Source: an uncultured Clostridia bacterium
Lineage (GTDB): Bacteria; Bacillota; Clostridia; Oscillospirales; UBA644
Direction: 5' to 3'
Length of the DNA: 33,021 bases
Assembly (NCBI GenBank): GCA_944386305.1
Contig: CALXAN010000074.1
Location: forward strand, 1 to 33,021
How positions within the stretch are numbered: position 1 is the first letter of the stretch; every line of letters begins with the position of its first letter. A program made the translations under genes and the position numbers. The notes under the pieces are model-generated. The model saw nothing but the letters and a program-made list of their open reading frames with translations, was not told the DNA's origin and searched no databases. Shown here piece by piece: positions 1 to 33,021 of the stretch.

Positions 1-146
1 GGCGGCTTTATATATTTCATTATACCCAATTTTGCCGTAGAGTCCACCCAACTTGCCGCAAACCGCCGTATACGCTTGGTATTCGCCTCAGTAGAGAAAA
101 ATCCGCGGCACTCTACCGGCAGTAGAATTTCCCCAAAATCCGCATA

Positions 147-175
147 TTGAAAAAGCAGGATTCTTATGATATAAT
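147..175 (+). promoter_or_regulatory. Sigma-70-type promoter of the XRE membrane regulator
   Basis: TTGAAA at 147-152 and TATAAT at 170-175 are separated by 17 bases. This gives a leader of about 130 nt before the ATG at 314. No operator or riboswitch was recognised in the leader. The remainder of 1-146 shows nothing else I can support. Confidence 0.7.
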
Positions 176-313
176 GATTATGCAGACAGGTTCGGCGCCG
201 ATACGGCGCAAAACTAATACTTCAATATTTCGGTACACGCTTGTCGTAATACGGGCCGAAAACAGAAATTCGACGTGTCCGTCGACGGGCATACACGTAC
301 GGGAGGCCGGCAG

Positions 314-904
314 ATGAACGATATAAAGCAGACCATAGCAAAAAACATATCCGAATTGCGCAAGGCGCACAAATTTACGCAGGCGGAGCTTGCTGAGCGG
401 CTGAACTATTCGGACAAGGCGGTGTCGAAGTGGGAGCGTGCGGAATCCATCCCCGACGTGATGATGCTGCAGCAGATAGCGTCTATGTTCGGCGTAACTG
501 TGGACTACCTGCTCACGTCCGAGCATGTGGCCAAGGACCACAAGGCGGAGACGAGCAAGGCCGTCAGGCGAAACAGGCTGATAATATCCCTGCTTTCGGT
601 TTCGCTGGTCTTTCTCATCGTCACTATAGCTTACGTCACGCTCGGGCTGGTCATAAAGCCCCTGTTCGGCTCGCTGTGGACGCTGTACATATACGCTCTG
701 CCTGTGGCCACAATAGTGGCCATAGTGTTCAATGCCATATGGGGGCGCAGGAAGTGGACATTCGTGCTGGTGACGGTGCTGATGTGGAGCGTGCTGCTGG
801 TGATATACATAGCATGTATGCCGATAAACAACGTTTGGCCCATATTCCTCATAGGCATACCGGGCCAGCTCATCATACTCCTGTGGTCCGGGCTGCGCAA
901 GTAG
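314..904 (+). CDS. XRE-family HTH regulator with a four-helix membrane domain
   Basis: This 196-residue protein has an N-terminal Cro/C1-type helix-turn-helix (about residues 5-60; KFTQAELAERLNYSDKAVSK is typical). After a short charged linker come four hydrophobic segments (about residues 85-190). The ATG at 314 is preferred over an in-frame start at 275 because GGGAGG lies at 301-306 with a 7-base spacer, and the family domain begins right there. Proteins of this shape are common in Bacillota as membrane-tethered one-component regulators, which suggests sensing at the membrane and binding DNA nearby. The target and signal are unknown. It has its own promoter and probably its own weak terminator. 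The next genes (nfeD-like/SPFH) have a separate promoter, so co-regulation is not implied. Confidence 0.85.
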   Translation: MNDIKQTIAKNISELRKAHKFTQAELAERLNYSDKAVSKWERAESIPDVMMLQQIASMFGVTVDYLLTSEHVAKDHKAETSKAVRRNRLIISLLSVSLVFLIVTIAYVTLGLVIKPLFGSLWTLYIYALPVATIVAIVFNAIWGRRKWTFVLVTVLMWSVLLVIYIACMPINNVWPIFLIGIPGQLIILLWSGLRK

Positions 905-931
905 ACCCGCGAACGTCAAGGGCGCGGGTTT
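905..931 (+). terminator. Weak intrinsic terminator after the XRE gene
   Basis: ACCCGCG (905-911) pairs with CGCGGGT (923-929) around an 11-base loop, followed by only TTT. It lies immediately after the stop codon. A second hairpin, GAGAATGA / TCATTCTC at 965-987, follows without a T-tract. Confidence 0.45.
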
Positions 932-1075
932 GCGGAAGGCGCGCGGCGGGGAAACGCTGAAATAGAGAATGATGCGCTGTCATTCTCCGGAGACGGACAG
1001 CGCCGCATAAAAAAGCCGATGCCGCCGGTCTCGGAAGCCGGGAACGCCGTCCTGCGGTTATATCGGCGGATAATA

Positions 1076-1104
1076 TTGATTTACGGCTTGTCATATGATA
1101 TAAT
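1076..1104 (+). promoter_or_regulatory. Promoter of the nfeD-like/SPFH operon
   Basis: TTGATT at 1076-1081 and TATAAT at 1099-1104 are separated by 17 bases. The -10 ends 25 bases before the ATG at 1130, so the leader is very short and mostly ribosome binding site. Confidence 0.7.
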
Positions 1105-1129
1105 TGAAATTACAGAGAGGAGGGTCTGT

Positions 1130-1561
1130 ATGGACATAGCGGCATGGGTCATACTGCTGATCGCGTTTATTCTGATAGAGATAGCTACGGTCAATCTTGT
1201 TACCATTTGGTTTGCCGTCGGAGCCTTGGCGGCGCTGATATGCGCGCTGTGCGGCGTAGAGCTGTGGATACAGTGCGTGGTGTTCGTGGCGGTGTCGGCG
1301 CTGGCGCTGATAGTCACCAAGCCGCTCGTCAGGAAATTTGCGGGGAAGAAGACGGTCACGAACTTTGACAGAATAGTAGGCATGAGCGGCATAGTCACGC
1401 AGGACATCGACAACCTCAAGGGCGAGGGCTACGTAGCCGTGGACGGCAAGGAATGGATGGCCAGGTCCGAAGCGGGCGAAACCGTAAGCGTGGGCGAAAA
1501 AGTCAAGGTGCTCTCTATCGAGGGGGCAAAGATAATCGTGGCAAGAGACACGGGCGCGTAA
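1130..1561 (+). CDS. NfeD-like membrane protein with C-terminal OB-fold
   Basis: This 143-residue protein has hydrophobic segments at about residues 3-60 and a soluble C-terminal domain (about 75-140) typical of the short NfeD class: 'GMSGIVTQDI' followed by 'VDGKEWMARSE' and 'KVKVLSIEGAKIIVAR'. The start at 1130 is set by GAGAGGAGGG just upstream (1115-1124). The in-frame start at 1019 would precede the promoter. NfeD-like proteins are typically encoded next to SPFH/stomatin genes and act with them in membrane organisation, exactly as here: the next gene begins 48 bases downstream. It lacks the ClpP-like serine protease part of the long NfeD forms. Confidence 0.85.
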   Translation: MDIAAWVILLIAFILIEIATVNLVTIWFAVGALAALICALCGVELWIQCVVFVAVSALALIVTKPLVRKFAGKKTVTNFDRIVGMSGIVTQDIDNLKGEGYVAVDGKEWMARSEAGETVSVGEKVKVLSIEGAKIIVARDTGA

Positions 1562-1609
1562 GCGGCCCGGCAGACAGACTGATTTATTTTTTTAGGAGGG
1601 AAAACAAAT

Positions 1610-2539
1610 ATGCCTATCGAGGGAATCATCGCCATAGCAATAGTGGCGGTTATCATTGTTTTACTCATCATAGCAAACATCAAGGTGGTCACTCAGACCC
1701 AGGCGTTCGTCATTGAACGGCTCGGTTCGTATTCGGCCACATGGAAAACCGGGCTGCATTTCAAGGTACCGTTTGTGGAAAAAGTGGCCAAGGTAGTGAC
1801 GATAAAGGAGCAGGTCGCGGATTTTCAGCCCCAGCCCGTCATTACCAAGGACAACGTCACCATGCAGATAGACACGGTGGTATACTTTCAGATAACTGAC
1901 CCCAAGCTCTACGCATACGGGGTGGAGAACCCGCTTTTCGCCATAGAAAACCTGACCGCGACTTCGCTGAGGAATATCATCGGTGAGCTTGAGCTCGACT
2001 CCACGCTGACTTCGAGAGACATAATAAACGCCAAGATGCGCTCCATACTTGACGAAGCCACTGACCCGTGGGGTATAAAGATCAACCGCGTCGAGCTCAA
2101 AAATATCGTCCCGCCCAAAGAGATACGCGACGCGATGGAAAAGCAGATGAAGGCCGAGCGCGAAAGGCGCGAATCCATTCTGCGCGCCGAGGGCGAAAAG
2201 CGCAGCGCCATACTCGTGGCGGAGGGTAAGAAAGAATCCATAATCCTGGCTGCCGAGGCGGAAAAGCAGGCGGCCATACTGCGCGCAGAGGCTATTAAGG
2301 AGTCGAGGATAAGGGAATCCGAGGGCGAAGCCGAGGCGATACTGAAGGTGCAGGAAGCCACGGCGGAAAGCATCCGCAAAATCAACGAGGCCGCGCCGTC
2401 GGACGCGGTGATAAAGCTGAAGAGCTTGGAAGCGTTTGCAAAAGCGGCTGACGGGCAGTCCACAAAGATTATCATCCCCTCTCAGATACAGGGCCTGGCG
2501 GGCCTGGCGGCCAGCGCAAAGGAAATATTTGAAAACTGA
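1610..2539 (+). CDS. SPFH/Band-7 (stomatin/QmcA-like) membrane scaffold protein
   Basis: This 309-residue protein has one N-terminal membrane anchor (about residues 4-25), an SPFH domain (about 27-190, with 'VITKDNVTMQIDTVVYFQI' and 'IKINRVELKNIVPPKEIRDA') and a long Ala/Glu/Lys/Arg coiled coil (about 190-265). The ending 'KIIIPSQIQGLAGLAAS' is typical of the stomatin/paraslipin branch. Such proteins oligomerise at the membrane and organise microdomains with NfeD partners, here the upstream gene. The start is supported by TAGGAGGG at 1592-1600. The two genes form an operon from the promoter at 1076 to the terminator at 2547. Confidence 0.92.
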   Translation: MPIEGIIAIAIVAVIIVLLIIANIKVVTQTQAFVIERLGSYSATWKTGLHFKVPFVEKVAKVVTIKEQVADFQPQPVITKDNVTMQIDTVVYFQITDPKLYAYGVENPLFAIENLTATSLRNIIGELELDSTLTSRDIINAKMRSILDEATDPWGIKINRVELKNIVPPKEIRDAMEKQMKAERERRESILRAEGEKRSAILVAEGKKESIILAAEAEKQAAILRAEAIKESRIRESEGEAEAILKVQEATAESIRKINEAAPSDAVIKLKSLEAFAKAADGQSTKIIIPSQIQGLAGLAASAKEIFEN

Positions 2540-2546
2540 TTCGGCG

Positions 2547-2575
2547 GCACGGCGGCGGCAGCCGCCGTGCTTTTT
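2547..2575 (+). terminator. Rho-independent terminator of the nfeD-like/SPFH operon
   Basis: A 10-bp GC stem (GCACGGCGGC / GCCGCCGTGC) with loop GGCA is followed by TTTTT at 2571-2575, eight bases after the SPFH stop codon. Confidence 0.9.
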
Positions 2576-2642
2576 CTCCGGCCGCAAATACCCGGGCTCG
2601 GGCGCCGACCCAACGATGTGATATTATCGGAGGCTGCAGAAG

Positions 2643-3056
2643 ATGAAACGCTGTCCCAAATGCGGTAATTTAGTGGCGGACAGGTACAGGTGCCGCATAT
2701 GCGGACAGCTGCTCGCGGAAGTAAAGAACGAAGAGGCGCAGGCCGAACAGATACGCTTCAACCGCTTCTACATAAAGTACCTGTTGAAGCATTCGTGGTT
2801 CTCGCTGCTGAGCCTGGCTGTATCCGTTGCGGCGTGTATACTGGCGCGCACGGCAGACCTGTATGCGTTTACCGCTATAGGACTGTGCGCAATATCCGTC
2901 GTGACATGTATCAGAGAGCCTAAGCTTACGGCAAGGCTGTGCAGAAAGTACAGCCGGGACTATGCGTCGTTTCAGCTCGGTATTGTCAGATATCTCAGCG
3001 CGGCGCTGGGGCTTATGACCGCCGTGCTGCTGCCGATAATACGCATGTTTACCTGA
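2643..3056 (+). CDS. Zinc-ribbon membrane protein of unknown function
   Basis: This 137-residue protein begins with a four-cysteine zinc ribbon in the first 22 residues (CPKCG...CRICG), followed by a short acidic/polar linker, then a hydrophobic region with about three membrane segments between residues 48 and 135. The start is supported by GGAGG at 2629-2633. Small zinc-ribbon plus membrane proteins are common in Clostridia and mostly uncharacterised, so no function is proposed. It lies after a terminator, so it probably has its own promoter, but no clear -35/-10 pair was seen. Its 3' side runs into an A-rich stretch and then the 50-bp palindrome. Confidence 0.75.
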   Translation: MKRCPKCGNLVADRYRCRICGQLLAEVKNEEAQAEQIRFNRFYIKYLLKHSWFSLLSLAVSVAACILARTADLYAFTAIGLCAISVVTCIREPKLTARLCRKYSRDYASFQLGIVRYLSAALGLMTAVLLPIIRMFT

Positions 3057-3128
3057 AATGATTTTTAATAAAGCTGCCGATGTTTTAATAAGCGAAGGCA
3101 AAAAAAACATAATGAAAAAAGACATTTA

Positions 3129-3178
3129 AAACAGGCGTCCTTCCCCGGCCCTTAAGGGCCGGGGAAGGACGCCTGTTT
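3129..3178. terminator. 50-bp perfect palindrome, terminator-like
   Basis: Two 25-bp arms match perfectly with no spacer (centre CTTAAG at 3151-3156; outer ends AAACAGG / CCTGTTT). As RNA it forms a long stem on either strand. The T-rich tail lies on the minus-strand side (A-rich on the plus strand at about 3099-3130); on the plus strand only GTTTGGG follows. It may terminate the zinc-ribbon gene and block antisense transcripts from array A. A loopless palindrome this long could also extrude as a cruciform. Confidence 0.7.
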
Positions 3179-3565
3179 GGGTACAGAGTGCGGTGTCTCC
3201 GATATCTTTTTAGGTTCCGCGCAGGTCCCCGATGTTGAGTGCCGCGCAGATCTTTGATGCCTATTTGGATGCCGCGCGGGGCTTCAATGCCTATTTGTGT
3301 GCAGCGCTGACCTTCGATGCATTTTGGGGTGCAGCGCTGACCTTCGATGCTTTTTGGGGTGCAGCGCTGACCTTCGATGCGTTTTTGGATACGGTGTGGG
3401 CTTCCGATGCATTTTAGTACAGTGCGGGTCTCCGATATCTTTTTAGGTTCTGCGCAGGTCCCCGATGCGTTTTGGGGCGCAGCGCGGGCTCCGATGCATT
3501 TTGGGGTGCAGTGTGAGTTTCCGATGATTTTCAGGTACAGTGCGGGCCTCTTTTAGGGTCGGCGC
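3179..3565. repeat. Degenerate tandem array A (~30-bp unit)
   Basis: About 13 imperfect units have the approximate form TGCAGCGCGGGCTTCCGATG followed by CATTTTGGGG. Units at about 3300-3390 are nearly identical; outer ones are worn. The array begins directly at the right arm of the 50-bp palindrome, whose tail (GTTTGGGTACAGAGTGCGG) resembles a unit start. A 61-codon open frame inside it merely reads the 30-bp period as a 10-residue repeat, has no ribosome binding site and is not called a gene. Confidence 0.85.
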
Positions 3566-3933
3566 AGTACAGGGCGTATAAAAAATAATTATCGAAACGT
3601 GAACGCCCCGTTCTCGCATAAAAACGACAGCGAGCCGTTCAAATGTTTAACGCCGGGCATATGCGAAAATGCGCCTCAGCTTTCAGCGGCAAAAGAAATA
3701 TTTAATTCGGGCGCCTCGCCGCCGCGGCGGTGTCCGTACGCTCGCAGAACCGTAAGGGTGCCGTAAGCCTGCAACGGCAAAAACACATCCGCCCCGTTTT
3801 TTTGTGCAGATTTAAACGAGAGAATTTAGTCCGCTCCTTTCGGACTAATATGAGATGAGGTGCGCGCGCCGAATCATCCGCTTAAACCCATGTTTTGTTC
3901 GGCTCGCGGTTTTCGGAATTATAAAATAAGGTA
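3566..3933. other. Intergenic stretch without recognised gene
   Basis: This lies between array A and the MFS promoter. Open frames here are short, without ribosome binding sites or recognisable proteins. I see no RNA gene, riboswitch or insertion sequence. Confidence 0.5.
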
Positions 3934-3962
3934 TTGACACTCCTGCGCCGTTCGTGTATAAT
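3934..3962 (+). promoter_or_regulatory. Consensus sigma-70 promoter of the MFS gene
   Basis: A perfect TTGACA (3934-3939), a 17-base spacer and a perfect TATAAT (3957-3962). The leader is about 35 nt and contains GGAAAGGGAGA before the ATG at 4005. Expression is expected to be strong and constitutive unless repressed; no operator dyad was seen. Confidence 0.9.
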
Positions 3963-4004
3963 CGGTGTGCGCCGCGCATAGGCGCGGCAGGAAAGGGAGA
4001 AAAT

Positions 4005-5189
4005 ATGAAGCTGTCATACAGGCACACGATTCGCACATGCTACCTGGGATATGTCGTAGGCGCTATAGTCAATAACTTCACGCCGCTGCTGCTCACGACC
4101 TTTGCGGCGGAGTTTTCCCTGTCCGTAACGCAGCTGGGGACGCTGGTAGTGCTCAATTTTGCCATACAGATGTTTATAGACTTTACCGGTGCGTATATTG
4201 CGGAAAAGACCGGGTACAGGGCGGCTATCGTCTCGGCGCAGCTGTTTGCGGCGGCCGGGCTGATAGGGCTGGGCGTGCTGCCGTACGTGATGCAGGACAA
4301 GTGGACGGCCATACTGCTGGCGCTGGTACTGTACGCTGTGGGCGGAGGCATGATAGAAGTCCTCGTCAGCCCGATAACCGAAGCCGTGCCGGGAGAAGAC
4401 AAGCCGTCGAACATGGCCGTACTGCACTCTTTTTTCTGCTGGGGCAGCGTGGCGGTTATACTTGTGTCTACAGGATATTTTGCGGTGTTCGGCTCCGAGC
4501 ACTGGAGATGGCTGGCCATCGCCTGGGCCGTCGTGCCGCTGGTCGCGGCGGCGCTGTTTGCGCTGGTACCCATCAAAGTCTTTGCCGAAGACGTGCAGAA
4601 AGCTCCGATAAAGAAGCTGCTGACGTCAAAGATATTTTTGATACTCGTCCTGCTGATGATATGCTCCGGCGCGTCCGAGGTGGCCATGAGCCAGTGGGCG
4701 TCCATGTTCGCCGAAAACGAGCTGCACATAACCAAGGCGGCGGGTGACATCCTCGGCCCGTGCATGTTCGCGGCGCTGATGGGGCTCAGCAGGGTAATTT
4801 ACAGCAAATTCGGCAAACGCGCGGATATAACCAAGCTGATACTGTTCAGCGGCATAGTCTGCGCATGCAGCTACCTTATCGCGGCCCTTTCGCCTTACAG
4901 CTACCTGTCTGTAGCGGGCTGCGCGCTGTGCGGGCTGTCGGTCGGAGTGCTTTGGCCGGGCACGCTCAGCCTGGCCGCGGCGGATTACCCGCAGGGCGGC
5001 ACGCCGATGTTCGGCTTTTTGGCTTTCGGCGGCGATATAGGCTGCCTGATCGGCCCGGGACTGGTCACAGTCGTGGCAAGTCTGTCCGGCGACAGCATAA
5101 AGACGGGCATACTGTCCGCGGCCGTCTTCCCGATTGTCATGACTCTCATAGCTGCGGTCATGCTGGCAGAAAGGAAAAGGGCCCGCTGA
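4005..5189 (+). CDS. Major facilitator superfamily transporter
   Basis: This 394-residue protein has about 12 hydrophobic segments and the MFS layout of two six-helix halves with a central cytoplasmic loop (about residues 185-210, charged, 'KVFAEDVQKAPIKKLLTSK'). Motifs include 'GYRAAIVSAQLF' after TM2 and 'GTLSLAAADYPQGG' in the C-terminal half. The start at 4005 is set by the ribosome binding site and by the promoter, whose -10 lies downstream of the alternative in-frame start at 3954. Many gut Clostridia carry such permeases ('VLHSFFCWGSV' loop) as presumed sugar or drug/proton antiporters; the substrate cannot be read from sequence. It appears monocistronic. Confidence 0.88.
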   Translation: MKLSYRHTIRTCYLGYVVGAIVNNFTPLLLTTFAAEFSLSVTQLGTLVVLNFAIQMFIDFTGAYIAEKTGYRAAIVSAQLFAAAGLIGLGVLPYVMQDKWTAILLALVLYAVGGGMIEVLVSPITEAVPGEDKPSNMAVLHSFFCWGSVAVILVSTGYFAVFGSEHWRWLAIAWAVVPLVAAALFALVPIKVFAEDVQKAPIKKLLTSKIFLILVLLMICSGASEVAMSQWASMFAENELHITKAAGDILGPCMFAALMGLSRVIYSKFGKRADITKLILFSGIVCACSYLIAALSPYSYLSVAGCALCGLSVGVLWPGTLSLAAADYPQGGTPMFGFLAFGGDIGCLIGPGLVTVVASLSGDSIKTGILSAAVFPIVMTLIAAVMLAERKRAR

Positions 5190-5497
5190 CCTGTCGGCTC
5201 GATGCATGAGGCCGCGGCCTGCGGCTGAAATACAGTGGGGATCCCACCCCGCGCTCAGTTAAACTCGCTGCCCTGTTTTTATCAGATATTTGTCTGTCAG
5301 AGCTATTCTGTATGCGCGCTGCAGTTTACTCTTGTTTTAGCCATAAGCGGATAAAAAATACGCCGCAGGCTTATGATTTGTTCGCGGACAGCCTTTCTCA
5401 TAAAGGGGCATTGTTTTAAGCTTTATTTCTCTGCACGTTCAAGAGCTTTTCTTCAGCAGGATATTTTTAAAAAGACGTTATTTTAAGAAAAAAAACA
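5190..5497. other. Intergenic stretch between convergent genes, no gene seen
   Basis: This lies between the MFS stop codon and the terminator serving the opposite-strand YgjV-like gene. It holds small GC palindromes just after the MFS gene (AGGCCGCGGCCT around 5210; GTGGG-GAT-CCCAC around 5235) without clear T-tracts, then AT-rich sequence. No repeat array comparable to A-F was recognised. Confidence 0.5.
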
Positions 5498-5522
5498 GAG
5501 GGACGGGCGTGCGCCGTCCCTC
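5498..5522 (-). terminator. Rho-independent terminator of the YgjV-like gene
   Basis: GAGGGACGG / CCGTCCCTC forms a 9-bp stem. Read on the minus strand, it is followed by a T-rich tail (A-rich at about 5487-5497 on the plus strand), 32 bases after the stop codon. Confidence 0.85.
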
Positions 5523-5554
5523 ATTTTATCGTTTCTGCGTTGTTTGCAGGGATT

Positions 5555-6136
5555 TCAGATATTTTCGGATTTGTTCTCGGTCTGTGCGGGCTTATGCTTC
5601 TTGAGTATGTCAAATCTTATGACGGCCACTATTATGGACGTCATGGATATAGCCTCAGCTATGACGCCGCCCCATGCCCCGTCTTTGAATATGGCGAAAT
5701 ACGACAGATATATTATCCAGCACGGGGAGGAGGGGAACGAGACGTATCTGATGTACCTGGGGTCGTTGAGCCAAAAGCTTATTGAGGTAAATATCATGCC
5801 CGCCATCGGCAGCAGGTCCAGCGCCGTAACGCCCGCGCCCGTAGCATACCCCGTAATGACGACCGCCGCCACGCTCAGCACGATGAACACTCCCGGCACG
5901 ACGGGGGACCTGACCCATTTGTACTTGTCTTTGTAGTAAAACACTATAGCGCGGACCAATGCCAGGATATTTAGCACCGCGCCCGATACCGCGCCCGTAA
6001 GAAGATATGAAGCCGCGAAGCAGAATACCGCCGGGATCTGTATCCTCAGCAGACGCTTGCGGTCGGACTGCTGGTACATGAATATGTAGAGTAAGAGGCC
6101 CGTATATGAGAGTACCTGCCCGATAATGTTTTCCAA
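5555..6136 (-). CDS. YgjV-family inner membrane protein
   Basis: This polytopic membrane protein of about 193 residues has roughly six hydrophobic segments and short loops. It resembles the YgjV family (bacterial inner membrane protein of unknown function): N-terminal 'IGQVLSYTGLLLYIFMYQQSDRK' layout and 'WLNDPRYIRYV'. A TTG start at 6136 is chosen because GAGGG (6147-6151) sits 10 bases upstream. The alternative ATG at 6178 has no ribosome binding site and falls about at the expected transcription start of the promoter at 6184-6212. It looks monocistronic, with a clear promoter and terminator. Function is unknown; nothing in the neighbourhood suggests a pathway. Confidence 0.8.
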   Translation of the reverse strand: MENIIGQVLSYTGLLLYIFMYQQSDRKRLLRIQIPAVFCFAASYLLTGAVSGAVLNILALVRAIVFYYKDKYKWVRSPVVPGVFIVLSVAAVVITGYATGAGVTALDLLPMAGMIFTSISFWLNDPRYIRYVSFPSSPCWIIYLSYFAIFKDGAWGGVIAEAISMTSIIVAVIRFDILKKHKPAQTENKSENI

Positions 6137-6183
6137 TTTAATACAACCCTCTTTTAATGTATATATTTTTGCGCACATCGGTT

Positions 6184-6212
6184 ATTATATCAGTTTGGTA
6201 TGCGATTGTCAA
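6184..6212 (-). promoter_or_regulatory. Consensus promoter of the YgjV-like gene
   Basis: On the minus strand TTGACA (6212-6207), a 17-base spacer and TATAAT (6189-6184). The expected transcription start is near 6177, giving a leader of about 40 nt to the TTG start. Confidence 0.85.
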
Positions 6213-6332
6213 TAGGCTTTATCGGCAAAAAGCGCCGTTATTCGCTGTGCCGGACGGCCGCACGTATATTCCGTTTCCGCTCATTTGCAGGGAGAGCCCG
6301 GCAACGCCGAATAAGGAAGTATTTATATAGAG

Positions 6333-6370
6333 GATACGGTGCAGTACCTATGAAGGTACCGCACCGTATC
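6333..6370. terminator. Strong hairpin between the sigma-factor and YgjV-like genes
   Basis: GATACGGTGC-A-GTACCT pairs with AGGTAC-C-GCACCGTATC around loop ATGA (17 pairs with one A/C mismatch). GTTTT follows on the plus strand; the minus-strand tail is T-poor. It lies downstream of the minus-strand sigma gene and may end its transcript. A smaller hairpin (AAATCGGC / GCCGATTT) is at 6402-6424. The rest of 6213-6565 shows nothing recognisable. Confidence 0.5.
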
Positions 6371-6565
6371 GTTTTAGGAATAATAGGGGGCTTCGTTATG
6401 AAAATCGGCGCTTAAAGCCGATTTATTCGGAAGCTGTACGGACAGTTTCCCTGCTTGCTATGGTATGTGATATTATTACGGTAATTGTTTTTTTCGGTTT
6501 GTATGTGACTGCATTTTGTTTGAGTTAAACCTTAGATACTCACCTTTGGGAAATAACTCTTTGCA

Positions 6566-8173
6566 TCATGGGTTAATATATTTGCCTGACACATAAAACA
6601 CGCTGTCGGTAAAAGGCTTGTTCGGCAGCGGCTTTTTCAAAACTCCTCGGCGGATCAATTCATCGGTCACATATCCGACAATTTGAAACAGGTATGCAGA
6701 AACCCATTGATTAATCTGCGATTTCAGCCGCTTAGGCACAAAGTTTGAGAAACTTTTCCGCACTGATATGATCCATTTCGAAAGCAATTCTTCAAGTTCT
6801 TCGTCATTCAGGCAAAACAAGGAGATAAACGCATCAAATTGCTCTTCCGTAAAGCAGGCAAAATTCAGCCGATACGCCTTTCTGTCATTTAAAATAAGAC
6901 CCTTTTGGATCAGTCTTGCTGCGTCTTCATCGGATATCGAGTTTTTATCTAAAATACCATTGGGATTCATTTGAAAAGTATCCCCTGCACATAGCCAGCG
7001 CATCCCTCCGTTATGATAAATATTGTTGTCAAAGTACTTTATGGTCCAATAATAATAGATATGCCCCGGAGTTTTGCCTTTGCTTCCGTCATTGTTGCCG
7101 GCCACATTGCAGCCCGAATTGTATTCCGCAGGCTTTTCGCTTTCGTCGACGGTTTCTTCTACGAGAAACCAACCGTATCCGCCGTCTTTGCGTGGCGGAT
7201 ACGCGCCGTTTTCCATTTGTAGACGGTCTCTTTTCAGTATTCCTATCTTTTTTCTTAAAACATATGGTACGATAAAATGACCTAAGCGATCCATGCCAAA
7301 GTCATGGCCGTAGAAGTTCAGTCGATTTACTGTATCTGCCTTGTTTTGCAGTAATTGCTCAAATCGGTTCGCAAACCTTTTTACCATCTGTTCCGAAACA
7401 GCTTCCATTGTATTTCGATCCTGTAACCGAAAGATAATAAAGTTTGCCGCATACTTTTTCCCGATTTTACATAAGGCATCTCCGTATTCCAGCCGTGGGA
7501 TTTCATCTTCAATATATATAGCGGGAATTCCTGTATGAACGCTGATTTCCTCTATCGTTTGTGGTTCCTCATAGGTTGCCTTGCAAATCGCACGAGCAAG
7601 CTGTGTGTGCAAATACCGGTCCGGATCCATTGAGCCGCTGCAAGTGACGGTGTTCCAATTGATTCTTTTATAGATATTCTCCATTTGTTTTGCGCCTATC
7701 CTTTCTTTGATTTTTTGACGTCCTGCATTCAGACGCCATTTGATTGTCGTTTCCGCAAGCGCATATTTTTTTGCAAGCTCGCCGACGGACATTTCACCGA
7801 TATAATAATCGACAAAAATGTTCCGATACATTTCGGAAAGCGTATGCAGACACCGGAAAACTGATTCAAAACGATGCTCTGTATCTTCTTCGTTAATTCC
7901 TGCGTAGTCGTCATATACCGGATTCAAATCGGCGTGCTCCTCTGACAAGACCATCCGCACTTTATTTTGTTTCTCAATGAATTTTGCATAGCGGTTATGT
8001 GCGATTCGCCAAATCCAAGCGTCAAGATTTTCAATTTCGTATTTACGCATACCGTCGAGAATATGGCAAAGAATTTCGCTGGATAGATCTTCCGCGTCAC
8101 AACGATTGTTCAGTCTGCTGCAGCAAAAATGGAATATCGGTTCCACATAAGGGATGATTTTGTCCTGATCCAA
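6566..8173 (-). CDS. ECF-type sigma factor with long C-terminal extension
   Basis: This protein of about 535 residues has an N-terminal ECF sigma module: region 2 at residues 8-75 ('DAEDLSSEILCHIL', 'DAWIWRIAHNRYAKFI') and region 4 at 105-160 ('LAKKYALAETTIKWRLNAGRQKIKERI'). A winged-helix-like segment follows (185-250, 'TIEEISVHTGIPAIYIEDEI'), then about 285 residues of no recognised family. ECF factors are usually near 180 residues, so two thirds of this protein is extra. A TTG start at 8173 is chosen because AAAGGAGG lies 8 bases upstream; the ATG at 8206 lacks a site. No anti-sigma gene is adjacent, so the extension may itself control activity (inference). The gene is visibly more AT-rich than its neighbours, suggesting transfer. 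A possible -10 (TATAAT) lies at 8272-8267 without a clear -35. Confidence 0.85.
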   Translation of the reverse strand: MDQDKIIPYVEPIFHFCCSRLNNRCDAEDLSSEILCHILDGMRKYEIENLDAWIWRIAHNRYAKFIEKQNKVRMVLSEEHADLNPVYDDYAGINEEDTEHRFESVFRCLHTLSEMYRNIFVDYYIGEMSVGELAKKYALAETTIKWRLNAGRQKIKERIGAKQMENIYKRINWNTVTCSGSMDPDRYLHTQLARAICKATYEEPQTIEEISVHTGIPAIYIEDEIPRLEYGDALCKIGKKYAANFIIFRLQDRNTMEAVSEQMVKRFANRFEQLLQNKADTVNRLNFYGHDFGMDRLGHFIVPYVLRKKIGILKRDRLQMENGAYPPRKDGGYGWFLVEETVDESEKPAEYNSGCNVAGNNDGSKGKTPGHIYYYWTIKYFDNNIYHNGGMRWLCAGDTFQMNPNGILDKNSISDEDAARLIQKGLILNDRKAYRLNFACFTEEQFDAFISLFCLNDEELEELLSKWIISVRKSFSNFVPKRLKSQINQWVSAYLFQIVGYVTDELIRRGVLKKPLPNKPFTDSVFYVSGKYINP

Positions 8174-8309
8174 GTGGTTACCTCCTTTCAAAAATATTGT
8201 AATCATGGTTACGCTTATTTAGTGTCTCAGTATCAAATCGGATAGGCATTTTTATGGAATATTTTTATTATAATACGAATTTGTGATTTTTTCGTCACCA
8301 TTACACATA

Positions 8310-8345
8310 AATCGGCGGCAAGGCACAATCCTCACCGCCGGTTTA
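8310..8345 (-). terminator. Possible terminator beyond array B
   Basis: GGCGG-CA-AGG pairs with CCT-CA-CCGCC as a two-part stem near 8313-8340. Read on the minus strand it lies downstream of the surface-protein operon and of array B, and is followed by ATTTATG rather than a clean T-tract. Confidence 0.4.
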
Positions 8346-8414
8346 TTCTCAAATTATTGCTTTATGTGGTTTTAGCTCTCCCTGTTTTAATCATTTTTCA
8401 CGCTTCGACGATTT

Positions 8415-8775
8415 TTTAACAAATTCAGAAATTCATTCGCAGATATCGCAATTTTATCAGCTCATTCTGAGATATCAGAAGCTCATTTGAGGACATCAGA
8501 AACTTCATTCTAAGATATGGCAAACTCATTTCAGAAGTTTTATTATGATATCGCAGACTTATTTGAAGATAAGCTTAATTTTAAGATAACGCAGTCTGAT
8601 TTGAAGATATCAGAAGCTTCATTTTAAGATATCGCAGACTGATTTGAAGATATCAGAAGTTTCATTTTAAAATATGGCAGCCTCATTTGAAGTTAAAATT
8701 CCGTTTTTAATATCAAAAAGAGTATAAACTCGTTTGAAGATATCATAAATTCTGAGATATCAGCAGCTCTTTCGC
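8415..8775. repeat. Degenerate tandem array B (alternating 21/22-bp units)
   Basis: About 14-16 units alternate between CTCATTTGAAGATATCAGAAG and CTTCATTTTAAGATATCGCAG forms, so the higher-order period is about 43 bp. A GATATC core recurs in most. Units at about 8590-8665 are best preserved. The array starts at the stop codon of the second surface-protein gene: the TGATATC containing that stop (8762-8756 on the minus strand) is itself a unit core. No protein frame or RNA family was recognised. Confidence 0.85.
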
Positions 8776-10793
8776 TTGATGTATACAGCGAATGCCGCCG
8801 CTGCACAGCCTGATGCGGTAATTAATGAAATCCAAAGCATTGCGTTATCGTCGGTCTGCGGGCTGTCGTTGTCATTCTGCCCGCCGGGTTTGTAATCCGG
8901 GTCGGAAGCGCCGCAGACCGTGCATGTTCCGTCTTTGTAGCTGTGCGCAAGCTTCGCAACGGTCTGTCCTTTTTGAAGAACCTCGCCGCAGTCCCTGCAG
9001 ACCCTGTCCCCGGTATAGCCCTCGGCGGTACATGTGGCTTCTTTTTCATTTTTCAGTTCTGTTTCCCCATGCCCCTTGGCTTCTATGACCGTCGCTTCCT
9101 CTGTGATTTGCTGTGTCAGCGCCTCATCGCTGAAATACCGGCCGCAGGTCTCGCAGCGCCAGTATTCGATGTTTCCGTCCCCGGTGCATGTGGCGTCTTT
9201 GGCCTCGATTTTTACCGCTTTATGCTTCAAAATCGTACCGGCTTTTTCCCGGGTATCGGCGGCGCCGCAGCGGTCGCATTTTGCCGTTTCTGTCCCGTCT
9301 GCAGTGCATGTGGCGTCGTTGTTGTACTTATAGTTTGTAAAGCTGTGGTTGTCAGGGTCGACGTCGCCGTACGGCCTCCCGCAGTCTTCGCATACTGCTT
9401 CGGCAGTACAGGTGGCGGTTCCGCCCGCATGGACGTGCTCCCCGATATGGACGTATTTGCAAGAGCTGAGGGCGGCCATCGCGTCGGCATCGAAATCCGC
9501 TGCTGCGCTGTAAGGGGACTGGCCGAAATGCACGGCGGCATACCCGTCATGATTCGCGGCATCCGTCTTCAGCTCCGCCAGCGTGCCTGCGGCGGGCGTA
9601 ATACGGAAGGAAGCGTTGTCTCTGCTGAGGGTGTAGTAATCGGAAATATCTATTCCGCCGTATGCGGTTATTTCGGACGCGGTGACTTCAAGCATCCCCG
9701 TAACAATCGCCCAAATATAGCTGCCGCCCGGCGAGCAGGATGCGGTAAGCTTGGAATTGTTCACCTTTAAGCCCTTTATGGCCACCATGCCTTCATTCTT
9801 TGTGCCGGAAGCCGTAACGGTGCTGTCGTTTATCGTCATATTCCCGTCTGTAAAAATGCCTCTCATTCCTTTGCTTTCCGCCGTAACGGTGCTGCTGTTT
9901 TCTACCGTTATATCTCCGTAAGCATAAATGGCAGGGTAGGCATACGTAGAGGTATCATATGCTTTTACTGTGGAATTATTGACGACAATGTCCCCGTCGC
10001 AGTAAATCGTGTTGCTCGATCCTCCCGTCGCCGTCACATCGCTTCCGCCGGTGATCTCGACAGTATCAGCCGCCCATACAGCAGGGCTGGCCGATGATTC
10101 GGCATATGCCTCGACTGTAGAATTGTTAATCTTGATGCTGCCTTCCCATGCGTACAGGGCATGGTGTGACTCAGCCTTCGTGCGAGCTGTTACGGTACTG
10201 CCGTCTATCGATATTTCCCTGGCGGAGATCGGTGCGTATTGGTCGGAGATGAGATCGAGTACGGCGCCGTTTATAACAGTGACGGTCTCGTCTCCGTCTT
10301 CCACGGCCACGCCGTAATTCGCCTCTGAGTAAATGCAGTCTGCGCCGGAATGTATGGTTAAGCCAACGCCGTCTATCGTTATTTTCTTTGCCCAAATTCC
10401 CTGCTGCAGCAGGTTCCCTGCCTGGATAATGTTCAGCTTTCCGCCGCCCTGCAGATAAAGCGCATTCGCTCCCAGGGAGATTCCGTAGGTGCTGGTTATG
10501 TTGATAGTATTTTCGCCTATGATATTTACCGTCAGGTCGTCGCCTTCTTTGATAAAGCTTCTGTAAATGCCGCTGTTTAGTACCGCGTTATTGAGCGTCA
10601 GGGCCTTTGTATCCGGGTTATAGGATACTTTCCCGTCGCCTAAAATATCGTCCGCATTCGCGCTTGTCACATTTACCCCGGCTACTACTAAATTATATTC
10701 CCCGCCCGCCGCCAAGGCGGCTGCCGGCAATAACGTCAGCATCATGCAAAGGCTTAGTATCGCCGCAAGTCGTTTTTTCCCTCTCTTTTTCAT
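8760..10793 (-). CDS. Surface protein: beta-helix repeats, Cys-pair repeats, SPQTDD anchor
   Basis: This 677-residue protein has a signal peptide (about 1-28, MKKRGKKR then a hydrophobic core ending in AALAA). Short beta-strand repeats follow (about 40-400; 'ITVENSSTVTA', 'VVNNSTVKA'), predicting a right-handed beta-helix. Next come five or so Cys-pair repeats of the form TCTADG...CDRCG (about 455-635), as seen in many Bacillota surface proteins. The C-terminus has SPQTDD at 644-649, a hydrophobic segment and KRKSC. This resembles a sortase signal, but the Gly of xPxTG is replaced by Asp. The start codon overlaps the stop of the upstream surface gene by 4 bases (ATGA), so translation is coupled. 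It is probably an adhesin or glycan-binding protein; the ligand is unknown. Confidence 0.85.
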   Translation of the reverse strand: MKKRGKKRLAAILSLCMMLTLLPAAALAAGGEYNLVVAGVNVTSANADDILGDGKVSYNPDTKALTLNNAVLNSGIYRSFIKEGDDLTVNIIGENTINITSTYGISLGANALYLQGGGKLNIIQAGNLLQQGIWAKKITIDGVGLTIHSGADCIYSEANYGVAVEDGDETVTVINGAVLDLISDQYAPISAREISIDGSTVTARTKAESHHALYAWEGSIKINNSTVEAYAESSASPAVWAADTVEITGGSDVTATGGSSNTIYCDGDIVVNNSTVKAYDTSTYAYPAIYAYGDITVENSSTVTAESKGMRGIFTDGNMTINDSTVTASGTKNEGMVAIKGLKVNNSKLTASCSPGGSYIWAIVTGMLEVTASEITAYGGIDISDYYTLSRDNASFRITPAAGTLAELKTDAANHDGYAAVHFGQSPYSAAADFDADAMAALSSCKYVHIGEHVHAGGTATCTAEAVCEDCGRPYGDVDPDNHSFTNYKYNNDATCTADGTETAKCDRCGAADTREKAGTILKHKAVKIEAKDATCTGDGNIEYWRCETCGRYFSDEALTQQITEEATVIEAKGHGETELKNEKEATCTAEGYTGDRVCRDCGEVLQKGQTVAKLAHSYKDGTCTVCGASDPDYKPGGQNDNDSPQTDDNAMLWISLITASGCAAAAFAVYIKRKSC

Positions 10794-13273
10794 TGCGCTC
10801 TTTTCCTCCTTTGCATATGCGCGAAAGCGGCGGCCGTTCCCGATACGAGCAGCAGCGGCAGGATCAGACCGCCGTCATATGTCTGCGGGCTGTCGTCCTT
10901 ATCCGCGTCGCCGTCTTGTTCGTCTGAGTCCGACGGGTCGGTCGGGTCATTCGGGTCGTCGGTATTGCCCGGATCGTCGGGGTTGTTCGGGTCGTCGGGG
11001 TTACTCGGATCATCGGGATTGTCCGGATCTGTCGGGTCGTCTTCGGCTGCAGCTGCGCCGAAATACAGCTTGCCCTCGGTCAGCGCCCTTGCTATGACCG
11101 TCTCTTCCGTAAACGGCGAGCCCTCGAGCTCGGCCGCGTCCGCGGCCATCTTGTCCCAGTCCATATCCCATGTGTCCTCATTGACCGTCCAGTCGTCCAG
11201 GGCACTTACGGTGATTTGGCCGTTTCCGGGGCGGACGATAAGCTCTGCTTCGTAGTAGAGGCTGTCCGTATATCCCGTTGCGGCTATGGTTCCGCCCGAG
11301 ATGATGATGTTTCCGCCTGTGCCGTCGTCAATGTCCTTCAGCGCGCTGAGTCCGTTGCCGAGCCCCTCATAGATATACGCGCCGTACGCGCCGTCGGCGC
11401 GGACAGATCCGCCTTTGATGACGATGTCTCCGGCTTTGGCCGCGATGGCGCTTATGCCGTCTCTGGCGCATCCGCCGCTGGCGTTTACTACAGTATCCTT
11501 GCCTGTAATCGTGACGTCTCCGCTTTCGCTGAAGATGCCGCCGCTGTACTGCGGCTCAACGCCGTCAACGGGGTATGAAGCGCCTGTGGCGGTTACGCTG
11601 CCGCCGTTTATATTTATGTCTCCGAGGGCGTAGACGCCGTCCGCTGAGCCGTGCTCGGTCAGCCCTACCGCCGCGATGACCTCGCCGCCGTTTACGGTCA
11701 CGCTGCCGTAGGCTCTTATGCCCGAGCTCGTCGCCGCGTCAGGGTCTGTATGATTTACGGCCCTTCCTCCCCGAGTCTGTACGCTGCCGCTCTCAATGGT
11801 TATATCGCCGTCTATGAATATGCCGGCGCTGTAATTTGCTTCATCTCCGCCGGCGAATACCGCCGCGTTTTTGATTATAACGTCGCTGTAGGCCTCGATG
11901 CCGTAGCTGTGGGAGTCATAACCCTCGCCTTCGTACATGGCCAGCGTCCCCGTAGCTTTTACCGTGCCGCCGCTGATAGTAACGCCGTCGGAATATATGC
12001 CGCAGCTGTAGACGTATTCTTCCTCGTCCGTAGAAGTGGCCCAGCCGCCCGAGGCCGTGACTTGGCCTCCGCTTACGGTGGTAATGTCATAAGAGTCGAT
12101 GCCGAAGCTTTCCGCAACAGCGCCCGTGGCCTGACCGCCCGCCGCTTTTACCGTGCCGCCGCTTACGGATGCTTCCCGTTCGGCTTCAATGCCGCAGCTG
12201 TAGGCCTTTGCGTTCTCGCCCGTGACCGTCCCGCCTGTGGCTTCCACCTCGCCTGAGGTAACGGTGACGCTGCCGTAGGAGGACTGGATTCCTCCGCTGT
12301 AAAGAAATGTTAAATCACTCCCGTCCGCGGCGGAGACATTCCCGCCCTCGGCCGTGACCGTGCCGCCGTTTATATTGATGCCGCCGGGTTCGCCGTAGGA
12401 ATAAATGCCGTAGCTTTCGGCGTATCTGCCCGTGGCTTGGCCGCCGGTGGCCGTAGTTATGCCGTTTGAAATGTTGATTTGGCCGTCGTAGGAATAGATG
12501 CCGTAGCTTTTGGCGCTGTCGTTCGAGCTGCCCGCGGCCTTTCCTCCCGTAGCCGTTACTTCGCCGCCGTTTACGGTGATGTCGCCGTCAGCTTCGATCC
12601 CGTAGCTGACCGCCGATAGAGCCGTGGCCTGGCCGCCCGTGGCCGTGACTGTGCCGCCGCTGACGGTAATGTCGCCGTCGGTGGACTCAAGACCATTGCT
12701 CCAGGCGTGAGACTCGTCGCTCACGGCAGTTCCGCCTGAGGCGGTTACGGTACCGCCGCGGATATTGATGCTGCCTGCAGCTGAGATTCCGCAGCTGCTG
12801 ACATAATAGGATCTGCTCATGACTGTGCCGCCGGCAGCGTTCAGAGAGCCGCTGCCGCCGACGGTGAGATCGCCGCCGGTATAGATACCGTAGCTGTAGT
12901 CGGCTTCGGTTTCATAGTCGTCTTCCGGACCTTTGACAGTGTTTTCGCCGACCAGTTCGATTTTAAAACCGGTTTCGCAGTAGACGGCGGCGTCGCCGTG
13001 AACAGACTCATGCGCGCCCTGCGTGATCGTCGCGTCGTCGAGCGTCAGGGTTTGGCCGTCCCACTTGATGCTGTAGTTTTCCGCGTCGGCGCCCTCGGCC
13101 GTCACCGCGCCGTCCTCGGCGGTCAAGGCGTAGGCGGGGGCGTCCGCGCTGCCCGTCAGCTCCGTGCCGCCGACATATATCGTCTCTTCCGTATCCGCTG
13201 CGGCCGCCGCTGTGGGCAAAAGCGCCAGCGCCGCGCACAGGCTCAGCAGTGCGACGGTAAATCGTTTTTTCAT
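10790..13273 (-). CDS. Large beta-helix surface protein (adhesin-like), SPQTYD anchor
   Basis: This 827-residue protein has a signal peptide (1-26), an N-terminal domain with 'YSIKWDGQTLTLDDATI', then about 14 repeats of roughly 35-40 residues built on 'GDITVNGGTVTATGGQA' and 'SYGIYS', predicting a long right-handed beta-helix. A wall-spanning Pro/Asp/Asn linker (about 745-790, DPxNPDDP repeats) precedes SPQTYD (795-800), a hydrophobic segment and a basic tail (QRRKRAQ). The sorting-like signal again lacks the Gly after Thr. AAGGAGG at 13284-13290 supports the start. It is the first gene of a two-gene operon, with a dual-HTH regulator just upstream on the same strand. Host-glycan or cell-cell adhesion is likely but unproven. 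Confidence 0.85.
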   Translation of the reverse strand: MKKRFTVALLSLCAALALLPTAAAAADTEETIYVGGTELTGSADAPAYALTAEDGAVTAEGADAENYSIKWDGQTLTLDDATITQGAHESVHGDAAVYCETGFKIELVGENTVKGPEDDYETEADYSYGIYTGGDLTVGGSGSLNAAGGTVMSRSYYVSSCGISAAGSINIRGGTVTASGGTAVSDESHAWSNGLESTDGDITVSGGTVTATGGQATALSAVSYGIEADGDITVNGGEVTATGGKAAGSSNDSAKSYGIYSYDGQINISNGITTATGGQATGRYAESYGIYSYGEPGGININGGTVTAEGGNVSAADGSDLTFLYSGGIQSSYGSVTVTSGEVEATGGTVTGENAKAYSCGIEAEREASVSGGTVKAAGGQATGAVAESFGIDSYDITTVSGGQVTASGGWATSTDEEEYVYSCGIYSDGVTISGGTVKATGTLAMYEGEGYDSHSYGIEAYSDVIIKNAAVFAGGDEANYSAGIFIDGDITIESGSVQTRGGRAVNHTDPDAATSSGIRAYGSVTVNGGEVIAAVGLTEHGSADGVYALGDININGGSVTATGASYPVDGVEPQYSGGIFSESGDVTITGKDTVVNASGGCARDGISAIAAKAGDIVIKGGSVRADGAYGAYIYEGLGNGLSALKDIDDGTGGNIIISGGTIAATGYTDSLYYEAELIVRPGNGQITVSALDDWTVNEDTWDMDWDKMAADAAELEGSPFTEETVIARALTEGKLYFGAAAAEDDPTDPDNPDDPSNPDDPNNPDDPGNTDDPNDPTDPSDSDEQDGDADKDDSPQTYDGGLILPLLLVSGTAAAFAHMQRRKRAQ

Positions 13274-13384
13274 GCTTTCATTTCCTCCTTATTTGGCGTA
13301 GAACTCAGTTTGCGCCGAACCGCGGGATTCTGCGTCGGCGTTTCGTCCTCCTGTCGAAAGAGGAACGGGAAAAACAGTACGACC

Positions 13385-13407
13385 CGGCGCCTTTCCCAAA
13401 GGCGCCG
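13385..13407 (-). promoter_or_regulatory. Leader hairpin of the surface-protein operon (possible attenuator)
   Basis: CGGCGCCTTT / AAAGGCGCCG is a perfect 10-bp stem with loop CCC. In minus-strand RNA it is followed, after about ten bases, by a TTTTT stretch (AAAAA at about 13370-13375 on the plus strand). It sits in the presumed 5' leader of the operon: a -10-like TATAGT lies at 13467-13462 without a good -35, as expected for an activator-dependent promoter. Confidence 0.45.
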
Positions 13408-13525
13408 TCATAGGGAGCGCTGTTCGCCCCGTATGCCGGCCTTTGCGCGCCTGAGTGTTATACTATAAATTGTATCAGAAATAAAGAGGGAATACTATTA
13501 CCCGTTTTGACCCCGTAAATGGGTG

Positions 13526-13549
13526 ATGCCCGCGGGGTCCCGCGGGCAT
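13526..13549. terminator. 24-nt GC palindrome after the dual-HTH regulator
   Basis: ATGCCCGCGG-GGTC-CCGCGGGCAT is a perfect inverted repeat starting four bases after the regulator's stop codon. On the plus strand TTTT follows; on the minus strand no T-tract follows, so it may be a weak terminator or a protein-binding site. Just beyond it, CCCGTTT...AAATGGG (about 13500-13523) is a further imperfect dyad. Confidence 0.45.
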
Positions 13550-13553
13550 TTTG

Positions 13554-14744
13554 CTATTTGAGCATATATTGTTTCAGTTCTTTGCGGGTCGCCGCGTTCA
13601 GCTTTCTCATCGCTTCGGAGATGTGGCTCTTGACGGTATTTACCGAAATGTGCAGGTGCTGTGCGATTTCCTGGTTGGTCCAGCCTCTGACGGCCAGCAT
13701 CGCCACGGCAAACTCGGTGGTGGTCAGCTCGTCCGCCACGTCGTGCCCTGTTATCGGGTTATGAATCCTGCGCCATCCGGAAGAGAAGCGATAGGTGATG
13801 TCGATAATTCGTTTAAAGTCTTTGGGCCATTTAGGCTTGATGACCGCCTCCAGCATTGCGCCCAAAAGGCCGTGATGTTCTCCGAACCCCTCTATGAGGT
13901 CGTCGGGTCGGGCGATGTCCCACGCGGACAGCAGATGGGCCTGCGCACGGTCGGGCTGCTTTAGGCTCATGTAGTCCATTACGGCTACCAGGTGTAAGTA
14001 GATGGCGGGGATGGGGTAGCGCTCCGCGCCCATGGCAAGGGTAGCCTCTACGATGCCCGCGCTGCGCCCGTACTCTTCTTTAAGATACAGGTAGTGCGCC
14101 TGCACATACAGGGCAAAGGCCCTCAGCCCCGCAGGCAGCAGCGGCAGGAAGCTCTCCGTATCCGGCATCTCTTTGGGCAGCGGCAGGTGCAGCAGCACAG
14201 CTCCGGTAGATGCGATAAATGCCGCTGCCGCCCGCAGCTGAGGCGACTGTTCCGCCGCGGCGGCAAGCGAGGCGTTCAGCTCGCCCAATGCGAATTTGGC
14301 CCGCTGTATCTGTCCGACGGAGAGGCTGGCATAAGCGTATATCAGACAGGCGGAGAGCTGGGCTCCCATGTCGGAGTCGGTCAGATAAGGCTCCGCCTCT
14401 TTTGCCGCCTGCTCAGGCCGACCGCTGAAATAGTGATACTCCGCCGTGGCAATGTCGCGCTGCGGACCTGCGGCCATGCTCTGCGCCGCCTCACGGCAGC
14501 GGCCCGGCTCAAAGGCCGTGTTCATCAGGGGCATGAGGTTAACGTTCTTTAAAATCCTGTCAGTCAGCGGCTCCGACGAGGCTCGGCGGGGGTCTTTGGG
14601 CTTCTCCGCGTCGGCGGGAATGGCCCATGACTTTCCAAACCTCTGCGCGCCGGGAATACGGCCCTCGGCGCAGTATTGGCTGATTCTGCGTTCGGACACT
14701 TCCCACTTTTCCGCCGCTTCGCGGGTAGATATATAGCTGTCCAT
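13554..14744 (-). CDS. Dual-HTH regulator: excisionase/MerR-like N-terminus, LuxR C-terminus
   Basis: This 396-residue protein begins with a MerR/excisionase-like DNA-binding domain (about 1-50: 'STREAAEKWEVSERRISQYC', 'GRIPGAQRFGKSWAIP'). A long helical middle (about 60-330) has TPR-like helix pairs ('AEYHYFSGRPEQAAKEAEPYL'). It ends in a LuxR/GerE helix-turn-helix (about 335-396: 'LTTTEFAVAMLAVRG', 'NQEIAQHLHISVNTVKSHI'). The ATG at 14744 is supported by GAAAGGCGG upstream and by the promoter at 14784-14812; upstream in-frame codons precede that promoter. The gene lies immediately upstream of, and in the same direction as, the surface-protein operon, making those genes the likeliest targets. 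No receiver domain is present, so a ligand or partner protein probably acts through the helical middle. Confidence 0.85.
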   Translation of the reverse strand: MDSYISTREAAEKWEVSERRISQYCAEGRIPGAQRFGKSWAIPADAEKPKDPRRASSEPLTDRILKNVNLMPLMNTAFEPGRCREAAQSMAAGPQRDIATAEYHYFSGRPEQAAKEAEPYLTDSDMGAQLSACLIYAYASLSVGQIQRAKFALGELNASLAAAAEQSPQLRAAAAFIASTGAVLLHLPLPKEMPDTESFLPLLPAGLRAFALYVQAHYLYLKEEYGRSAGIVEATLAMGAERYPIPAIYLHLVAVMDYMSLKQPDRAQAHLLSAWDIARPDDLIEGFGEHHGLLGAMLEAVIKPKWPKDFKRIIDITYRFSSGWRRIHNPITGHDVADELTTTEFAVAMLAVRGWTNQEIAQHLHISVNTVKSHISEAMRKLNAATRKELKQYMLK

Positions 14745-14783
14745 TCGCTCGCCGCCTTTCAATGAGTGGATTTTTCTTCTCAT

Positions 14784-14812
14784 ATTATATACGAATATCC
14801 GTAGGTTTTCAA
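14784..14812 (-). promoter_or_regulatory. Promoter of the dual-HTH regulator
   Basis: On the minus strand TTGAAA (14812-14807), a 17-base spacer and TATAAT (14789-14784), about 40 bases before the ATG. The array C boundary lies about 65 bases further upstream. Confidence 0.8.
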
Positions 14813-14874
14813 GAGACTTTTGTCGGCCGGCCGCGCATACGCATTTTTTTGTGCGCAAAGCGCGGGTGATAAAG

Positions 14875-15301
14875 CATAAGAAAACTCTGCGCAGATTCTG
14901 TGCTGTATTTTTGTAAGAAAAATAATCAGCGCAAGGCGACATGAAACAAGGTAATAATAAAAACTCTGTGCGGACCGGGTGAATGGGCTGCGGCCTGCGG
15001 ATACGGAATCTGCGGGGTAATAAAAGCCCTGCAAGAAATGGGTTCGTCATAAATTGCTGACGGATGCGGAACTTACAATGTAACAGAACTTCATGCGGGC
15101 GCAGGGGCGGATTTGCCGCAGATTGATGCGGCTGACGGATACGGAGCTTATAGGCAATAAAAGCTCTATGCAGACAGAGTTACCGCGGAGCGGCTGACGA
15201 ATGCGGAACTTACAATGTAACAGAACCCCATGCGGGCGCAGGGGCGGATTTGCCGCAGATTGATGCGGCTGACGGATGCGGAATTTATAAAGCAATAAAA
15301 A
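14875..15301. repeat. Degenerate tandem array C (~70-bp unit, 137-bp dimer)
   Basis: A unit of about 63-78 bp, holding AATAAAAACTCTGTGCGGAC-like and GCTGACGGATGCGGAACTTA segments, recurs about seven times (first segment near 14881, 14959, 15022, 15085, 15158, 15222 and 15297). Two 90-bp blocks, 15056-15145 and 15193-15282, differ at only four positions with an offset of 137 bp. The first segment of the unit is the left arm plus A-tract of the terminator at 15302-15332, so the terminator looks like the gene-proximal member of the array. Confidence 0.85.
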
Positions 15302-15332
15302 AAACTCTATGCGGGCTGTCCGCATAGAGTTT
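15302..15332 (-). terminator. Rho-independent terminator of the M18 aminopeptidase operon
   Basis: AAACTCTATGCGG / CCGCATAGAGTTT is a perfect 13-bp stem with loop GCTGT. In minus-strand RNA the T-tract (A-run at about 15296-15304 on the plus strand) follows directly. It lies 52 bases after the stop codon at 15385. Confidence 0.92.
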
Positions 15333-15384
15333 GCCGAATATTTGTTTTTCTGTAATCCTGCTCGGAACAAAGCGGGGTATTTTT

Positions 15385-16749
15385 TTATGCAAAAAACACA
15401 TCGCAGGCTCTGCGGAGCATGTATATATCCGTCTTCGAGGCCGCTTCGTAGGGCGCGTGCATGGAAAGTATGGGCACGCCTATATCCACCGTCTCTATAT
15501 TTCTGTCCGTGAGGAACTGCGCGACCGTTCCGCCGCCGCCCTGGTCGACCTTGCCCAGTTCCGCCAGCTGGTACATGACGCCGTTTTGGTCAAAGTCGGC
15601 CAGCAGCCTTGCCATAAATTCCGCGCCGGCCTCGGACGAGCCCGACTTGCCCCTTGCGCCCGTAAATTTGCATATTGCCGGGCCGCAGTTGAGCTTAGCG
15701 GAATTTTTAAGCTCATATACTTCCGCGAACGCCGGGTCGTACGCCGCCGAAACGTCCGCCGACAGGGCGGAGGAGCTGCCGAAAGCCTTCCGGGGATTGC
15801 AGCCCGCCGACAGACACATATCCGTCAGCATATCGTACATAAACGAGCTGCGCAGGCCTGTTATGCCCATGCTGCCCACTTCCTCGCGGTCGGCCAGCAC
15901 GCATACCGCAGTCTTGGACACTTTCTTCTTGTCCATCAGCGCGGTAAAGGCAGGGTAGGCGCACGAGCGGTCGTCCTGCCCGAAAGCGAGAATCATGCTG
16001 CGGTCCACGCCCAGGTCCCTGGCTTTCTGTGCCGGCACGGCCGAAAGCTCCGCCGTCTGAAAGTCGCGCTCGGTGATGCCGTATTTGGTGTGCAGTATCT
16101 TCATGACCGCGGTCTTGGTCTTGTCCTTGTCCGCCTCGCCGTCGGGCGCGGAGCCTATCAGGACGTTGAGCGCCTCGCCGTTGAAGGCCCTGTCCACCGT
16201 CTTGGACTGTATATCCTTGCCGAGATGCGGCAGCAGGTCCGTTATGCAGAATACAGGGTCGCCCTCGTCTTCGCCTATGCGCACGTCTATTTTCGACCCG
16301 TCCCTGGTATACACCGCGCCGCACAGCATCAGCGGGATGGTGAGCCACTGGTATTTGACTATCCCTCCGTAATAATGCGTGTCCAGGTACGCCAGCGAGC
16401 CGTCTTCGTACAGCGGATTGCACTTTATGTCCAGCCTGGGGCAGTCGATATGGGCGGCCGCGATGTTGAAGCCCGCTTCTAAGCCCTCTTCGCCTACATG
16501 TACAAACACGCAGGCCTTGCCGCTGCGCGTAAAATATACTTTGTCTCCCGCGGAGTATTTTTTGCCGAACTCGAAAGGCTCATAGCCTCTTGCGGCGGCC
16601 TCTTTCTGCGCGTATTCGGAGGCGTACAGCTCCGTGCGGGCATAGTCGAGGAACTGCTTGTAGCCCTCGCAGAATACCTTGGCCTTTTCAAGTTCGTCCG
16701 AGGCGAGGACCTCGTATGCGTTTTTCTTTTCGTACATCAGATTGTCCAT
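15385..16749 (-). CDS. M18-family aminopeptidase (zinc metalloprotease)
   Basis: This 454-residue protein has the usual size and order of M18 (aminopeptidase I / aspartyl aminopeptidase type) enzymes. Metal and catalytic residues are visible: H100 in 'AAHIDCPRL', the Asp pair 259-260 in 'GQDDR', E289/E290 in 'ADREEVGSMG', D332 in 'SADVSAAYDP' and H431 in 'SMHAPYE'. These enzymes are cytosolic, form tetrahedral dodecamers and remove N-terminal residues from peptides. No signal peptide is present. AAAGGAGG sits just before the ATG, 13 bases after the stop codon of the TsaC-CoaE fusion, so the genes are co-transcribed. Confidence 0.93.
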   Translation of the reverse strand: MDNLMYEKKNAYEVLASDELEKAKVFCEGYKQFLDYARTELYASEYAQKEAAARGYEPFEFGKKYSAGDKVYFTRSGKACVFVHVGEEGLEAGFNIAAAHIDCPRLDIKCNPLYEDGSLAYLDTHYYGGIVKYQWLTIPLMLCGAVYTRDGSKIDVRIGEDEGDPVFCITDLLPHLGKDIQSKTVDRAFNGEALNVLIGSAPDGEADKDKTKTAVMKILHTKYGITERDFQTAELSAVPAQKARDLGVDRSMILAFGQDDRSCAYPAFTALMDKKKVSKTAVCVLADREEVGSMGITGLRSSFMYDMLTDMCLSAGCNPRKAFGSSSALSADVSAAYDPAFAEVYELKNSAKLNCGPAICKFTGARGKSGSSEAGAEFMARLLADFDQNGVMYQLAELGKVDQGGGGTVAQFLTDRNIETVDIGVPILSMHAPYEAASKTDIYMLRRACDVFFA

Positions 16750-16762
16750 GTCGTTTCCTCCT

Positions 16763-18367
16763 TTACAGCCGCGATATTATCCGCACGGCTTCGGTCTTAA
16801 ACTGCGGCGTGTCGTCGTTTAGCAGCGCCAGGTCGGTGTGAGATATGAAGTAATCGAGCGGCTTCTGAGCGTCTATCCTTTCTTTGGCCTGTTCCCGCGT
16901 CAGTCCGTCCCTGTTCATTATCCGCCGCAAACGCACTTCATATTCACTGTATACGGTAAGCGTAAGGTCGCATGCCGCCGACAGGCCCGACTCGACAAGA
17001 GCTATCGCCTCTATGACCGCGCGCTCCGTACCCTCGTCCTGCAGCCGGCTCAGCCGTTCCTTAACTGCCTGCGCGACGGCGGGGTGGGTTATTTGGCACA
17101 GACGGGCCGTGGCCTCGGGGCAGGAGAACGCTTTTTTGGCCAATGCGCGGCGGCATATCGCGCCGTTTCGGTCCAGTATGTCGGAGCCGAATTCCGCGGC
17201 TATATCGTCGGTCAGCTCGGGCAGAAGGTAGGCGTAAACCTCGTCCGCGCTTATCGTCGCGCAGCCGTTCTCGGCGGCGAGCTGCAGCAGCATGGATTTG
17301 CCCGAGCCCGTAGGCCCGGTAACTCCCAGCACCTTTGTCATATGCTGCTTTTGGGCGTCTATTACGTTAAAGCCGCAGGCTCTCAGCAGCCTGTTGTATA
17401 CCGCCAGCCCGACGCCGCCGTCGTATGCCTTTGCGCGTACAAACAGTCGGTCGGCCCCGTGCGCGTCCGCAGTGCGCAGGGCTGTAAAAAGTCCTCGGGC
17501 CTGTGCGGCCGGGTCGTCCGCTCCGCCGTAGGTTATCACCGTGAGGCCGGGGTACATATCCTTTTCTTCGTCAAAGCATATCACGCAGATATCCCTATAC
17601 CCGTACGCGCTGCGGTTTATGCAGCGGGCGGCGTGCTCGGCGGGCCCTGTCACGCAGGTGGTGTACGCCGCGGGCGCGTAGTGCTTGTGCTTCAGTCCGG
17701 GAGACAGGGCCTTTTCGCCGTCGGGCAGCTGTTGGACGACCGCCTGGGCTATATGCAGCCGGGGCAGGTATTCTCTGAGCTGCTCGGGGGTTATGTATCC
17801 GGGCCTGAGCAGCGTCGGCGGGTCGGAGACCAGCGACACTACCGTGCTCTCCACGCCGCGCTCGCATGGGCCCCCGTCCACTACGCCGTCTATGCGGTCG
17901 GCAAAGTCGTGTATCACATGCTTTGCCGCAGTCGGACTGGGGCTTCCCGATATGTTCGCGCTCGGCGCCGCTATGGGTACGCCCGCGAGCCTGATTATGC
18001 GCCGGGCCGTAGGGTCGGAGGGGCAGCGTATGGCCACCGTGTCCAGTCCTGCGCTGACAATGTCGGGTATAACGTCCCTTTTCTTGAGTATCATGGTCAG
18101 CGGCCCGGGCCAAAACGCCTCTGCGAGCCTGTAGGCCTCGGGCGTGGCCACGGCGTATTTGTCCAAATCCTCCGCGTCGGCTATGTGCACTATCAGGGGG
18201 TTGTCCGCGGGCCGTCCCTTGGCTCTGAATATCCCCGCCACGGCCTGCGCGTCCAATGCGTCGGCGCCCAGTCCGTATACCGTCTCCGTGGGTATGGCTA
18301 CGATCCCGCCGTGCGCGAGTATGTCGGCGGCGGCCGCAATATCCTTTTCACTGGTAGAAAATATCAT
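16763..18367 (-). CDS. Fusion: TsaC/Sua5 threonylcarbamoyl-AMP synthase + CoaE dephospho-CoA kinase
   Basis: This 534-residue fusion has a Sua5-type N-terminal part (about 1-330): YrdC fold with 'IPTETVYGLGADA', 'KGRPADNPLIVHI', 'SANISGSPSPTAAKHV', and a Sua5 C-terminal domain after 'SPGLKHKHYAP'. It makes threonylcarbamoyl-AMP for t6A tRNA modification. From M343 the chain becomes a CoaE-like kinase: P-loop GPTGSGKS (351-358), 'ISADEVYAYLLP', 'ITHPAVAQAVKERL', 'RDGLTREQAKERIDAQKPL'. CoaE phosphorylates dephospho-CoA in the last step of CoA synthesis. The ATG at 18367 is preferred to a GTG at 18376 because GGGAGG is 8 bases upstream of it. No ribosome binding site precedes M343, so a true fusion is likely. 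An operon with YjbR (upstream) and M18 (downstream) is likely. Confidence 0.9.
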   Translation of the reverse strand: MIFSTSEKDIAAAADILAHGGIVAIPTETVYGLGADALDAQAVAGIFRAKGRPADNPLIVHIADAEDLDKYAVATPEAYRLAEAFWPGPLTMILKKRDVIPDIVSAGLDTVAIRCPSDPTARRIIRLAGVPIAAPSANISGSPSPTAAKHVIHDFADRIDGVVDGGPCERGVESTVVSLVSDPPTLLRPGYITPEQLREYLPRLHIAQAVVQQLPDGEKALSPGLKHKHYAPAAYTTCVTGPAEHAARCINRSAYGYRDICVICFDEEKDMYPGLTVITYGGADDPAAQARGLFTALRTADAHGADRLFVRAKAYDGGVGLAVYNRLLRACGFNVIDAQKQHMTKVLGVTGPTGSGKSMLLQLAAENGCATISADEVYAYLLPELTDDIAAEFGSDILDRNGAICRRALAKKAFSCPEATARLCQITHPAVAQAVKERLSRLQDEGTERAVIEAIALVESGLSAACDLTLTVYSEYEVRLRRIMNRDGLTREQAKERIDAQKPLDYFISHTDLALLNDDTPQFKTEAVRIISRL

Positions 18368-18434
18368 AATACGCACCTCCCTTTATTTGAACAGCGCGGT
18401 TATTATTCATTGAAAAAAACGTTCGGCGCGAGCC

Positions 18435-18827
18435 TCAGAAATCAAACTCGTATCCCGGCGCGGAGGGCGGCGCCGGCGAGTCCTCTTTGCGCTTTTTGCC
18501 TGCGGATTTGCACGACAGCTCGTAGGACCTGCGCAGCATGGCTTTGAGCTCCTCGTCGGGTATTTGCCCGTCTACAAAGACCGAGTTCCAGTACTTCTTG
18601 TTGCACCTGTATCCCGGTTTTATGCAGCTGTAGGCAGAGCGCAGGAGCAGCGATTTTTCGGGAGTGTTTTTTATAACCATGTGCAGCGGAGACGTGCCCT
18701 CGTACAGCTCGCAGAACTCGTGGCCGTCGGGCGTGGCGAGCACCAGCGGGGTCTTGCCGTAGGGATATTTTACCTGCGCGCCCTCAAGGGTCAGGCCGTA
18801 TTCTATTATCTGCTCTTCCGTAAGCAT
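18435..18827 (-). CDS. MmcQ/YjbR-family protein
   Basis: This 130-residue protein matches the MmcQ/YjbR family (CyaY-like fold): 'EYPYGKTPLVL'-like N-terminus (here VKYPYGKTPLVLATPDG), 'HMVIKNTPEKSLLLRSAY', 'KPGYRCNKKYWNSVFVDGQI' and 'LKAMLRRSYEL'. Family members are described as putative DNA-binding proteins, but the biochemical role is not settled. AGGAGG lies 8 bases before the ATG. The next gene starts 67 bases downstream on the same strand. The C-terminal 20 residues are basic then proline-rich and appear to be a lineage-specific tail. Confidence 0.85.
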   Translation of the reverse strand: MLTEEQIIEYGLTLEGAQVKYPYGKTPLVLATPDGHEFCELYEGTSPLHMVIKNTPEKSLLLRSAYSCIKPGYRCNKKYWNSVFVDGQIPDEELKAMLRRSYELSCKSAGKKRKEDSPAPPSAPGYEFDF

Positions 18828-18984
18828 CTTTTGCGCCTCCTGCAGCGGACGGCTTGTCCGTAGGGTATTTTTATTATTAATAATAAATATGCGGTTCGAA
18901 TGTATGAGATTCTCGGCCTGTGCGCAGACGCGCCGCTCTGCGCCTGTAGGAAGTCAAACCCCTGTTTTTTTCCCGCGGCCGAAT

Positions 18985-19342
18985 CTCATCTTTCCGTGAG
19001 GGGTAAAGATTGAATTTTTGTGATACGAAAAAAAAATCGGGAATTCATGCGATAAAAAAGTGGTCTTTCGTGCGTCGAGAAAAGTTCGCACTATAAAAAA
19101 CGGATTTACGTCGAAAATTTTCGTGCGGCGAGGAAATTTTGTGCGGTAAGAACGAATTTTCATACGGCAAAAATTTCGAGCTTTCGTGCGGCGAAAAACT
19201 CGAATTTAACGGGGGAAAAAACTTTTTTTGTGCGGTAAAAACGGATTTTCTGATTCGAGTTTAAATGGGAAAAAAAATTTTCGTGCGGCGAGAAAATCGG
19301 GTTTCATTCGGTAAAAAACGAAGTCTATGTTCGGCGAAAAAA
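18985..19342. repeat. Degenerate tandem array D (~25-36-bp unit)
   Basis: An A/T-rich unit containing TTCGTGCGGCGAAAAA and a following CGAATTT recurs about ten times with varying length. It ends at the palindromic terminator at 19348-19369, whose flank TTCGGCGAAAAAAAGCGGGC resembles the unit. A 69-codon open frame on the minus strand (18954-19163) comes from the low-complexity sequence and is not called. The yjbR promoter must lie in the AT-rich 18865-18900 stretch; no clear -35/-10 pair was seen. Confidence 0.75.
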
Positions 19343-19347
19343 AGCGG

Positions 19348-19369
19348 GCGCAGGCCTGCGCCCGCCGTA
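19348..19369 (-). terminator. 22-nt palindromic terminator between arrays D and E
   Basis: GCGGGCGCAGG / CCTGCGCCCGC is a perfect palindrome. On the minus strand it is followed by TTTTTTT (an A-run just left of it on the plus strand). The nearest upstream minus-strand gene is the P-loop ATPase ending at 20035, about 670 bases away, so that transcript would carry array E as a long 3' untranslated region. Confidence 0.75.
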
Positions 19370-19384
19370 AACCGAACGCAATAT

Positions 19385-19905
19385 GACTTTGAGTCGTCTT
19401 TTATCCGGGCGCGGTTCTAAACCGCCGAATACAGCCCCTGAGTTGTCTTTATTGCGCTGCTTTATTCGATCCTTGCAGAATTTAGCCCCAATGTCGTCTT
19501 TTCCATGTGGTTTTAAGCCCTGCTGGGGTTAGCCTTGAGTCGTCTTTATCGCACGGTTTCATTTATGCTTCGCCGCTGAATTGACTTTATAACGCGGCTA
19601 CGTTTAATCTTCGTTTGGTTCAGCTTCGGAGTTGTCTTTTCCCTGCGGATTAATCCCAGCTCTGCTGAGCTCTGCCCTGTTTTCTTTCTTCCTCGTTTTC
19701 ATTTATGCTCCGCCGCTGAATTGACTTTATGACGCGGCTACGTTCAATCTTCGTTTGGTTCAGCTTCGGAGTCGTCTGTCTGAGGATTGACTTAATCTGA
19801 GGTCGCTCTAAAGTTGATTTTATTATGCCGCCTTGTTCTATTACGGAACAGCCCTGATTTCCCGCGGCTTCATTTAAATCGTTTGGTTTCAGTTTCTGCT
19901 TTTAT
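19385..19905. repeat. Degenerate tandem array E (~50-bp unit, 140-bp higher-order copy)
   Basis: About ten units follow a loose pattern of CTGAGTTGTCTTTATNGCGC followed by a T-rich GGTTTCATTTAATCTTCG-like part and GGTTCAGCC. Two 81-bp blocks, 19557-19637 and 19697-19777, differ at only four positions with an offset of 140 bp. The array occupies the region downstream of the P-loop ATPase gene. Open frames crossing it are unlike any family I know. Confidence 0.8.
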
Positions 19906-20034
19906 CGGTCTCTGTCCGTGCGGAAACCGCGCTCGCCTGCGGGCCGAAGAACGGATTTGCTGCTCTCAGGGACGTCGGCTTTTTCGGCCTATGCGCCGAC
20001 TTTTGCAGAAATGGGAGCGGCATTTGGGCGGCTG

Positions 20035-21093
20035 TCAGTCGAAGATAATCCCTATTGTCTTTTTTATCTCGTTGTTTACTCTGCCGAAGTCCATTGCGGC
20101 GGTGTATATTTTCTCCAGCTCGTCGTGCAGAGCCTTGGCTTCCGCCACGGCCCTGAGCGCGCCCCTGCGTCCCATCAGAGCTATCCTGCGGGAGAATTTG
20201 ATTTTTTCCGCGTCGAGGAATATCTCCTTGTCGATAAACCTTGACATATTCACGCACGAAGACGGTTTGGGCGCCTGCGCGCCCGATTCGACCGTGCATA
20301 CGGCCATAGACAGCTCGGGTATGGCTATATGGACTGTTCTGTCGGGCATGAGCGGATCGAGGAACTCGTATACGTCGTAGCCCCCGCGGACTGCGGCCTC
20401 GTACAGCGGGCGTATAAGCAGGTCGGATATGTGATATCTGTCGCGCACTGCCGTCACATGCTCGGCCAAAGCGTCGATAGTGTCCGTAAACGTAATGTAT
20501 CCCGAGGGCGAAAACGCGGACAAAAACCTCTTGTACGTTCTGCCGGGCTCTGCCGCTTTGGGCGGTATGCGCTTCTTTATAAAGCGGCGTATGAACGCGC
20601 CCAGTTTCTCCGTGTTCACATACGGCTTTGTATACCCTCTTACGGCCATGGCCGCAAAGCCCGCCGCGCCCAAATATCTGTACGCCTCGGCGTACCTGGC
20701 GGATATCTGCTCGGAAAGGCTGACTATGCCCGAGCGGTTGGCCGTAAGCGCCCTCAGGTCCCAGAAGCGTCCGAGGTCTATTATTCCTCCCGCGGCGCCC
20801 GGGTATTTGGGGTCGAGCGTGTGCGGGGCGGTGCCGTCGCATATCGCCACGTTCCTGGACGGTATGTGCACTCCGTCCAGTGACTCGGGGTCTGAGGAAC
20901 AGTGTATCAGCTCCGCAAATTCTCCTCTGCGGACGGCTTCCGCGGCGATTTTTTTCATCAGTCCCGATTTGCCGGTGCCGGGACCGCCTTTTATTATATA
21001 TGTCGTTTTACCCTCAAGGAATGGTTCAAAGACCGATTTGAACCCGTTCGGCGTGTTTGCTGCCAAAAATGTACGTATCGAGCTGGCGTCCAT
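20035..21093 (-). CDS. P-loop ATPase of the PRK06851 type
   Basis: This 352-residue protein has an N-terminal Walker A 'IIKGGPGTGKSGLMKKIA' (about residues 33-50) and a following 'HCSSDPESLDGVHIP' segment. It resembles a conserved but uncharacterised family (PRK06851-like) of Bacillota ATP-binding proteins, usually about 350-370 residues. The family often contains two nucleotide-binding halves; here the second half has no convincing P-loop, only 'VTAVRDRYHISDLLI'. GGAGG lies 13 bases before the ATG. It is the last gene of the proS-direction cluster, 120 bases after the deacetylase, possibly with its own promoter (AT-rich 21120-21140). Role unknown. Confidence 0.8.
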   Translation of the reverse strand: MDASSIRTFLAANTPNGFKSVFEPFLEGKTTYIIKGGPGTGKSGLMKKIAAEAVRRGEFAELIHCSSDPESLDGVHIPSRNVAICDGTAPHTLDPKYPGAAGGIIDLGRFWDLRALTANRSGIVSLSEQISARYAEAYRYLGAAGFAAMAVRGYTKPYVNTEKLGAFIRRFIKKRIPPKAAEPGRTYKRFLSAFSPSGYITFTDTIDALAEHVTAVRDRYHISDLLIRPLYEAAVRGGYDVYEFLDPLMPDRTVHIAIPELSMAVCTVESGAQAPKPSSCVNMSRFIDKEIFLDAEKIKFSRRIALMGRRGALRAVAEAKALHDELEKIYTAAMDFGRVNNEIKKTIGIIFD

Positions 21094-21213
21094 GGGATAA
21101 AGCCTCCTGTCGTTTAATGTCTCCTTATATAATATGACAGTCGGCTTTAAATGTTATTTTTTTTGATAATGCAACGTTCCGCCGGTAATATTGCCTCCGC
21201 TCGATGATGCCGC

Positions 21214-22341
21214 TCAGTCCAGCCGCGGCTTTATAAACTGCGACGAGCCCGACTCGGCGGTAAGTACACCGAACTCAAAGCCCTGCGCCTTCAGCCCCTC
21301 TATTATGGCCGGCAGGGCGTCGACGGTGGTGTCTTTGGCGGCGGTGTCGTGCATGAGTATTATTGCGCGCTGTTTGCCCGCAGCTCCGCTGAGCACGTTG
21401 TCGATTATGGTCTGTGCGGGTACGCCGTGGCCCGATGCGTCCCCGCTGTCCACGTTCCAGTCAAAGTACATGTATCCGTTTATGTACAGCCAGCTGATGT
21501 CCTGCCGTATCAGTCTGAATGTCTCCTCGTCGGTGTCTTTCCACTCCTCGGCGGCGTTGGCTCTGTATTTGGTGTTGTTGCTGCCTCCGGGAAATCTGAA
21601 AATCTTGGGATAGACTCCTGTTATTTCATATATGTTCTGCGACAGTGAGCTGACCTCTTCGCTAAACGTCTGCGGCGTGCTGTATACGCTGCTCCACTCG
21701 TGCGTGGACGTGTGGTTGCCTATGGCATGGCCCCTGTCTACTATGGCCCGGTACAGCTCGTCTCTGCCCGAGTGCCAGTTGGGGAAGAATGTGGCCTTTA
21801 TCCCGTATCGGTCCAAAATGTCGAGTATCCTCAGCGTGTTTGAGGAGACTCCGTCGTCAAACGTCAGGTAGGCGACCTTGCCGTCCTGCGGCTGAGACGC
21901 CACGGCGTCCATGTAGCGTATGCTCAGCGCGTCGGTCTGCGCGGAGAGCTGCTCGTATTTTTCCGTAAGCTGCCGCAGCTCTGCCGTGGTGTTTACCGAG
22001 TCGGGTCTGCCGACCTTTTCGCTTATGGAGTCGTACCTGGCCTGCGCCAGCTCCGCGTTGAGCACGGCCGCGTCGTATGCGGCGCTCTTTTCGCCTTTCA
22101 GCTGCGTCAGGCGGTCGTTCTCGTCCTGCAGCGAGCCCAGCCTGTCTATCATGGCGGCGTATCCGCCGTATGGGTCGGCGGCGCTCAGCTTGGCGTCGTA
22201 TGAGGCGGTGAGAGTGCGCAGCCGTGCGCTGCCGAACATGCAGAATATCCCTACGGCCACGGCCGCCGCGGCCGCCGTTAGGAGGATAATGCGCCAAAAT
22301 CTGTGGTCAAACGCCCTGCCGGCGCCGTCCGTGCTGTTCAT
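21214..22341 (-). CDS. Membrane-anchored polysaccharide deacetylase (NodB domain)
   Basis: This 375-residue protein has one N-terminal membrane segment (about 17-37), a coiled-coil stretch (about 62-150) and an extracellular NodB/CE4 domain (about 155-365). Visible catalytic motifs are TFDDG (D162 base, D163 metal), H210 and H214 in 'GNHTSTHEW', 'RFPGGS' (249-254), 'WNVDSGD' (295-301) and H331 in 'LMHD'. CE4 enzymes remove N-acetyl groups from peptidoglycan or other wall glycans, often giving lysozyme resistance. The start overlaps the stop of the upstream coiled-coil gene by 4 bases (ATGA), so the two proteins are translationally coupled and probably interact through their coiled coils (inference). 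Confidence 0.9.
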   Translation of the reverse strand: MNSTDGAGRAFDHRFWRIILLTAAAAAVAVGIFCMFGSARLRTLTASYDAKLSAADPYGGYAAMIDRLGSLQDENDRLTQLKGEKSAAYDAAVLNAELAQARYDSISEKVGRPDSVNTTAELRQLTEKYEQLSAQTDALSIRYMDAVASQPQDGKVAYLTFDDGVSSNTLRILDILDRYGIKATFFPNWHSGRDELYRAIVDRGHAIGNHTSTHEWSSVYSTPQTFSEEVSSLSQNIYEITGVYPKIFRFPGGSNNTKYRANAAEEWKDTDEETFRLIRQDISWLYINGYMYFDWNVDSGDASGHGVPAQTIIDNVLSGAAGKQRAIILMHDTAAKDTTVDALPAIIEGLKAQGFEFGVLTAESGSSQFIKPRLD

Positions 22342-22769
22342 TGCAGCTCCTCTCCCGTCAGTTCCGTATATTTATCGAGCAGCTCGTCGTAACGCGCCTG
22401 CAGCTGTTCGTATTTCTTGAGCAGTTCGGCGTAATCTTTCTGCTCCTGCTGCATCATCAGCACGGCATTGGCCGCCTGCCGGCTGAGCTCGTCTAACCGC
22501 TGCGCCAGCTCGGTCTGCTGCGCCGTATCCGCGTCCAGCTGCTCGCAGGCCTCGGTCAGCCCGGCTATGTCCTGCTCAAGCTCCGATATGCTCAGGCGTA
22601 TCTGTTCGGGGTCCCCGTATACGCTGAGCTTGTCGGTAAGGTATGCGGCGGACAGATTGTCTTTGAGCGCCGCGCCGTATCTCACCATATTGACACATGC
22701 GAACACTGCGGCCGCCAGGAATATGACCCCGCACGCGGCCGACAGAAATATCCGCATCCTGTTTTTCAT
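22338..22769 (-). CDS. Single-pass membrane protein with extracellular coiled coil
   Basis: This 143-residue protein has a short basic N-terminus, one membrane segment (about 6-28) and then an almost continuous Gln/Glu/Leu-rich coiled coil (about 55-140; 'ELLKKYEQLQARYDELLDKY'). No known family is recognised beyond general resemblance to divisome or wall-associated coiled-coil proteins. It starts 15 bases after the proS stop codon and overlaps the deacetylase gene by 4 bases. Its architecture (TM plus coiled coil) matches the N-terminal half of that deacetylase, suggesting it is a partner or scaffold. Confidence 0.75.
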   Translation of the reverse strand: MKNRMRIFLSAACGVIFLAAAVFACVNMVRYGAALKDNLSAAYLTDKLSVYGDPEQIRLSISELEQDIAGLTEACEQLDADTAQQTELAQRLDELSRQAANAVLMMQQEQKDYAELLKKYEQLQARYDELLDKYTELTGEELQ

Positions 22770-22784
22770 AAATATCGCCTCGGA

Positions 22785-24221
22785 TTAATACGCTTTGCCC
22801 CAGTATACTATATGCTCGGCGTGTTTGCCGCAGCATACGCATCTGTCCGTCTCGGACGGGCTGTCCGTCAGGCTGATGCACCTGGAGCCTACTCCGGTCT
22901 GTTCCTTTACTTTGTCTTCGCATTCCTCGCTGCCGCACCACGGCGCTTTGACAAATCCGTCTCCGTTCTGCTCAAGCGTGCGCGTTATGTCCTGCATGTC
23001 CGTGCAGGAGTAGGTGTGTCTGTTGAGGTTGTCGAGCGCTTTGTCGTACATGCCGTCATGGACTCTGCGCAGAGCGTCTTTTACCGCCTGCTCAAGCCCC
23101 TCGAACGGCACGAAAGTTTTCTGCCCGTCGTGGCGCGTGGCTATGACGCAGCCGCCTTTTTCTATGTCTCTCGGTCCGATTTCTATCCTGACGGGCACGC
23201 CCTTCATCTCATATTCGCTGAATTTCCAGCCCGGGCTGTTGTCGCTCAGGTCCAGCTTGACCCTAAAGCTGTCTTTCAGTATGCCGTCTATTTGGACGGC
23301 CTTCTCCGTTACTCCCGGCTTATGCGCCGCCACGGGGATTATGACCGCCTGTATCGGCGCCACGTCCGGGGGCAGTACCAGCCCGCTGTCGTCTCCGTGC
23401 GCCATGATTATGGCCCCTATCAGCCTCGTGGACACGCCCCAGGAGGTCTGATGCGGGTATCTCCTGACATTGTCCCTGTCGGAGAACTGTATGTCGAAAG
23501 CTTTTGCGAATCCGTCTCCGAAATAATGCGAAGTGCCTGCCTGCAGCGCCTTGCCGTCGTGCATGAGCGCTTCTATGGCGTAGGTCGATACGGCGCCGGC
23601 GAATTTGTCGCTTTCGGTCTTCTGCCCTTTTATTACGGGCATGGCCAGGTTCTCGCGGCAGAAGTCGGCATAAAGGTTGAGCATGCGCTCAGTCTCGGCT
23701 ATGGCCTCCTCGGCGGTTTGATGTATCGTATGGCCTTCCTGCCACAAAAACTCCCTGGAGCGCAGGAACGGGCGCGTCGTCTTCTCCCACCTCACGACGC
23801 TGACCCATTGATTGTACAGCTTGGGCAGATCGCGGTAGGAATGGATTATGTTGGAATAATGCTCGCAGAACAGCGTCTCCGACGTGGGCCTGACGCACAG
23901 GCGCTCCTCTAACTTCTCGTCTCCTCCGTGCGTGACCCAGGCGACTTCGGGCGCGAAGCCCTCTACGTGTTCCTTCTCCTTGTTGAGCAGGCTCTCGGGT
24001 ATGAACATGGGCATGCATACGTTTTCGTGCCCCGTCTGCTTGAACCGTGCGTCGAGTATCTTTTGGATATTCTCCCATATAGCGTAGCCGTAAGGTCTTA
24101 CGACCATGCAGCCTTTTACGCTGGAATATTCGATAAGCTCGGCCTTTTTGCATATATCCGTATACCATTTTGCAAAATCCTCGTCCATCGAGGTTATTTC
24201 CTTTACCAACTTTTCCGCCAT
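22785..24221 (-). CDS. proS: Prolyl-tRNA synthetase, archaeal/eukaryotic type
   Basis: This 478-residue class IIa synthetase charges tRNA-Pro with proline. Visible motifs are motif 2 '[23 protein letters not shown]' (in part), the 'ESDKFAGA' segment, motif 3 '[16 protein letters not shown]', an anticodon-binding domain ('[12 protein letters not shown]'), and the C-terminal Cys segment CGSEEC...CVCCGK ending in tyrosine, characteristic of the archaeal/eukaryotic form without the bacterial editing insert. That form occurs in several Clostridia. AAAGGA lies upstream of the ATG. A consensus promoter lies at 24348-24376 with a leader of about 120 nt; I found no T-box AGGGTGGNACCGCG element, so classic tRNA-sensing control is not evident. 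Confidence 0.95.
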
Positions 24222-24300
24222 ATAACTACTGTCCTTTCCGCGGCATTTTATCGCTGTGTGCGCCGGCTTGGGTCAGAGACCGTCGTCCCGTTCCGCTTAT

Positions 24301-24326
24301 CCGAGCCTCTGCGAGATACGGCTCGG
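24301..24326 (-). promoter_or_regulatory. Leader hairpin of proS
   Basis: CCGAGCC / GGCTCGG is a 7-bp stem with a 12-base loop in the proS 5' leader. The neighbouring GGGCCCGGCGCTCGG can compete for pairing. No T-tract follows, so it is not an obvious terminator-type attenuator. Confidence 0.4.
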
Positions 24327-24347
24327 GCCCGGCGCTCGGTACCCTAC

Positions 24348-24376
24348 ATTATATAATAAAAGGTTCTTTATGTCAA
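24348..24376 (-). promoter_or_regulatory. Consensus promoter of the proS cluster
   Basis: On the minus strand perfect TTGACA (24376-24371), a 17-base spacer and perfect TATAAT (24353-24348). Immediately upstream are two overlapping dyads, TTATCC-CGT-GGATAA (24395-24409) and GTGGATAA-ACAA-TTACCCAC (24402-24421), which could be an operator or activator site. Confidence 0.88.
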
Positions 24377-24421
24377 TAACGGAAACGCCGCGCCTTATCC
24401 CGTGGATAAACAATTACCCAC

Positions 24422-24926
24422 GCGAAATTTTCAATTTCCCTTGTGCAAATGATGTATTTAAAGTTTTCAGTACAGTTACACTTTAAGTGAAATATAACAT
24501 AATTTGTTTTTTCTTTTAACTCTTGACTTTTAACCGCGCCTTATTCTCCTCTTTTTCAAAACGGCGTCCGAGTCCCCGCGTCTCTTATCCTGTTCGTACA
24601 GGGGCGCCGGGTTGAGGGCTGTTTTATCCCGCCGACTTGCCGCGTGAGGCCGCCGCCGCGCTTTCAGACCTTTTTTATCGGCCTGTGCAGAAACTATTAA
24701 GTGACCGCAGCTTTTTGACGTGCATTGTTTTCGGCCCTATGGGCGATATGGAGTACGGGGGCTTATCTTTCCCGTGCGGCGTAACAGGCCGCGGACGCGG
24801 CGGAAGTGATGAATTGTGTATATTATGACGTAGAGGGTAAAAAAAGCTTTATACCGTTGTGCAACTCAGACAATAAAAGCCTTGATTCCAATGCAAATTT
24901 GTACACGAATAAAGGCGAAAAAGCAG
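24422..24926. other. Divergent intergenic region between proS and the GH2 gene
   Basis: The region is AT-rich near 24480-24530 and otherwise ordinary. It contains an 11-nt palindrome CACTTTAAGTG (about 24478-24489). No open frame here has both a ribosome binding site and a recognisable product. No array of the A-F type is present. Confidence 0.5.
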
Positions 24927-24955
24927 TTGAAATTAATCCTGGATTTTGGTATACT
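24927..24955 (+). promoter_or_regulatory. Promoter of the GH2 lipoprotein gene
   Basis: TTGAAA (24927-24932), a 17-base spacer and TATACT (24950-24955). The leader to the ATG at 25113 is about 150 nt and GC-rich, without a recognised riboswitch. Confidence 0.7.
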
Positions 24956-25112
24956 ATCATTATGTATCCCTACGCCCGCGGGAGGCGGGATTCGCTGCGG
25001 CGAGCCGTTTGCGCGGGGTCTGCGGGAGCTGAGATATTGCATGTTTACTGTTTCGAGATACAGCGATGCGGCGCCACGGCGCCGGGTCGAGTTTTTTTGG
25101 AGGGCTGTTTAT

Positions 25113-28100
25113 ATGAAGAGATTTTTTAAGGCTACGTGCGCCGCGCTCGTCGCGGCCTGTATTTCCGTCTCGTTCTTCGGGTGCGCGTCCGACGAAGCGC
25201 AGGCCGAAGAGTGGAACGGCAATCCCAGCGTCGTTTCTTTAAACAAGGAGACGGCGCACACGCACGGCCTTATATCCTATAACAGCGTCGAGGAGGCCGT
25301 GGCCGCCGATGCTGAAAATTCGGGCAACTATCTGTCCCTTAACGGTTCGTGGAGCTTCAAGCTCGTCACGTCCGCCGCGGATGTTCCCGAGGATTTTATG
25401 AGCGATGAGTTCGACACGTCCTCCTGGGATTCTATCAACGTACCGGGCAACTGGGAGACGCAGGGCTTCTCTCTGCCGACCTATAATTTGGACGGCTATG
25501 CGTGGAACACCTCGCTTCATCCCGCGCCCGACATCGGTGACGACAACGAAATAGGCCTTTACAAGCGTACGGTGACCGTTCCCGCCGAGTGGGACGGCTC
25601 GGAGGTGTACATATCGCTGCAGGGCGTGGAGTCCGCCTGCTATATATATGTCAACGGCCAGCTGGTCGGATACGGCGAGGATTCGTATACGGCCAAGGAT
25701 TTCCGCGTCACTCCGTATCTCGAGTTCGGCCGAGACAACACTGTGGCCGTAGAAGTGTATAAGTTTTCAGACGCGTCATGGCTTGAGGCGCAGAATAACC
25801 TCAAGTTAGGCGGTATATTCAGAGACGTTTTCCTTTATGCGGCGCCGAGCACTTCCGTCAAGGACGTGAGGCTCGACACTCAGTTCTCTTCCGATATGTC
25901 CAGCGTAATGATATACGCCGAGGTCGATTTGGCGGCTTATGACGGCGCTCCGGAGGGCTGTTACGCTCAGCTGAGCCTGTATGACGCCGAGGGCGGCGTG
26001 TTTATGGAGCCGGCAAATATCGGCCGTACCGTCTCTTTCCCCGACAATGAGGAAAACGGCGCTTACCGTTCCACTGTCAGCGGCCGCGTGTCCGTACAGG
26101 ATATGCACCTGTGGAGCGCCGAAGACCCGTATCTGTATACGGCCGTCGTGGCGCTGTACGACGCGGACGGGGACCTGATAGACTCCGTCAGCCAGAAGAT
26201 AGGGTTCAGGGACGTTTCCTTTGCTGTCAACGATGACGGCGAGCAGATATTTACCGTAAACGGCCAGGAGACCGAGCTTTACGGCGTGCTGTACAATGAG
26301 TTCAGCTCCGTCAACGGCAAGGCCGTGACCGACGAGGAGCTTGAGGCGGATATCCGCGCGATGAAAGAGCTGAACATCAACGCCGTGAGAAATCCCGGCA
26401 CGGCCTACAGCTCCGAGTTCCTGTCGCTGTGCGACGAATACGGCCTGTATGTGGTGGAGGACATGGACGTGGCCACCTATCCCCAGTCTACGGGCGACAG
26501 CGCCATACCCGGCGACCAGGCCATTTGGCAGACCGCCGTCATAGACAGGCTTATCAACGTGGTGAACCGCGACCGGAACCACGCCTCGGTCATAATGTGG
26601 TCTTTGGGTACCGAGTCGGGCTACGGCTCCGTGCTGTCCACGGCAAGGAACCTGCTCATATCCAGCGACTCCAGGCTGGTGGTCTATGACGGATATTATG
26701 TCGAAGACGACCGCGGCAACGTCGAGTTCAACGCCATAGGCGACGTGATATCGGCCACGGACTGGAGCATGGATAAGGTATTTGAGGTCCTCAATGACGA
26801 TACCGTCACCGCTCCCATATTCCTGGTCAGCACCGAGGGCGGTCTGCTCAGTTCGGGCGGCGAATTTGACTCGTATGTACAGCTCATGGAGTCGTACAGT
26901 AAGATTCAGGGCTGCTTTTTGTCGTACTGGAGAGATTATTCTCTGTATCTGCCTACGGACAGCGCCAACGCGGTCTCTGTCTGCGCGCAGACCCCGTATT
27001 CCTCCAATCCCGAGCTGTACACACTGAGATATCCCGCTTCCTGGGTAACAGTAGAGGAGGGCGCGTCTGTCACCTCGGCTTCAAAATACGCGCTTGTCGG
27101 CGTAATAAGCGGCGACGGTTCCGTGCAGTCCGACGCATACCAGCTCAGGAACGTGTATTCTCCCATTTCCGTCAGCACTGACGACGCCGCGTCCGGCAGA
27201 TTTACTGTAGTCAACAGAGCGGACTTCACCGCCGTGGACGGCAATTATACGTTTGAATATGAGGTCCGTTCGGGCGGGCAGACCGTGAGCTCCGGCACTG
27301 TGGATCTCGGCACGATAGAGTGCGGCCAGGCCAAGGAGATTACCGTCGACTACGGTGCGGTTCCCGCTTCGGACGCTTATGTTATAATAAAAATATCCCA
27401 TGCCCAAACTCCCGTGTGGGCGTCGCAGGATTATGACAATATAGTATATCAGCGCGAGTTTGACCTTACGGATAATTCCGAGCCTGTCAAGGACGGGTCG
27501 ATCGCATCGACCGCAGGGGAGGCTTTTGAGGCCGTAGAGTTTATCCCGCCTCAGATAGAGACTACCGAAACCGACCTTGCCAACGGCGTTATTTATATCA
27601 CCAATCCGTCTCAGACGGCTTTCGATACGCTTTATACCCTTTCCTATCAGGTCATAGAGACTTACGGCGGAGAGTCCGTCGTGTATGCTTCCGGCAGCGT
27701 GACCACCGGCGTGGCCGCGGGCGAGGAGGGTGTTTCGGTACGGCTGCCCTACAGCGTCAGCGCTCTTGACGGGGCCGTGTATTCGGTCATAGTCACTGCT
27801 ACTACAAGGCAGGCTGCGGGCAGCGTAGAGGCAGGCACTCCGCTTGTATATGTATTCGACGCGGAGTCCTTGGGAGCCGAAGCTATCCCGTTCGAGATAG
27901 ACGAGACTCGTACCGGGATATCTGACGGCGCGGCCTATACGGCGCCCGAGGGCGGTTACTCTCCGATACCGGAGGGCTTTGTAACTCTCAGCAACGGCAG
28001 GGTAGAGATAGGCTTTGACGTAGATACCGGATTTATAACGACGTACAAAGTAGACGGCGTGGACGTGTTTTCTCAGGCGGACGGAGCCGCGTCGGGCCCG

Positions 28101-30038
28101 CTGCCCAGCATATTCAGAGAGCCTACGGGCGGCGACTGGACGTCCGATATCTGCCAGGACGGCAATATGGAAGCCGTAAGCCATGCGTCGAGCGCTTCGG
28201 GCCAGCAGCTTGCGGACACCCTGGTCCTCAACCGTATCGCCGCGGACCATTACAGGGTCACGCTGAACTATTCGCTGTTCGACTACGACTCTTCCGTCGT
28301 CAGCCTTTCCACAAACAATACTCTGTACCAGGTAGTTTATGACATATATGCAAACGGCATGATAAGCGTGAGCACCGCTTTCAGGGTCAACCCCAAGACC
28401 GGCATACCTTCGCAGCTGGCCAATGTGCTGTCGCTCAACTCGGATTTCTCCGAGGTGAGATGGTACGGCAAGGGTCCGGGCGAGTCTTATTCCGACAAGC
28501 CGGGCAACGCGTACGTAGGGCTGCACAGCTCCTCCGTGGCCGGCCTTAAGGGCGCAGAATTTCTCATGGACAGCGGCGCGGGCGACCGCAGCCAGACCTC
28601 ATGGGTATCTTTCCGCAACTCCGACGGGGTCGGCGTGCTCGTGACCAGCGACGACAATCGCTTTGCTTTCAATGTATCGGGCTCTTATTCCTGGGAGGAT
28701 AACGCATATATCGCCGACACGGCCGACAGGGGCTTTAATGTCGTCAGCATAATAGGCTATCAGCGCGGCGTAAGCGCCGGCAGCCTGGCCGACCAGCAGT
28801 TCATAGGCGTTTCGGACGATATCCCGGTAGGCGCGGTATACTCTTTCTCTTACAGGCTTGTGCCGCTGACCGCCTCGGACGACGACTCCGCCTTGGCCAT
28901 GGCCTCGGTCAATACCGACGGGACTGCCAGCGTTCAGACTTCCGCTATCACTCAGGGCGAGTACGCTCTGTCGAATATGGCGGCTGCGGATAAATATCTC
29001 ACTTCTTCCGCCGGCGGCGCGACGCTCATGGACGCCACGGGCTCGCTCAATCAGCTGTTCAGGATGGTCAACACCGGCTATGTCGCTTCGGGCGGATTCC
29101 GCGGCGTTACTCTGACCAGCAGCCTCAACGGACTGGTGCTTTCGCCCAGCAGCGGCGACTCGGGCTACGATACCATAGAGATAGGCCTGGCCGAATACAG
29201 CGCCGCCAACAGGTGGCAGGTATGGTATCAGAACAATACGGAGCTTACCCCCTTGGATATGACTCAGGTCATGACTATCCTCGGCGACAGCTACGGCATG
29301 GGCTACAGGATTGCGCTGCAGGAGTCTCTCAAGACCGCTGCCTCCGCATGGACGCTCGAATCCGACTCTGCCGACGCCAATATCGTCAAAATCAGGAATA
29401 CCTCTTCGGACCTGTATATAACGGTTGTAGACAATCTTACTTACGCCAGGCCCACGCTCGGCGTCTATGACCGCAGGCGCGTGGATTATCCCTTAGACGT
29501 CGACTGGTCGGCCTCCGATATAGACGCCGCAGTCGATGCCTCGACCGCCTCCTGGGTACAGCTGCAGAACCGAGTGACTTTGTGGGAGCTTCTGCCCGGC
29601 GAGTCACAGATGTGGAACTTTGTGAGCACCGGCAACGGCGCGTACAGGATAGTAAACTCCGAGACCGGCTTTATCCTCGGTATAAGAGATGTGGCCGACC
29701 CCGTGAGCGGCCAAACCTCCGCGCAGCTCGTGCAGTACGACCCCACCGATGAGGGCGAGGAGTCTGCCGCCTTGGAGTGGAGGATAACCGACCTCGGCGG
29801 ATATGCCAGCATTATAAACACGACCTACGGGCTTGCTCTGCAGGCTACGGGACATCGCGGATACATGTCTCAGACCGACCGCGACTACTACTATATAACC
29901 AACCTTGAAGACGCCGCAGTCATCGACTACAGTATGACTATAGGCGAGTGGAGAAATACCGCCAATCAGAGATGGAACATATTCTCTGACAGCGATCTCA
30001 GCGTCGATATCGAAGTGAACGACGGCTGGGTAAACTAA
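25113..30038 (+). CDS. GH2 beta-galactosidase-like lipoprotein with ricin-type C-terminus
   Basis: This 1641-residue protein has a signal peptide with a lipobox-like Cys at 24 ('SFFGC'). Domains in order: GH2 sugar-binding jelly roll (about 45-235), Ig-like (240-370), GH2 TIM barrel (375-630), Ig-like (640-950), LacZ small-chain-like (955-1255; 'WYGKGPGESYSD' near 1116) and a C-terminal region with QxW-type ricin repeats (about 1270-1640; 'QMWNF', 'LEWRI', 'QRWNI'). Candidate catalytic residues are E501 in 'WSLGTESG' and E575 in 'STEGG', 74 apart (76 in E. coli LacZ). Several normally fixed LacZ motifs are changed, so substrate or even activity is uncertain. The ATG at 25113 has GGAGGG upstream; an in-frame extension to 24882 precedes the promoter. 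Confidence 0.9.
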   Translation: MKRFFKATCAALVAACISVSFFGCASDEAQAEEWNGNPSVVSLNKETAHTHGLISYNSVEEAVAADAENSGNYLSLNGSWSFKLVTSAADVPEDFMSDEFDTSSWDSINVPGNWETQGFSLPTYNLDGYAWNTSLHPAPDIGDDNEIGLYKRTVTVPAEWDGSEVYISLQGVESACYIYVNGQLVGYGEDSYTAKDFRVTPYLEFGRDNTVAVEVYKFSDASWLEAQNNLKLGGIFRDVFLYAAPSTSVKDVRLDTQFSSDMSSVMIYAEVDLAAYDGAPEGCYAQLSLYDAEGGVFMEPANIGRTVSFPDNEENGAYRSTVSGRVSVQDMHLWSAEDPYLYTAVVALYDADGDLIDSVSQKIGFRDVSFAVNDDGEQIFTVNGQETELYGVLYNEFSSVNGKAVTDEELEADIRAMKELNINAVRNPGTAYSSEFLSLCDEYGLYVVEDMDVATYPQSTGDSAIPGDQAIWQTAVIDRLINVVNRDRNHASVIMWSLGTESGYGSVLSTARNLLISSDSRLVVYDGYYVEDDRGNVEFNAIGDVISATDWSMDKVFEVLNDDTVTAPIFLVSTEGGLLSSGGEFDSYVQLMESYSKIQGCFLSYWRDYSLYLPTDSANAVSVCAQTPYSSNPELYTLRYPASWVTVEEGASVTSASKYALVGVISGDGSVQSDAYQLRNVYSPISVSTDDAASGRFTVVNRADFTAVDGNYTFEYEVRSGGQTVSSGTVDLGTIECGQAKEITVDYGAVPASDAYVIIKISHAQTPVWASQDYDNIVYQREFDLTDNSEPVKDGSIASTAGEAFEAVEFIPPQIETTETDLANGVIYITNPSQTAFDTLYTLSYQVIETYGGESVVYASGSVTTGVAAGEEGVSVRLPYSVSALDGAVYSVIVTATTRQAAGSVEAGTPLVYVFDAESLGAEAIPFEIDETRTGISDGAAYTAPEGGYSPIPEGFVTLSNGRVEIGFDVDTGFITTYKVDGVDVFSQADGAASGPLPSIFREPTGGDWTSDICQDGNMEAVSHASSASGQQLADTLVLNRIAADHYRVTLNYSLFDYDSSVVSLSTNNTLYQVVYDIYANGMISVSTAFRVNPKTGIPSQLANVLSLNSDFSEVRWYGKGPGESYSDKPGNAYVGLHSSSVAGLKGAEFLMDSGAGDRSQTSWVSFRNSDGVGVLVTSDDNRFAFNVSGSYSWEDNAYIADTADRGFNVVSIIGYQRGVSAGSLADQQFIGVSDDIPVGAVYSFSYRLVPLTASDDDSALAMASVNTDGTASVQTSAITQGEYALSNMAAADKYLTSSAGGATLMDATGSLNQLFRMVNTGYVASGGFRGVTLTSSLNGLVLSPSSGDSGYDTIEIGLAEYSAANRWQVWYQNNTELTPLDMTQVMTILGDSYGMGYRIALQESLKTAASAWTLESDSADANIVKIRNTSSDLYITVVDNLTYARPTLGVYDRRRVDYPLDVDWSASDIDAAVDASTASWVQLQNRVTLWELLPGESQMWNFVSTGNGAYRIVNSETGFILGIRDVADPVSGQTSAQLVQYDPTDEGEESAALEWRITDLGGYASIINTTYGLALQATGHRGYMSQTDRDYYYITNLEDAAVIDYSMTIGEWRNTANQRWNIFSDSDLSVDIEVNDGWVN

Positions 30039-30042
30039 GCAG

Positions 30043-30071
30043 AAAGAGAGCCGAGCGGTCGGCTCTCTTTT
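30043..30071 (+). terminator. Rho-independent terminator of the GH2 gene
   Basis: AAAGAGAGCCGA / TCGGCTCTCTTT is a 12-bp stem with loop GCGG followed by TTTT, four bases after the stop codon. Confidence 0.92.
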
Positions 30072-30113
30072 CGATAACTATGCGCGGCGCGGCCGTTGAC
30101 GGAGGATGAGACA

Positions 30114-30587
30114 ATGAAAAGACAGGACTATATCACATGGGATGAATATTTTATGGGAGTAGCGCTGCTGGCTTCCAAGCGCAGCAAGGACCCCAATACC
30201 CAGGTGGGCGCGTGCATAGTAGGCACGGATAATATAATAATCTCCACAGGCTATAACGGACTGCCAAAAGGCTGTTCGGATGACGACTATTCCTGGGACA
30301 GGGAGGGCGAGGACACGAAGTATAAGTATGTAGTGCACGCCGAGCTCAACGCGATATTGAACGCCTCCGGCAAGCCGCTGGCGGGCTCGAGAATATATGT
30401 GGCGCTCTTTCCCTGCAACGAGTGCGCAAAGGCCATAATACAGAGCGGAATAAGCGAGGTAGTGTATTTGGACGATAAGTACGACGGTACCGCGGAGAAC
30501 AGCGCGTCCAAGCGTATGCTGGCCTCCGCCGGGGTCAAATGCCGCCGCCTTAATACCGATAAAAAGTCCATACAGCTTGATTTTTGA
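30114..30587 (+). CDS. dCMP deaminase family protein
   Basis: This 157-residue cytidine/deoxycytidylate deaminase superfamily protein has the zinc site H75-A-E77 ('VVHAELNAIL') and P100-C101-N-E-C104 ('LFPCNECAKAII'), plus 'SKDPNTQVGACIV' and 'GYNGLPKG'. Members convert dCMP to dUMP for dTMP synthesis; some are ComEB-like. Length is normal for the family. The ATG at 30114 is set by GGAGG (30101-30105) 8 bases upstream rather than the in-frame TTG at 30096. It follows the GH2 terminator by about 40 bases and ends at its own terminator. Confidence 0.92.
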   Translation: MKRQDYITWDEYFMGVALLASKRSKDPNTQVGACIVGTDNIIISTGYNGLPKGCSDDDYSWDREGEDTKYKYVVHAELNAILNASGKPLAGSRIYVALFPCNECAKAIIQSGISEVVYLDDKYDGTAENSASKRMLASAGVKCRRLNTDKKSIQLDF

Positions 30588-30636
30588 ACAAATAGGCTGT
30601 TTTTCCGCACAAATTGGGGCAGTCCACTCGCAATGT

Positions 30637-30673
30637 AAAAGCGCAGCAACGGCACGCCGTTGCTGCGCTTTTT
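30637..30673 (+). terminator. Rho-independent terminator of the dCMP deaminase gene
   Basis: A perfect 16-bp stem (AAAAGCGCAGCAACGG / CCGTTGCTGCGCTTTT) with loop CACG and a T-run to 30673. It lies 50 bases after the stop codon and marks the left edge of array F. Confidence 0.95.
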
Positions 30674-30689
30674 ATAAATTGTTTTTCTG

Positions 30690-31870
30690 AAGCAGGGACT
30701 TCTGTCTGAAGCATAAAAGATATGTTGGGCAGCGTTTGGGAATAATCCGTAACATGAACAGCGCCTGCCTGAGTTAATAAGCATATGTTTAAAATGAATA
30801 TCGGCTGCCGCCTGATTGAATATGAATAGCGTTTGAGTAAAGCAGCAGTATATTTGCTAAAGGCGTGCACGTCCCGTTTACAGCCGAAGTGCGAAGCCAA
30901 AACGCAGGGACGTCTGTATAGAGTTTAAAAAAGTTATCAGAGTTAAAAAAATAAGCAGCATTCGCCTCAGAACATACGCCTGCATATTTGACCGTAAAAG
31001 CAAAATGCTTGCCAATAAAATGAATAACGTCCGATAAGTCAGGGACTCCTGCATGCGAAGTGAACAGCGTTCGGTTAAAGCATGTTAGTCCGCAAAATGA
31101 AAATAACGTCCGCTTGTGAAATGAATATCGTTTGAGGAACGCCCGTCTGTAAAATGAACAGCGCTCGATTTAAAGTCTGCCTGAAAGCAAAAAAAAACGT
31201 TTGGGAAGTGCCGGCGCTTGATTAAAAAGGTGCGGCGTATGTCTGAAAAATGAATATCGCTCTCCGAAATGAATAGCTGAAAGCAGGAATGGCCTGCGAA
31301 ATGAATAGCCAAAGCAGGAATACTCGTTTGAAAAATGGATTTCGCCAATGGCAGGAAATGGCCGCCTGTAAAATGAACAGCGTTGGCCAAAAGCATCGCC
31401 GGCCTGCTGTTTGATTAAATCAGGAATACCTGCTTGTAAAGTGAAGCGTCCGATTGAAGAGACGTCTGCCTGCAAAATAATCTTGATTTAAAGCAGAGAC
31501 GCCCGCTCTGCGGGCGTCTCTGCTTTTCCAGGCAGTTTTAATGCCCCTGTTGTCATTGCGCTGAGTTTTATTCTTCTGTCTGCAAAATGATCAGCGTCCT
31601 CCTAAAGCTGTGAGCCCGTTTAAAGCAGAAGTATCTGTCACCACTCTTATCCGCAAAAATGATGTCTGATCCTCAAATACGTTTGCCGAAGTCATGTTAG
31701 GCTGAGTAAAAATGAGAGTAGTTTGAATAAATCCATACTAAAAGCGCGCCTGCATTTGATAAAAACGGGGCGGCGTACGTCTGAAAAATGAATATCGCTC
31801 TCCGAAATGAATAGCTGAAAGCAGGAATGGCCTGGGCCGAAAGCAGGAATGATCGTTTGCAAAATGGATT
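30690..31870. repeat. Degenerate tandem array F (~40-bp unit)
   Basis: A long array with about 19 recognisable copies of an AAAATGAATAGCG-type core (for example 30791, 31151, 31247, 31370, 31583, 31785), each usually linked to an AAAGCAGGGACGCCTGCCTG-like part. A 65-bp block at 31232-31296 recurs at 31770-31834 with one difference. The array lies between convergent genes and is interrupted by the terminator at 31490-31527. Open frames of about 100 codons on the minus strand (31085-31475) read repeats such as 'IHFAGHSCFQLF' in two frames, as expected for repeat artefacts, so no gene is called. Confidence 0.88.
31490..31527. terminator. Bidirectional terminator hairpin inside array F
   Basis: AAAGCAGAGACGCCCGC / GCGGGCGTCTCTGCTTT is a perfect 17-bp stem with loop TCT. 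T4 follows on the plus strand and TTTAAAT on the minus strand. Its left arm is a version of the array F unit part AAAGCAGGGACGCC. It could end minus-strand transcripts from the DUF1294 operon. Confidence 0.85.
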
Positions 31871-31903
31871 TTTTGGCGGCTTTACGCCGTCTGTATACAG
31901 CCG

Positions 31904-32185
31904 TCAGAATAACGCCGCAGAATAAACTGCCGCCGTCAGCAGTATCTCCGCGATAGTTATCGTCCAAAACAGGGCCATCAGCCCGTCCTTGCGCGTCTTG
32001 TGCCTAAAAAGTGCGCCGCCCAGCAGTATTCCTGCGCCTGCGCCGCAGACGGTAAACGCCAACAGTACTTTTTCGGGTACTCTGCGTCTGCCCGATCCGG
32101 CCGCGGCTTTATCCGCGCCCATGGTTATAAAAGCCGCAAGGTTCAGCGCGCCCAAACACGCCGCTGCTGCTTCAACGGCCGTCAT
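31904..32185 (-). CDS. DUF1294-family membrane protein
   Basis: This 93-residue protein carries the DUF1294 signature: 'NLAAFITMGADKAAA', 'RRRVPEKVLLAF', 'GAGAGILLGGALFRHKTRK'. There are about three to four hydrophobic segments. Function is unknown. The ATG at 32185 is supported by GGAGGCGGAG directly upstream and lies inside the 3' end of the GNAT gene (14-base overlap), so it is probably translationally coupled. The longer in-frame version to 32275 would extend far into the GNAT gene and is unlikely. Confidence 0.85.
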   Translation of the reverse strand: MTAVEAAAACLGALNLAAFITMGADKAAAGSGRRRVPEKVLLAFTVCGAGAGILLGGALFRHKTRKDGLMALFWTITIAEILLTAAVYSAALF

Positions 32186-32651
32186 GCTCCGCCTCCGTGT
32201 CTTTATAAAACAGCTGTTTTGCAGACCCGTCGCATTCCATGCACTGTCCTGCGTATATCCAGCCGGTTTTTTCATAATAATTTATCAGATCCGTATACAG
32301 ATACACGCGCTCGAATCCGTGTTTGGCCGCGTAGCGGCACAGTTCGCGCTGCAGCTCTGCGCCGATGTGCAGGCCCCTGTACTGCGGCCGCACATATATG
32401 CATGCCAGCCAAGGCCACAGGTCCTGCCTTGACATCAGGTCCGCCCTCTGCAGCAGTACGGCCCCGGCCGGCTGACCACCGGCATATGCTGCAAACGCGG
32501 CCGGCAGCCCGTCTGCTCCGCTCCCGCACGCGACGAGATTTTTAAAGAAATCCGCGCTTTCGTTCGGCCGTGCAAATTCGTCGTAAAGCCACTGCCCGAC
32601 GGTATCGTTCAGCGGGTCGCCCTCACACAGCTTCTTTATCCGTATATCCAT
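32172..32651 (-). CDS. GNAT-family N-acetyltransferase
   Basis: This 159-residue protein has the GNAT order of motifs: 'QPAGAVLLQR' (beta-4), 'PWLACIYVRPQYRGLHIGAELQREL' (in part; the acetyl-CoA loop is R-G-L-H-I-G rather than the classic RxxGxG/A), and 'ERVYLYTDLINYYEKTGWI' (C-terminal). The substrate is unknown. The start at 32651 is chosen for GAGG/AAAGGA just upstream; it overlaps the 3' end of the glycosylase gene by 29 bases. The three genes of this end appear to be one tightly packed operon. Confidence 0.85.
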   Translation of the reverse strand: MDIRIKKLCEGDPLNDTVGQWLYDEFARPNESADFFKNLVACGSGADGLPAAFAAYAGGQPAGAVLLQRADLMSRQDLWPWLACIYVRPQYRGLHIGAELQRELCRYAAKHGFERVYLYTDLINYYEKTGWIYAGQCMECDGSAKQLFYKDTEAEHDGR

Positions 32652-33021
32652 CCTCGTCTGTCCTTTCAAACGGCTTGAGTGAATTTGCCCGCGCATAATA
32701 GAACATGTATTGCTGCAGAACCCCGGCGTATTTGCCCAGGGCCTTTTCGTTAAAGGTCTTGCCGTAAACCGTCTGCATTACGCGGTTTATCCATACGTCT
32801 TTGGGGAACGCTTCATATCTGCCGAACCCGAACAGCAGTATGCAGTCGCATACTTTGGGCCCCACGCCTTTAATGGAAGTCAGCAGCCTGCGCGCCTCGT
32901 CCGTGTCCGCCGCCGCTACCTTATCTGTAAAATGCGGGTCGGATAAGAGCGTGTCGCAGGCGGATACTATATACTTGTCCCTAAAGCCCGCGCGTATGGG
33001 CTGCAGGGCCTCAAGCGTAAC
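32623..33021 (-). CDS. OGG-type 8-oxoguanine DNA glycosylase, partial (C-terminal 132 residues)
   Basis: The reading frame stays open to the window edge, so the N-terminus is missing. The visible part has the helix-hairpin-helix and catalytic region of OGG/AlkA-type glycosylases: 'RAGFRDKYIV', 'IKGVGPKVCDCILLFGFGR' with the expected Schiff-base Lys in 'GPKVCDC', and 'AFPKDVWINRVM' with the catalytic Asp. The family removes oxidised guanine and nicks DNA in base-excision repair. It is the first visible gene of the operon with GNAT and DUF1294. Confidence 0.88.
   Translation of the reverse strand, partial: VTLEALQPIRAGFRDKYIVSACDTLLSDPHFTDKVAAADTDEARRLLTSIKGVGPKVCDCILLFGFGRYEAFPKDVWINRVMQTVYGKTFNEKALGKYAGVLQQYMFYYARANSLKPFERTDEDGYTDKEAV

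Follow-up and report, generated by a model that had tools for sequence, protein, structure and literature searches.

Sua5 proteins of known structure combine a TsaC-like domain with a SUA5 domain, as in P. abyssi (6F87, 6F8Y), S. tokodaii (2EQA) and TsaC2 of Thermotoga (9D3H). The protein described here has the same two domains, shares with these structures KxR/SxN, the signature named for the TsaC/Sua5 family (PMC10321239), and matches them at 37-44% identity in fold alignments; whereas they stop after SUA5, it continues directly into a dephospho-CoA kinase (CoaE). The fold, the P-loop and the Asp and Arg residues of this second half are those of the CoaE proteins of A. aeolicus (2IF2) and E. 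coli (1VHL), which stand alone, while here the kinase is C-terminal to Sua5. Longer chains containing either domain are known. CoaE is found within one in the mammalian bifunctional CoA synthase (2F6R) and in the 415-aa mycobacterial CoaE (6N39); in CoA synthase CoaE is joined to the enzyme that acts just before it in one and the same pathway, whereas Sua5 comes from an unrelated pathway. A TsaC/Sua5 domain is joined to another enzyme in HypF, TobZ and TsaN (8IDE), but the partner there is Kae1/TsaD-like, with related chemistry, and CoaE is apparently unrelated. CoaE is not mentioned in the TsaC/Sua5 family papers which discuss Kae1-like fusions (HypF, TobZ), and no paper describing a Sua5-CoaE fusion was found in the open-access literature, a scope which makes this weak evidence of novelty. 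Automatically annotated database entries may already hold such proteins.

The fused sua5-coaE gene occupies positions 16763 to 18367, on the minus strand, of a 33,021-nucleotide stretch of DNA, hereafter the window. It starts with an ATG at 18367, preceded at a distance of eight bases by a Shine-Dalgarno-like GGGAGG (18376-18381, minus strand), and ends with a stop codon at 16763-16765; the frame comprises 534 codons, corresponding to 534 aa, with zero internal stops. Three Pfam domains follow each other along the same strand, all of them scoring above the gathering cut-off: the TsaC-like catalytic domain of Sua5 (PF01300, Sua5_yciO_yrdC; aa 16-190, 17798-18322; 208.6 bits, 6.5e-62), the Sua5_C domain (PF03481; aa 192-332, 17372-17794; 86.9 bits, 2.4e-24) and the CoaE domain (PF01121; aa 346-519, 16811-17332; 110.2 against a cut-off of 27, 1.2e-31). 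The NCBIfam equivalog models agree, with 212.5 for Sua5 (TIGR00057, cut-off 123.2) and 97.0 for CoaE (TIGR00152, cut-off 65.55). The uninterrupted frame joining Sua5 and CoaE, which had been noticed in a previous sequence-only reading of this DNA, is thus borne out. Between the two halves lies a short junction (aa 333-345, 17333-17371, minus strand), containing an in-frame ATG at 17341.

Directly 3' of the fused gene, on the same strand, an M18 aminopeptidase is encoded (PF02127; 15385-16749). Between this gene and one for a LuxR-like regulator, at 15056-15289, there is a 97-nt direct repeat, whose two copies are 94% identical, with a spacing of 137. Further along, the minus strand encodes an 827-aa repetitive protein (10790-13273), probably located at the cell surface. 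It begins with what resembles a signal peptide, contains many SYGI...GGTVTA repeats and a region rich in Pro and Asp, and ends in a hydrophobic tail.

The residues expected of the two enzymes were located in the window protein. The Sua5 signature corresponds to KGR (aa 50-52) and SAN (aa 136-138), and K50, R52, S136 and N138 are invariant across 21 fused proteins. In the CoaE half the P-loop (GPTGSGKS), D375 and the LID arginines R482, R486 and R497 are all intact, as the previous reading of its kinase motifs had stated. D375 occupies the position which we take to be that of D33 in E. coli, the presumed catalytic Asp. P-loop, D375, R406, E459, R482, R486 and R497 are equally conserved in 55 fused and 90 split copies. 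An AlphaFold model, for which 21 fused homologues were aligned, has a mean pLDDT of 90.3 and matches, by Foldseek, both solved Sua5 and solved CoaE structures; its pTM of 0.69 is only moderate and sets no domain interface. The linker residues between Sua5 and CoaE are poorly conserved among the 21 fused proteins.

The genome from which the window derives, the only one of its genus in the sample, is a fragmented MAG, 85% complete, whose 129 contigs total 1.62 Mb. Within this incomplete assembly the single CoaE match and the single match to a Sua5/TsaC domain both fall on the fused gene, and neither a second coaE, for which the sequence-only reading had suggested a search, nor a second Sua5/TsaC was found; tsaE and coaD are present. 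The fused protein is therefore most simply this organism's sole Sua5 and likewise its sole CoaE, as far as an incomplete genome can tell. One position deviates: residue 373, which precedes the presumed catalytic Asp by two positions, is Ser in the window protein and Asp in nearly all relatives. This replacement, together with the roughly 15% of the genome that is missing, would suit a CoaE half which is degenerate or repurposed, the real CoaE being encoded elsewhere; the intact P-loop, D375 and LID arginines, a TIGR00152 score above the equivalog cut-off and the failure to find a second coaE in the available contigs all speak against it. The loss of key CoaE residues, envisaged earlier as a sign of such a state, is not seen, and a degenerate kinase, hardly credible for a sole copy with conserved residues, was rejected.

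The search for CoA synthesis genes also revealed that coaBC (PF04127) is matched in 0 of 20 genomes of the family, represented by the window genome and 19 relatives, ten of them more than 90% complete, while all of 14 control genomes give a match; coaD and coaE are present in the family lacking a coaBC match. A coaBC mutant of B. subtilis grows on pantethine via a CoaA-dependent route (PMC11487621). Judging from gene content, the family may salvage CoA from pantetheine-type precursors; if so, CoaE would still be essential, which fits an active CoaE domain.

In order to find relatives of the fused protein, genome contigs were searched; a single-protein search returned none, and relatives were found by an alignment-based search. 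With a profile of the fused protein, unbroken fusions were identified in 45 of 394 sampled genomes of the order Oscillospirales, a frequency which depends on the genomes sampled. They are distributed over 8 families, and a tally from the listed rows assigns 6 fused genomes to family f1, 1 to f10, 13 to f12, 7 to f13, 4 to f15, 1 to f16, 12 to f23 and 1 to f24. Scores of joined matches are well apart from those of split ones, so the joined list should be complete for the 394-genome sample. In 37 further cases among the same genomes both genes share one frame, with stop codons between them. A sample of 398 genomes from across the phylum yielded no fusion outside the order.

The domain pair, which the sequence-only reading had proposed to look for across genomes, thus occurs in the same fused architecture in 44 further genomes of this order; the Sua5-CoaE fusion is real and recurrent, not a one-off. 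This bears on a rival explanation, namely that an assembly or sequencing error in the MAG joined two overlapping genes. A one-nucleotide change at the junction could turn an overlapping pair into a joined frame, and the genus is represented by a single genome; the unbroken architecture, however, recurs in the 44 other genomes, including groups of related species, and the window junction lacks the Shine-Dalgarno sequence seen in many split relatives. Such an error is very improbable, and was rejected given the many independent genomes with the fusion; the 44 unbroken cases rule out the local frameshift or sequencing error at about 17341 which had been named beforehand as what could separate two genes.

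The genomic context is conserved as well. In the greater part of the order coaE lies next to sua5 and often overlaps it, and genomes of the window's family carry either the fusion or a sua5 with coaE immediately behind it, the two commonly overlapping. An M18 aminopeptidase gene lies 3' of coaE in most examined loci of the order. Among the members of the order that bear names in the public collection are Oscillospiraceae, Gemmiger, Flavonifractor, Butyricicoccus and Ruminococcus flavefaciens. In a few loci apparently belonging to the order the two genes are not adjacent; in L072, for instance, coaE is about 1 kb from sua5, and in L218, L219, L221 and L224 it is not next to it. Of the Sua5 loci in the other orders of the class, the 13 with the highest scores were inspected, and their 1.5-kb flanks contain no coaE (0 of 13). 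In one locus of the same family as the window (L007, genome G013) sua5 and coaE lie in one frame but are separated by three stop codons, which looks like an intermediate or a frame-disturbed state.

The history of the fusion was evaluated on trees of Sua5 sequences. A quick tree of 151 sequences requires 19 changes between the fused and split states, 8 of them forced by strongly supported branches, and a more careful tree of 70 sequences requires 13 (bootstrap range 12-14), at least 9 of them forced by well-supported branches, each count merging gains and losses of the fusion. A single ancestral fusion was rejected, since 0% of the bootstrap trees of the careful analysis are compatible with a single fused/split change. 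The outgroup is split, L094 is a fused locus inside a split clade and L207 a split one inside a fused clade; the tree patterns therefore point to gains in most cases and perhaps to some reversals as well. In the quick tree both states persist among close relatives.

The fate of the translation start of coaE was followed at the junctions. In the window, the in-frame ATG at 17341 (aa 343) immediately precedes the conserved start of CoaE, and no Shine-Dalgarno-like sequence is present 5' of it, which agrees with the earlier remark that no ribosome binding site precedes the CoaE part. Within the 16 codons before the P-loop, an ATG is found in 5 of 55 fused genes against 67 of 90 split ones (Fisher p=3e-15); any start codon with a Shine-Dalgarno match of at least 4 nt occurs in 5/55 against 58/90 (p=1e-11), and with a match of at least 5 nt in 0/55 against 26/90 (p=9e-7), all these p-values treating the rows as unrelated and ignoring their relatedness. 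Start signals being rarer in fused genes, the internal initiation site has, on the evidence of these junctions, largely decayed, as would be expected if the protein were made as one chain.

The same junctions were considered for the opposite case, in which a free CoaE is produced alongside the joined chain, or even as the main product, either from an internal start at 17341 or after the linker has been cleaved. The position of the window ATG would allow it, split relatives do start translation at the junction, and some ATG, GTG or TTG is kept nearby in 35 of the 55 fused genes. But the window ATG lacks a Shine-Dalgarno sequence, the ATG and the combined start signals are scarce in fused genes, as just reported, and in 19 of the 55 the 16-codon stretch ahead of the P-loop contains no start codon of any kind. 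Production of a separate CoaE is accordingly regarded as improbable.

The explanation which we consider very probable is that the gene encodes a bifunctional enzyme, arisen by repeated in-frame merging of coupled neighbours, whose halves work independently. The product would be cytosolic, its N-terminal Sua5 predicted to form threonylcarbamoyl-AMP for t6A in tRNA and, after a short linker, its C-terminal dephospho-CoA kinase to carry out the last step of CoA synthesis. In this order sua5 and coaE form a neighbouring and usually overlapping pair, and the overlap makes it probable that they are co-transcribed and translationally coupled; short overlaps couple the translation of neighbouring genes, and such pairs are enriched for subunits of complexes (PMC10666635). 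The fusion would have arisen from this arrangement, since an overlapping pair requires little to merge: short insertions or deletions, together with loss of the stop codon of sua5, would repeatedly have brought both genes into one frame, and the internal coaE start would have decayed after merging. The two activities would run independently, each on its own substrates, and the fusion would fix a 1:1 stoichiometry and co-expression.

A functional coupling which goes beyond stoichiometry, through contact, sharing of ATP or joint regulation of t6A and CoA synthesis, would find some basis in the recurrent fixation of the fusion, with its at least 9 forced changes, and in the order-wide linkage of the two genes. 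It is nevertheless unlikely: ATP is the sole shared intermediate, coupled neighbours offer many chances of neutral fusion, close relatives include both fused and split forms, and the linker residues are not conserved. In other orders of the class, moreover, Sua5 is fused to a low molecular weight (LMW) phosphatase (PF01451) in two loci (L235, 442-1977; L237, 298-1803), a partner apparently as unrelated as CoaE. The partner seems therefore to be set by the neighbourhood and not by a special link between t6A and CoA, which favours a bifunctional protein with independent halves.

The sequence-only reading had left the choice between co-regulation and a repurposed kinase domain. The former is the better supported, by a conserved and mostly overlapping gene pair across the order, while the latter is disfavoured by a kinase which is the only CoaE found, has catalytic residues as conserved as those of split copies and is accompanied by coaD. 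Neither channelling nor repurposing is indicated, and the fusion probably has its explanation in the order of the genes and in their shared expression, not in new chemistry. It is improbable that the fusion was selected because Sua5 and CoaE interact, physically or in regulation, in this order, linking the supply of CoA to a tRNA modification for translation fidelity.

For a single gene pair the order offers a natural series, which runs from genes lying apart, through neighbouring and overlapping genes and genes that share a frame but are interrupted by a stop, to fused ones, with many independent transitions; it is thus well suited to the question whether fusions of metabolically unrelated neighbours are a neutral by-product of coupling or are selected. 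Annotators are warned that one protein can carry both Sua5 and CoaE, and that a domain fusion alone, in the "Rosetta stone" sense, need not mean a common pathway.
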